Part shown: positions 1-64,000 of the stretch, piece by piece | Position numbering within the stretch: the first letter of the stretch is position 1 | Layout of the letters: each line of letters starts with the position of its first letter | NCBI GenBank assembly: GCA_010405405.1 | Contig: MU004242.1 | Coordinates: 162,748 to 226,747, forward strand | Length of the DNA stretch: 64,000 nucleotides | From: Microthyrium microscopicum | Lineage: Eukaryota > Ascomycota > Dothideomycetes > Microthyriales > Microthyriaceae | Reading direction: 5' to 3' | Translations under genes and position numbers: made by a program | The notes under the pieces: model-generated | What the model was told of the DNA's origin: nothing | The model's input: only the letters and a program-made list of their open reading frames with translations | Database searches by the model: none

Positions 1-1113
1 AAAGACCAGGCCATCCCCACAGTTTCTCCAGTTTCCCCCAGATTTCTTGATTCTGATAAAGACCTTAATTTCCAGTCACTGCAACTCTATCCGTTTCCTC
101 TTGACCTTGGCAATTTACAATTACTTGTAATACTCTTGCCATTGCCACTTCTATACCATTCGAGTTTCCAATACATACCAACTTGCCACAAACTAATTCC
201 AAAGAACCATATCTGACCCTGCAACCAACTTCGGTGTTTGTTCTAAAGACAGCAACTTTGCGACCAGATCAAACAAAGTACCATCTAAAATATTGAATTG
301 GTATGTCTATGCTTTCTCCATAGGTACCTATCCTCGTCCCTGATCGACGACACCCAACCCCAGAGCTATCCATGCTGCCCTGTGTCGCTCCACGTAGCAG
401 ATTAAAGGAAAATCCGGGGAGCCTCGGCATCTCCATTGTTGCTTCGCTACCAACTTTTGGAACTTTTTTTTATTGAAACTAGGCTGACAGCTATCCCTTC
501 TAGCACGGATTCCCGATCAATCGTGGAGCAAGTGACAACGCACAATCCAACCATTCAATCACAACCTATCGCCCCAATCTTCCGAAGGACAAACTCTACC
601 AAGTTACGCCCAGTTCGGTCTGGAAATCTCGCTTGCCTCGGTGCTGGATCTCTCACTTTCCGCGGTCAACTTTTGTTTGTCTAAGCTTTAGATTTCGTAT
701 CTATATCTTCTCGGACAACATTTCCCTAAACAAAAGCGCATTCGCTACCAAAGTTCTCTCACACTTTGGCTGTTTATTTTATACTCTTGGACCCAATTTC
801 CGAAGCCAACTTCCGTTGCCACGGCCCACTTTTGACAATCATACAATTTGCATTAGCAATTGCGAACCACGTATAGCTCTTGCTCGCCCTGTTTGGTCGC
901 CTGCTGCTTGCCAGCTGTGCAAGTCGCCCTGCTCCTATAAGACACACCAATCTCTTCCGAAACCCACCGAGAGCCTTGCCTTCCTCAGTCTGCTACTCAC
1001 CAATACTGTTCAATCGCAAATCAACCTCAAGTCTATCAATCACTTCTCTCAACTCAAACAACAACCACTCACCACCACCAGCACACCAGCACACCACACA
1101 AAACACAACAACA
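1..1113. other. Leader/promoter region of the small gene at 1114
   Basis: No gene is supported here. The stretch is C/T-rich on the + strand, becoming CA-rich (CACCACCAC-type) just before the start codon at 1114, as in long fungal 5' leaders. Short open frames overlap it but none has protein-like composition. Confidence 0.5.
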
Positions 1114-1362
1114 ATGTCTTCATCAACAACCTCTCAAATCTCCCACTCACTCCCCCGGGATCTAACACCAGCCTTCAAATCCCTCTCCATCCGCACCACA
1201 AACCTCAACATCGCACCCACACCCGCGCCACCACCCTCGCCCGTCGAATGGTCAGCCGCCAGCTCATCCGCGCATTCCTTCGACATGAGCAGTCTGGCAG
1301 CAATGGCTGACAACGAGGATGAATGGCGACGGAATCGCGAACAAGTTGGCGTCGGCGCATAA
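1114..1362 (+). CDS. Small hypothetical protein, 82 aa
   Basis: I do not recognise this protein. The ATG at 1114 follows a CA-rich leader ending in AACA, a good fungal start context, and the frame ends in TAA at 1360-1362. A longer frame starting at 880 exists, but its extra residues are low-complexity leader translation, so the shorter start is chosen. The protein is Ser/Thr/Pro-rich in the middle and ends in a charged segment (DNEDEWRRNREQ). It has no membrane segment, signal peptide or cysteines. The short charged tail and good start context suggest a real small gene, but this could also be a uORF-like frame in a long transcript. No intron is needed. Confidence 0.5.
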   Translation: MSSSTTSQISHSLPRDLTPAFKSLSIRTTNLNIAPTPAPPPSPVEWSAASSSAHSFDMSSLAAMADNEDEWRRNREQVGVGA

Positions 1363-2252
1363 AGCGAGTTGATAAACGAGCTTCCCAAACCACTACCAAC
1401 AACTTGTTCGATCATTGAGCCAATTCCTTCTTTTGCGAGATATCCAATCTTCTGCTTTTTCCACATTGGCATCGGTACTACTTTTTTATTTTTGCACAGC
1501 GATACTTGCATACAACCACAACCACAACCACCTCATCAACTCACACGACACACACTCAACACATCACCCTGGTTCCTTTTGTCCTTATAGAACTCTTCTT
1601 CTTTTTTCTTCATTTGCACAACTGCCAAAGGGAACCTCACGGCCCTTGGACGTGGTAGTGGTATTTGTTGTAATAAAGTCTTACCATACCATATTGGCGG
1701 TGAAGGCATGTCTTATCTGAATTGCGAAATATACCCGGTACTTGCTTGCTTGATTGTTTTGCGAAACTTTTGTTGCTGGACGACAGTGATGGTGACTGGA
1801 GGACTCTGGTGGATTAGTAATTCAACCATATTTGGTATATTCATTGATTTGTTCTGGTGAAGACGTGAAATAATTTAACGTATGACTGGTGACTTTGAAA
1901 ACGATCTCGATCTGATAAGGTGTTTGAAAGTCTGGGGCTGGATATGCCTGTCTTGAGAGTCAGGGTTTGGCTTGTGCATCAGCTGTCATGGCGTAATATG
2001 AATAAGATGGACATAATTTGCGCTAGATCAAACGTCACAAAGAGAGAAATAGAGACAACCAGATATAGTAAGTTTCGCAGACCTCAAGCCGAGGTCCACT
2101 TCATGTTCCATTCAATGCTTCTTTTTCTACTGCCCTTCTCTACCATGCAGAGCAAGCAAGGCGCAATAACTCGTACAATCGACAGTAGCCCCACAAGTCC
2201 CCTAAAGACGCCGAAAGCCCTCCGTAATACAGATGATGCTCGGGATGTCCAT
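1363..2252. other. Intergenic region between convergent genes
   Basis: No gene seen. It holds the 3' flank of the small + strand gene and the 3' flank of RPL18 on the - strand. Overlapping short frames lack protein-like features. Confidence 0.5.
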
Positions 2253-3339
2253 TTAGACCTTGAAACCCTTGGACCGTCTGCGACCACGAGCCTTCTCGAA
2301 CTTGCGACCCTTGCTGGCGACCTTTGGCTTCTTGTGGGAGTGAGGTCCGAAGCCGAAATGCTTGAAGGCTTCACGGGCGTTCTTTGGTCCACGGAGAAGG
2401 ATGGTGTTGGCACCAGTTGGGGAGCGCTATCATGAGTTAGTACATTCAATGCAAATATGGATAGCTAGGCATACAAGAGCGAGCTCATCGAGAGTCAAGA
2501 CTTCGCCGCCGGCCTTGAGGATACGGGCACGAGCGGTACGGGTGAAGCGGAGAGCAGCGATGCTGAGCTTGGGGATCTCAAGGTTGCTATGTGACAGTCA
2601 GTATTTGTTTCCATCGATAACATTGGAGTGAAGACATACCGGACGTCATCAGTGACAGTTCCAACAACGACAATGGTCTTGCCGGTCTGCTTCTCACCCT
2701 TGGCGGGAGAGGCAACCTTTTGGATGCGCGAGATGGAGATGGGTGGGCCTATCAAAACACATGTAAGCTAAACTATCGCCCGACCAAGCGCACAGAGGCG
2801 CGGTGGACTCGCTTACGGTTGGTGCGAGACATGAAAAGTCGACGCAAGACAACCCGGTTGAAGGATGAATCGGTACCTGGAGAAAGAAGTATGGTTAGCG
2901 ATTGTAAGACATCGAAAGAGGATGGAGGACGTGGCGATGGCTTACGGCGCGCAAGGAAGCGGTAGAGCTTCACGAGAAGCTTGATGTAGACATTGTCGCT
3001 GAGCAAAAAGTTAGATGTACAATATTCTCGATGCGTGGTTTGATAGAACGTACGACTTTGGAGCCTTGCGATGAGAGCTCTTCACGTGGTGGTGGTCGAT
3101 GCTAAAAGTTCGATTAGTACAATGCTGTGAGTGTATCTTGCCGGCTTAGAATGAAGTTCTGCTGGTAAATTGCATCGCCTGTGCCAATTGCCTCCACGTC
3201 TGGTTGCGTTGTCTCCGCATTGAATGTGAGAGGGACCTTTCAGCGATCGCAGGCAGACATCGGGCAAGGCGATACAAAGTGGCAGCATGAACTGACATTC
3301 CTAGGCAGAAGATATAGAGTGTACGTACTCGATACCCAT
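2253..3339 (-). CDS. RPL18: 60S ribosomal protein L18 (eL18), 7 exons
   Basis: Structural protein of the cytosolic large ribosomal subunit. Spliced exons 3339-3329, 3101-3054, 2998-2946, 2876-2817, 2748-2640, 2586-2475 and 2426-2253 give 188 aa, against 186 in yeast. The start MGID is cut after 11 nt by a GTACGT donor. Family motifs are clear: [17 protein letters not shown] near residue 23, [55 protein letters not shown], and the basic end [11 protein letters not shown]. Introns use GT-AG with CTAAC branch sites (for example TACTAAC before the last exon). The first intron is 227 nt, the longest, as is common in ribosomal protein genes; I looked for snoRNA C/D boxes in it and saw none. Residue 132 is Ser where most homologs have Ala (RSPTG versus RAPTG). 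Confidence 0.97.
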
Positions 3340-3994
3340 GGCGACGGTGTTGGGACGACTAAGCGGGTTGGTGGTTGAAGAGGTGAAGTTGAAGTGGGAG
3401 AGATTTTCGAAGATGGATTTTGGAGTGGAGGATTGTGGGAGGCACTAGTCCCAAAATGTAGACTTTAGCCGACCTCTGAACAACCGCGCGCTTTTCTGAT
3501 TTGACTGCTATCACCAGTTTATCACCATATAAGGTAGAATTAAGGATGAAGTAGTTTCTCATACCACGTCATGATTCAATTCATGCATTGAGAACAGCTA
3601 TCTGGCTGGCGCGACAGCAGTAAATATAAAATACACGGAAAATATCTATCCCAAATGCTCCAAGTCCATAACAGCAAATCTATTTGATGCGTTTTGTAAA
3701 AAGAAGAAGCTTCTCTTACCCCTTTTGACAAATGCCTTCCCAGACCACTAGTAATAAGTATAATGAGAATACAAGATGAAATACATTGCAAAAATGCGAG
3801 CAAATAGGAGGAGCATTGGCCTAGTCCAGGATATCATTTAGTCTATATGTCTTGGTAATCGGGAGGGCACTGAGAAACAATAAGTTAGCAAGGAATGCCA
3901 GGGGGTTTGGTGATAGAAACGATCATGATATTGACGCAATTGCTCTTTTTCCAGGGGGTATTTTTCAATGGGTTAAGAATGTTGAACTCGCTTG
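3340..3994. promoter_or_regulatory. RPL18 promoter and carrier-gene 3' flank
   Basis: Gene-free stretch between two - strand genes. It must contain the RPL18 promoter on its left side and the carrier transcript end on its right. No discrete element was identified with confidence. Confidence 0.4.
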
Positions 3995-5223
3995 CTAGAG
4001 CGGATCAGGATTGAGACTGACAAAAAAGTCCCGAGCCATTTCGAAGCTTAGCCAGTTGGCTGCCATGCTTGGTGCCACTTTGAGGAGATTGGGCGTCAAC
4101 CCTTTGTAGAAGCCTTTTATTCCTTCTTGTTTGGCGATTTGTGATATGGCACCCCATACTGATTTGTATTGGTAGCCCATGCCAGGCATTGTGTTGACCT
4201 GGAACCGTCTTCGTAACACGTCGCTGAGAATAAGAATTAGCTTTCTTCCCTCCATGATAAGAATCTTGACTTACAGTGGGTATGTGCAAGTTTGAGCAAG
4301 GGCACCAGATAGAGCTCCGGATACCAATTTTGCCATAGAGCCTGGATCTGTTTGACCTTCTGGGGTCAGGTACGTCCTTATTCCTTCGTAAATCATGAAG
4401 TTCAAGCCGACCTTTTCATGTTAGGAGGAGAAACTGGGTAGACCTGCAGCATGCTTACATATGGCGCAACGCCTGCTATAGTGGGTACTATTCCTCTGTA
4501 AAGTGCGCTCCATCCACCTTCCGTCTTGTACATCGTAATCAGAAGCTCAAACATGCCCGGTAGCTTTTTGCGAGTCTTATTTTCCGCGAGTTCTGCAAAG
4601 GAGGCCGATTGAATTGATAATCTCGTCCGAACAATGTCCAGGGGATATGTAAAGGTTACGGAGGTAATACCTGCGAGGCCACCACAGATCAATCGTTGTC
4701 CGGAGTCCAGTGGTGCGCCAGGCGTCGATGCAAAGTACTGTAATCTCATTAGCCTACTCATCCTTTCTTTCAATACGTCCACATACTGGCTTGTATAGGT
4801 TGTATGCGCCAAACTGCACGGCCGAGTACGGCACTATCCGTATGCAATTTGTACCGTTGCCTGCCATGAAACCTCTCCAACCTTCTTCTTTCCACATTTT
4901 TGCCAATGCCTTTCCGATGGACATCTTATATGCATCGCGACCAACATTTTGTACTTGGAAAAGAATTTTTAAGCGCTCGAGTGGTGAGACGACAGTTCGA
5001 GACACAGCCCCTGCTATTCCACCAGCCATGAATGACGCGACCACTGGTTGCGCTGTGTACTGGCGCATTTTGACGAATCGTCGTGAAGGGGGTTCTTTGT
5101 CGTCCATGAGTGCAGGCGGAGGGATCTGTCAAAAGTAAGCTTCAAATGCCAAGTGCAGCTCCTGCTGAGCTTGAAGTTAGAACTTTGACATACCTGCGCT
5201 GTTTTACTAAGTTCTGAAGACAT
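3995..5223 (-). CDS. Mitochondrial carrier, YPR011C type (APS/PAPS carrier family)
   Basis: Inner-membrane SLC25 carrier of 337 aa from exons 5223-5194, 5125-4787, 4737-4459, 4411-4275 and 4223-3995. Three repeated carrier modules are visible: SPLERLKILFQVQ near residue 57, YPLDIVRTRLSIQ near 165 and YPLDVLRRRFQV near 260, the P-x-D/E-x-x-K/R signatures. The text resembles yeast YPR011C throughout, with shared NCIRI.PYSAVQF, TRLSIQ.A and PG..YRLEGG-like features. YPR011C transports adenosine 5'-phosphosulfate and PAPS; SLC25A42/A16 CoA carriers are the next best alternative. The first exon encodes only MSSELSKTAQ. Donors are GTATGT, GTATGT, GTAAGC and GTAAGT. Carrier family is certain; the substrate is inferred from similarity. 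Confidence 0.9.
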
Positions 5224-6262
5224 TTTCTCCCGAAATGAAGAGGTTTGTGTTCGACTGGCTACTGACGCCAGGCTGGAAAGTAATCGAGATTTTGGCCGAG
5301 GTTTCGTAGGAAGTGGGAGAAGCTGTCTCGGCGCAAGATTCGAGTATTATGGACGGCCGAAGCCTGATTGAAGGTTTATCGGTGAGGAAGTATAGCTGTA
5401 GGTGCTCGCATATCTCTTTGGAAAGATGTATGAAGTTGTGGTTGTCTGGACGGGCGGAGGTGTATAGGGGTCAATGGCGAGCTGGGGCAAGCCATTCACA
5501 AGCTAGACTCATTCGCGATCAACAAAGGGTCGAAATAAGGTGTATTAGGTGGTGTATAACAATGGCGCGGACCGGTAGAATGGATTGTAGTAGTATCGGA
5601 CGATGGGGGGTGTGAAGAGCGGAAGCAGGATCCAGATCTGCAAAGCTGCAGGTGTCGGCTCCAGGGTACGTACTTGGCTAGTCGCAGGAGGTTTTAGAAG
5701 CTGAAGCAACGCGCGCTAGGAAAGATGAATAGGTAGAGTAGCAAGACTAGAGAAAATCAAGAGGTTGTCTTTGTTGCCTTGATATCGAGATATATTGAAA
5801 AGATTGGGCGGAAAGAAGTGATGCTGAACTGGGCAGGTGCGACTGGGCGTAAAGAGTCGTTACTTCTCTTGGACGCGCTCGGCAAAATTTGCTTGACTCT
5901 TCTTTTTTAACAATCCCTACGAGTCTGCCAATCCTCTGTCGATACTCTCACCGACTCGCCGACTCTATCCATTCAGCCGCCCTATTATTTCTAGTATCTT
6001 ACCCCGGATTTGCTCTCGTATTTCAACACTACCATGCTTACCATCATCCACGTCCCCATTGGTTCATGAAACATATCAAAACATCAAGTTACAGGTACCT
6101 CGTAGTGCGACTGATCATATGCCATATTATACTCTACTATATTTCATAAACGTTTCCTTCATAACATTCACACATTACTTCTATTTTCCTTCTTCTCAGT
6201 AATTACTAAACAATGGGGTATCTTAACATGACAAAAAACCACACCCAACGCCCAACATAATC
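5224..6262. promoter_or_regulatory. Carrier-gene promoter and intergenic DNA
   Basis: About 1 kb without a gene. The left half is the upstream region of the - strand carrier gene; the right half is the 3' flank of the Cys-rich gene at 6263 and is AT-rich near 6100-6240. Nothing discrete was recognised. Confidence 0.4.
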
Positions 6263-6963
6263 CTAACACGCTTCAAAGCACGCACAACAAGCCAAACAAC
6301 ACTCTAGACAGGCCCCACAGTCTGCCATCTGTCCACACGCCTCACAGCACGATCCACATCCTTCACCAATACCTGCGCAACACTGATTGCAACACTCGCC
6401 ATAATCTCCCCAGCCGCCAAACGAGCCGCTCCACCACATGAGCGACCAGCCGTCGCAGCAGGTCCAGCTGGATGGGCCGTACCAGTTGGAGCGACCGCGG
6501 TATTTTGGCGGTGGATCTTCTTGGTTTCTTTGCTGTTCATGTTCTTGCTGTTCTCTGCATGGATATTAGTATTGGATATTTCGTAGACGAGTAAGTTTGC
6601 TTGTGGTACGTACCTTTCTTCGGCGCTGAGGAGCTCGATGCCACTAGCATCGTCGCCATACACCGGCCGTGAATCTCCAGGTACATCTTTCTCCAGCGGT
6701 TGTTTTTCTTGCTTGTTATCATTGAAATTGCTTGACGAGTAATATCGTGGTGAGTTTGACACTTTGCTGGGAATCACATCGACGGGTAGGTGGTCGTCGT
6801 CGTCGATGGACATGCGTTCGTTGTTGGAATATTGCTGAGCATTCAATCGTGGACTGGGACTGGCATATGTTGGCGCAGGTAATATTATCCCTTCTTGATT
6901 ATTTTTCTTCGGTTTGTCGACTTCTTCTGGCGCGTCCGGTTCGAAAGAGAATTGTCGCTCCAT
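6263..6963 (-). CDS. Protein with spliced 18-cysteine C-terminal tail, 213 aa
   Basis: I do not recognise the family. Exon 1 (6963-6614) encodes an acidic, Ser/Asn-rich, probably disordered N-terminal half. A GTACGT donor at 6613 and an AG at 6556-6555 remove 59 nt. Exon 2 (6554-6263) then opens a frame with a QE-rich linker, PPPKYRGRSNWYGPSSW, Trp/Gly-rich sequence, and about 18 cysteines in the last 72 residues, mostly CC pairs, ending CLACCACFEAC. The unspliced frame runs on to 6304 as a low-quality Ala/Val sequence, so the spliced form is preferred. CC-pair tails of this kind are often palmitoylated or metal-binding; that is inference. There is no signal peptide, so a secreted disulfide protein is unlikely. 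Confidence 0.7.
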
Positions 6964-7599
6964 TGTGGTTGTTGTGTTGTGGGAAGTTGCGATTCAGCTG
7001 TTGTCAGCTGGAGTTTTATTGTGGTTGAAGTTGGGCGGCACTGCTCCGTCCTTCCTTCACTGCTGACTGCACAATTGCCAACCACGCCGCCTGACCACGT
7101 TGCAGCTTGGCCTATCTCGATCCAACGCAGATGCAGATCTCAGGAATAATGTAAGAGGCAGTGATCGTGAAGACGGGTTGTGGTTGTTTTTAAGCCAGCG
7201 GCATGGCCAGCATTTTGAGGCTGCAAGGCGCAGCGGCCTGGACCTTTGACGGATTTCAATTTTCAACTGAGCCTCAACTGGCGTGAGGCTGACTCGCGAA
7301 TCAGCCATACTGATACTGAGTTCAGCGTTTGCTTTCAACGATAAAAGCACGCGCTGTAGCTATTTTAAGAGCATGGATCCATAATCTGGTGTACTGGTCA
7401 CAATGGGGCTGCAGTTCTCAACTGATCGGTGGGTCCGGTTCTGACTTGAGTCCTTGACCACGGTCCACAAAGCTTCATTCACTTTTCGAATCAGAAAGTA
7501 CTATACCATATCATCAAAGAGTACCAAAGAATCCTTCAAGACTATCCAAAATCCCCATCCAATCCTCATAGACTCCCATTCAATACATCCCGTCATAAC
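6964..7599. promoter_or_regulatory. Upstream region of the Cys-rich gene
   Basis: Gene-free. It carries the promoter of the - strand gene ending at 6963 and the 3' flank of the DUF1772 gene. Open frames crossing it show no family resemblance. Confidence 0.4.
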
Positions 7600-8319
7600 C
7601 TACAAACTCAGCGCATAAGCACCAACCACAGTCCCCATAACCAACACCACACATCTCAACGCATTATACTGCTTCCACCTAATCGCCAACTCCTTCGTCG
7701 AGCAACTCTCCTCTAGCTTCTTCGTGCCCTTATCTGCCAGGCTATATCTGATCACATAGCTCTGTTTCTCCGAACCGCCGGCCAATTTGTCTGCTTTGAT
7801 AGAGAGTGCGCCGTTGATGTAGCGGAGGGCTGTCCAGGCGAATGCTGTGCCGCAGCCGGTCATTAGGGTGGCGGCGATGAAGAGCTTTTGAACGAAGGAG
7901 GTTTTTGCTGTGGAGGATGTTAGTTGGGGATGGGAGTGGTAGGGATGAGAGGAACGGACCGGTGTAGGCGAGGTAGGACCAGCTGAGGATGTTGATGATT
8001 GTTGCTGGCATGGCGATCTATGGGTTTGTTAGTTTTGTGCACTAAAAGGTCGCGGTAGGCTGATGGATTGTTGGGTGGGAGACGTACTTGGAAGCCTTTC
8101 AAAAATTGTATTCGCCATTGTTTTGCCATGGTTGCTTCATCTGGCGCCATGAGGATGGCCGTCAGAGCTGCGTCTGATAGTGCCGATGCATATCCTGTCC
8201 AGATAGTTAGACGTGGTTTTGTGAGCCTCAACTGCCTGGTGTGTCATTATACCGGCAAATATTCCTGAGCTCGAAATACTGGCCACTTTAGCCAATGAGG
8301 TGAGTGAAGGTAAAGCCAT
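7600..8319 (-). CDS. DUF1772 (anthrone-oxygenase-like) membrane protein, copy A
   Basis: Four exons (8319-8253, 8194-8088, 8017-7960, 7907-7600) give 179 aa. The start MALPSLTSLAKVA is chosen over an upstream Met because the downstream paralog starts at the same place. The protein has an N-terminal small-residue hydrophobic helix (SSSGIFAGYA), a middle helix beginning IAMPATIINILSWSYLAY, and C-terminal helices around FIAATLMTGCGTAFAW and VVLVMGTVVGAYALSL. The conserved RWKQYNALR before the last helix is typical of DUF1772. Members include anthrone oxygenases of polyketide pathways, but no polyketide synthase is near, so a catalytic role is not claimed. Donors include unusual GTATAA and GTCCGT. 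Confidence 0.85.
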
Positions 8320-9286
8320 GATGATAGCCTTATGGATAAACAACTATTCTGGAAAATATATCACTTGTAAATCTGAAGCTAACAAATTTGCTTATAGCTA
8401 CAATCAAGTGCAACCGGCATTTATAAGAACACGGCATAGCGCCCAAGAGCTGGCCCGATTACGCACCTAAACAGGCAATTGGGACATGATTTAGTTGCTG
8501 TGTTGGACGATTCGCAGCTCATCAAATGGACCAGTTGCAGAAGCATGATTTGAAATGGTTCGTTGGACGGCTCGGAGCTACCGAATCAACCAGTTATGTA
8601 TACGCAACTCTGGGCCCAATTAGGACCTGACTGTCAAAGTAGGTTCGAGACTCTCTACTGCGCAGGAGATGGCGAAGAGGAAAGGAAATAAGATGATATA
8701 CATTTGTCTGGTTTTAGTTCCTTGCTTTTGTACGATACGGCAATAAATTGTGGTAAGATATCGTACATCAGATTGGTAGCGATAGCTTATAGCAGCGTGA
8801 TCTTCCACCCTCAGACATGTTGAAGCAGACATATGTTTCCACCCCAAGTACCTGAGAGGTGACAAACTATGCCCATATCGTTTTTATCTGATGTGGAATA
8901 TGCTATATGCTAATTGACTTGCTACATATAGACCACACATAACTGTTATATTGCCTTTAGATCGCTCTGCTCGCTGTTGACTAGGTTCTCATGAGTTGCA
9001 TTTCATGTGTTATACTTTACAGTGTCTCTCGACGGACAGAATAAGTGAGCCGTTTCGACGACTACTCCCACTGACTGCAATGGCTGCCATAACACTTCTT
9101 AAAGAGGGGCTGCTCTAATTACCATCATATTTGATAATCAGATTTAATGTAACTTTTACGACGCTGATAGGAATGAAAGCAATCACCCTTTAAGAAGTAA
9201 TGATAGCGTTTGAACTTTTCGCCTTCCATCAATGCTGGCTTCCGAGTAGGCTCTGACGCTGCTACGTGGTTGACTTTCCACGTTAT
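8320..9286. other. Intergenic region with an imperfect direct repeat
   Basis: No gene seen. Near 8440-8480 it shares short sequence with the region upstream of copy B (GCTGRCCGATTRCGCA-like). At 8502-8538 and 8562-8597 a block beginning GTTGGACG and ending ACCAGTT is repeated 60 bp apart. The remainder is AT-rich. Confidence 0.4.
8502..8597. repeat. Imperfect 36-bp direct repeat, spacing 60 bp
   Basis: Two copies start GTTGGACG at 8502 and 8562 and both end in CCAGTT, with roughly 75% match between. They lie about 180-280 bp upstream of DUF1772 copy A, so they may belong to its promoter. A related block (GTTGGAGAATTCCAG) lies upstream of copy B near 10739. Confidence 0.5.
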
Positions 9287-9780
9287 CTACTGCGTATCTG
9301 CTGCAGCAAACTTTGCTGCTCTAAGCTTGCTTTCTTTGCACTGATGAAAATTGCCTAGATATCGGAACAAGGCATTGCGTGAATCAAAAGTTGTGCGGCA
9401 ACTTCTGCATTCATGAACTCGCGGAGCATCTGTATTTGTCATCCAAGATACAAAGTTTACGTAGTAGCCTCCAGATTGATCCAGTCTCTCCTTGGGCTCC
9501 CTGGTCGAGCACATCAGTCTCTTTGTCTCCAAATCCAGCAAAGCTCCAATTGGTTCCAACATGTCCATTGCAATCAGAGGAGGTCCATCCGAATCCTCCA
9601 CAACCTGGAACTCCGCTTCAAAGTATAGCAGAGCCTTGGCTCCTTAATGATCGTAACCGTGGATGTAGATTGGTAGTTTGACATATGACCTTACCTGTAT
9701 TGGCTTATCGTATGCACGGAAGGTCAATGGAGAACCTCGCGTCATGACGGCAGCGTTATGGTAGCCATCGCAATCGATGG
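9287..9780 (-). mobile_element. Relic with retropepsin-like and zinc-finger-like parts (broken)
   Basis: Fossil, broken, on the - strand. The older part (about 9500-9780) reads like an aspartic-protease fold seen in LTR-retroelement Pol and in domesticated fungal relatives, with a beta-hairpin-like segment then PPLIAMDMLEPIGALLDLE. The part at 9300-9400 has a zinc-finger-like HECRSCRTTF block. No long terminal repeats, reverse transcriptase or integrase were found nearby, so the family (Ty3-like or a domesticated host derivative) is uncertain. It carries at least one break and looks old. It lies exactly between the two DUF1772 paralogs. Confidence 0.35.
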
Positions 9781-9872
9781 GAGTAGATGTCGAGACGGCT
9801 CAATTATTTTGTCCACGAAGAGAGTGTATTGTGAGAAGTGTTTAGTTCTATCGACGAATTCCTTCATCTTGT

Positions 9873-10564
9873 CTACAAGGCCAAAGCATAAGCACCCACG
9901 ACCGTACCAAGAAGCAAGATCACCGATCTAAACGCATTATACTGCTTCCACTTAGCCGCCAATTCCTGCGTTGAGTGTCCTGCTTCCAAGTTCTTCGTCC
10001 CGCTTTCCTTACGGCTGTAGTTCAGCGCAATACTCTGTTGCGGACCTGCCGATTTGTCTGCCTTGATCGCCAATGCACCGTTGATGTAGCGTAAAGCTGT
10101 CCAGGCAAATACTGTGCCAGAGCCGGTGGTTACGGCTGCTGTCACGAACAATTGGCGAGCGAATGTGTCCGAGGCTAGAGAAGGTTAGTCATGGTAAAAG
10201 CATGATGGGAATTACTGATAGAGAGACGGACTAATGTAGGCAAGGTAGGACCAGCTAAGGATGTTGATGACTGTTGCGGGCATGGCGATCTAAACAATCA
10301 GTTTCTGTATAGGTGAATCTCATTGCTGGAGGAGACGAACAAGGAAGCCTTTGAGATATTGGATTCGCCATTGTCGAGCTACTGTCACTTCGTCGGAAGC
10401 GGCGATTATCGCGGGCATAGCTGCGTCTGATAGTGCCCAAGTATATCCTTGAACTGTCAATTATGACTTTCTATTTATCCTTGGAGAAATATCTTACCTG
10501 CAAATATTCCTGAACTCGATATACCCGCAACTTTGGCTAAGGAGGTGAGTGTGGGTAGTGCCAT
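9873..10564 (-). CDS. DUF1772 (anthrone-oxygenase-like) membrane protein, copy B
   Basis: Four exons (10564-10498, 10447-10341, 10289-10232, 10174-9873) give 177 aa. The first three exons are 67, 107 and 58 nt, exactly the lengths in copy A, and every intron keeps its phase, so the pair arose by tandem duplication. Shared blocks include MALPTLTSLAKVAGISSSG, QWRIQ.LKGF, FAWTALRYINGAL, KWKQYNA.R and GTVVGAYAL. The least conserved part is the soluble loop after the third helix (about residues 120-145). The second intron starts GTTCGT and the third GTCCGT, both non-consensus donors. Four-helix membrane protein; enzymatic activity unproven. Confidence 0.85.
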
Positions 10565-11157
10565 AATGATAGATAATAGAAATTCACATGCAACAAATAT
10601 TAGAAATCTCAAAAACTGTCAAGTGAACGAGAGATCGTAGGGTCTATTCAAGTGAAAACCGATCAGTATTTATCAAAAATGGATACATTATCAGGGCTGA
10701 CCGATTGCGCAGTCATTGGGGACGTTTCGGCCGCTTTGTTGGAGAATTCCAGAACTCGGCGAATCAGCATTAAATAGTTCTTACATGTGCATGTGTTGGC
10801 CCCATCTTCAGCCTGATTGTCATTTACACCAAGTCTCGCCGCCGTCTTGGAACACAATTAGTGAAATAAGCAGAAAAAATAAAGACAAATAGATTGGATG
10901 GGGGCTGGGAAAGGAGTTTGCATTCCGCTACCTCTGGATTTCGGCGGAGATGAGACATATTTGGATCATAGGTTGCGATTGACCTCTTGAAAATCGACAG
11001 TGGAGTTCTGACAATGAGGATAATAATGCAGAGTATGGTTGGCGGGAGGTTACGAAATTGAAGGCAGAAGAGGAATGTTCTATAAGAATTACAATTCGCT
11101 TCTCGATAGTTGAAATTGATGAACAAAAGGAAGTCAAAGAGCTAATATACACAACAA
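10565..11157. promoter_or_regulatory. Upstream region of DUF1772 copy B
   Basis: Gene-free. The part next to 10564 carries the copy B promoter, with a CCGATTGCGCA motif near 10700 that is also seen upstream of copy A. The right part is the 3' flank of the large ORF ending at 11158. Confidence 0.4.
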
Positions 11158-14100
11158 CTACCACCCCTCAAATATCGAATCCATCTTCTTCAGCAACTCC
11201 TCCTCCTTGACTTTACGTGACTTGGACAAATCATCCGGCGAAGGAGTGGGCTTCAACTGATTTAAGCTTGTCGATGAATTGGATACAGTCCCTTCCAATA
11301 CCGCCAAACCGGCAAACACTGTTTGCGAAATGTCCCTCGATATGATCCGTGGCTGCTTTTGGGTGAAGGAAGCAGAACCAGGTTTCTTCTTCCGTTCCAA
11401 TTTCGCTGCATTCAACAACGCATCCAAATCATCATCGTCAGTTCTCTGTGCCCTTTTTGCCGACACATCAGTATGCGGCTCCTTGACCAGGTGTCCCAGC
11501 TGCGCAATAGCCTCACTACGAGCACCCCAATCGACGTCTGCCTCTGATTCAGGAGCTTCACGAAGCAGCGACTCCAGATCATCTTCCCACTCAGCAAGCC
11601 TGTGGCCAGCTTTGGTTCGGACAGGGCGGGCCTTGGGCAGTGTACCTGCCGAGAGCAGGAATCTCAACATCCACGGATTCTTTATCGCTTGGTGAGCTGC
11701 TGCAGCGAGTTGCAGCTGTTGAGAACTTTCACGGTAGTCGGGCCGAACGGTTGGATATTGCACCATTCGCAGTTTGTGCGATAGCTTCAAGGCTTTATCT
11801 CTAGCAGCTCTGTATGCTTGTTCGCGGGAGCGAGACCTCATCATACCAACGACATGTCGTCGGATAGGAGGGCCTCTTGGGCTGAGATCAGAATTCACGC
11901 GATTTAATACAGGAGACGTAAGTACAGGAGTAAACCCATACTTGAGCATGCTGTGGTTCTGTTGCCACGGATTTTGATGCTTCGCCAATGATCGGAAACC
12001 CCTGGTCTTGCTCTTAAATCGTCGAACTTGGATGCTCAGCTTCGACCGTGGAGCAGTTCGCTCACGTCGAACTTTTATGCGTATCATCTGGCTTACAGAG
12101 GGGCCATTGCCGCGAACGACTAGCCTCACTGTGGGATCTGGGGAGGCAGTGCTGGCAAAATACTTCCGTGAGAGACTGCCATCTTGCTCCTGCTTGCGTC
12201 GCTTTGACCATGATCTGGTAAGTATAGCCTCGTCCGATAGAAGCTTATCATATGCGTGTTGGAACAAGATTCTGGCTTTTTTATAATAAGACTGCAGATG
12301 TTGCTTCGCGGCTGCTTGATATCGGCGGCGTCTGAGGTGCCGATCTGGCATTTTCCTGGAGACGATTGGCGGTCTGTGTATGGGATCGTACTTTGACAGA
12401 AGACTATTAACCTGCCTTATTGTGGTATGCTTACTCTCGGAATGGACAGAGGTGTGACGTGTGATTGACAGGAACTTGCCGGAACTGGGTGATGGCTTAC
12501 TATCGGATAGGCGTTTTGTTAGGTAACTGCCAGCTTGCCTTGGACTAGGAGACTCGGCATAGACAGAAGGTTCCTCTTTGTTTGTGTTGTGAAGGGAGAT
12601 CCGAGCTTTGGGTACCTTGTACATGGTTAAGGCAGGCTTAGAGGATGTATCAGGCCATGTGCGGTGCCTCCGGATGGTGTGAAATTTCGAGAGCGTCCGC
12701 GAGATCCGAAGTCTGGGTGCCTCATACATGGCAAGACCAGGCTTAGGAGACTTAGCAGGCCGTCTGCGTTGCTTCTGGATAGTGGGAGATGTCGGGAACT
12801 TCCGCACAGGGGGTTTCCCCAGGCCTGATGGTACTTTGCGTTGCAAAAGAGCGGAAAAGATATGCTCTTTCAGCTTGGGATGGGAGGCTGGCCAAAGAAC
12901 AGAAGCCGCATCAACGAATCGGCTATCAACAACAGCTTCGTGTTTTTCAATAATTCGCACAAAAGGCATAACTGTGATTTCGGTGACCCAGGCCTTTGCG
13001 TTGCTGCTGGGTGGAAAGCTGCCAATAACAAGATCTTCTGTATTCTGTTGATTCCACGAATTATCAAGCGGGAACCAGTTAAGATCGAAGTTCTTAGAAT
13101 AAAACGGGTCGTTGAAGAAAGCTATGCTCTCAGGCTTCAATGGTTTGAAATTCGAATCCTGGGTATCAATCTCTTGAGTTATATCCAAATTTTGGGCAGA
13201 AGAAGATGAAGGACTATCCATCGTAATATCTTTGCCAAGATGAAGCATGTTGCCCAGACTACACTGTCTCCAGGATAGATCTGCCGTCTTGTCGAGAAAG
13301 GATGTGTCATTCTTTGGTAGAGCAGGCTGTGATAGTTGCGAATGAAATTCTAAAGGCATGTCCTGTCCCTTTTTAATCGGTGAGCCTTTTGAGATGGAAA
13401 ACTGTGTCTTCCGTTTCTCGATATTTTCAACCAGCGTATGTTTACGCAAGACCAGATGAGTAAGACCTTTTTTTATGATCATGCGCCTTGGTTGTTCAAA
13501 GAGCTCCAGATGTGGAATTATTGGTTCCTGAGTGTTGGGTTGATTCTTAGTTGCCTTCAACGCTTTTCGCATCTCCTTCCGCATCTTATTCCGTTCCTTG
13601 AGTCTTTCGAATCTCTGTTCCATTAACTGTGGCACCGGCCTTTTCCACATGGCCATATTGTGCTCTGTTGCACGGGGTGCACGTGGTTTTCTGATCTCCA
13701 AAAGATTTGTTGTCGTTGAAATTTTGAACCGCTCCGATGGTCGCTGCTGACCGAGTTGGTATTGACTTCCATTTGCAATCAACGACTGTTTCTCAAGCGC
13801 TTCGACGCGCAATTCCGTGCCTTCTCCTTCCTCGTGTTTTTCAAAGAGCTCACGTTTCTCTGCCACGGATGGTTTTGCTGCCTTCTTAAGCGCATGGTTA
13901 AACAAATGTGCAGTCCGGGTGGGCATTTCAGCTGTTGCATGTCGTATGATGTTCACGACTGGCACTTCGACTTGTCCTGAATTCAATTCGTGGCTTTCAA
14001 CGGCAGAGAAACCATGCTGCTTTGTCGGCAGGTTTTTTGTGGACCACTTGGAAATCTTAGGAGTTGGGTTGGCAGTTGTGTTGACTACTTCAATAAAACT

Positions 14101-14292
14101 GTCAAGCCCTCTCCAAGCTTCCAGTGACCTTCTCGCTGCAGCCGCATTTTGACTGTCGGGTTTCTTCTCGATCATTTGACTTGAATGCTTGAGCGACTTC
14201 ATGATCCAAGATTGCCACCGTTGCTTGATTTTATCCCTTTCAGACTGCAGGTCATTAGATGGTGAGTCCTTAGACACCAAGTCCTTAGACAT
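11158..14292 (-). CDS. Large basic ORF, in frame after the poly(A) polymerase stop, 1044 codons
   Basis: I do not recognise a domain. The frame is uninterrupted for 1044 codons from ATG 14292. It is Lys/Arg/Ser-rich with predicted-disorder character, has clusters such as KERNKMRKEMRKALK, an internal repeat (AMYEAPRLRIS near residue 525, TMYKVPKARIS near 558), a more ordered stretch around AWVTEITVMPFVRIIEKHE (near 430-450) and an acidic-helical tail ending KKMDSIFEGW. Its ATG is only 24 nt beyond the stop of the poly(A) polymerase and in the same reading frame, and the eight codons between are open (LGDGDEDS). It may be a C-terminal extension reached by readthrough, the second half of a broken fused gene, or an independent gene with its promoter inside its neighbour. 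Confidence 0.8.
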   Translation of the reverse strand: MSKDLVSKDSPSNDLQSERDKIKQRWQSWIMKSLKHSSQMIEKKPDSQNAAAARRSLEAWRGLDSFIEVVNTTANPTPKISKWSTKNLPTKQHGFSAVESHELNSGQVEVPVVNIIRHATAEMPTRTAHLFNHALKKAAKPSVAEKRELFEKHEEGEGTELRVEALEKQSLIANGSQYQLGQQRPSERFKISTTTNLLEIRKPRAPRATEHNMAMWKRPVPQLMEQRFERLKERNKMRKEMRKALKATKNQPNTQEPIIPHLELFEQPRRMIIKKGLTHLVLRKHTLVENIEKRKTQFSISKGSPIKKGQDMPLEFHSQLSQPALPKNDTSFLDKTADLSWRQCSLGNMLHLGKDITMDSPSSSSAQNLDITQEIDTQDSNFKPLKPESIAFFNDPFYSKNFDLNWFPLDNSWNQQNTEDLVIGSFPPSSNAKAWVTEITVMPFVRIIEKHEAVVDSRFVDAASVLWPASHPKLKEHIFSALLQRKVPSGLGKPPVRKFPTSPTIQKQRRRPAKSPKPGLAMYEAPRLRISRTLSKFHTIRRHRTWPDTSSKPALTMYKVPKARISLHNTNKEEPSVYAESPSPRQAGSYLTKRLSDSKPSPSSGKFLSITRHTSVHSESKHTTIRQVNSLLSKYDPIHRPPIVSRKMPDRHLRRRRYQAAAKQHLQSYYKKARILFQHAYDKLLSDEAILTRSWSKRRKQEQDGSLSRKYFASTASPDPTVRLVVRGNGPSVSQMIRIKVRRERTAPRSKLSIQVRRFKSKTRGFRSLAKHQNPWQQNHSMLKYGFTPVLTSPVLNRVNSDLSPRGPPIRRHVVGMMRSRSREQAYRAARDKALKLSHKLRMVQYPTVRPDYRESSQQLQLAAAAHQAIKNPWMLRFLLSAGTLPKARPVRTKAGHRLAEWEDDLESLLREAPESEADVDWGARSEAIAQLGHLVKEPHTDVSAKRAQRTDDDDLDALLNAAKLERKKKPGSASFTQKQPRIISRDISQTVFAGLAVLEGTVSNSSTSLNQLKPTPSPDDLSKSRKVKEEELLKKMDSIFEGW

Positions 14293-14312
14293 CGAGTCCT
14301 CATCACCATCAC

Positions 14313-14319
14313 CTAGTCA
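14313..14319 (-). promoter_or_regulatory. TGA-CTA-G stop context, candidate readthrough site
   Basis: On the - strand the poly(A) polymerase frame ends CCG TGA CTA GGT. UGA followed by CUA (best with G next) is the established high-readthrough context of eukaryotic mRNAs, used by human AQP4, MAPK10, LDHB and MDH1 and by fungal peroxisomal isoforms. Here the frame downstream stays open for 1052 codons. Recoding itself is inference. Confidence 0.5.
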
Positions 14320-16977
14320 CGGACTTTGCGGCGATTCGTCCGACAGGGCTGAAGATTGCTGTGTTTTGGAGGTAGCAGTGTTGTTATTTGAACCATTCTT
14401 GCTGGAAAGATCGGAATCCTTGAACCGAAGCCCGCCCTTTTCATTGCTGAATCGAATAAGACTGCGAGCAATGCGGGCTCTTCGTCGTTGGCCTTGATGA
14501 TTGCGTGTCCACGGCGACGATGAAAACTGCCGTCGCTGCTCTATCGAACCAGTCACCTGCGATTGTGTGCTCGCAGATTGTGTACTTGTCGGCGGTGCTT
14601 GAAACGGGTCCGGCACAATTTCCAACAATGAGGTGTCTGTCAGCTCTTCAGGATTGTCAATCGTCTCCAAATCTTGGAAGCCATCATCCGGCACCTGACT
14701 AGCTACGCTGGTTTTGTCCTCTGGTATATCCTCAAGTGAGAGAATTCGTTCGTTTGTCTTCAACTTTCCATCGTGCACGAGTCCCCGCCCATACTCCTGG
14801 CCACGCTGACGATCTTTCGAGAAAGTGGCATGATAATCGCCTAAAGCTGTATCCAAGAAAGTTTGTAGGCCATCACCCTGCTCTGAGAGTTCCAATTTTC
14901 CAGTAAGGTCCTTGTGCAGAAATCTGAAAGTGGCAGCGATGTGTTTCCATTCAAAGGTCTTGTGGCCCAGATCGTTGTGTTTGTCGGCCGGATCTTGGAT
15001 GCAAGGCAGAAATTGCATAGTTGGATTGGCCAAAGTAAGCTCAGCGAGAGCATGTTCATAGCGCTGCTCGTTTGTGTTTGGGTAAGGTAGGGGTGGAATG
15101 TCGGTGACTTGCTTCAACTTTGGTCTCAGAGTTCCTAGCGGAGAAGCACAAACTGCCAGATGGTAAGTATCGAGATTGCCCCAGTAATCCAGATATTTCA
15201 GCAAGTTTTGTGTGAGACCAGTATTTGCCGAATCCTGGAGTTTGAGAGTGGTAGCAACCATTACGACCAAAGGATACGAACCAAGGCCCCCAGAGAAAAC
15301 ATCGGTCAGACCACGGATATGGAGCATAGACTTGATGAAAGCATACATGGGTCGAAAATGTGCATGTTTTTGATAGCCCTTGACCAGAGAAATTGGGATT
15401 TTACTGGTGTTGCATGCGACAACCTGAACAAGAACCCCGGAACGCTTATGCACAGTCGTAATCAATGGGTATCTGGCATACACAAGTTTTGGCCAAGTGA
15501 ATCCTTGTTTAGGCAAATTGGTTCCGATAGCACGTAGCAATTTGAAGGCTTTGAGTTTGGCAGCCCTGCTGGGAGACCACCATGTCTCGGAATTATTCTT
15601 GTCGTAAACTCGGATATCAACATCGGATGTCGCAAGTGCAGTACCAGTGACAGTAGACCCAAATATTTGAGACTTGTACTGTCCACCTGAAGCATATATC
15701 TTTTTGGAAACCAGGCTGACAGTTGTCTTGATTATGTTGGCGACTACCAGCCGACTAGCAGCTTCTTCAGTGGTTGGGTACGCATACTGGGAGAATTGTT
15801 CGATTTCAGCCTCCAGCCCGGCAGTCCCTTTGAGAGGACTGTCGTCTGTAAGCCAAGGATATTGAGGGAGATCTTCAGTGACTGCATCGGGCAATGCGCG
15901 TGGCTGTACGGCAAGTCCAGTATAATCCAACTGGCTATTGTTTTCTTCTGAATTGCTAACTGTTGCAACAATTTTCGAGGCGTCGATATCGCCATAGAAG
16001 CTGAGATGACCAAACACGGCCTGCCCCTTCTTGAATTTTGCAAAAGGGGATTTTATATGGCTTTGCCCACTATCATCTCGAGATATAGTTCTGTACGATA
16101 TAGGCACTCGTTGTGTCTGAATTTTCGACCCGTTGAACAGCGCTTCTGATGGAGGACCAAGAGCGGCGTTGCCATCAGTCTGGTCGAGGAGCTTTGATAT
16201 TTTCGAAGGCGCCCCAGGTACTGTCGGAGTAGTATCAAGGGTTTCATTACGACCATACTCGTTGTGATTGGTATAGTATAGTACTCGCTTCATAGGACTT
16301 TCAGGATTCTTGGGTCTCGTATTTCCATTAAGAGGTCTTATAACTCCATACGAGCTTTTGGCACCTCGCGCGGGAGGTGAAGCAGGTTGGTTGTCGGGTT
16401 CGATAATACTTCGCATAGACTGTGACGGCTGGTTCCAGAAAAGTGAGAATTGATCAGTCTTCCCATCTAAGAGTTTTGCACGCATAGGTACAGTTTGAGC
16501 CGTGGAGCCTTCATCTTTTGGTAAAAGAAGTTTGCGCACTGGTTTCTTTACATGAATTGATGATTTGCCCAACAAGAGCTTACGATCAAAAGTGTTCTTC
16601 ACGCTGCCATCTGATGGGCTCTGGTGAATTGGGGATGACAAATGCCGCTCGGATGATGTAGCATATTTCTTCTTCCGTGTCTCTGTAGACCCCCTTGCAG
16701 TTGATAATCTTGTGCTTTCCCGTTTTTCTTTGGGCGCGGGTTGACTGAGCCGGTTTTTCTGTCGCAGTTCTTGAAGAGCTTGGAGGAGTCGACCGCCCGT
16801 GGCAGTACTTGCTACCTGTGTATCGTCGCTGCCTTGAACATGAGTCGCCGACTGGGAGGCATAGTAACGAGCGAATGATAGGGGTTTGGGATTGTGTATG
16901 AAGATATCACGAAGGGCGTGATGAAGGCTAAAGGCATTGATGGACAGGCAAGCCGCCTGGTGGCGAGCAAGCGGCAT
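14317..16977 (-). CDS. Mitochondrial non-canonical poly(A) polymerase, 886 aa
   Basis: Nucleotidyltransferase of the Cid1/PAPD1 class, expected to add A tails to RNA in mitochondria. The N terminus is rich in Arg/Ser/His and lacks acidic residues (MPLARHQAACLSINAF, then FARYYASQS), a good matrix-targeting sequence. The catalytic domain starts near residue 435: GSTVTGTALATSDVDIRVYD has the GS motif and the first two catalytic Asp (DVD). The central domain follows with YAFIKSMLHIRGL and GGLGSYPLVVMV near 560-585, and a PAP-associated segment with ..EWKHIAATFRFL. The first 400 residues and last 100 are low complexity. No introns. The gene is divergent from DENND6. The stop is TGA-CTA-G (see separate entry), and the next ORF continues in the same frame. 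Confidence 0.88.
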   Translation of the reverse strand: MPLARHQAACLSINAFSLHHALRDIFIHNPKPLSFARYYASQSATHVQGSDDTQVASTATGGRLLQALQELRQKNRLSQPAPKEKRESTRLSTARGSTETRKKKYATSSERHLSSPIHQSPSDGSVKNTFDRKLLLGKSSIHVKKPVRKLLLPKDEGSTAQTVPMRAKLLDGKTDQFSLFWNQPSQSMRSIIEPDNQPASPPARGAKSSYGVIRPLNGNTRPKNPESPMKRVLYYTNHNEYGRNETLDTTPTVPGAPSKISKLLDQTDGNAALGPPSEALFNGSKIQTQRVPISYRTISRDDSGQSHIKSPFAKFKKGQAVFGHLSFYGDIDASKIVATVSNSEENNSQLDYTGLAVQPRALPDAVTEDLPQYPWLTDDSPLKGTAGLEAEIEQFSQYAYPTTEEAASRLVVANIIKTTVSLVSKKIYASGGQYKSQIFGSTVTGTALATSDVDIRVYDKNNSETWWSPSRAAKLKAFKLLRAIGTNLPKQGFTWPKLVYARYPLITTVHKRSGVLVQVVACNTSKIPISLVKGYQKHAHFRPMYAFIKSMLHIRGLTDVFSGGLGSYPLVVMVATTLKLQDSANTGLTQNLLKYLDYWGNLDTYHLAVCASPLGTLRPKLKQVTDIPPLPYPNTNEQRYEHALAELTLANPTMQFLPCIQDPADKHNDLGHKTFEWKHIAATFRFLHKDLTGKLELSEQGDGLQTFLDTALGDYHATFSKDRQRGQEYGRGLVHDGKLKTNERILSLEDIPEDKTSVASQVPDDGFQDLETIDNPEELTDTSLLEIVPDPFQAPPTSTQSASTQSQVTGSIEQRRQFSSSPWTRNHQGQRRRARIARSLIRFSNEKGGLRFKDSDLSSKNGSNNNTATSKTQQSSALSDESPQSP

Positions 16978-17566
16978 ATAGATAATGAAAAGAAGATCAG
17001 CAACGCAGTGCCATGACCCAACAAAAGAATTGATGCTCTACTACCGCGCTGTGCTTGTCAAGGAGGAATCAGAAAATTTGGATATGTACTCGGTAGTCCA
17101 GTCGCTGAACTTGGAGCTTGAGAAAAGATTTAGGAGAGCTTGGGCTAGTGAGCTAGTCTGAATACGCTCTAGCGCAAAGTATTGTAAAATATAGACCAAA
17201 GGGTACTAGTACGACATATGCCAACTCACTCAGATGTCCAACACCATCTCTTGCTTCACCACTACTGCATCAATAATGCTCTCGCCAGCCCGTTTAGCCT
17301 ATCTCGTTAGACTAAACCCAACCTACGCTCTGACTTGCTGCCGTTGCGCCTCAAATATCTGACTGGGCGACTTTGAGCCGCCTGTCAGCCAATTGGACTG
17401 GCCATCTTAAGCAGCCTGTCATTTCCCCTGACTGGGTGTATAACTGTAGATTTATTTTCTCATTTCAGTACAAAAGACTACCTTGACTGCTTGAAAAGCC
17501 CTCGTAGCGCTTTCATGTTTTTTACCAATTTCATACAAGTCTTGGAAAGTCTCCAAATTACGTTTC
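16978..17566. promoter_or_regulatory. Divergent promoter of the poly(A) polymerase and DENND6 genes
   Basis: Gene-free 589 bp between two outward-facing genes. A mix of AT-rich and CT-rich sequence; TATTTTCTCATTTC-type pyrimidine runs occur near 17450. No specific factor site is claimed. Confidence 0.5.
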
Positions 17567-19402
17567 ATGGCCGATATTCAAACTCTCAATGGAAAATACT
17601 CTCAGTCCACTTTACGGCAGTGGATTCTTTGTTTGTATGCTAGCTTCAACATCGACACGCTGATGCACCTGCTTACTTGTAATTATTAGTGTAGTATGCA
17701 ACTTCAACGTCGATATTGGTAGGTTGTTCCTTGATACAATAATGGTATCTGTAACAATTTTCCCCATCTACCTCCATAATATTTCTACGTAGACCAAACT
17801 AACTTCATAGCAGGACCTGAAGTTGAAGTCGTATATCCCTCTGACACACCATTTTCAGCTGTAGACCTTTCTACTATATGTTTCGACAGTTTTCCTGAAC
17901 GGCACGATGGCGAAATCACTGAAGACATGTACTATAATTTCACATTGAGAAACAACTCGCCTGATATCAATTTGACTTCACCATCACCACCCTACGGAAG
18001 TCCTGAATCATTCCATGGCGTTACAGTCTTTAGACAAGAGTATGATGGCTCTAGCAAGAGACGGTTCAATCAAAAGAGCCTGGTCATAATATCCAACCAC
18101 GAATTCTCTTCATTCTTTATGAACCTCCTAAGAGTCATCGTCACTGGAAGTAATATCGGCGACATCACGAGGCTCGAGTCTGCTTGTGCCCAGATTGAAG
18201 GATGGCCACCTCCAAGAATCGGAACTCAAGAACTCCCTTTTCTTGGGGGTAAGATGGTTCTCGAAATGTACGTCTATTCTACTTACCCCTATATCCAACT
18301 AACAAGTTTCAGCCCACCATATCAATCATTTCCCCTCTCAGGGCTCCCGTCTCCATTATCAGCAAGCACTTCACTCCTTTCTCATGTATCTGCCTACGAG
18401 CCAACCGAGAACTGGCCCTCTCTACTCCCGCTCCTGCACTCCCCAGCAACTCTCTACATCCTCTACGAACGCCTCCTTCTCGGCGACCCCATTATTGTCC
18501 TCGGCACGTCCCCATCCCACGTCTCCGCCATCATAACCGCCCTCACCGACCTAATCCGCCCCATCCCCTACGCCGGCACCATACGCCCCTATCTACCCAT
18601 GCAGTCCACGGGCCTCATGGGTGAAGCCGCTCTCTTCGACCCATCAGCCTACACCACCCCTTACATCGCCGGCATAACGAACCCGTTCCTTCTCCAACGC
18701 CTCTCCACACCCAATATACCAAACATCAGCACACCATACATCCTCGCACTATCCTCGCCACCAACCGCACCCAATCTCAATGCACCAAACACAACCACGC
18801 CATCCAGCGGCTACTCCATTCTCCATCCCTCACGCAGTCTACGCCACCGCCATTCTTCTAGGAGGATAGACGTCCCAGGCACACCGATAAAAAGCCAACC
18901 AAAACCAATCCACCACCTAAAAGCAGACCGCACATTCCTCACCGCTCTATCCGACGCACACTCCGGCGATGCCAGTGCAGCGCTAGGAGTACGCAGACAT
19001 TTCGCTGATTTGACAGCGAAGTTACTCGCGCCCGCGAACCGGTTCCTTGCGACGGGGGCGGATGCTAGTGCCGCAATCGCAGTCAGCCAAGCGAGCGGAG
19101 CGAGTCAAGTGAGAGGAGTGAAAGTAGTGAACAATGAGGGTGAAGCGATGGGCTATGAAAGCAAAGTAGAGATTCAAATGGCAGTTGAGGCAGGCGAAGT
19201 CTCAAATTTCAGCGTCGATGCCTTTCTCCTCGCTCTTGAATCCCAAGTGCCAGCACCATTTGTGGGGCAGACAGTACGCGGACGGCAGCGGTCGCGGGAT
19301 GCGTTTTATGCGCGGTTTTGTGCGAGTGGGAACTTTGAGGCGTGGTTGGAGTTGAGGAGGGCTAATGAGCGGTTGGGAGGAGCTGGGTTGTTGGGTGGAT
19401 GA
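17567..19402 (+). CDS. DENN-domain protein, DENND6 family
   Basis: Probable guanine-nucleotide exchange factor for a Rab GTPase in endosomal/Golgi traffic. Four exons (17567-17634, 17690-17718, 17814-18267, 18313-19402) give 546 aa. The spliced start MADIQTLNGKYSQ leads to WILCFVVCNFNVDIGPEVE, the same layout as human DENND6A (WVLGFCVVRFDLEQG). Further matches are SICFDSFPE-like sequence, LEIPPYQSFP at exon junction 3/4, LYILYERLLLGDPIIV, LIRPIPYAGTIRPYL and IAGITNPFL, all DENN core positions. An insert of about 70 residues (Pro/Asn/Ser-rich, 18720-18900) follows the ITNPF motif. The last intron is only 45 nt. The first third of exon 4 is strongly C-rich at silent sites and the end G-rich. 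Confidence 0.88.
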
Positions 19403-19829
19403 ACTGGATAGTTTGATGTCAAAGAATTATAGGGGGAGGATGTGTCTGGGTAATGGGGTTGTACAAGGAAGAGGTGATGGATTTAATGCAAGAAGGGATA
19501 CTACGTTACGCTGTGCCTGATGATTATGAGTTATGATTTACGTTTTTGCACGGATGGAGATGGGCATGTCGTGTGTAGATCATGGAGTAATGACATTTTC
19601 CCTGATCTACTGAAGAAAGCTGTATAGAGGAGTGTCTTGTGAAAAATTGCAACGTTCTTCCAGCAGTCGTGGAACTTGGTCATGGACATTGATATGAATA
19701 GACTATAGGTACTAGTAGTTCAGGAATTAATTTATGAGATACCTCTTATCGTATCAAAAGTCGATGGAGGTAAAAGTACTATTTATACTAATCAAGCGTA
19801 CAGTGCTATGAACAGAATATTCAGGGTAT
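19403..19829. other. Intergenic region, convergent 3' ends
   Basis: No gene seen. Contains the 3' flanks of the DENND6 and Prp3 genes; AT-rich toward the right. Confidence 0.5.
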
Positions 19830-21392
19830 CTATGCCGATGAAGTCTTAGCCAAAGTCCACAAATGTTCCATCTTGAACCGAGAAAGAACATCTTTCGCCT
19901 GCGAATCAGACTCTACATCCCGAAAAGATCCCCATTTCTTGATCGTCCGATTTCGAATGAGTCCCTGATGTAGTAAAGTGCAAGTATTATCCTGCTCTTT
20001 TTCATCATCTGGGAACGCATCGTTCTGGACTTCTCCCTCCCCTCTAAGAATAGCCTGCCACTTGGTCCGATTAAGTAGAAGATGCTTTAGCTTCCGCGTT
20101 GAGTGATCACCACCTTGTATGACACAGAGGGTGAGACTCGGAGCGACTATGCAAACTCCTGTGACATCGCTATACTGCTTGGCGTTCATATCGATCTTGA
20201 ACTTGTGTTTCCCAAGTAACTGATCTTTGCCGAGCGCGATCTTGTATACTGAAACGTTGAGACCCATGGCGGCATTCTCCTTTGCCTTCTGTGCGATCTT
20301 CGCGGCCTTTTCCTCCTTTGTGAGCTGGCGGGACGCATTTGCTTCCAGATGAGTGTCTTTGCGTTCTGCGACCTGCTTGTTTACCATTGCCTCCACCGCA
20401 GTTGGATCTTTGACAGCCATATCGCCGTATACCCTCATGACATTGCTGTGCTTGATCTTGGGTGCCGGTGTAGGCATGAGACCTAACCGAATCTTTGCTT
20501 GCTCTTCTCGATGTTCCTCGGCTCTTCGTATCCGTCTCATCTTCTTCGTCTCTTTCTTCGTTAGCTTCAAAGCAGCCGGTTTTAGTGTGATATATTTCTC
20601 CTGTGGAGGTTCAATCATAATAGGATGAACCACCAGCTTGGATATGAACTCGTTGTTTTCGATGCCAGCTTGCAGACCTTCATCCCAGAACTCGACTTCC
20701 GGGGGCATTGCGACAGTAAAAGCCTGTATTTCAGCACTTTCATCAACACCAGCCTTGGTGACTGATGCTTGAATGCGCTTTTTCATAGCATCAATTGCAG
20801 CCTTCCTCCGCATCTCGTTTGCAGCTTGCATCGCAGGTCTAGCATGCAAATTGTGATTAAAATGGAGCGTTCGCTTGGTTCTTCCACCTGGTCCGGGTCC
20901 GACTTCGCTAAGATATGGATTTGATCTCTCATCCTCCTTTGCCTGTGGTTTCGGTTTCGCATCGTATCTAGCCGTCTTGGCACCATCTTGTGTATCTGCC
21001 AACAACCGCGGATGTATGCCAATAGACAAGCCTCCTCTGCCTCCCGATCTCGAAATGTCATCCGTTTCTGGCGGTGGTGGAGGAGGTTGTGCGCCCCATG
21101 AATTTGGTTGTGCAGCTGGTCTTGGGGGAGGGTCATCTCCTTTCGCTCTGGCAGTCGCTGCCGCAACTCTAGCCTTTAGTGCTTCTACGCGTTCGCGGGC
21201 TAGTTCAGCTGCGGTCTTGGGTGGTGCGGGAGCGGCGGCTCCATTCGAACCGTTTGCGCCATTTGCGAGTCCTTTAGCAGCTTTTTGTGCTTCGAGACGG
21301 GCCTTGACTTCCTCGGCGCGTTTGCGGGCTTCGGCGATTTGTTGTTGGATATCTACTGGCGCCGGTCTTTTACTCGGGACTGCGGAAGACAT
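19830..21392 (-). CDS. PRP3: U4/U6 snRNP protein Prp3
   Basis: Component of the U4/U6.U5 tri-snRNP, needed for spliceosome assembly in the nucleus. One exon, 520 aa; ATG 21392 (MSSAVPSKRPAPVD) is preferred to a Met 33 codons upstream because the extension is not conserved-looking. Parts: a Lys/Arg/Ala helical N terminus (QQQIAEARKRAEEVKARLE), a Pro-rich linker with GGRGG, the PRP3 domain from about residue 195 (RTKRTLHFNHN, PEVEFWDEG, KKETKKMRRIRRAEE), and the C-terminal DUF1115 domain from about 385 (ending WTLAKTSSA). Some 160 residues shorter than human PRPF3, as usual in fungi, since the PWI domain is absent. Divergent from Sec24. Confidence 0.94.
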   Translation of the reverse strand: MSSAVPSKRPAPVDIQQQIAEARKRAEEVKARLEAQKAAKGLANGANGSNGAAAPAPPKTAAELARERVEALKARVAAATARAKGDDPPPRPAAQPNSWGAQPPPPPPETDDISRSGGRGGLSIGIHPRLLADTQDGAKTARYDAKPKPQAKEDERSNPYLSEVGPGPGGRTKRTLHFNHNLHARPAMQAANEMRRKAAIDAMKKRIQASVTKAGVDESAEIQAFTVAMPPEVEFWDEGLQAGIENNEFISKLVVHPIMIEPPQEKYITLKPAALKLTKKETKKMRRIRRAEEHREEQAKIRLGLMPTPAPKIKHSNVMRVYGDMAVKDPTAVEAMVNKQVAERKDTHLEANASRQLTKEEKAAKIAQKAKENAAMGLNVSVYKIALGKDQLLGKHKFKIDMNAKQYSDVTGVCIVAPSLTLCVIQGGDHSTRKLKHLLLNRTKWQAILRGEGEVQNDAFPDDEKEQDNTCTLLHQGLIRNRTIKKWGSFRDVESDSQAKDVLSRFKMEHLWTLAKTSSA

Positions 21393-21869
21393 CTTGGCGG
21401 TTAAATGGAGGAGGGGATGGATGGATGGGAAGGGCGGTACGACTTTGGTGTTGGATGTTTTCACAGAACATTCAGCTTTTGGTTCCAACACTGAATTACA
21501 GGCAGAAAGTCACGAGGCACGTGATTGGGTCGGGCTCAGTACATAATGTTAGCGCGAAATAAGCGACAGGGATGTGGTGGCCAGAAAGCAAGAGCTTAAG
21601 GAAAGAACGTTTGGTGACCAGGGGATTTAGGGAAAGAACAACTCGACATTTAGCTGACCCTCCTTTTGATATCGCCAACTGGCCAACTTGTATCCGACAA
21701 CATCTTCAAGCTCAGTCTCCATTACCCCCATAGCCCACGAATACCATGCCTCCTTTATTCTCCCAACATCTCATATAACCGCTGCCTTTGACAGTTCGCA
21801 CACGTTGCCAAATTCGCGACCCCATATTCATCAAGCCATCTGGCCCTCCAGACACCGTACATACTCGCC
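21393..21869. promoter_or_regulatory. Divergent promoter of PRP3 and SEC24
   Basis: Gene-free 477 bp between two outward-facing genes. The part next to SEC24 is C/T-rich (21680-21860), like other leaders in this window. Confidence 0.55.
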
Positions 21870-24800
21870 ATGGCCGATTACAATATGTATCATTCTATGG
21901 GAGGTAATCAACCAGGCCAGAACCCCCAACAACAACAACCTCCTCAGAATTTCCGTCCTCCTGTTGCGCCCGGTCCTGCAGGATATCAACAAAGTGGCAC
22001 ACCTGGTAATCCCCCAGTCCAAGGCGGTACTCCATATGGCGCATACCAGCAACAAGATCAAGGATACTTCCAGCAAGGACCACAAGCACCACAAGCAACA
22101 CCGACTCCTCAAGACGGAATGGGTGGGCTGGCTCAACAGATGGGCGGTATGGCCATTGGTGGTGATGGAAGTGGAACTGTGCGAAAGAAGCGGGATAGAC
22201 ACGCACATCATGTTATACAATCCGCTGGAAGCTCACAGCCATACAATGGGATGCCCCAAGGCAACGTCCAGCCCAGTCAATTCTTAAACCAACCTAGTCA
22301 ATCACCTCATCCTTTTACTGGAGAACAAGCTACTCCAGCCATGGCACAATTCCCTGCCCAACCAAACCAATTCACTGTAGGGCCAGGTGCTCTAGGCGTC
22401 CCACCATCTAACCAGCCAGCAGCAAGTGGAGTATCTACTCAAGGAAATGTTGATCCCGAACAACTGCCTAGTGTGCCCCAGATTCGCGATCAACCGGCTC
22501 AATTCTATCTCGAAAATCTATTTCCAACTATGGAACCCAATCTCATACCTCCTCCTGCGGCAGTACCCTTTGTTTCTGTCGATCAAGGAAACTCGTCCCC
22601 GAGATTTGCTAGACTCACTCTAACGCATATTCCAGCTTCGCAAGAAGTTTTGACCTCGACTGGCTTGCCGCTCGGTCTGGTGATTCAGCCTTTGGCGCCA
22701 CTACAGGAAGGCGAAAAGGAAATACCTGTACTAGACTTCGGTGATACAGGCCCTCCTAGATGTCGTCGATGTCGAGCTTATATAAATCCATTCATGACCT
22801 TCAAGTCCGGAGGAAACAAGTTCGTTTGCAATATGTGCACTTTTCCAAATGACACACCAATGGACTACTTCTCGCCCACAGATCCTTCTGGAACTCGAGT
22901 AGATCGACCACAAAGACCGGAGCTATGCCTAGGAACCGTCGAGTTCGTTGTGCCCAAGGAGTATTGGTCAAAACCACCCGTACCAATCAGAATCCTTTTT
23001 CTCATCGATGTCACTGAGGAATCAGTCAACAAAGGCTTCCTCACGGCCTTTTCTGATGGCATCATGAATGCCTTGTATGGCGGTACCAGCGATGGTGATG
23101 ATGAGAAGACATCTCTACCAAAAGGCGCTAAAGTGGGCATTGTGACATATGACAAGGCCATGCATTTTTATAACATTAGTCATACACTGGATCACGCGCA
23201 AATGATGGTCATGTCGGATCTTGAGGATCCATTCGTTCCTTTGAGTGATGGACTTTTCGTTGATCCCGAGGAAAGCAAAGGCGTCATCACATCTCTCCTT
23301 AATCAACTACCGCAAATGTTCTCCCCAGACATCACAGTTGGACTAAAAAACCCAGAACCTGCGCTACTGCCCGCTCTCAATGCTGCCACCCAGGCGTTGC
23401 TCGCAACTGGCGGCAAGATTATATGTTCGCTAGGTGCGTTACCAACTTGGGGCCCCGGCCGACTTTTCCTGCGAGACGACAATAGCTCTGTAGCAGGGAC
23501 TGATGCTGAAAAGAAGCTCCTCACTACTGAGCATCCAGGCTTCATGAAGGCTGCCGGGAAAATGACTGAAGCTGGTATTGGTATTGATTTCTTCCTCGCC
23601 GCACCAAGTGGAGGATATTTGGATATCGCGACCGTTGGCCACGTTTCGAGCAAGACTGGGGGAGAAACATATTACTATCCCAATTTCCATTCACCTAGAG
23701 ATGACCTAAGACTGTCAAAAGAGATCAAACACACCGTTACCCGAGCCACTGGATTCCAGGCCCTCATGAAAGTCAGATGCTCTAATGGTCTTCAAGTCTC
23801 AGCATACCATGGGAACTTTACCCATCACACATTTGGCGCTGACCTTGAATTTGGCGTCATCGATGCCGACAAAGCCATTGCGGTCATGTTCAGCTATGAT
23901 GGCAAACTCGACCCCAAACTTGATGCTCATTTCCAAAGCGCCATCCTCTACACATCCGCGTCCGGCGAACGCAGAGTGAGATGTCACAACTTGGTAGCCA
24001 GTGTCGCAGAGCGAGGAGAAGAAGCACTTCGCTTTGTCGACGAAGATGCAATTATAAGCGCAATCGCGAAAGAAGCAGCGTGTAGAATACCTGAACGATC
24101 CGCGAAAGACATGCGCAATGCCATCACTGAAAAGACCGTCGATGTACTGGCGGCTTATCGCAAAAACTTTTCCACTCACCATCCAACTGGCCAATTGGTT
24201 ATTCCCGAACACCTTCGAGCTTTCAACATGTACATGCTTAGCATGATCAAGTGCAGAGCGTTCAAGGGCGGTCGAGAACCGACTGATCGTCGCGTCTATG
24301 ATCTACGACAACTGCGAGGTATGGGTCCGATGGAAATCTCGCTCTACCTTTATCCACGGATCATCTCATTACATAACCTTGAGGAGGGCGATGGCTTCCC
24401 CAACGAAAAAGGCCACTTGAGGATGCCTGCTATGCTACGAGCCAGCTTCTCACGTATAGAAGAAGGAGGTGTTTATCTTGTCGACAACGGTCAAATATGC
24501 CTTCTGTGGATTCATAGCCAGGTGTCACCCAACCTACTGGAGGATCTCTTTGGTGCCGGCTCCAACAGTCTACAGCAACTTGATCCATTCATGAATCATT
24601 TGCCTGTATTGGAAACTCATCTTAACGCCCAGGTGCGGAATATTCTGCAATACCTTGAAATCGCACGAGGATCGAAAGCTCTTACTATTCAGCTTGCGCG
24701 TCAAGGCTTTGATGGCGCCGAGTATGAGTTTGCACGCTTGTTATTCGAGGATCGCAATAATGAGGCACAAAGCTACGTCGATTGGCTAGTGCATGTACAT

Positions 24801-24959
24801 CGGTTGATACAACTAGAAGTAAGTAATTCATAGATCACTCATGGAAGGACAGGAATATCTAGTTCACGTTACTAACGTAAAGCTAAGCTTTCGGGGCAAC
24901 GGAAAAAGGAAGACACGGGAGACAGCGGACTGGCACAGAATCTCATTCCACTACGGTAA
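21870..24959 (+). CDS. SEC24: COPII coat cargo-binding subunit Sec24
   Basis: Coat protein of ER-to-Golgi vesicles that partners Sec23 and selects cargo. Two exons (21870-24818, 24888-24959), 1006 aa. The first 240 residues are Gln/Pro/Gly-rich. Then come the zinc finger with CRRC and CNMC near 297-320, the trunk domain (IRILFLIDVTEES, near 370), a beta-sandwich and helical region, and the gelsolin-like end (VDNGQICLLWIHSQV, near 875). The continuous frame would end VSNS at 24833, but a GTAAGT donor at 24819 with a TTACTAAC branch and CTAAG acceptor yields LELSGQRKKEDTG...LIPLR, the tail type of filamentous-fungal Sec24; I therefore prefer the spliced end. Confidence 0.95.
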
Positions 24960-25163
24960 ATTTTGATAACGCAAGCTTTTCTATTCCCTGCTAATGGTTC
25001 TAGTCAAATGTGGACTAACTAAGAGTAATCGAGTTGAAAATATCAAATTCATTGCCTTGTCCAAACCCTTTATCTTATCTTTTTGTGAAGAATATGTAGG
25101 TAATGAGATATTCGCAACTAACTAGTATGCCATCGTATACGGCCGATACTGTCAGAATACCGA

Positions 25164-26171
25164 CTACATGGAGCAGCCTCCTGCAGCGCCCTTGCCTTTG
25201 CACTTGGGGCAAAAGCCATCCATCTGCATTTGAATGACTGCCGGAGTCTTTTCCGTACGAGCCATCTGACTGTCCACGACGAGCCAATGCTTGCAGCTAG
25301 TATAGAAGATCATACGCTCAAGAGTTGGCTTGGTGAGATCAGCTTCTGGCCGTGACGGAATCTCATCTTCGTCCTCTCCTTCTCCTTGCCCTTCCTCAAC
25401 CTCCTCCTCATCGGCCACTTGTCCGTCTTCAGCCTCGTCCACAACTGGCTCCGGTGCAGGTGCTGGCGTTAGGGGAGCGCCGCCAGCACCACTGCCACTG
25501 CCGCTGCCGCTAGCTTGTGGGTTGATCGAGCCATCCGGTCTTCGTCCCGTGCGTCCTCCCCCGGAACGCTCAAACATCTCCGGACTCAAATAATCACCAA
25601 TATCACCCGGATTCAGCGCCCGCATAGACGCCTCAATCGCAGCGCGCATCATCTGCGACTCATTCTCGCGTGCATGCAAACTCGACTCACGCATAGCTTT
25701 GAGCATCATCTCCTCCTCATCTTCATCCTAGAAAATGTTAGAGAAATGATAAATCAGGCCGCCAACAGCCTTTCACGAAATAATCGCAAGGCGAGGAAGA
25801 AAGACGTACCGTCACTGCAGCGCCAGTGGAGCGCAGGAAAGCTTCGTGCTCGGCGCGCGTGGACTCGAGGAGAGCGTTGGTGGTTTCGTCGGTGAAGGCG
25901 TCGGCGCAGTCCATGCACAGGTTTGGGTCTGGGATGACTTGGATTGTTGGGTCGGGACATTCTTCGTTGGACTCCTAGGTGCGTTTATCAGTATACATGG
26001 GATTGTAGAGCTTTGTAATGGTGGAGTGAGGCAATTCTCAAACAGCAGTTTTTTTAGGTTGGATATGGGGAGTATGCTTACTTCGGCGAGTTCGCATTGG
26101 GTTTGGATGCCCATGTCCTGCTCATGATCGCATTGAAACTTGATATGGACTTCTTGGCATTGGCACGGCAT
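25164..26171 (-). CDS. Acidic protein with N- and C-terminal cysteine motifs, 272 aa
   Basis: I do not recognise the family. Exons 26171-26082, 25974-25810 and 25727-25164. The N-terminal exon (MPCQCQEVHIKFQCDHEQ) and exon 2 (NLCMDCADAF) supply Cys/His positions that could bind zinc together. A helical stretch with UIM-like text (DEDEEEMMLKAMRESSLHA, near 84) follows, then MRAAIEASMRALNPGD, a Gly/Ser/Pro linker, a very acidic run (DEEEVEEGQGEGEDEDE) and a C-terminal Cys motif CPKCKGKGAAGGCSM. Ubiquitin- or chaperone-related function is speculative. Donors are GTAAGC and GTACGT, both in phase. It sits convergent with SEC24. Confidence 0.75.
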
Positions 26172-26993
26172 CTTGGTGGTTGTTTGGGCTTGTTTGTGTA
26201 TGGCTTTTGGGGTATAGTGTTTGTTGGGGTTTGTGGTATTTGCGATAGATGCTGGGAATGGTATTGCGATTGGCGATGGCTAACTTAAATATAGGGATGA
26301 TAGGGTGACATACTTTCCGAAATGTGATCTTTGGATCGTTACGAGATTTGTATGGGTTACTCAAGCATAGTTGCTGGACACAGATGACTTCCTTGTAAGA
26401 GAACTTATTTCTGGAACGAGTGGCAAGCATGACTTTGTGATGTATATACTGGGGACAATCCTTTGTCTATGGCGTTCAGGCCAAGCAAACGTTGTTGTCT
26501 TTGTTGATCTTCTTATTTGAATGCAAGATATCACTTATCCTCAAAGTCAGTATTCCTCATCACTTTATGCAAACAATTACTTACCAAGTTGTAGTAAAGT
26601 CAAATATATATATCAATCACCCATATTTACATCACTTTAAAATCACGAAGTTAAGGAGAAGGAAGGTATGCATCAACTGGTATGGGTACCAGTATATTAT
26701 TTGTAAGTATATTCTAAGTACATGATTGCTGTATTTGTGACCCAAGAGTGGTCACTATGCTTATATCCACGGAGTCTGATCTGATTCTGTAACCGCACAT
26801 CCAATGCCCTTCCTAATATCACTAACAACCCAGTCAAACCGCCAACGCCAGTGCAAAGGGGGTATCATAAAGCAATGGTCGTCATCAATATCGTAATAGT
26901 AAGTGCCCATCATCAATCACTACTCCTGCCCGATTTTGATATCCCTAACCAGAAATGTCGAACAAAACTTCCCCTATTGCTGAGAGAACGCGA
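26172..26993. other. Intergenic, AT-rich region
   Basis: No gene seen. AT-rich with short TATA-like runs near 26600-26720. It separates the Cys-rich protein gene from the Myb-like array and contains the promoter of the former. Confidence 0.4.
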
Positions 26994-28901
26994 TCAGAGA
27001 GAGGGGACAGAATGTGAGTAGAGAAGCGAGCGTCCAGTGGCCTCGTCGATGTTGTTGCGGAACTCTTGAACATATTCCTCCAGGAGGCGAGCCATTGCAG
27101 GCTGGAAAGCCAGAGGATTGTCTGACCATCGGAGACTATGCTCGTCCAGAACAGTTCGAAGAGCCAGTAGTCGGGTATGATTGGTCCACATACCGCTTCG
27201 AAGCGACCGATCCATTGAATCCCATGCCTCCGCGTAATAAACCAGTCGGAAATCATTGAATTCGACCCGAGCCGCGTACTGGTTCACTTCCTGTAGCAGA
27301 ACATAGAAGTCTCCTGGGAGCATGTTCGGAACTATGATTTCGGCCCACTGCGCTTCGGAATCATTGTCAGTCTCGAAGTCGAGGTTTCCGAGGTCCAAAT
27401 TGACTTTGTTGACAGATGAAGATTCGGCCTGAGCGGAAGGCCCTGGGGCCGTAGCCTCATGCGCTGTATTGTTCTCTGAAGGGACGATTCCCAGGGTATC
27501 GGCCACATGTCCATGGATTTCGGTTAGCTTTTCTTCGGTTGCATTACCCACCACAATCGGGGCTACTAGGGGAAGTTGGGCCACTTCATCCAGCCAAGAG
27601 TTGTCATCATCCACGTCCATGAATTGTGGCTGTTGGGCGACTGGTGCGTTGCAGGTCGTCACTGGTGCAACTTGGAAGAGAGGTTGTTGTGCCTGGGTCA
27701 TCCATCGCTGCTGTGGAATTGGGAGATCCAGGAGATCGCTCAAGATGTCAATGATCTCGTCGGACCACGGTGGAGCTATGGTCGGCAATCCATTGGCGAA
27801 GGTACAACCCCAAGCAAAGAAGTCTTCTGAAAGCTTATTGAATCGTCGGAAACAAGATTTTGGGCTTCGATGACTGAAAATTGTGTCGACTGCGTCCCAA
27901 TCAACCTCCTCTACCACAAAGGTTGGATCCACGGCCTTTTTGGCATCGACCTGCTCTTTGACCACTTGAAGAAGCATGAAAGACTCTTGATCCTGCCAGA
28001 TTCCACTGCTTCCAGCTATCAGCTTCGCCTGTTCGCCGTATAGCTTTCGATGCATATCATCACTATGCACCGCTAGCTTTTGTTGCTCACTTAGGGTCGG
28101 ATGACTTAGGATACCAATTCGAACACCGATAAGATCATGTGCACGAACAGCGTCCGCACAGTTATTACGAATCCACTGTATCATCTGGCCATCTAGAGGA
28201 AGTCGCGGTCCCATGAAGAAACGTTGAACTTTGCTCTGTATCTTGCGGCGCACATTCGTGGTTTTACATCGCGAAGGAATTGCCTCTTGGATGAGATGCA
28301 ACAAAACAGCCCAGACGTCCTTGTCTCCTTCGCTCGTCATTGTCAAAGATGGATCCAGGTCGCGCAATTTACGCTGGTGCTGTGGCAATGTGGATAAGAT
28401 CCGATACATCTCGATAGACGTCAAGCGGTACTGGGCCATGAAGCCATTGATGGTATTGCACACTTGACGCAATTCCCAGTTGTTGTATTTGCCTGAGACT
28501 TGTGGTCCAGTAGTACTGATCCGTCCCTGAACTGCAATTGGGCGGATATACTGATCAGGACCGAGAGATGCTAAGAGCTGCGCGTCGTAAGGCTCCGGGT
28601 CCAAGTTGGCGCCTTCGGTTACTGATTGTTGCTGCTGAAATTTTTGTGGCTGAGCGACGACTTGGGGCTGCTGTGCTTGCAAGCCTTGATTGTGTGAGGC
28701 ATGGGTCTGGTGTATCTGCATAGGAACCGTATTTTGCACGTTCGAGGCTGGAAGCTGCTGGGAGTCTAGGACAACTGAAGTGGTTTGTTGGTGCAAAAAA
28801 GCATCAGTTTGCTGGTTCGTTACGAAACCGTTAAGCTGATAGTATAGGCTCATGTCGTCTTGCGACAAGGAAATGGATGGAGCGTCATATGATGTGTTCA
28901 T
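26994..28901 (-). CDS. Myb/SANT-like tandem paralog 1, 635 aa
   Basis: One exon. The N terminus is Gln-rich (LHQQTT, QAQQPQVVAQPQKFQQQQ). A signature DAQLLASLGPDQYIRPI near 115 starts the shared core. The core has a helical module NNWELRQVCNTINGFMAQYRL, then EMYRILSTLP, a basic stretch RRKIQSKVQRFFMGPRLPL, WIRNNCADAV, and SHPTLSEQQKLAV. A second Myb/SANT-like module (WQDQESFMLLQVV, then VDWDAVDTIFSHRS.KSCFRRF) lies near 310-370. A C-terminal domain (LPGDFYVLLQEVNQYA, DAWDSM-like) ends the protein. Proposed role is DNA or chromatin binding, by analogy only; no known named family is claimed. It lacks the intron of paralog 2. Confidence 0.75.
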   Translation of the reverse strand: MNTSYDAPSISLSQDDMSLYYQLNGFVTNQQTDAFLHQQTTSVVLDSQQLPASNVQNTVPMQIHQTHASHNQGLQAQQPQVVAQPQKFQQQQSVTEGANLDPEPYDAQLLASLGPDQYIRPIAVQGRISTTGPQVSGKYNNWELRQVCNTINGFMAQYRLTSIEMYRILSTLPQHQRKLRDLDPSLTMTSEGDKDVWAVLLHLIQEAIPSRCKTTNVRRKIQSKVQRFFMGPRLPLDGQMIQWIRNNCADAVRAHDLIGVRIGILSHPTLSEQQKLAVHSDDMHRKLYGEQAKLIAGSSGIWQDQESFMLLQVVKEQVDAKKAVDPTFVVEEVDWDAVDTIFSHRSPKSCFRRFNKLSEDFFAWGCTFANGLPTIAPPWSDEIIDILSDLLDLPIPQQRWMTQAQQPLFQVAPVTTCNAPVAQQPQFMDVDDDNSWLDEVAQLPLVAPIVVGNATEEKLTEIHGHVADTLGIVPSENNTAHEATAPGPSAQAESSSVNKVNLDLGNLDFETDNDSEAQWAEIIVPNMLPGDFYVLLQEVNQYAARVEFNDFRLVYYAEAWDSMDRSLRSGMWTNHTRLLALRTVLDEHSLRWSDNPLAFQPAMARLLEEYVQEFRNNIDEATGRSLLYSHSVPSL

Positions 28902-29676
28902 TATGTTTTCTCGAGTCGTTTGGGAGTTGAAAATGCGATTGGTTATGTTGAAAGTGTGGAGGAGGTTTCACGAGTGTGGACGGGGGTAAGTTGATGGACG
29001 AAGATTGAATAAGCCTCAAGGGCTTAAAGGGTCTGAGAAAACGAAATAATCACCTACCTCAGTGACTTCTGTTGAGCTGAAGCTGTATTGATGTTGTTTG
29101 ATGTCTTTGTTGTCAGATTCATACGCGCCTATGCCACCTCAACATCAGCTAAGTGCTCAGTGACTGCCGGTCAGCTGAGGATATATCAATACCGCATTGA
29201 TATCGATTGATGTCTTTGTTGACAGGCTCAAGCGTGCCTATGGCACCTCATCAGTGCTTCCAGAATAGGCCTATTGCGGCTCATCATAGCTAATCACACG
29301 ATCTCAGGGCTGTTGGGAAACTCACGGGCGCGTACGGATCATAGTGACTGAAGTAAGTATTGAAAGCTACATATATGATTGGGACGTTCAGTATCAAGGC
29401 ATATTTGCTATGTCTCCATATGCGGTACAGGAAAAGTACTAACAGGGCCAGTAAGACCACCAACGCCTTCGCTAAAGGGAAATGGGGTATATCGTGAGAA
29501 ACGAACCGTGAGAAATGGGAAACCCCATGAGAACTGGGAAAGACCATGAGCAAGAAGGAAAATCATGGGGAAGGCGCCAGATCAGGGGAAAAGGGGTTTA
29601 TATACGGTGAGTAAACGCCATCTTCAAGATCCGAGCTGTAAGTGAACTCCTCAAGTGTTTACTTTCGCTGACGATC
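28902..29676. promoter_or_regulatory. Upstream region of Myb-like paralog 1, with shared block
   Basis: No gene seen. The CAGTGACTTCTGTTGAGCTG block at 29060-29080 matches blocks upstream of paralogs 2 and 3. A segment containing GATGTCTTTGTTG is duplicated inside this region (about 29100-29140 and 29209-29255). Confidence 0.5.
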
Positions 29677-31461
29677 CTAATTAGATTCGACGAAAGTTTC
29701 CGCCGCGAGCTTCGCCACAACACGCGCAAGGGCCTCAGGGAAAGTTGCTACATCAGCCCACTCATCACAGTGTTCATTCATCACGTCGTGAAGAGCCTGT
29801 TGTCGAGCAGTATTCGACCAGATGCCGTTCCGGAAATAATCACCAACCATATTCCAAGCGTCTGGATAGTACATCAATCTAGAATCCAGTAGGTTGACCT
29901 GGAACGCGAAGGCTAAAGTATCCGACACGAGAACTTGAATGTCGTAAGGAGTCATTGCTGCACATTCATCTTCGGCCAACCGGTCGTTGAGATTTGCGTC
30001 GTTTTCGTGCTTAGTTCGCTCGGAATTCGAATTTGCATGAATCACTGTGGAGGACTCAAAGCCCATGCGGAGACCATGCTGTGAGTTTGAACCAAAGCCT
30101 TTGGTGGCATCTGGATGTCCAGTCATTTGAAGGGCCATGGAGGCATCCGACTTAACGTGCCAGTCAAAGACCAACATCGAATCAGCGCTCATGTAGTGCC
30201 CGAGGCCAGGCTCTGTATCCAGCGGGATCGCAGAGCTATCATCATAGAAAAGCCCTGGCAGCTCGGATCGTAGGTCCGGGAGAGTTGAGACAATGGATTG
30301 AAGCGGAGCTTGCTGTGGTGGACGGGCGGCTTGGTTGGTGGTGGAAAAAACGACAATAATCTGACCCAAGAGAGTGAGGGCTTCATCGCACTGAGGTTTC
30401 CCAGCAACAGGAGACCCACCCTTATACCACTGCATATACTCTTTGACAAGCTGCGTGAAGCGACGGGAGCATGCTCGCTCGCTTCGGTGCTGGAATTCGT
30501 TCTCGATTTCGGCCCAGTCAATGGTTTTGATGCCTCTATAAGTCCCTTGAGCGGTCTCTGCTGCAACATATGACTGGACGGTCTGTAGTAGCTGGACTGT
30601 CTCCGCATCCGCCCATTTGCCAGTACGACCGGCGATGGCTGGCTTGCCGATGATGTCCTTGGCGATTTCGTCTCCATGTACTGCGAGCTTTTGTTGCTCG
30701 TTGAGCGTTGGATGACTCAATAGCCCGACTCGAACTGCTACTATGTTTCGAGTTTGAAGAGCGTCCGCACAGTAGTGTCGAATCCATTGGATCAATTCTG
30801 GAGTTAATGGAGTCCGTGGACCCATGAATGTTCGCTGAATCTTGGGCTGAATAGCTCTACGGGAGCTGGTATCGGCAGAGCGCAGAGGAACGGCATTTTG
30901 AATCTCCCGATAGATGACGCGCCACGCGTTCTCGTCACCCCCATTGTCGCTGTTGAGAGATGTATCAAGCTGGCTCATCTTCTTCTTTAGCGGAGGAAGA
31001 CAAGATATAATTCGATACATCTCAATCGTGGTCAAGCTGTACCGAGTCATGAAGCGATTGAGAGCATCAGTGGCTTGTCGAATCTCCCATTTGGTCCCTA
31101 GCTTTGTTAGTGGACGATTACATTACAGTGTTGCGGTCAACTTACACATTCCAGAAGACACTGGTCCTGGCTTTTGCCCGTAGCCTTGTCGACGATTCTC
31201 AATGGGCTTGATATAGTGATTTGGGCCTAGCATGGCCTCGGCATGGGCATCGAAAAGCTCGGGGTTCAGATTTGTAGTGTCAGTGGCAGCTTGTGGGAGA
31301 GAAACTGGCGTCGCAATCTGCTGCTGGCTCATGAGCGAGGCATTTTGCTGGCCATTCACCGTATTACCACGCTGACCCAATGTGCCATTGCTGGCGCTAG
31401 GGTCAAAGAGAGCCCAAGAGAGCGAACCAGAGAGCGAACCAGTAAGGGAAAGGTGAGACAT
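29677..31461 (-). CDS. Myb/SANT-like tandem paralog 2, 578 aa
   Basis: Two exons, 31461-31146 and 31097-29677, joined by a 48-nt GTAAGT intron with CTAAC branch; the split codon becomes Trp of GMWTKWEIRQATDALNRF. The same core as its neighbours follows: EMYRIISCLPPLKKKM, SRRAIQPKIQRTFMGPRTPL, WIRHYCADAL, SHPTLNEQQKLAVHGDEI, then GKWADAETVQLLQTVQ and IDWAEIENEFQHRSERACSRRF (second Myb-like module, near 285). The C terminus has ECAAMTPYDIQVLV, LMYYPDAWNMVGDYFRNG and SNTARQQALHDVMNEH, also present in paralog 3. Start MSHLSLTGSLSG is chosen because conserved promoter-like sequence begins shortly upstream. Function unknown, likely nuclear. Confidence 0.75.
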
Positions 31462-31593
31462 GTTGTTCTCAATGACAGTAGACAGACAAATTTTTGAGAT
31501 GTGATGTCCAGATCTCAGTGCACCCTCGGGGATGGTAAAGGAAGTCTGTCGAAGATGGGCTTGTTGTGATGGTTTTGGATTAAGTTGACAGTA

Positions 31594-31861
31594 TAGATTT
31601 CTACACAGCAACGAAAGCTTAAAAGAATTGCTTAGATGGCCCGCCATTAACATTTCAGTCACTTCTAGTAAGTGGAAGCCGTGATACTGCATCCATAGTG
31701 AAACTGACTTTGTTGTCATACTCAAAGGCATCATTGAAACCCCTGGGTTGCCATAAGACAACCCGTCACTACTATCACCACGTCAGGAAGATAGCAATAG
31801 GTTACAAACGCATATATATCATTGTCAAGTGATAGTGGATTAACAATATATTGTTCTTTCA
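31594..31861 (-). repeat. Duplicated upstream block, copy 2 (paired with 34553-34840)
   Basis: This block aligns by eye with 34553-34840 at roughly 75% identity, sharing CAACGAAAGCTTAA / CAACAAAAGCTTAA, CAGTCACTTCT, GAAGCCGTGAT, CATCCATAGTGA, TTTGTTGTC, GGTTGCCATA.GACAAC and ATAGGTTA. Both copies lie immediately upstream of paralogs 2 and 3, and a shorter version is upstream of paralog 1. Confidence 0.8.
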
Positions 31862-31881
31862 GTCGCTACGGATGCAGGTAC

Positions 31882-31910
31882 GCTATGCTATGCTATGCTA
31901 TGCTATGCTA
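31882..31910. repeat. (GCTAT)n microsatellite
   Basis: Almost six perfect copies of the pentamer GCTAT in 29 bp, just beyond the duplicated upstream block of paralog 2. Confidence 0.95.
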
Positions 31911-32109
31911 AATCAAATAATGCTATAAGTGTGACTCGATGGTCGGAGCAATCTTCCTGTCCAAACTGTTCAGACTAACAATATGACAGTTAATTGAGTC
32001 CTGCTTTCCAAAATCATTCATAAAAGCCATTCACTTTTTCCACGCGAGCGAGGTCCTCAAACCAGGCAGGGAGAATCAAGCTCCCAATGGGCACACACTC
32101 GGGAGGCGT

Positions 32110-34383
32110 CTAGGCGTCGGGAAGAATTGATATGACACGGCCCAGTGCATCTGGAAAGGGCATATCATAGGTCCATTCGAACTTGTTCTCGTTCATAACC
32201 TTCGAGATTGTCATATGTCGAGCACGATTCGACCAAGTAGTGCCGTTTCGCCAATAACCGCCAAAGAGTTCCCAAGCTGCCAGATCCTGCATCATGCGGA
32301 AGTCGGATATTTCGAATCGCGACGCATAGTCGAAGACTTGCTGGCAGATAACACGAATATCTTGCGACGTCAGGGCCGCACACTCATCTAAGGGAGGCAT
32401 GATCTCGAACTCATGGATCATATTGTCGTTCGACATATGAAAACCCGCACTGAATTTGAAGGAAGACAACATTCCCTCCATGCTCGCGTTGTTTTGTATA
32501 TCATTCCCGCTTACTGCCGGCTGAACTGCTTGATTGACTAAAGTCGAGTCTGGATTTGCTGTTGGAATAGGTTGAGCCATAGCTCCTTGCACCACCGGGG
32601 CCGACATAATGGACGCTGTGAGGTTCGCGTCTGTAAACCCATCCAGGAGGAAGCCGTCGTCGAAATTCTGCTGTTGGATGCCGTAGGTTGATGGTGGCTC
32701 GAGCAAGTAGCTCAAGATATTCATAATCTCGTCACCATATGGCTGGACCTTTGCATCTAATGGATCGTCTCGCCATTGTTCCCATTGAGTTTGAAGATGG
32801 ATGAACCGACGGCGGCTTGAACGCTCGCTCCGATGACTAAAAGTCTCCTCAATCTTGTTCCAATCAATTTCCTTCACTGTCTTCGGGGTCCCATGAGATT
32901 CCTGAGTGCCCAAATATTCTTGAACAGTTTCGAGCAGAAAAAGATGTTCTTGATCGGTCCACTTGCCCGCGCGACCAGCCATGGTATTCGCAATTTGTCG
33001 ATACAATACGTTGTGTATCTCATCCCCATGAACCGCCAATTTCTCTTCCTCGGACAGAGTGGGGTGAGACAACAGGGCAGTACGGATTGCTATCATGTCA
33101 CGGTCGTCAACGGCTGCCGCGCAGTTGTGACGAATCCATTGCAGCAATGAGGCGGTGATCCCCGTCCGCGGACCCATAAACGTCTTCTGTATCTTTGCCT
33201 GCATAGTCCGACGTGACTTGATGTTGGCATTACGAAGCGGCACTGATTGCTGTACTAGGCGTAAAATGACAAGCCAAGCGTCTTTTCCGCCCTGAGGAGT
33301 GTTGGCTAGCGATGGGTTTATTTGGCCCATAGTGCGTTTCAATTGTGGTAGGCAGGATATGATTCGATACATTTCCAGTGTAGTCAAGCTATGGGTGGTC
33401 ATGAAGGCGTTCAGTGTGTCTGTTACTTGGCGGATCTCCCACTTGGTCCATTGCCCATCCCGCGCTGGGCCTGGAGTCTTGCCATAGATTTGACGATTGC
33501 TACTCACAGGGGTGATATAATGGTTTGCACCCAGCGCGGACAAGGCCTGGACATCGTAGAGCTCAGGACTCAGGTCAGCGCTTCCGGGGACCGGCTGTGG
33601 TACTATTTGAGGCTGAAAATATTGTTGTGTGTTTTGCTGGCCCACAGCGACAGCGAGGTTCTGAGTTTGTGAAATATGAGGGAGCGAAGGATAGCCTTGA
33701 CTTATATACATTGGACCGGCATTCGTTACATGCAATGGAGCGGGATATTGCTGCTTCATCTGCGCCTTGGGGATAGCATATTGCTGATACTGGGCCACAT
33801 TGGGCAATGGAGCAGAGCCTTGATTCATATGCACTGGAACGGCATTTGGTCCTTGCGACGGAGCTTGATGTCGCTGCTCCATCTGTGCCATGGGTAGAGC
33901 AAGTTGATGAGTCTGTGTAGCATAGGACGATGAGGCGTGGCCTTGGCCCCATTGTATTTGAGAGACATTTGGTCCACGCGACGAAGCTTGATATGGCTGC
34001 GCCATCTCTGGCACGGCGACAGCGAGATGCTGAGTCTGTGTAGCATAGGACGATGAGGCATGGCCTTGGTTCCATTGTATTTGAGAGACATCTGGTCCAC
34101 GCGACGAAGCTTGATATGGCTGCGCCATCTCTGGCACTGGGACGGCGAGTTGCTGATTTTGTGTACCATAGGAGTGTGAGGCATGGCCTTGGTTCCATTG
34201 CATTTGGGGGGCATCTATTCCATGCGGCTGAGCTTGATCAGACTGCGTCTCTTGAGATGCGTCTTGTTGGTCCATGGGAAAGTTGTTCTGTTGATCCACT
34301 GGGGGGAGCTCAGGTTGGTCTCCAGCGTTGAATGACATTAGGATCGATACATTGGTGGGATCCATTTGATAGTTCGGGTCCAT
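32110..34383 (-). CDS. Myb/SANT-like tandem paralog 3, about 757 aa with repeat domain
   Basis: One exon. The frame is open from an ATG at 34668, but I prefer the ATG at 34383 (MDPNYQMDP), because the sequence between matches the non-coding block upstream of paralog 2 and holds a tandem repeat. The N-terminal 300 residues are Gln-rich and contain five 41-aa units (33650-34240). The shared core starts with LSPELYDVQALSALGANHYITP, followed by WTKWEIRQVTDTLNAFM, EMYRIISCLPQLKRTM, FMGPRTGITASLLQWIRH and SHPTLSEEEKLAVHGDEI. The second Myb-like module is GKWTDQEHLFLLETVQEYL with IDWNKIEETFSHRSERSSRRRF. The C terminus DECAALTSQDIRVICQQV is shared with paralog 2. Function unknown; probable nuclear regulator. 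Confidence 0.75.
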   Translation of the reverse strand: MDPNYQMDPTNVSILMSFNAGDQPELPPVDQQNNFPMDQQDASQETQSDQAQPHGIDAPQMQWNQGHASHSYGTQNQQLAVPVPEMAQPYQASSRGPDVSQIQWNQGHASSSYATQTQHLAVAVPEMAQPYQASSRGPNVSQIQWGQGHASSSYATQTHQLALPMAQMEQRHQAPSQGPNAVPVHMNQGSAPLPNVAQYQQYAIPKAQMKQQYPAPLHVTNAGPMYISQGYPSLPHISQTQNLAVAVGQQNTQQYFQPQIVPQPVPGSADLSPELYDVQALSALGANHYITPVSSNRQIYGKTPGPARDGQWTKWEIRQVTDTLNAFMTTHSLTTLEMYRIISCLPQLKRTMGQINPSLANTPQGGKDAWLVILRLVQQSVPLRNANIKSRRTMQAKIQKTFMGPRTGITASLLQWIRHNCAAAVDDRDMIAIRTALLSHPTLSEEEKLAVHGDEIHNVLYRQIANTMAGRAGKWTDQEHLFLLETVQEYLGTQESHGTPKTVKEIDWNKIEETFSHRSERSSRRRFIHLQTQWEQWRDDPLDAKVQPYGDEIMNILSYLLEPPSTYGIQQQNFDDGFLLDGFTDANLTASIMSAPVVQGAMAQPIPTANPDSTLVNQAVQPAVSGNDIQNNASMEGMLSSFKFSAGFHMSNDNMIHEFEIMPPLDECAALTSQDIRVICQQVFDYASRFEISDFRMMQDLAAWELFGGYWRNGTTWSNRARHMTISKVMNENKFEWTYDMPFPDALGRVISILPDA
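33650..34240 (-). repeat. Five 123-bp tandem units in paralog 3
   Basis: Equivalent positions recur at about 33715, 33838, 33961, 34084 and 34207. Each unit encodes 41 aa of the type EMAQPYQASSRGP, IQWNQGHASSSY, ATQ..LAV. Copies at 33961 and 34084 are nearly identical at the DNA level and the outer ones diverged, which indicates recent expansion in the centre of the array. The spacing is a multiple of three, so coding frame is kept. Confidence 0.85.
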
Positions 34384-34447
34384 CTGGAATGGTCGAGGTT
34401 CGTTTGGAGGGTCGTCTCTGTGACTTATTGTACGCTCAGAGGAATTG

Positions 34448-34535
34448 AAAGAAGTATTTGGGTGATTGGTGTGGGAAGTGGCTTTAAAAGAAGTATTTGG
34501 GTGATTGGTGTGGGAAGTTGCTTTGAAAGATTGGG
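34448..34535. repeat. 39-bp tandem repeat, two copies plus a partial third
   Basis: AAAGAAGTATTTGGGTGATT starts at 34448 and again at 34487 with a near-perfect match over 39 bp; a third copy begins AAAGATTGGG at 34526 and soon diverges. It lies in the presumed leader of paralog 3. Confidence 0.9.
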
Positions 34536-34552
34536 TTGGAGAGTGGGATTGG

Positions 34553-34840
34553 AGTAAGTTGACAGAACAGAGTTCACTGAGCAACAAAAGCTTAAGAAGA
34601 TGCTGAGAGGACCTGCCATCAACAGTCCAGTCACTTCTGGTGAGCTGAAGCCGTGATGCTGTATCCATAGTGATCGATATATGCCTTTGTTGTCGTGTCT
34701 ATAAGCATCAATGGAACCTTAGGGGTTGCCATATGACAACCGGTCACTGCTATCACCACCTCAAAAAGATGGAGATAGGTTATAGAAGCGTATATCACGG
34801 TCAAATGATAGGGGTCAACAAAGGCATTGTTCTCTCACTA
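34553..34840 (-). repeat. Duplicated upstream block, copy 3 (paired with 31594-31861)
   Basis: Counterpart of the block upstream of paralog 2, described there. Its presence inside the longer open frame of paralog 3 is the main reason to start that gene at 34383. Confidence 0.8.
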
Positions 34841-35832
34841 TACATGAGCGCGATCATAATAAGGACTTAGGTGCTGAAGGTTGATTGTTGATAGCTGCTG
34901 AATAGCAATAGAGTCACTACCCGTTTCTACAGCCGCGAATTCACCTCGACCTCGAAGCAACTGTACACGCAAATTTTGAAAGCGCGTCAACATTGGAAAC
35001 ATGTCGCAGAGAATCTGAACTGGGAAGCATCCATTGAACAAGTAATAGCGTATCAAGTAATAGCGTCAAACTACTCCACCTCTCTTTTCTCAAAGATTGT
35101 GATTTTGCAAGCCGGCAAGAGTCATTCTGGCGCATAACAGCGATGTCCTATTCTACCCGAGTAGGACCTTGGTTTTGTGCCTATTATGTCTTCGCAGATA
35201 GTCGGCAACCCTCTAATGCTTTGACGTGAAGATTGAGCACTGCAATTGTCAGCTTCTCTGTGCACTTTAACAGCTCCAAGAGAGTTTCTGATGATATTGA
35301 TCTTCTACCATTCGCGTGATGGCTGACCAGATCTCAATGTGCGAGTGGAAGTGCTCAGAACGGCTCGTTGATCAATTTCCATCCCGTGTCAGATGCCAAA
35401 TCTGCGCCACCCCCTGCACGACTTGAGGTTGTGGCGATGAAGTATTTAGGATGTACAAACAAAGGGATTCACAGCTACTTTGTTCTCTCGACTCCATCTT
35501 TGAGCCAAGGAGGATCATTGTCTCCGAGTGGTTTTAACGTCTTTGTTGTTATACTGTCTCGATTATGTGTCCTCCCATATTGTCTCACTTTTCTGACTAT
35601 AAAGACTTTAATAGTGGGAAGAAGAGAAAAGTATACAGCAGTTCAACGACATACTCCGTTTCTATCAGACTACAATCCTTTTATATATTCACCTTATAGT
35701 GCATTATCTTCTGATAATCTCGTTGCCATCTTCACACCAGTATATACTCAAAATACATTTATAGCCAATTCATCATGGCTCTAAACTCATCATTTCAAGC
35801 CACACAATCAGCATACCTCTACCACAAGGAAT

Positions 35833-36567
35833 ATGCCAAACAACGGATTGCCTCTGACTCCGACTTCTAGCCAGGTGTCCAGCCGAACTCCATCTCCCAG
35901 ACCAATCCCTATGGTCGAAGATTCCGGGCGTCTATACCCAGACGCCAGACCAACCTACGACATTCCACGTAGGCCAGTCCCCATCCCGGATTGCCCAAGC
36001 AATCCATGCTCTCACCAGGGCGAGGCCATCATGTCTCGCCCGCAAACCAGCCGCCCACATACCAGCGGCATGCGAAGCTGGGTTTCCCTCAAGAGAAACG
36101 TCTCACTTCGCAGTGTCGCTGCACCTCTGCGCAGGAAAGTCTCGGACGCAACTCGTCCACTACGCGCAGAAGCAAAGGTTCGGGCAAAAGCCGCCCTACA
36201 ATCCCTCGTATATCCCAGATGCGCGTTCGAGGACGTGGAAGACTGGGATACCTATATCGGTAATTACTACCGACATGAGTGTCCAAAGTGTCCCATCCAA
36301 AAGCGAGCCGCATTCAAGCGCTTGTCAGACAAGGAGAAGGAAGAAGACCTTGATATCGAGCGACGCAAGCGTCACGTTGCGTTCCTGCAAGCCAAGGTCA
36401 ACAAGCCAGACCACGTGGCACTCCCGTTCACCTTGGAGTGCCTAGCAAAGGCTCTTCGCGAGCTGGAGGTTCTGGAGGGCAAGCGGGCAGCGAGACGAGA
36501 GCGATTGAATCCTCCTGTCGTCAACGACGGGGACATTCGCGACCGCCTTGGTGCTCTGCGCGACTAG
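35833..36567 (+). CDS. Orphan basic hypothetical protein, 244 aa
   Basis: I do not recognise it. One exon, ATG in AATATGCC, stop TAG at 36565. The N-terminal third is Pro/Ser/Thr-rich (PLTPTSSQVSSRTPSPRP). The middle is basic (SLKRNVSLRSVAAPLRRKVSD, then RAEAKVRAKAALQSL). The C-terminal half is more ordered: YPRCAFEDVEDWDTYIGNYYRHECPKCPIQKR has three cysteines and a CPKCP motif, followed by charged helices (RLSDKEKEEDLDIERRKRH, LECLAKALRELEVLEGKRAARR). No signal peptide or membrane segment. It stands alone between the Myb-like array and an AT-rich gap and may be lineage-specific. Amphipathic helices and codon-like third positions favour a true gene. Confidence 0.6.
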   Translation: MPNNGLPLTPTSSQVSSRTPSPRPIPMVEDSGRLYPDARPTYDIPRRPVPIPDCPSNPCSHQGEAIMSRPQTSRPHTSGMRSWVSLKRNVSLRSVAAPLRRKVSDATRPLRAEAKVRAKAALQSLVYPRCAFEDVEDWDTYIGNYYRHECPKCPIQKRAAFKRLSDKEKEEDLDIERRKRHVAFLQAKVNKPDHVALPFTLECLAKALRELEVLEGKRAARRERLNPPVVNDGDIRDRLGALRD

Positions 36568-37698
36568 GCTAGCCTTTGGGCAAGTACCAAATCCAATTAC
36601 CTTCTTGGCATCCCTACGGTGAGGTATGGATGTCGCTGCGGCCTGATAAAGGCTAAAGCATTTAAAATATCAATATCAATATAACTTTTTCTTCTAGAAT
36701 CAATTATCTTCTGTATCAAATTCTTTTTTTGTGAAATTATCGGTCTTCGCTTTCTACCGACTAACCATCTTATCGAGCATTCACAGTGAATCAAAAAGAA
36801 AGCTTTTACCAGCTATGGACTTCTCGAAAACGACCGCCGTCATGGACCCAAAAGAACACCCCAAACTGACTGAAGATAAGATAATAAACATTTTCATTCA
36901 TCGTGTCGACCGCCATCCTTCCAACATAACAGTTCAGGGACACCTGATTTTTGATGAAAGATAGAAGTTTTTGTTCTAACAAATCGATGATAGAATGGTG
37001 CTAATTAACATAATAGCGTACTTACATGCCTGCCATTAAAGCTAAAGTACGGTAATTCTGAACAAAGAAAAGGTATTTCCAGGTATCGACGGACACGAAA
37101 ACATGGTGACGTTTGGCAAATTACTAGTTCGAATATAGATGACCTCTCCTCTCGTTACTTTAGTCAGTTTCTTCTGATACAGCTTTGTTGTTAGCACCAC
37201 CCATACTATTTGTATATATCTCGTTTGTATTCCCCTATTATCCTCCTGTAACAAAAATAATATCGAACAACCACGGAACTACTCCAATCACCACAGCTCG
37301 GAAAATCCACATGTACCTGTATCATAATAATTCCCCGGCACTTGTATTTCTAGCGCTTAAGGGCATCCATCTTCTACCCACAGAGCCTCCAAAGCTTAAA
37401 CCACGACATCAGTACTACAAAGACCTATCAAAATGTTTCATGTAGAATTGATTATCCTATAGACCTAATTGAAAAACTACTAAATACCAATACTCCGAAC
37501 TCACTATTAACTTAAACAACTTAACTTCACTTTGAGGCTCCGCAACTTCGCCTCGTCGTTATGTAGTACCAGCGACTAATCTATGGTTGTCTAAAACGAT
37601 AGTTCATCTAGTGTTGTGACTTTTTCAACTTCTTGCTTTAATATTTGCCAACATCTCTCTCGATGTCCTAAAACACTTTCTTGGAGACTATCTTCAAA
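36568..37698. other. AT-rich intergenic gap
   Basis: No gene seen in 1.1 kb. Strongly AT-rich with many short frames but none with composition or motifs of a protein. The last 200 bp serve as the GH3 promoter and leader. No transposon ends or terminal repeats were found. Confidence 0.5.
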
Positions 37699-40273
37699 AT
37701 GCGTATCCACCACGCCCTTCGATGGGTTCCCCTCTGGGCAGCGCCCACAGTCCTCGCCGCCAAACCATGGAATTCAACAAACGAAGCCACCGGAGAAGGC
37801 GATGACTGGACATCCCCAATCGTTGCGCCCCGTACGTATATACTTTTACCTTATCCTCCTCCCTCCTACCACAGCTACACCACCTCCATTCCTCCATCCA
37901 CTAACATGAACCGCAGCAATCCACAGCGCCACAGGCCCCTGGGCCACCTCCCTAACCCGCGCCGCCAACATAATCTCCAAAATGACCAACCCCCAAAAAG
38001 CCGCCCTCGCCCTCCCGCACTCCACATCCCTCCTCGCCATGATCCCCGGCATGGGCGCAACCGGCTGTTCAGGAATCTCCGGCTCCGGCTCCCTAGAAAC
38101 CAGCGGCTACCACGGCATGTGCCTAACCGACGGGCCAGCCGGCGTACGCGGAACCGAAGGCGTAAGCGGTTTCCCAGCCGGTCTACACATCGGCGCGACC
38201 TGGAACAAGCTTCTAGCCCATGACATAGCGACAGCAATGGGCTTAGAGTTCAAACGAAAGGGCGTACACGTAGCCTTAGGCCCAGTAGCAGGTCCACTAG
38301 GACGGGTAGTGAAGGGTGGAAGAAATTGGGAAGGGTTTAGCGTAGATCCGTATTTAAGCGGGAAGATGGTGGGGGAGTATGTGGCGGGGATGCAGAGGAG
38401 TGTTATTGCGTGTGTGAAGCATTTTGTCGGCAATGAGCAGGAGACGCACAGAAATCCGAGCGGGTTGGTGAGTGCGGTGAGCAGTGATGTCGATGATCGG
38501 ACGATGCATGAGGTGTATTTGTGGCCGTTTCAGGATGCGGTTCGGGCGGGGGTGGGGAGTGTGATGTGTTCGTATAATAAGATTAATAATACGTATGGGT
38601 GCGAGAATAGTAAGGTGTTGAATGGGTTGCTTAAGACGGAGTTGGGGTTTCGGGGGTTTGTGGTTTCTGATTGGGGTGCGCAGCATAGTGGGTTGAATAG
38701 TGCGGTTAATGGGTTGGATATGGTTATGCCTGATGCGGGTGGTTGGCGAGCTGATGCGCTGGTTACTGGTATTACCAACGGCACTGGAAATGGGACTTTT
38801 ACGCAGGCTAGACTGGACGATATGGCGACGCGGATTCTGGCGACGTATTATCAGCTCAAACTCGACGTCCCAGACTTTCCGGCTCCTGGCGCGGGAATGC
38901 CAGCGAGTTTGACGAAACCGCACACATTTGTCGACGCCCGCGATCCAAAATACCGCAAGACCATCTTCCAAGCCGCCGTCGAAGGCCACGTCCTCGTCAA
39001 AAACGTCAACAACGCCCTGCCCCTAAAATCCCCCAAACTCCTCTCCCTCTTCGGCTACGACGCCTACGCCCCTCTCGAAAACAACCCTTCCGACGGCGTA
39101 ATAGGAAAATGGGCAATCGGCATGGAATCCGTCGGCGGAGACCTAACCAGCCTAGCATCCATCCTAACCGGCGCCCCCCAACCAAGCAGCGCCAACAACG
39201 GCACTCTAATATCCGGCGGAGGCAGCGGAAGCATCACCGGTCCGTACTACTCCACGCCACACCACGCATTTGAGCAGCAAGCCTGGGAAGATGGCACATA
39301 TCTACACTGGGATTTCAAATCGATTGCGCCAGCCGTGAATGCGGCGAGTGAGGCGTGTATCGTGTTCATCAATGAGTTTGCGGGGGAAGGATCTGATCGG
39401 ACGACGTTGGCTGATAAGGATAGTGATACGCTTGTCAAGAATGTGGCGGGGAGGTGTAGGAATACGATGGTGGTGGTGCATAATGCTGGGGTTAGGTTGG
39501 TGGATGCGTGGATTGAGAATGTGAATGTTACGGCGGTGATATATGCACATTTGCCGGGGCAGGATAGTGGGAGGGCGTTGGTGGAGGTTATGTATGGGAA
39601 GCAGGCGCCGAGTGGAAGATTGCCGTATACTGTGGCCAAGAAGGAGGAGGATTATGGTGAGTTGCTGAATCCGAGTGTGGCCAGGGTTTTGAGCAACAGT
39701 CCGCAAAGTAAGTCCTGAGCATGAAAGCTAGAGGGACGATGCTGACGTGAAATAGGTATTTTCAAGGAAGGCAGTTCCATTGACTATCGTCACTTCATTG
39801 AGAAGAAGATTGTGCCACGGTATCCATTTGGTTATGGTTTGACATACACAACATTCAACTACACATCCCTCGAAATCAGCACGAACGTCAAAACAATCTC
39901 GCGCCTCTCCACCACTGCATTGAACTCTACGGCCACAGAACCGCTACCACCAGGAGGAGATCCCTCGCTCTTTGATGTCCTAGTAGAAGTAACATGCTCA
40001 GTCACCAACTCCGGCAAAGTCGCCGCAGCAGCAGTACCTCAGCTATACGTTGGCATACCAAATGCAGCGAAATGGCAACTACGTGGCTTTGACAAGATGG
40101 TGATTGAGCCAGGCCGAACTCAATCGTTCAAATTCCCGCTCACACGTCGTGACTTGAGCGTGTGGAACACGGTTGTGCAGCAGTGGGAAGTACAGAAGGG
40201 ATCATACTCGATATCAGTTGGTGATAATGTTGAGGATCTGCAAGTTCAGAAGACTTTGGAGGTTGAATATTGA
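37699..40273 (+). CDS. Secreted GH3 beta-glucosidase, 813 aa
   Basis: Hydrolyses terminal beta-glucosides, such as cellobiose, outside the cell. Exons 37699-37831, 37917-39707 and 39756-40273. The N terminus MRIHHALRWVPLWAAPTVLAA is a signal peptide. The GH3 N-domain has CLTDGPAGVRG, FPAGLHIGATWN, GRNWEGFSVDPYLSG, CVKHFVGNEQE and the nucleophile Asp in VVSDWGAQHSG near residue 295. The C-domain has EGHVLVKNVNNALPL and a GEGSDRTTL stretch near 535, where the acid/base Glu of this subfamily is expected. A fibronectin-III-like domain closes the protein (SVTNSGKVAAAAVPQLYVG, RGFDKMVIEPG). Many NxT/NxS sites support secretion. Silent-site composition flips several times between C-rich and G/T-rich blocks. 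Substrate beyond beta-glucoside is not determined. Confidence 0.95.
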
Positions 40274-41617
40274 GCTTAGTAATTCATACAGTGGCCATCG
40301 ATTCAAGTATGCCTCGTGTCTCCTCAGGTCGTCCCGCGATGGTGCGAAGCCTCGGCATAGTTGTCGATTGATAGAATGATGTAAGAGTGGCCAGAATTGC
40401 AGAATTGAGACATTTGAAGAGGTAATGGAACCCCTGTACAAACGATGAAGAAAAGGTGCCTTAGCAGTTGTCGTTCATCATCAATCAACCAGGGTCCAAG
40501 ACGGCGTTGATGCCGATAGGTTGGTCAAATTCACAAAAATAGGCGGATTGTATGGCATGCAGTAGCTGGAACGTAACGAGCCCTAGCTTGGAAGTTAGCC
40601 AGTTCAAACTTGATCTAAACAAGTATAAATTACAGATTAGTTGAAAAAGTTGGTACAGGTTGGTTAGTAGTTAAAGGTTTCAAGGAATCAGGATGGAAAA
40701 GTCGCATTTGCCATGTGTTTTCTCGTTGATCGAGATTCCAGTGCCAATCATAGTACGTCACCTTTGTTATGCGCCAATCAGAGGCAAGAACAGAGCAAGG
40801 ATGTAGAATGGAAGCAAGGAGTTGTGGCCGTTTTGAGTTCTTTGATCGACTTTGCAGTGTATTTTTACTTAACTTCTCATCTTTACCTGTCATACTACGC
40901 CCAGAGGAGAAGGCTTGATACTGGTATCAACTTCATTTCGTCTGTTTCCCGTCGTTCCTTCTTTTTTTTCAAGAAACTAGGCTGCTCCTTCTCACCTTAT
41001 CCATCAGCTCCTTCCCTTTGATAGTGGGCTGGAGCTTCCTTTTCTACACCGCTTACCCTCTACGTCATTTGGCCAGGGCAGCAACTTCCCGTACCTCAGC
41101 CTCTCTACCGTCTTTATCTGTTTGTTTAATTGCTAATCCTATACGATACACGGATCAAGTACTTGTGCATCTTGTACCTGTTCCGCCCAGTGTCACCCGC
41201 GGGGTACTTCCTGTCCTCGTACCAGTTCCTGTGCCATGACCAACTTGTCAAACTAGCTGCCAACCTCCAAGCTTTAACTCGTGATTTTCCCCCAATTCGC
41301 TCTATTCTCTACCCAACCATATCCCGTTGCCTATTCACGCCTTCGCCCTATTCGCCCTGCTATATCCTCTACCAATAGCTCCACGTCTCCTTATTCTGCT
41401 CTCGTCACCTCAATATCCTCAAGCTACGCCGCAAAAACTCCCAGTAACGCCTGCCAACTGGCTCTCGACCTTTTGCTCCTTCCTTCCTCCATCTACGACA
41501 TCTCGATCCTCAACCAATACCGCAAAAAATAGCTGTTCCTCAAATCTCCAACTCAATCACACAAACCCCCGCTTCCGATTCTTACACTCAATTTGTCTAT
41601 ACAAGAGCTAGAGCAAT
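40274..41617. promoter_or_regulatory. TPS1 promoter and leader; GH3 3' flank
   Basis: No gene seen. From about 40950 the + strand is C/T-rich up to the TPS1 start, which suggests a long leader with several upstream ATGs. A single CCCCT (stress-element core in either orientation) occurs near 40430; this is too weak to call a site. Confidence 0.45.
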
Positions 41618-43458
41618 ATGGGTGAATCCGTGACTGTCCCTAAGCTGGACGGCCGTCTATTGCTGATTTCCAATCGACTTCCTGTTACAATGAAACGAAA
41701 TGACGACGGTCGTTATGACATGTCAATGTCCTCCGGTGGTCTAGTCAGTGGATTGAGCGGAATGAAGAAGACTACCGTTTTCCAATGGTATGGCTGGCCA
41801 GGCATGGAGGTACCCGAAAAAGAGATTCCAGCACTCAACGAACAACTACTCAAAGAATACAATGCAATTCCAATCTTCATGGACGACAAACTGGCTGATA
41901 AGCATTACAATGGCTTCTCAAGTACGTCTCATTTCTTGTTCATCCAAGCTTCGCTAACCATTCGTAGACGAAATCCTCTGGCCTCTGTTCCACTACCATC
42001 CCGGCGAGATTACATTTGACGAATCTGCTTGGGAAGCCTATACCACCGTGAACCGCATGTTCGCAAAAGCCATCGCCAAAGATGTCAAGGATGGTGATAC
42101 TGTCTGGGTACACGACTACCATCTCATGCTCATGCCTGCAATGCTCCGAGAAGAACTTGGTGATCGCAGAGACAAGATTCAAATTGGCTTCTTCCTTCAC
42201 ACACCCTTTCCCTCCAGCGAAATATATCGAATCCTTCCAGTTCGTAATGAGATCTTGCTGGGCGTGTTATCTTGCGATCTGATTGGATTTCACACATACG
42301 ACTACGCACGACATTTCTTGAGCAGTTGTTCGAGAATATTGTAAGTTAAGCTGTGACTCTAAGAAATATGTCACTGACAATTCATCAAGAAACCTTCCAA
42401 CTACTCCCAACGGAGTTGAGTACGAAGGCAAAACAGTCTCCGTCGGCGCTTTCCCTATTGGCATTGACCCAGAAAAGTTCGATGAAGGTCTACAAAAACC
42501 AAAAGTGATAGAACGCATCGCAACACTCAAGGAGAAATTCAAGGGTGTAAAGCTCATGGTTGGTGTTGATCGACTCGACTACATCAAAGGTGTACCTCAA
42601 AAACTTCACGCTCTCGAAGTATTTCTCAGTGATCATCCTGAATGGATTGGAAAGGTGGTCTTGGTGCAAGTCGCTGTTCCAAGTCGTTCTGATGTTGAAG
42701 AATATCAAAACCTTCGCCAAGTCGTCAATGAATTGGTTGGAAGAATCAATGGAAAATTTGGTATGACTAAATTCTCCTCTTTAAGCTTATCCGTCTAACA
42801 AATTACTTAGGAACCATCGAATTTATGCCAATTCACTTCATGCACAAATCAGTGTCGTTTGATGAGCTCATCGCTCTATATGCGGTCTCTGATGTCTGCT
42901 TGGTCTCCTCGACTAGAGACGGCATGAATCTAGTTTCCTACGAATACATTGCATCCCAGGAAAAGAACCATGGTGTCATGGTTCTCAGCGAGTTCACTGG
43001 AGCAGCGCAAAGCCTAAACGGCAGCATTATTGTCAATCCATGGAATACCGAAGAGTTGGCGGATGCAATCCATGATGCAGTTACCATGAGCGATGAGCAA
43101 CGCGCTGCAAACTACGTCAAACTGTCCAAATATGTACGCCGATATACCAGGTAAGTCATCTGATCTGCGCAGGACAACAGTAACTAATCAATCCAGTGCT
43201 TGGTGGGGAAACTCATTCGTAGCAGAGTTACAACGAGTATGCCACAACCACTCCCAAAAATCACCAAATCTCAAGCCCAATACATCAGAAGGCCACAAAG
43301 CACAACGATTCGAAGCACCGCAAGAGGAGAATGGAGGAGTCAAAACACCCACTGGTCATCCTGTTGATGTCCAGCCTACTCCGGAAAGCTCTCCTCCTCA
43401 AGATTTCGCATCCGATACCACATTGGCCACTCCACAAGAGAAATCCCCTCGGGCATGA
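41618..43458 (+). CDS. TPS1: Trehalose-6-phosphate synthase (GT20)
   Basis: Cytosolic enzyme that makes trehalose 6-phosphate from UDP-glucose and glucose 6-phosphate. Five exons (41618-41921, 41968-42340, 42390-42760, 42811-43150, 43197-43458) give 549 aa. Motifs: LLISNRLPVT near residue 15, SGGLVSGLSG (loop binding glucose-6-P), WYGWPG, LWPLFHYHPGE, VWVHDYHLMLMPAMLR, GFFLHTPFPSSEIYRILPVR, MVGVDRLDYIKGVPQK (near 302), SRDGMNLV-type RDGMNLVSYEY and GS.IVNPWN. The catalytic part matches yeast Tps1 length; a 75-residue Pro/Ser/Gln tail after WWGNSFVAEL is typical of filamentous fungi. Leader is long and C/T-rich. Expected to be stress-responsive, but no clear element was identified. Confidence 0.97.
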
Positions 43459-43711
43459 AAAACGAGCACATCCCCTAAAAGAAGCATACTTGACCGTCGT
43501 TGGGCGCAAGGTATTTATTTTTGTAATTGTCTTTCAGTACTCCTGCGACTCTAGATATCCCCTGCAGTGCATCATGTAGCAAATGCTTACCATGAACAAA
43601 ATACAATGGCATTAGAACCTCCACATATCAAACATCGCTTCATACAATCTTGCACCACCATTGTGCCTTATATTAACTCCAGATCCTGTACACATATACC
43701 CATGAACGCAC

Positions 43712-45268
43712 CTATTGCTGCATAGGCTTAAGATCCTCCGAAACTTCAAATGGCGCTTGCGTCTTACTCTTAATCTCCTCCACACTAACTCCCTCCGCAT
43801 GCTCAATCAGCGTCAATCCCTTGCTGAAATCCACATCAAACACCGCCAACTCCGTAATAATTCTGCTCACACACGCTTTGCCCGTCAACGGAAACTGACA
43901 CTGATCTAGAATCTTCGGCCGTCCTTTCTTATCCGTATGCTCCATCGTAACCACCACCTTCGTACTCTCCGGATTGGAAACCAAATCCATCGCGCCCCCA
44001 AAACCCTTCAATTTCCCAGGCAACATCCAATTCGCCAGATCGCCATGCGCGCTCACCTGCATAGCGCCCAAGATCGTAAGGTCAATTTTCCCCGCCCGTA
44101 TCATCCCAAACGATTCCTCACTCCCAAACGTCGCAGCACCAGGCAGGAGCGTAACAGTCTCTTTGCCCGCATTTATAAGATCTGCATCTTCCTGGCCTGG
44201 CTGTGGATACGGACCCAGACCAAGGATACCGTTCTCAGATTGTAATTGGACTTCGACGCTTGGATCTACGAAAGATGGCGCAAGCATTGGCATACCGATT
44301 CCTAGGTTCGCATACATGCCGTGTTTAAACTCCTTTGCTGCACGTCGTACGATACGTTCGCGTTTCGCTTCCTTCTCGCCACCGCCGGATATACTTTTGA
44401 TAGCCTCGTCTTTTGATTTTGCGTGCACGGTTTTCTCGATGCGTTTTTCGGCGTGGCTTTGTACGATGCGGTCGACGTAGATGCCTGGTACGTGGACATT
44501 GCCTGGCTCAATTTCACCTGGCTCGACGATATGTTCAGCCTCAACGATAGTGACTTTTGCATTACGCGCCATTGCGCCGTTGAAGTTTTGCGCGGTTAGT
44601 CGGAAGGCGACGTTGCCGAGCCGGTCTGCTTTCCACGCTTTTATGAGCGCATAGTCGCCTTTGATGGCTTCTTCCAGGACGTATGTCTTTCCGTTGAATA
44701 CCCTACTGTCTCGCGCGGTGGCTTTGATGGATATGGTTTTTCCGTCGGGGGCTAGTCGGACTGCCATGTCGCCGGTTTGGACGACGGTGCCGACGGCGGC
44801 GGGCGTGTAGAAGGCGGGGATGCCGGCGCCGCCGGCGCGGCAGCGTTCGGCGAGGGTGCCTTGGGGGGTGAGTTCGACTTCTAGTTCGCCTTTGAAGTAC
44901 ATTGATTCGAAGACTTTGTTTTCGCCGACATAGCTTGCTACCATGCGTTTGATTTGTTTGCTCTCTAAGAGTAAACCGAGGCCGGAGCCAGGTACGCCGG
45001 CGTTATTCGAGACTGCGGTTAGGCCTGTGATGTCTGGCCGGTCTTTGACGGCTGTGATGAGTGTATCTGGTACGCCGGAGAGACCGAAGCCTCCGCAGAG
45101 AACTGTGCTGTTTGACCGCATGTCTTTTATAGCGTCTGCTGCGGAGTTGAAGACTTTGGAAAGTTTGGGTGGTGCGCCGGCTGTTGTTGTTGAGGAGTGT
45201 CGTTTTGCGATTATGGAGGAGGGGAGGGGACGCCATGAGAGGCGCAGGCGGATTGTTAGGGAGGACAT
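43712..45268 (-). CDS. Succinyl-CoA:3-ketoacid CoA-transferase, mitochondrial (SCOT)
   Basis: Matrix enzyme that moves CoA from succinyl-CoA to acetoacetate. One exon, 518 aa, starting at ATG 45268 ([12 protein letters not shown]); a longer frame begins with a non-ATG codon. The N terminus is rich in Arg/Ser with no acidic residue over about 25 residues, a matrix-targeting signal. The A subunit-like half has [24 protein letters not shown] and FYTPAAVGT; the B-like half starts near residue 300 with [20 protein letters not shown] and carries the catalytic Glu in [12 protein letters not shown] near 345, then GGAMDLV. So it is the fused, eukaryotic form. Part of acetate/ketone and fatty-acid use. 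Lies downstream, in the same direction, of the 5-oxoprolinase gene. Confidence 0.96.
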
Positions 45269-45705
45269 GATTGCGGTGTTCGAGGGAGGGTGAGGCCGCG
45301 AACAATTGGCGATGTGAGGCACTGTATAAGTTATTTGTTGTTGTTATTTTATCATGGGGGATAAATGTTTAGACGGGAGATCACGATGCCGATGCCGCAG
45401 CCGAATGGTTGAGATGTGGAGATCAATGGGGTTGGGGGACGGCTAGTGCCGGGAGGTCGGTATTGGCGTCGGGAGATGTTGTTCAGGGGCTCAGGGGGAA
45501 ACTCAACACCATGGGTATCGTGAGATTTGATATACTAGTCATGTCTTGTAAGTCTAATTTCTGTACATGATTATTGCTGTACATGATTATTGCTGTATAT
45601 GGTTGTTGCTGTATATGGTTATTGCTGTATATGGTTATTGCTGTATATGGTTATTGCTGTATATGGTTATTGATGTACATGGTTTTCGCTGTACAGCGTT
45701 ATTGA
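45269..45705. promoter_or_regulatory. SCOT promoter region with minisatellite
   Basis: No gene. The left 290 bp carry the SCOT promoter; the right part is a nine-copy minisatellite described separately. Confidence 0.55.
45561..45704. repeat. 16-bp minisatellite, nine copies, at the 3' end of the 5-oxoprolinase gene
   Basis: Unit CTGTATATGGTTATTG in + orientation, with starts at 45561, 45577, 45593, 45609, 45625, 45641, 45657, 45673 and 45689. The four copies at 45609-45672 are identical and the outer ones vary. The array ends one base before the stop codon (45706-45708) of the - strand gene, so the repeat is transcribed at the start of its 3' UTR. Confidence 0.97.
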
Positions 45706-48700
45706 TCAAGCTGATGCTTCAGCTGTTGCCTGTCTCGAAGCAATACTTCCACCACGCCACGCCTGCTTCGGATCTTTTCTAGAAACCGCAGCACTTTCAT
45801 CACCAGACTTTCCCCAAGCACCACCACCCGGCGTCATCACAATGATACGCTCACCTGGTTTCATCTCCGCCGTATTCTTGCCTCCCAGATTAACAAATCC
45901 ATATTGTGTCTGGTCTTCCTCTCCATATGCCTCAACTTTCACACCGCCCAGCTCTTGGACCTTGTCATTCTCGTCTTTACTGGCATCCGAATTAGCATCT
46001 GGCTTCGGCACCTTCCGCACCCAAGTATTAAGCCCACACTCCCCATCCCCTCCACCCTCCAATCCATACGGATGATACACCCGTCTTTCACTCAGTATAC
46101 TGACAGTAACTGGGATTCGAAACTCGATATCCCTGATCACTCCTTCACCACCCTTGTGTTGACCCTTCCCACCACTCCCACTCCTCAACCCAAACTCCCT
46201 CAAGATAACCGGATATCGTCTCTCAAATACCTCCGCATCTGTAATTCTCGTATTCGTCATATGTGTATGCACACCACTCTCCCCTTCCCACGTCGGACCC
46301 GCGCCCGCACCACCTGCGATCGTCTCATAGTAGCCGAAGCCTTTGACTTCCTCTTCGCCGGTCTTGTTGCCGCCAAATCCAAAGGTCAGATTATTGCAGT
46401 CTCCCTGGGACGCAGCGCAAGCGTGGAAAGCTTTCAGGACGACGTCCGTGACGCGCTGGGAGGTGAGTACATTGCCGCCAACGACGGCAGCGTGGTCGGA
46501 GGGACTGAGGAAGGAATGTGGTGGAATGCGGACGTGGATGGGCGCAAGACAGCCTTGGTTTAGGGGAATGTCTTGCGAGATTAAGCAGCGGAGGCAGTAG
46601 ATTATTGCCGAGTAGGTTACTGCTTCTGGCGCATTTGTGTTTGCTATGAATCGTCAGTACCTATATGCGCAAAGGGTTGATGGGAGGACTCACCGTATAC
46701 TTCGCCACCGGTACCCTCAAAGTCAAAAACCGCTTCACCCTTCTCAGCATCGATTTCGACGCGCAGACAGATCGGACTGCCATCATCCATGTAATCTACA
46801 GCTCGCAAATCGCGGCCCTCAAACTTTTTGCTAACATCTTTGAGGAGTTTGCGCACACTCTGCTCCGCATTATCTTGTATGGCATGCATGTAGAACTGCA
46901 CCACATCCTCTCCATAATCCCCAATAAGCGTGCTGATAAGGTTGATACCCTTCTGGTTCGCCGCAACCTGCGCCTTAAGATCATTAATATTATCCGCCAA
47001 ACACCTCGTCCCCGAACATCCCGGATACTGCGCCGGTTCATCTTTCAACAGGAACGTAATCCTCTCCTCGTTAAATTTGCCTTCAGACACCAACTTCTCA
47101 CTCTTAATCGCCGCGCCCTCCTGATAAAGTTCGCGGCTATTTGGCGGCATTGACCCGGGCAAGATACCACCAATATCAGCATGATGAGCCCGACTAGCAA
47201 CATAAAACACAATGGTATCCCCACTAAACGCCGGCGTAATGACTGTGATATCAGGTAAATGTGTGCCACCAAACATCGGATGATTCGACACCAACACATC
47301 GCCCTTCTTCAGTTTACCACGCCATATCTCAGCCTGTTTCTTGACGCACGTACTCATACTGCCCAAATGTACCGGCAAATGCGGCGCATTAGCGACGAGT
47401 CCACCATCAGCATCGAAGAGTGCGCATGAGTAGTCGAGACGTTCTTTGACGTTTGTGGAGACGGAAGTCTTTTGAAGCGCGCGCCCCATTTGTTCGGCAA
47501 TGGCCATGAAGCGGTGGGCGAAGATGGAGAGCATTATGGGATCGAGATGGCTTGTATCTATCTTTGTGTCGTGGGTGGAAGAGTCGCCTATGTTGATTAC
47601 GACGTGGGTGTCTATTATTAGGGCGGAGGCGTCGGGTGTTATTACGATGGTTTGTGTACCGTCTGCGAGGATTGCTGGGCCGGTTATGCGTGTGCCTACG
47701 TCTAGCTGTTCGATTTTGTAGATTGGTGTATCCAGTCTGCCACCCTCGAAGTAGACTTTCCGCGTTGCGTATGCCTCGGGTGTGCTGTCGACTGGTTTTA
47801 TGGACTGGAGTTGTTGGTCGACGGTCTTTTCGAGGCCGTTGAAGGATTTGCCGATGCCGCGGACGCGCACATCGTCGACGACTATGTCACGGTCGGGAAG
47901 GGTGAAGCCGAATTCTTGGTCGTGTTGTTTGACAAAGGCTTTTCCGAATGCCCAGTCGTCGTTGTCATATTCTTTGGCGTCTTCTTGAGAGGGTTTGACG
48001 ACCATGAGAGCTGATTCTGTGCCACGGTATCGCATGTTGAGGTATTCTTCGAATGCGATTTTGTCTTCGGGGAAGCCTTGCTCTGTCAAGGACTCAGTAG
48101 CCTTTTGTTTGAGATCAGACATCTTTGATTGAAGATATTCCTTCGTTTCGCCATCATCATCTGTCCATATTTTGGAATCAGGTTCTTGACGCTCATCTAC
48201 GACATCTGCTAATGCCATTCCATAAGCAGAGAGTACTGATGAATATCGGTGCACCAGGATCTGGCGAATGCCTAAAGCTTCTGCAATAGCGACAGCGTGC
48301 TGTCCGCCGGCTCCTCCAAAGGTTGCAAGCCTATGTTTTGAAGTATCATGTCCTCGAGCCTCTGTCAACGACCTTATAGGTCTCGTCATGGTCTCGTTGG
48401 CAATCTTGATGAATCCATAGGCAACCTCGTCCAGGCTCATTTCTTTTCCAGACTCTTGCTTGATATCCTTATTGATTTGCTCAGCTAGTTCTCCAAAGAG
48501 TTTCTTGCTCGCTTCTTCATCCAGCCCCTGATCTTCGTTTTCACCGAAGATCTTCGGAAAGAAATCCGGAAGCAACCGACCAAGAAACAAGTTTGCATCA
48601 GTAATGGTTAGTGGCCCATCCTTTCGATAACAAGCAGGTCCAGGATGCGCTCCAGCAGATTCCGGCCCAACAACGAAAAGTCCATTCTTCCAGAACAATC

Positions 48701-49880
48701 GCGATCCACCACCAGCAGCCACAGTATTGATATCCAATTGTGGACTTTGAATTGTGACACCAGCAGTAGTAGTCTCAAATACATGATCGTATCGACCAGC
48801 ACCATATCGGCTAACGTCCGTACTCGTTCCACCCATATCAAAGCCTATCACTGGAATTTTTGTTTCCGGATCATAGCTTGTCAAAGCATAGCCGACAACA
48901 CCCCCAGCCGGTCCGGAAAGAATGGCGCGCAGTCCAGAGAAGCCAGCTACATCCACAAGCCCACCATCACTCTGCATAAACTCGCAACGCGCTCCCTTAT
49001 TACCCTCCTCCTTTTGCACACTCTTCGTGCCCAAGCCACCCTCGAAACCTTGACTAAAGCCATCAATGTACTTCCGGATCGCGGGTGTAAGATACGCATC
49101 CGCGCATGCGCTGGTGGCCCGCGGAACTAGTTTAATCATAGGCATCAACTCACTCGACAAACTAACATGCCCGAATCCAATGTCCCTCGCCACCTTCCCC
49201 ACAATATTCTCATGTTCAGGAAACGTGTAGCTGTGCATCAAACATACAGCCACACTCTTGATGCCAGCATCAAATACTTCCTGTAACTGTTTTCTCAAGC
49301 CATCCTCGTCAAGAGTCTTAAGTATCCGCACCGCTTCCCCTGACAGTCCCTTTACCACTTTGGCATCTTTTGCTTTTGCCGAGTCTATCGACGGCGCATC
49401 AGTCTGCGACCGCTCAGGATCCTCCGCATAATCCTCCAACGTAACCCTCTCCTCAACCTCCACAACCCTCTTATACAACACCTCTGGTTTCCGAATATCC
49501 AGATCAAAGATATTTGGCCTGCTCTGATTACCAATAACCAAACAATCCTTAAACCCTTTCGTAACCACCAGCGCACAATCCTCGCCTTTCCGTTCCAACA
49601 ACGCGTTCGTCGCCACCGTAGTACCCATGCGAATCGACTCTATCTTACTAGTGTCTAGAGGGTCGCCGCGCGGGATTTCAGTGCCGGCGAAATTAGAGAG
49701 GAGACGCCGGATGCCTTCGAGGGGCGCGTCGGGGTAGTTCGTTGGGTCGACGGAGAGGAGTTTTATGACGACGTCGTCGGACATGTGGCCGGTGCCGGGG
49801 TTGCCGATACAGTCGGTGAATGTGCCGCCGCGATCTATGGCTATGCGGATGCCGGTTGATTGTGGTTTGTCGTTGGCCAT
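45706..49880 (-). CDS. 5-oxoprolinase (ATP-hydrolysing), HyuA-HyuB fusion
   Basis: Opens 5-oxoproline to glutamate with ATP in the glutathione (gamma-glutamyl) cycle; cytosolic. Two exons (49880-46694, 46643-45706) give 1374 aa, near the usual 1290-1350. The HyuA half has [14 protein letters not shown] near residue 13, [36 protein letters not shown] and [14 protein letters not shown]. The HyuB half begins near 780 ([20 protein letters not shown]) with [41 protein letters not shown] and the junction [18 protein letters not shown], which confirms the 50-nt intron. The end has GGGGWG-type TPGGGAWG. A 16-bp minisatellite starts one base past the stop. Silent-site skew alternates along the gene. 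Confidence 0.96.
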
Positions 49881-51297
49881 TGTCCTAGAATGTTCCAGTG
49901 TTGGGTTTTGGCAACAGCAGGATATGTATGTATGCGGGAAGGGGTCAATTGAATGTGTTAACGGATATAGATCTTTCTGATGAAGGTATAGTTGGACAAA
50001 TTCAAGGATTCAATATTCCTAACAGAATTATAAGATCCAACTTGATCTTTTTCCCCCAGAAATGGACTTGGGAGCGCAAAACGCATCAGATACTGATATC
50101 ATTCTCTTGAATAGGTACCCCACGTCAACCAATGAGCGGGGTCAATGACGACAATGGGTCGTCAAATCTTATCTTATCGTTGGCGATTCACGATCAGTTC
50201 CAACTTCATGTCCTCTTCAAGGGAGACATATATATCCAGCATCTACTCCGCTTCTCTCCTATCCTCCGGACTCTATCAAATTCTAAAGTACTCTTTCTTC
50301 CAAACTATTCACCGTGTCTTTCTGCCCCTTAGAGTACTGCAGCTCCGTCAAGTTAGCTTGGTAACCTTACCACTCCCGTACTCGTATGTCTCCCGCCATC
50401 AGGCCAAGTCGCAGAACTTAGCACTCCCACGATCCATGGTTCGAGCTTTCCAGCATCAAACTTCAAATCATGATTCTATTGATGGCCACACACAATGGGC
50501 CCCGCTAGCACTTTATGCGCTAGTCAACATCACGTCTGCCATTTGGATTCTATAAAGCCTCTGCATCCCTCCCCAATTTCTCTTCGCTCTCCAGCTTTTT
50601 CTTTGTCTAACCTATGACCCTTTGTCAAACCACTGCCAAGACTTTATTGTCATAGAACTCTCGTCAAAGAACTTTCAACATACAGCAAAACACCAGATCA
50701 ACTTCTATCACGGATCATCTATCTTGATCAGCTTGACAGACTCCGTTTGTTCATCTCAGCGATCACAGCGGCCTCAAGACAAATCATCTTCTCGCAGCAA
50801 GAACTTATTGCAGCAGAATTTCCAGCTCCGAGTTCTCAGGCTAGCTATTGTTCCATCATTGACAATACCAAAATCTGAATCTTGGTCCTGTCCTTGAACT
50901 AGCCACTAGTCAACCAAACCACCTCAATAAGGTCCCGCCACACCAATCAATACCGACCTCAATACACAATATCCTGCCAATAATCACTGAACCTGGTGCA
51001 CCATCAACCAAGTCACTCTTCACAACCACGAATATCCACGGCAGTCATTGTCATTGATCCTCAATAAAAATTTGGGTCGCCAATTCGCTTATTGAACGCT
51101 TTTTCCAACTTACCACCTTTGGATACTGACTTGACCAACACTACTTCGCTACCATCAACATTTACTCCAACAACTCTTTTCCTCTCAAACATTTCGCACT
51201 TCTTGAGTCTTGCGACAATTTCGAGATTTACCAGCAACTTTTCGACTACCCTGTCAACGTCAAACGCCATCAAACTTTTCCGACAAACCATTTCATC
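49881..51297. promoter_or_regulatory. Divergent promoter of 5-oxoprolinase and Elongin A-like genes
   Basis: No gene supported in 1.4 kb between outward-facing genes. The right 900 bp are C/T/A-rich and resemble a long leader; short frames (such as 50145-50555) have no protein-like features. Confidence 0.5.
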
Positions 51298-52500
51298 ATG
51301 TCTTCCACTCGACAGATCCCTTCTATCTTTGGATATCCAGAAGACGCTGACTCTGTCTCCAACAGCACTTCCGCATCTCCGGAGGCTCATGATCCAGTGG
51401 ACGATCTGTTCGAAACCGACGAGTCCATGGACAATCTATTCAAGGAGCCAGCACAAGCCAAGTCTCGTGCCGCTGACTCTCGTCCCGTCAAGGACGTAGC
51501 CACCAAAACACCAACTGGCGCTCGCAAACTCACGGATTTGGCCTACGCAACGCTCAAAAAGAATGTCCATCTACTATGGGAAGCTCCAGCCATGCCAGAG
51601 AACATGCTTCTCCCACTCTGCCGTCTAGTCACCTCCGCTGACCAGCTCGAGTCCCTTGAGAAATCCAACCCCCTTCTTCAAGGCCAACTCGGCGATTGCT
51701 GGCTCAAGTTCATGAAGCGCGACATTCTCGGTTGGTACAAAATGCTCGTCGCCGTTCAAAAGGATAAGAGCAAGAAGCTCACCGAAGCGGACATTGCATT
51801 CAACGCAACCCATCGCACTTATCGCCGTCTCCAGCAACGCATGGTCCACGAGGAAGAAAAGGCCATCAAGCAACTCCAAGCCGCCCGAGTCAAGGAGGAA
51901 GCTGCCCGCGATGCCAAGCAGACCCGCGTCGTCGCTATTCCTCTCAAGAAGGGCCGCCTGGCTGGCAAGTATGCAGGCGTGTCTGATGGACTTGGTCAGT
52001 CTCAAAGCGCCGATGGTAGCTTACGCTTTGCGGGTGGCTCTCGCACAAAGGCCAACACAGGCAAAGGCGCCCTCCTCAAGATGCAGCGTCAATGCAACGA
52101 GGAGCGTCTTCAGCGTCGTGGTCCTCTAGCCACACCACTCCACCTGCGCAAACCAGCAGCGCAAGCTGCCCCAAAGCCTGATGCGCGCTTCTCTCCTCCC
52201 CAGACATCATATACGCCACGCAAGGAAAGAACCGGCGTCGCGTACTCCGAAGCGAATACTCGCCCTGTACCTACCCCCAAGATAGCTCCGTCCACCAAGA
52301 TCGAGCCCCAGCAAACGGCAGTCAAACGCAAAGCTGACGATGCCGACCTTGAGGCTGCCATTCTAGCCAAGCGTAACCGCGTTGGCGTCTTTGAGGACAA
52401 AACGGGCCCTTATGCGGGCATGAGAGTTCGACGACTTGCGGCTCGCAAACCACCACAGGTTCTGATTATGAAGAAGCCAACGCCTAAGCGAGTAGTGTGA
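51298..52500 (+). CDS. Elongin A-like transcription elongation/ubiquitin-ligase factor
   Basis: One exon, 400 aa. The ATG at 51298 follows a long pyrimidine-rich leader. The family call rests on the region around residues 75-200: LTDLAYATLKKNVHLLWEA, MPENMLLPLCRLVTSADQL, then SLEKSNPLLQGQLGDCWLKF and a charged helix RRLQQRMVHEEEKAIKQLQ. This is the pattern of the Elongin-A domain (BC-box-like LxxLxxxxLxxN, then P.LL..L....QL..IE...P), as in yeast Ela1. The remainder is basic and Ala/Pro-rich, ending in KKPTPKRVV. In yeast, Ela1 joins Elc1 and Cul3 to degrade stalled RNA polymerase II. The BC-box fit is moderate, so the family is likely but not certain. Confidence 0.65.
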   Translation: MSSTRQIPSIFGYPEDADSVSNSTSASPEAHDPVDDLFETDESMDNLFKEPAQAKSRAADSRPVKDVATKTPTGARKLTDLAYATLKKNVHLLWEAPAMPENMLLPLCRLVTSADQLESLEKSNPLLQGQLGDCWLKFMKRDILGWYKMLVAVQKDKSKKLTEADIAFNATHRTYRRLQQRMVHEEEKAIKQLQAARVKEEAARDAKQTRVVAIPLKKGRLAGKYAGVSDGLGQSQSADGSLRFAGGSRTKANTGKGALLKMQRQCNEERLQRRGPLATPLHLRKPAAQAAPKPDARFSPPQTSYTPRKERTGVAYSEANTRPVPTPKIAPSTKIEPQQTAVKRKADDADLEAAILAKRNRVGVFEDKTGPYAGMRVRRLAARKPPQVLIMKKPTPKRVV

Positions 52501-53368
52501 TGAGCTATGATTTGATTTTGATTGATTTTGAGCATGGTGTTGGATAGGATTGGGACTCATTGCATGGCATGGTTTGGGGTGGATGGCATCAAAGGCACTT
52601 ATGGTATTATGATTTGTAGAAGTAATTGATTGACATGAACACTTGAAACTTGGCTCTTATATGTGATTTGCCCGGACTCTCTCATTCAGTGTTCTACCGT
52701 CCAAGAACTATGAAATTCATTGACGGGCGTTCTCATTGATTGCTCTACGCCGACATGTAGCAGAAAACTTGGCTGCTTTAAACCTCTCTTTTTCATAGGC
52801 ATACACACCTTTTCTGTATGCTTTGCGATGACGGCTACCGTAGGCGTGCGAATATGGCACTGTTCAGCCCATGCTTATTGTAGGTCGTCTTTTTCAATAA
52901 GCTCACAAGCTCCAAACGTCATCCGCGACGAATGTGCTAGCATGTGCCGTACGTTTGATTTCTTCATCATGATACGTACTACGTCAATATTTTCTGGCCG
53001 ATTACTGTAGTCTTCAGGGAACAAGCATACTGTTTTGATCAATTGCCCTTTTCTCTATCAAATAATGCCAATTGATCACTTGACTATTTACTGAAAGTTT
53101 GTCTGTGCCAGCAATTTCTTCAAGGCTTTATATGCCACAGGTAGCGATTGAACAGTGTGTATACTATAACAATTCCTTGTACGATGTTGAGGCGAGTGGT
53201 TAGACTGTAGAGATCGAATGGTACAAATACAGAATAGATTTCTTTGGCAGTTCGTTAATTCGTTGCATATATTTATCTTTAATGCATATATAATGCTTTA
53301 GTCTTGCAAGCTCATTTTCTCAACTCAAAAGCTGCCGCCCTACCCTCAAACCTGCTCTATACGGTAGC
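52501..53368. other. Intergenic region, convergent 3' ends
   Basis: No gene seen. AT-rich 3' flanks of the Elongin A-like and MED4 genes. Confidence 0.5.
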
Positions 53369-54238
53369 TCATTCATCGTCCTCGTCGTCCAAGCCAAAGC
53401 CTTGAAAAGCCGTCTTCTTCGGCCTCTCCATGGAACCGACCACCTGCGCACGCTCTCTCGGTATCGCACTCAATGGCGCAATATCTTCCATCGCAGTCTC
53501 CGGTCGTTGTTCCGTCTGTATTGTCAATTCTTCTACTGGCGCGACCTTTGGAATCAGGCCCAGATCAGCTGGTAAGAGGCCCTCGTTGACCTGTTTTGTG
53601 ATAGCGGACAGTGCGCTTGCCTGAATTTCATCGGCATTGGGAAACGGAAGGAAGAGAGCGCGCTGGTTCGCCTGTAGCATTTCTTGCTCAGCAGATGGTA
53701 AGTTTGACCAGGCAAAATCGTCTTTTTTCGTTGCTCCCTCGCTTGTATCCGTCTGCGCTGGTTCTAGCACGTCTGGAATCGCCGCTGCTTCCGTCGCTGG
53801 TGCATCCTCTGGTACTGGCTCCTCCACCTTGCGCTCATCCGGCATGGTATGTGGTACCGTAAAGCGGCTGATATTCTTTGCAAATCTCAATAACTCCGCA
53901 ACACCGACTTCCCGTCCCTTGGTGCTGACTTCTGTCCATTCTAAATCGACCAATTGACTTCTCAGATCAGCGATAGTCCGAACGCTCTCTTTGACCTGGT
54001 TGTCCAAGCTGTCGGCGAGCGCGCGTAGTTGCAGAAGGCGGGCGTAGTTATCCTGGTGCTCGCGCAGAGTCGCGAGGCAGGCAATGAAGGTATCTTCGGC
54101 GTCCATGAGTGAGTGAATAGCTGGTATTGAAGGGGTATATTTTGTGATGGAGGTCAAAAGCGCGTTGGTTTGGGACTCGAGGGCAGCGAGGGCGGATGTT
54201 GTTTGTAGGCCCATTGTTTTGGCGGGGGTTCGCGCCAT
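53369..54238 (-). CDS. MED4: Mediator complex subunit 4 (Med4)
   Basis: Middle-module subunit of Mediator, bridging transcription factors and RNA polymerase II. One exon, 289 aa. The N-terminal half is helical and coiled-coil prone (TSALAALESQTNALLTSI, REHQDNYARLLQLRALADSL, VRTIADLRSQLVDLE). The key Med4 motif is VAELLRFAKNISRFTVPHTM near residue 110, matching the family pattern LLxYAxxISxFTxPP. The second half is acidic and Pro/Ala-rich, with WSNLPSAEQEMLQANQRALFLPFP and a very acidic tail DDEDDE. No transmembrane segment. It faces SYP1 across a 666-bp divergent promoter. Confidence 0.88.
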   Translation of the reverse strand: MARTPAKTMGLQTTSALAALESQTNALLTSITKYTPSIPAIHSLMDAEDTFIACLATLREHQDNYARLLQLRALADSLDNQVKESVRTIADLRSQLVDLEWTEVSTKGREVGVAELLRFAKNISRFTVPHTMPDERKVEEPVPEDAPATEAAAIPDVLEPAQTDTSEGATKKDDFAWSNLPSAEQEMLQANQRALFLPFPNADEIQASALSAITKQVNEGLLPADLGLIPKVAPVEELTIQTEQRPETAMEDIAPLSAIPRERAQVVGSMERPKKTAFQGFGLDDEDDE

Positions 54239-54904
54239 CTTGATGTTGTGATAGTGGTTCTGGTGGATGATTGAGGATTGATTGATTTACGAATGGATGC
54301 TTGGATGTATCACGCCCGGATGCCTGGAATGGGTGAATGTCAATATAATTACGGCGGGTCGCTAGCTCGGTATACGCTGGGTTTGAAGTTTGTGGGGAAG
54401 TTGAGATTCTATCGAATGATGTAGTTCTTTGTCCCATTCATGTCTGGGCTGGATTTGAGGTGAGATGCAAATACAAAGTGTAGGGCTTTATCGTAAGATG
54501 CAATATATAAGAAAAAACGAAACGAACAAAGAATCTAACAGAGTATGAGATATGATCTTGTTGAAAAAGGAAGGAAGGATCGACAAACTCCAAGCGGGAA
54601 GCTGCAAGGCAAGAAGAGTGCATTAGCTTGATTTAAAGCACAGGCCAGAGCGATGGGCCAGCTCGAGCTCGACACGACTGCTCTTTCTCTTTGCAGTCAA
54701 GTGCTCCTTCTTTGCTTGGCCGGTTGATGGACGTGCCTACCGCTGCCAACGACTTCGTACTTGGTTGTCCCATCGCTCTTGCTCTTTGCGCCCGCATCAC
54801 CACCTAAAGCTCCTTCCTTCTCCCAATCCCAACCTGCCACTCTCATTCTTCCATATACAAACACCCATCAGGCCATGCTCTAAACTGACCGCAGCTTCAA
54901 AGCC
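54239..54904. promoter_or_regulatory. Divergent promoter of MED4 and SYP1
   Basis: Gene-free; outward-facing genes on both sides. The right end is CT-rich leader-like DNA (54720-54900). Confidence 0.55.
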
Positions 54905-57900
54905 ATGGATCTTCAACGCCAAGAGTACCCGTCTATGCTGGTCCGTCATCCTATCGTCATAAACATATCCGCCAAAACCACTTTCTTCAATACTGACATT
55001 ATCACCATCTAGAAATCCCTCCAGCCTACCCAAGCAGTAACTCTATTAAATGGTAGACTGAACCATATTCGAGCCATCAATTCCGACGTCGCCGAATGGC
55101 TTCTAGTGCGTTTTTACCCATTCCCAGCCTCAGCCTTGGTCGCTACAATTTGCTGACCGCGTACCTGCAGGAACGACGGCGCATTGAAGAACAATATGCC
55201 ATTTCATTGCGCAAACTATCCAAGAAGCCATTGAGTCAGGATCAGCTCGATTTGGGGTATGTTATACAATCCCGTCCATCGGTGCCACTCTAATAAGCTT
55301 TAGCATATTTACCACGCCATGGCAGAAAATCGTCGAGTCTACCGAGACGCTAGCCAATTCCCATCACACATTCGCCCGTAATATCGAAGGCGAAGTCGAA
55401 AAGCCATTGCGCAATTTTCCCCAGACAAGTCGAGAAATGGCCAATATGGAAAACATCCAAGGCAACATTGGTGCACTCGCCAGAGATTTTGATAACGCCA
55501 ATAAGAAGGTCGAAAAGCTCAATCAAAAAGGTGGCAAAGCTCCAGCAGATAAAGTCGCAAGTGCAGCTACCGAAGTTGAAGATTCAAAAAGTTCATGGGA
55601 TTCGCAAGCCCCATATGTCTTTGAAAAACTACAAGAGGTCGACGAAATGCGATTGGAATTGCTGCAAAAATGTTTGACGCAGTTCTTGACGTTTACTGAT
55701 GAAACCAAGAACTCGTCGAGTGCTAGTGTCGAGCAATGTTTAAATTCTTTACTAAATGTTCAGGTGTCGGATGAAATTCAGCACTTCTCGATGAAGGCGC
55801 CAGGGTCAATTCCTGCTGTTAGGGAACGGAGAATGAGTCGTCCGCAGGCTCCTCCTTCCTTTGCAGAGACTAGCAGTCTGGCACCGCCTTCCATACCCGC
55901 TGACGCCGCTAGTATGCGTTCAGACTCTTGTAAGTCTTGATCTTGACTCTTTTGTCCAAGTCAAAATACTCGCTCAAGCCCAATACTGATCATGACCAGT
56001 TCAAGACATTCCCACACCAATGCAGGAAAAGCGTCAGAGCAAATTTGGTGGTGGCTTAAAGAGACTTGGAACTGTAATCAAAGGTCGGCGGAATAGCACA
56101 CATCCATATAGCCAACCGTTGCAGTCGCCAGAAAAGAAGAGGTCTTCAACCAATATAGCTTCGAAATTCTCATCGTTTGGCAAAAGAACCAAAGATACAC
56201 CCGACGCGTTGTCGCCACAAGCAACGGGAAATTCTCGTCGATCAGATGGTCAGGGTTCAACGACTCCAAGACCATCTGACCTTGATCCACCAAGTTTGGA
56301 CCGGGCTATATCTTCACATTCAAACGCACCACCAATCGAAAGTCCTTCGGAGTTCGCACCAGTTTTACCTGTTATCGCATCGTCAGCTCCTCTCACGAAT
56401 GGAAATCACACACCCGTGCAAAGAGAAGTTGAACAACTTCAACCTCCTTTGGAACCTACAACATCCGTTCCGGCGAACATACCGGCACCAGTAAGGCATG
56501 GGCTCGTTTTGCAAAACGGTAGCGCTGACATTTCGCAGGTGATAGAAGAGCCAGAACCAGAACCAGCTCCGCTCTCCGGTCCAGATGCCATTACTCAAGC
56601 TATGAACGAAGCAGCCATGTAAGCAAGTTGACTGGTCTGTTATAGAAAATGCTGACTGTTCAGGTTAAATCCCGATGGGTCTCAAGCGCAATTCAAGGTT
56701 GATATAAAAAATGCACCAATTCAGGAAGAAGATGGTGATGCTACAGCCGCTTTAGCAAGTGTAGCAAATGCTCTTCGATCGGTAAGCTTCATTTAGTCGG
56801 GTTGAACTATTCGCTGATCCTTTATAGCAAGCAACTCCACGACGTAATCCAACTCTTCGAGGACGAAGAGATCGTAATACTATTATCGTACCTAGTCCTT
56901 CCGTTCCAGAGCTTCCCACGGTGTCAGCACTTGCATCGACATCAGCCTCTTCACTTCCAACCTCTCCTAATCCCAATACACAAAGCCCGACGCCACCTTT
57001 GGCTGCAACACCATTCAAATTGGCCCATCGATCTACTCTTGGAACAGATGATGGTGCAGCTTCAGATACCCACTCCATCCGATCTGGAAGGTCACTAAGC
57101 AGTACCATGAGCAATACCGTTCGTCATCCAGACATGCATTCGCCCGGTCTCAACGCATCAATCGTCGAAACAGTAAGCGCATGGTTCGTAGGCGGTGAAT
57201 GCACAAAAGCCGTAGAAATCGGAGAAGTCGCCCTAGTCTTTAATTCCCACGATTCCGCGGAACCATCCGGCACCGAAACCATTCGATTCGACCACTTCAA
57301 CACATTAGAAAAGGTTGCTCCTAATCCCGTCTTCATCGACCCCGTAGCCAACAAAGATGGCAACTACACAGTAAATCTTTCCCACATCGCACGCACTTCC
57401 GTCGCATTCAAATATCAAGTACATCTAGACGCCTCCAGCGCCTCAACTTCTGCTCCCCTTCGCCTTATCCCAGCATGGAAGGTTGGCGCTGAACAAACAC
57501 TTCTTATGTTGACCTACTCCCTCAACCCCTCTTTCACCCCCAAAATCGCATCCGGCGTCTCGGCTGTCCATCTCACCAACGTCGTTCTCATAGCACATCT
57601 CGATCCTGGTGCAGGCAAAATATCCCGCTGCCAGGCCCAAGGTGGTGGTGTCTATGATCGTCAGCGCAACATCGTCTATTGGCGCCTCAACGAAATCACA
57701 CTCACCAAAGATGCGCCTGCCCAAGCGCTGCGCGCACGCTTCTTTACGGAAGGCGAGGCGAAGCCGGGCCATGCAGAAGCAAGATGGGAGCTGGCGGGCG
57801 AGCAACTAGCAATGATGGGCAGTGGGATTGGACTAAGTCGCATGGACGCAGTGACACCTAAGCCAGCAGTGGAAGGTGAGGAGGCGGATCCATTTGCTGA

Positions 57901-58018
57901 TGCTGATGCAGAGGAGAGTGGTGTGCCTACGCCGACGGTGAGTTGGACCGATGTTGCGACGGTGCGAAAGTTGAGGAGTGGGACGTATTCAGCAGAGGCC
58001 GCGCCTGTCAGTCCGTGA
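54905..58018 (+). CDS. SYP1: Syp1-type F-BAR and mu-homology endocytic protein
   Basis: Membrane-bending adaptor of early endocytic sites, related to yeast Syp1 and animal FCHo. Seven exons (54905-54940, 55013-55105, 55171-55256, 55304-55929, 56000-56618, 56664-56781, 56828-58018) give 922 aa. The F-BAR starts at once: MDLQRQEYPSML, then LLNGRLNHIRAINSDVAEW, ERRRIEEQYAISLRKL, TTPWQKIVEST and coiled coil to about residue 270. A long Ser/Pro linker with basic KRLGTVIKGRRNS follows. The C-terminal mu-homology domain begins near 635 (ASIVETVSAWFVGGEC) and includes VFNSHDSAEPS, LRLIPAWKV and VYDRQRNIVYWRL. The first exon is 12 codons, ending in a GTCCGT donor. Residual uncertainty is in exon ends, not in identity. 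Confidence 0.92.
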
Positions 58019-58656
58019 TAATTGTCTCGAAGATGGGTTCATTAGATTGAGGCGGTTAATGTGCTCGAAAGCGTTTTCAGAGACAGAGACTGGTGCAATC
58101 GGCCGTGTATATAGCACAAAGATGTGGTAATCAAATCTTTCTTGACCCTAGTATTCATACCATCGCCAATTCACCTGGGCCTTGAATATTTTATACTTTA
58201 TATAAACGCAGCATCGATTCAGCGCTAGGCCAGATCGTCTCTGAAGGAACCAAGTCTCATTACTTGGCGCCAATCAGGGCAAAGCCATTCTAGTCTAGCG
58301 CCCTTGCGGCTAACCACCACGACACAGATCCGACCCAACGTACTCATCAGCTTACATACATGCAAACCATCTGACCTCCGTTTCACACATCCTACATTTC
58401 CTCCTCTCCTGCTTTTCTTTTTTTGTTCCATTCTCGTGTTTGTTTGCGACTGTGAACCGCATATTTGTATATACACTCCCTCGACAACTTCCTACCGCAC
58501 GCGACTTTTCCGACCCCTTATTACATATCTGTCGAACAACATACGAACTATTCCTCCGCTGACGAGCTGCTACGATACACGAACCTCGAATACACACGAT
58601 TTGTTCCAGTTGCATGGCACCCTCATAGCCCACCGCTCCTTTCTTCCTTCCGCGGC
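58019..58656. promoter_or_regulatory. SLC35C2-like gene promoter and leader
   Basis: No gene seen. The + strand is C/T-rich from 58300 to 58650. An upstream in-frame start at 58465 exists but the extension is leader-like. Confidence 0.5.
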
Positions 58657-60226
58657 ATGCCCGCTAATGATAATCACTTGGAGATGAGCGACCTTCTCTC
58701 CAACAGCCCGAGTCCGCGACCGGAAGGACAATCAAATGGTAGCACGCACAACAATAACACTGCACGACGGCGCAGTGTGGGAACGAATGCAGTACTCGAT
58801 GCAGCGACGCAAGCACAGTTGACAGGCATGGAGCAAAAGGCGGCAGACCGCAAATTTTGGCGGCAGACGGTTGTGAATGCGACGTTGATTGGGTTGTGGT
58901 ATTTGTTTAGTATTAGTATTACTGTTGTAAGTCACGACACCCCAAGAATACGAGAGTGTGTTGCTGATGAGAGGATACAGTATAACAAGTGGATGTTTAC
59001 GGACGAACCGGATAATCCAGAGACGATTGTGTTTCCGTTTCCGCTGTTTACGACGTGTGTACACATGTTGGTGCAGTTTTGTCTGGCGAGTCTGGTGTTG
59101 TACTTTATGCCGGATTTCAGACCTACGAATGGAGAGGTCTTTGATCCGACGAGTCAGAAGCCGATTATGACGAGGATGTTTTATCTTACGAGGATAGGGC
59201 CTTGTGGTGCTGCGACGAGTTTGGATATTGGGTTGGGGAATATGAGCTTTAAGTTCATTACGTTGACGTTTTATAGTATGTTGGCACGTCCTATTTTCCA
59301 AGACTGACCACTGACTGTTGTTTCTAGCAATGTGTAAATCCTCCGTACTCGGATTCGTCCTACTCTTCGCCTTCATCTTCAAACTCGAAAAACCATCCTG
59401 GAAACTCGGCGGTATAATAACAATGATGACTGTCGGCGTTGTCATGATGGTCGCTGGCGAAGCAGCCTTCAACCTCATCGGCTTTCTCCTCATCATGTCT
59501 TCCGCTGCGTCCTCCGGCTTCCGCTGGTCTCTCACACAAATCCTCCTAATCCGCCATCCTGCAACATCGAACCCCTTTTCCTCCATATTCTTCCTCGCGC
59601 CCGTCATGTTCATCACACTCCTCGTAATCGCCATCCCCATCGAAGGCTTCTCCGGCCTCGCAGCAGCATTTAGCGCACTCGTATCCGCAAAGGGACCTAT
59701 ACTGGCTCCACTCATCCTCCTATTCCCTGGAATATTAGCATTTTGCATGACAGCTTCAGAATTCGCACTCCTGCAGAGAACATCCGTAGTAACGCTGAGC
59801 ATCTGCGGCATCTTCAAAGAAGTTCTCACCATCAGCACAGCCAGCCTCGTATTCGGCGACCAACTCACCCCCATCAACAGCGTCGGTCTCGTCGTCACCA
59901 TCGGCACAATCGGCGTTTACAACTATATGAAAATCAAGGCCATGCGCGAAGGCACGCGTGCGCAAATTCATGACTCCTATGAGCATGGGGAGTACACGCC
60001 CGTCGCTGGGTTGGACGACGATGATCTGGAGAGTATGGTGGGCGACAGTCCGGCTGAGGATGGGGGTCTGCTGGAGGGAAGGAAACGGGCCGCTACGGGC
60101 AGTGGGCTTAAGCCGGCGGGACTTATGGCGAAGAGCTTGAGTGTTTCGACGGGTGGTGGTGGTGGGAGGGGTTTGGATAGTCCGACGAAGACGTCGCCGC
60201 TTAAAAGGCCCGAGGATCTGGAATAA
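58657..60226 (+). CDS. SLC35C2-like nucleotide-sugar/triose-phosphate transporter family
   Basis: Multi-pass Golgi/ER membrane protein, 487 aa, from exons 58657-58926, 58981-59275 and 59328-60226. The start MPANDNHLEMSDL is preferred over an in-frame Met at 58465. After a 65-residue polar N terminus come helices with LIGLWYLFSISITVYNKWMF (the family's YNKW motif), FPLFTTCVHMLVQF, RIGPCGAATSLDIGLGNMSF, FITLTFYTMCKSSVLGFVL, GVVMMVAGEAAF, SGFRWSLTQILL, ALLQRTSVVTLSICGIFKEV, and INSVGLVVTIGTIGVYNYMK. About ten helices in all, as in SLC35C2. The C-terminal tail (100 residues) is acidic then Ser/Gly-rich. The substrate is not known; yeast YMD8 is a relative. Confidence 0.9.
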
Positions 60227-60981
60227 AGCGCAATCACTCGCCTGGGAATACTGGGCAATGTGTAAACAGTACCGAAAGGCCTGATCTAATAGTCCATCGG
60301 TTGGCTGTAGTTCATAGATACGAAACTTTTATATTCACAAGAACATGCGAAAACTTGCTGCTCTGAGTAGAAGCATCACACATTTCGTGTGTACATATTT
60401 TTCTAACATCGCATTTACACCAGTATACCATGCTCATCAAACAATATAAAACCATACCCCATCTGTCTCGGACTCCATTTCCCATGTGCAACTCTGTACC
60501 CTCTGCAAAAAAAAAGTCTCCGACACGCGTTTGTGGCGGCTTTGGCGTCTACTAGCTTCACGGCTGTTCTTTCTTAGCGCGTGCAACTAAACCCCTTTTG
60601 TTCTCACACCGTTCTGCCAATGCGACACTGATTCAACAACAAAGTCTCGGACTTTCGGCTGGTTGGAGAAATATCTCTCTTACGGTTCAATACTTTCTTT
60701 ACCCCTTTCTGAGCTGTTGATATGAACGGCACTTTTGTTCGCTCGATATTCTTTCTGGATAATCTGCAGCGCTCAAAGGCCGCAAACTCGCAAGGAAGCT
60801 CGCAGGCTCGCAGGCTCGCAGGCTCGCTGACGGTCGGAGCGGATTGTGAGCAGTCAATCAGCCTGGAAGTGACCACGCATTGACGACACGGATAATCTGG
60901 ATTGATCATAACTCCCTCCTCCAAACGGCGCAGAAAGAATTTCTCTGTTCTCTTTCTTCCTCAACCTCTTCTCCGAACACG
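60227..60981. promoter_or_regulatory. TBC gene promoter with 8-bp tandem repeat
   Basis: No gene. Contains AT-rich 3' flank of the transporter and a GCTCGCAG tandem array at 60798-60827, about 155 bp before the TBC start. Confidence 0.5.
60798..60827. repeat. 8-bp tandem repeat (GCTCGCAG)n
   Basis: Three full copies and one partial copy of GCTCGCAG in the TBC upstream region. Confidence 0.95.
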
Positions 60982-63407
60982 ATGGCGAAACCAACACAAT
61001 CCCCGAAGACCACCGAAATGCCTCTCCCGCCCTCTCCCTCACCGCTCGCTCGCCCATCTAGCAAAACGTCCCGATTAGCCTCTTCGCGCCCACAGACGGC
61101 CAAGTCAGCCGCGTCGAAATCGTCGCTACTACACTCGGCTCCGTTGCATTTCGCGAGACCAGCGACTGCACATAACCACCCGTCGAATCGTTCGTCAACG
61201 CGTCCGAGTACAGCTACGGCTGCAACTACGGCTGGTGGAGTGGGCGAGTGGCCAGGAGATAAACGGCTGCCGACGCCAAAGATTGTGGTGCATGATGGGA
61301 GTGGCGAGGTAATAAGGCCGGATGCCGAAGCGGTGGCTGGAAACAGTGGTAATGGAGGAGAGAGCTTTTTACCGATGATACCAACGGGCGATCTGGATGA
61401 TTTGGATGATTTGATGGGTTTGGATCGCATGCAGTTTTCGAATCGCGGAAGCATTATTATGCTAGATGGGCTAAAGAGGCAGGGAACTCCGAAGAATGGT
61501 AGTGCGGCGAAGTCAGGGTTGAGCAAGAGCAGTGGGAGTAATATGGGTCTTAATTCTAATGGTAATAATGGGACGGCCGGCACGCCAAAGAGTCCGTCGA
61601 AAAGTATAACGGAAGAGCCGCGTGGGACTCGGTCGGGGTTGTCGAGTCCTACGCGGAGTAGTCGAGTTTTGTCGGCCGATGAGGCTTCGTTGTCACAGCG
61701 GGTGCGGAGTATGTATGAGTATGGCACAGAGGACCCGTCACTAGCTGAACAAACGCTGCTAGAGGAAGATGAGGATGAAGACACAGGCTTGGAAACGACA
61801 AATGGCGCATTGTCCCCCAATATACTCGATCGATCAGTCAGTCGGAACTCGACACGGAGAGATGGGCTGCCTAAATCACAACATGAAGCGGCTGGTGGCA
61901 TAGAAGATTGGGAAGATATCAATGGCGACGAAATCGATCGCTACGGCTTCATTATCCCCCGTCCTAGCGATTCGCGTAGTTCGCAAATCTCTAGTACCCT
62001 CGAAAGCACTAGCCCCAGCGTCGGTCTCCAACGTGTATCAACCAGCCTTCTTGAAGCCAGCAACACTCCTCGCAAGCGCAGCAGTATGCTGCGCCGTATG
62101 CCATCTCGTGCCAGCACCAATACAGTGGATGGCACCCCACGCCGTCAACCCTCGCGCCGCAGTTTAAACCCCAAAAGCACCGCCTCCATATACAGCCACA
62201 AAAGCAACAAAAGCGCAGCCGTCAACGGCAGCACCGTCTCCCTACGCGGCGACATGTCCAGCAAAGAGCGCAAACTCCTCGTCGCCGCTTCCGACATGCT
62301 CACTCTCCCACCCGGTGTCGCCGAATCCAAAACCACCACCCCCGCATCAGCCAGCATCTCGCGCGCTGCCCGTGAAAAGGAATGGAGCCGTGAAGCCAAA
62401 TGGAAGAAGATGGGCCGCTTACGTTCCAACAGCAACTCGTCTGCTGGCGCGAAAGAAGTCGGCAGCGGCATGCATTTTGACTTTGATCCACATAACCCAA
62501 AAGTTATAAGTCGTACCTGGAAAGGCATTCCCGACCGTTGGCGCGCTACGGCTTGGTATTCGTTCCTCGCTGCATCTGCACGCACACATCCAGCCAGTCC
62601 CTCGGAATCTATGCTACGCGCTGCCTTTCATGAGCATCAGTTGGAGAATTGTGCGGACGATGTGCAGATTGACTGCGATGTGCCGCGCACGATCAACAGA
62701 CACATAATGTTTCGGCGCAGATACCGCGGAGGCCAGAGGTTGTTGTTTCGCGTGCTGCATGCGCTGGCACTGTATTTCCCGGAGGTCGGGTATGTGCAGG
62801 GGATGGCGGCGTTGGCGGCGACACTGCTATGCTATTACGATGAGGAGCTAGCGTTCGTTATGATGGTGCGGCTGTGGCAGCTGAGAGGTCTTTCAAGGCT
62901 GTATGAGAGCGGGTTCGAGGGGTTGATGGATGCGTTGACGGAGTTTGAGACGGCGTGGTTGAGGGGTGGTGAGGTTGCGAGGACTTTGGTAAGTTTGCTC
63001 CAAATTCTCCTAAAATGCAGTTTATCTAATAGTTTCAACAGGAAGAACTCGGCATTCACTCGACCGCCTACGGCACCCGCTGGTATCTTACGCTCTTCAA
63101 CTACTCCATTCCGTTCCCCGCGCAACTGCGTGTCTGGGATGTGTTCATGCTACTGGGCGATTCAAGTCTGGCGTGTAATCCGAAGAATGGGTTTGGTGCA
63201 GACTTGGATGTTCTGCACGCCACTTCGGCGGCTCTGATTGACGCGACGCGCGATATTCTTGTCACCTCGGACTTTGAGAATGCGATGAAGGTGCTGACGA
63301 GCTGGATCCCCATTAAGGATGAGGACCTGCTCATGAAGGTGGCGAACGCGGAGTGGAAGCAGCGGAAGAGGAGGGCGGCGAAGGAGAAAGAGAAGGAGAA
63401 GGTATAG
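60982..63407 (+). CDS. TBC-domain Rab GTPase-activating protein
   Basis: Two exons (60982-62988, 63042-63407), 790 aa. The ATG at 60982 (MAKPTQSPKTT) is preferred over an upstream frame. The first 500 residues are Ser/Pro-rich and unstructured, with an acidic patch (LLEEDEDEDTG). The TBC domain begins near 514 with GIPDRWRATAWYSFL. Motif B IDCDVPRTI (I-x-x-D-x-x-R, the arginine finger) lies near 566, and motif C YVQGM (the glutamine finger) near 604. The spliced end EELGIHSTAYGTRWYLTLF and RVWDVFMLLG completes the fold, and a basic tail RKRRAAKEKEKEKV follows. Both catalytic fingers are present, so an active GAP is expected; the Rab target is unknown. Confidence 0.92.
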
Positions 63408-64000
63408 GTATAGGTCGAGGTCGTGTTGTGAAGGAGGCCGGTTCTGAAGCTCAATGGTTGATGTTGGCTGATTTTGACTGTGACCGCAAAGAGTTTGTCA
63501 GCATGGTGAGAGCACGCTATGTTCGCATAGAGAAAGATGGAGTGATACCCGCACAGAAGGCTGAAGCAATAGACATATACACGCAGAAAGACATTGCTCC
63601 AGAGTTGTCAATAACATATATGAGCTCTGGATAGAAACACTGTGGGCTGTAATAATGAACATTTTTCTTCCTATACAGACAGCAAATACTCGGCATCTGA
63701 GTCCACTATCTTACCGCACTAGGGTTTGGGAGTATTGAGAGTTGTCCAATGACATGTATACTTGGACTGCTTCTTGCGTTGTTATTTGACGGAGCTACTC
63801 TCGCGGTCTTGATTGAAGATAAGTTAGCCTTCTTTACGAGTAGAAGACATATATTGGATAATGCCTGGGCTCTTCTCCTTGTGAATGTGGTTGACAGTAG
63901 TTTTTAGGAAAACACTCACGACTAGTGATTCGAGTCTACTCAGTAATCTGCGAGTTTCCTCCTTGTAGTGTGGATTGAAATATAGTTTGAGGAGGAAAAG
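63408..64000. other. Intergenic region at window end
   Basis: No gene supported. An open frame up to 63634 overlaps the TBC end in another frame and has no recognisable family, so it is not called. Confidence 0.4.

Follow-up and report, generated by a model that had tools for sequence, protein, structure and literature searches.

A candidate UGA-CUAG readthrough stop between a nucleotidyltransferase-like ORF and a 1,052-codon extension in Microthyrium microscopicum

In the ascomycete Microthyrium microscopicum, an ORF for a Trf4/mtPAP-type nucleotidyltransferase-like protein (ORF1) and a further 1,052 open codons (ORF2) lie in one reading frame, interrupted by a single TGA that is followed directly by CTAG. 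Programmed UGA-CUAG readthrough, giving 886-aa and 1,939-aa forms of one protein, is probably the best explanation of this arrangement. It had been proposed in a sequence-only reading of the same DNA, and among the explanations that can be tested by sequence it fared best, as no usable intron was found, the stop context is fitting, and the shared frame is intact. Our confidence is held down because no orthologue was seen in scans of prokaryote genomes and viral contigs and the claim rests on sequence.

One frame on both sides of a TGA-CTAG stop

The window analyzed here is the whole stretch of 64,000 nucleotides. Read with the standard code, its minus strand from 16977 to 11158 is a single frame of 1,940 codons with two stops only, the TGA at codon 887 (14319 to 14317) and a TAG at codon 1940 (11160 to 11158) (Table 1). 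The 886 sense codons of ORF1 (16977 to 14320) and the 1,052 open codons that follow its stop (14316 to 11161) have this frame in common. The junction reads CAA AGT CCG TGA CTA GGT GAT GGT GAT, and the first ATG after the stop, at 14292, is separated from it by a gap of 24 nt in which all eight codons are open and would encode LGDGDEDS. The shared frame with TGA-CTA-G between the two ORFs and the 24-nt gap had both been described in the sequence-only reading, and both descriptions are exact. The stop sits within a Ser-rich acidic tail C-terminal to the catalytic region of ORF1 (residues 741 to 886; pI 4.89; 47% S/T/P/Q/N).

For comparison, we used 264 kb of DNA comprising the window and positions 100001 to 300000 of contig C8. 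Seven pairs of open stretches of at least 150 codons each are split there by one in-frame stop. The ORF1/ORF2 pair is by far the largest (906 and 1,052 codons), and the runner-up (326 and 250 codons) is accounted for by a standard intron (score, 20.3). At the local base composition, 1,052 open codons in a row would be expected with a log10 probability of about -23; the other two frames of this strand stay open for at most 96 and 68 codons.

Table 1. Features of the ORF1/ORF2 locus (positions in the window)
Feature	Position	Strand	Basis
ORF1, MTPAP/Trf4-like nucleotidyltransferase, 886 aa, ending TGA	14317..16977	-	PF22600, PF01909, 3nyb
Probable mitochondrial leader, residues 1-45, including SFARYYASQ	16843..16977	-	Composition, 4 K/R vs 1 D/E
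Nucleotidyltransferase region aligned to 3nyb, residues 372-582	15232..15864	-	PDB match, alignment
Active-site motif GS-x(10)-DVD, residues 440-454	15616..15660	-	Alignment, sequence
Gln518 at third catalytic Asp position	15424..15426	-	Alignment to 3nyb and C11 homologue
Candidate leaky stop codon TGA	14317..14319	-	Frame translation
CTAG directly 3' of stop, completing UGA-CUAG	14313..14316	-	Motif (PMC4132726, PMC12233894)
Possible hairpin 6 nt 3' of stop, 8-bp stem GAUGGUGA/UCACCAUC	14258..14310	-	60-nt fold
Proposed readthrough extension, 1,052 open codons then TAG; first ATG 14292	11158..14316	-	ORF1 frame

Programmed readthrough of this type is marked by UGA followed by CUA and best by CUAG, and the sequence at 14319 to 14313 is TGA CTA G. 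UGA-CUAG is a published high-readthrough motif (PMC4132726; PMC12233894). Four efficient mammalian readthrough genes carry it, UGA-CUA alone gave 1.5% (PMC4132726), and in Ustilago maydis CUA after UGA is sufficient for readthrough (PMC4207609). Among 54 uncurated open segments of at least 300 codons, TGA-CTA ends the ORF1 segment alone. When every TGA word in the 264 kb is counted, on either strand, the next bases are CTA in 0.95% of cases and CTAG in 0.21%. Many windows were scanned and coincidences are expected, so the weight of the motif is somewhat lower. The upstream context is mixed: in mammalian cells a G just before the stop, as is present here, is described as favorable, but the upstream CCG has none of the adenines described as helping readthrough in yeast at -1 and -2 (PMC12233894).

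The fold of the 60 nt after the stop, which contains the possible hairpin, has a z of -2.01, matched by 6 of 200 shuffles. Random coding 60-mers folded as well in 37 of 1,080 cases and also had an equal stem in 8 of 1,080. For the 120 nt after the stop, z is only -0.45, and the hairpin counts for little because the 60-nt span was picked post hoc, once the 120-nt fold had been seen. A search of Rfam with positions 13800 to 14900 returned nothing at the gathering score.

Predicted proteins before and after the stop

ORF1 matched the MTPAP-like palm domain PF22600 (E value, 2.7e-7; 31.2 bits against a cut-off of 27) and PF01909 (4.6e-4) in Pfam and the yeast Trf4-type structure 3nyb in the PDB (5.6e-7). 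The palm domain with GS...DxD that is expected of an active Trf4/mtPAP-type poly(A) polymerase is present, and we take the GS-x(10)-DVD of ORF1 to contain the first two catalytic acids of the Trf4 family. The third catalytic Asp, also expected of an active enzyme, is absent. The position reads VLVQVV, and Gln518 aligns there to an Ala of the 3nyb chain, presumably an engineered replacement of the catalytic Asp, whereas the Trf4 homologue on contig C11 of the same genome has Asp at the equivalent position (VDISF). ORF1 has the palm domain, the GS...DVD motif, and the 3nyb homology in common with the Trf4/Cid1/mtPAP family but differs from it in Gln518 and in the very long N-terminal and post-stop regions of this gene. 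ORF1 is a Trf4/mtPAP-type family member, its enzyme activity is in doubt, and it may be a pseudoenzyme, given Gln518 in place of the third catalytic Asp. The product had been called a poly(A) polymerase in the sequence-only reading; PF22600 and 3nyb uphold the name as a family label and not as an activity, because the third catalytic carboxylate is replaced. From the composition of its leader (Table 1), the ORF1 product is probably targeted to mitochondria.

The predicted ORF2 product is basic (pI 10.24; 184 K+R versus 111 D+E), most of all in residues 451 to 900 (three 150-residue blocks of pI 11.0 to 12.0). Compared with Pfam as a whole and in five pieces, it matched no family above the cut-off; the matches below it were to FapA_N (E value, 0.074 for the whole and 0.0062 for a piece) and DUF4923 (0.11). 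It had no match in the PDB, and AlphaFold2, run on ORF2 alone as a single sequence, gave an unusable model (mean pLDDT, 41.9). The extension had earlier been suggested to be basic and possibly RNA binding; its basic character was borne out, whereas neither Pfam nor the PDB revealed a recognizable domain. The C terminus, FEGW, is not a peroxisomal signal.

ORF2 has a codon score of 0.047 (ORF1, 0.083), inside the spread of values from 52 further long open segments (minimum, -0.075; 5% point, 0.011; median, 0.103). With both ORFs divided into blocks of 100 codons, the true frame was the top-scoring one in 7 of 10 for ORF2 and in 8 of 8 for ORF1. The extension therefore has an ordinary though weak codon bias, weakest in the middle of the ORF, and we judge it to be coding because of its length. 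If ORF2 were untranslated, ~68 substitutions (2.1% per site) would bring a 95% chance of a stop; that it contains none despite this expectation suggests that translation is ongoing or has recently ended.

Scans of prokaryote genomes and viral contigs confirmed no relatives of ORF1 or ORF2. The search of the fungus's own genome covered 36.9 Mb in 20 contigs, with only the best candidates scored; among these, ORF1 had one other match at an E value of ≤0.001, on C11, and ORF2 had no second copy.

Alternative explanations of the interrupted frame

The matrices used to score introns were built from 40 introns of the same genome, which themselves scored 12.9 to 25.8, values that are flattered since these introns were selected partly by consensus. 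A looser intron-collecting pattern was dropped, as its 296 matches against 292 in reversed sequence gave no separation. At the junction, a donor-like GTCCGT spans the last codons of ORF1, and TCTAAT and CTGCAG end a possible intron 80 nt on. Its score of 13.4 is just above that of the lowest training intron; however, it shifts the frame, and the protein would end at 885 aa. The sequence-only reading had put forward this intron and its frameshift, and both are there. Among candidate introns that span the stop and keep the frame, the best (GTGACT...GAAAG; 84 nt) scores 7.8, and of 144 random coding positions, 38% do as well or better. For the six other one-stop pairs, the best in-frame introns score 9.4 to 23.7, those at 20.3, 22.3, and 23.7 being plain introns and those at 9.4, 13.2, and 14.4 not clear. 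We also found, in the 264 kb, seven same-strand pairs of ATG-started ORFs of at least 200 codons each with a gap of 0 to 100 nt (three overlapping pairs were left out of this count). Frame-joining introns are present in six of the seven (17.2, 18.9, 20.3, 21.5, 23.7, and 24.2), four of them belonging to the training set and those at 17.2 and 18.9 not; the best for ORF1/ORF2 scores 9.5 and is an unlikely 240-nt intron. An intron across the TGA was rejected by score and frame, so that the interruption is not explained by splicing as far as sequence can tell. An intron joining ORF1 and ORF2 thus appears very unlikely, and we give hardly any credence to removal of the TGA by alternative or constitutive splicing. 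Still less do we expect the frames to be joined by editing of the UGA in the RNA or by some other event not listed here, as no positive sign of editing was found and the stop context makes it unnecessary.

The shared frame and the intact ORF2 would both be accounted for if a fused single-frame gene had lately acquired a nonsense mutation, or if the stop were an error of sequencing or assembly, the 1,052 codons then being either a fresh relic or translated. In Podospora anserina, 14 genes seemingly need frameshift or readthrough and some are considered possible first steps to pseudogenes; the authors discounted sequencing errors, and four of the 14 have conserved sites (PMC2441463). This 14-gene table may include the present gene. 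However, the 748 single-base nonsense changes possible in the merged frame include 149 that make TGA, 10 that make TGA-CT, and none that makes TGA-CTA. Since this context is so rare by accident (0 of 748, and 0.95% of TGA words), a chance nonsense mutation fits poorly, and the absence of any further stop in the 1,052 codons also speaks against this explanation, which we consider unlikely. Somewhat less probable still is that two proteins are made separately, the ATG 24 nt past the stop being the start of a second gene that is expressed either through a promoter of its own within ORF1 or as part of a dicistronic mRNA. An in-frame ATG does lie close behind the stop, some mushroom-forming fungi make polycistronic transcripts on a wide scale (PMC4503453), and a dicistronic mRNA is possible. 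Nevertheless, 24 nt is too small a gap for a transcription end and start, UTRs, and a promoter, and each of the six other gaps of 0 to 100 nt within the 264 kb is bridged by a frame-joining intron. In the polycistronic pairs of Plicaturopsis crispa, every frame is closed by stops between one ORF and the next (PMC4503453), whereas here the ORF1 frame is open from the TGA to the second ATG. A or G occupies position -3 in 39 of 50 other long open segments, counted at their first ATG, whereas the second ATG has T, although ORF1 too starts at an ATG with T at -3. The N terminus that would start from the second ATG (MSKDLVSKDSPSND) is unlike a mitochondrial leader, and with two genes TGA-CTAG would have to be a coincidence.

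Other gene ends, known recoding systems, and a proposed mechanism

As a positive control for TGA-CTA readthrough in the same genome, the ends of four central enzyme genes were inspected, and the lack of TGA-CTA in all four is a point against readthrough; their stop contexts are TAG-ATT (PGK), TAG-GAT (GAPDH), TGA-CAT (RPE), and TAA-AGT (TPI, by eye across an intron). At the GAPDH 3' end (L006, G000:C3, ~2105 to 2190), GNA TAG is followed by 12 open codons, DIGRSQTESSRL, ending in SRL, a classic peroxisomal targeting signal, and GAPDH TAG-GAT is likely a second recoding case in this genome. Past RRA TGA, the ribulose-phosphate 3-epimerase 3' end (L028, G000:C1) reads HEDKGKL and then a stop, GKL being a weak peroxisomal-signal-like end. 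The PGK stop (L003, G000:C8, end 2261) coincides in part with a strong donor, GTAAGTAG, which looks as though alternative splicing altered the PGK C terminus; splicing of this donor to each AG 42 to 260 nt on gave five short tails with no peroxisomal signal. In the window itself, the neighboring minus-strand genes at 7600 to 8330 and 9870 to 10570 have alike starts by eye (MALPTLTSLAKVAGISSSGIFA and MALPSLTSLAKVASISSSGIFA) and, lying downstream of the ORF1/ORF2 locus, appear to be tandem duplicates.

Very long in-frame second ORFs are made by readthrough in Drosophila headcase and kelch. The present gene resembles these in its long second ORF, but the proteins are others and the host there is an animal. 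In the peroxisomal enzymes of fungi and animals, readthrough of UGA-CUA(G) adds a peroxisomal signal (PMC4207609); the stop and the bases 3' of it are the same in our gene, whereas the extension has 1,052 codons and no such signal. The seven bases UGACUAG are identical to those of mammalian OPRK1, OPRL1, AQP4, and MAPK10, the last of which has a readthrough extension of 13 residues; the mammalian motif is conserved across vertebrates (PMC4132726). A precedent for recoding across two ORFs in filamentous ascomycetes is PaYIP3, in which the 5' ORF is conserved and the 3' ORF joined to it is less so and confined to Pezizomycotina (PMC3777964), an arrangement like the one proposed here; PaYIP3 uses a -1 frameshift with a pseudoknot, however, whereas here a stop is proposed to be read as sense. 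Among the matches listed in the open-licence literature, none concerned readthrough of a fungal nucleotidyltransferase gene, and the available part of PMC5100048 contained no relevant information on fungi.

With readthrough as the preferred explanation, one gene would give two proteins from what we infer to be one mRNA. The UGA (14319 to 14317) would terminate most ribosomes and yield the 886-aa nucleotidyltransferase-like protein. In a presumed minority, a near-cognate tRNA would decode the UGA because CUAG follows, possibly aided by the hairpin 6 nt downstream. These ribosomes would reach the UAG (11160 to 11158) and produce a form of ~1,939 aa whose tail is long and basic, and the shared N terminus would carry this form to mitochondria. 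Rather doubtfully, one may imagine a conserved fungal ratio switch in which UGA-CUAG readthrough puts the basic 1,052-residue tail on a fixed share of a catalytically altered (Asp-to-Gln) mitochondrial nucleotidyltransferase, with the tail as an RNA- or ribosome-binding scaffold. Such a switch, if true, would tie mitochondrial RNA metabolism to cytosolic translation accuracy.

If the stop is read through, the protein more than doubles in length, and gene finders would split or truncate a gene of such build. The fungal cases described in PMC4207609 add peroxisomal targeting tails, and a thousand-residue tail on a predicted mitochondrial RNA enzyme departs from them. If the proposal is true, the choice made at leaky stops in fungi can extend to the architecture of the whole protein.
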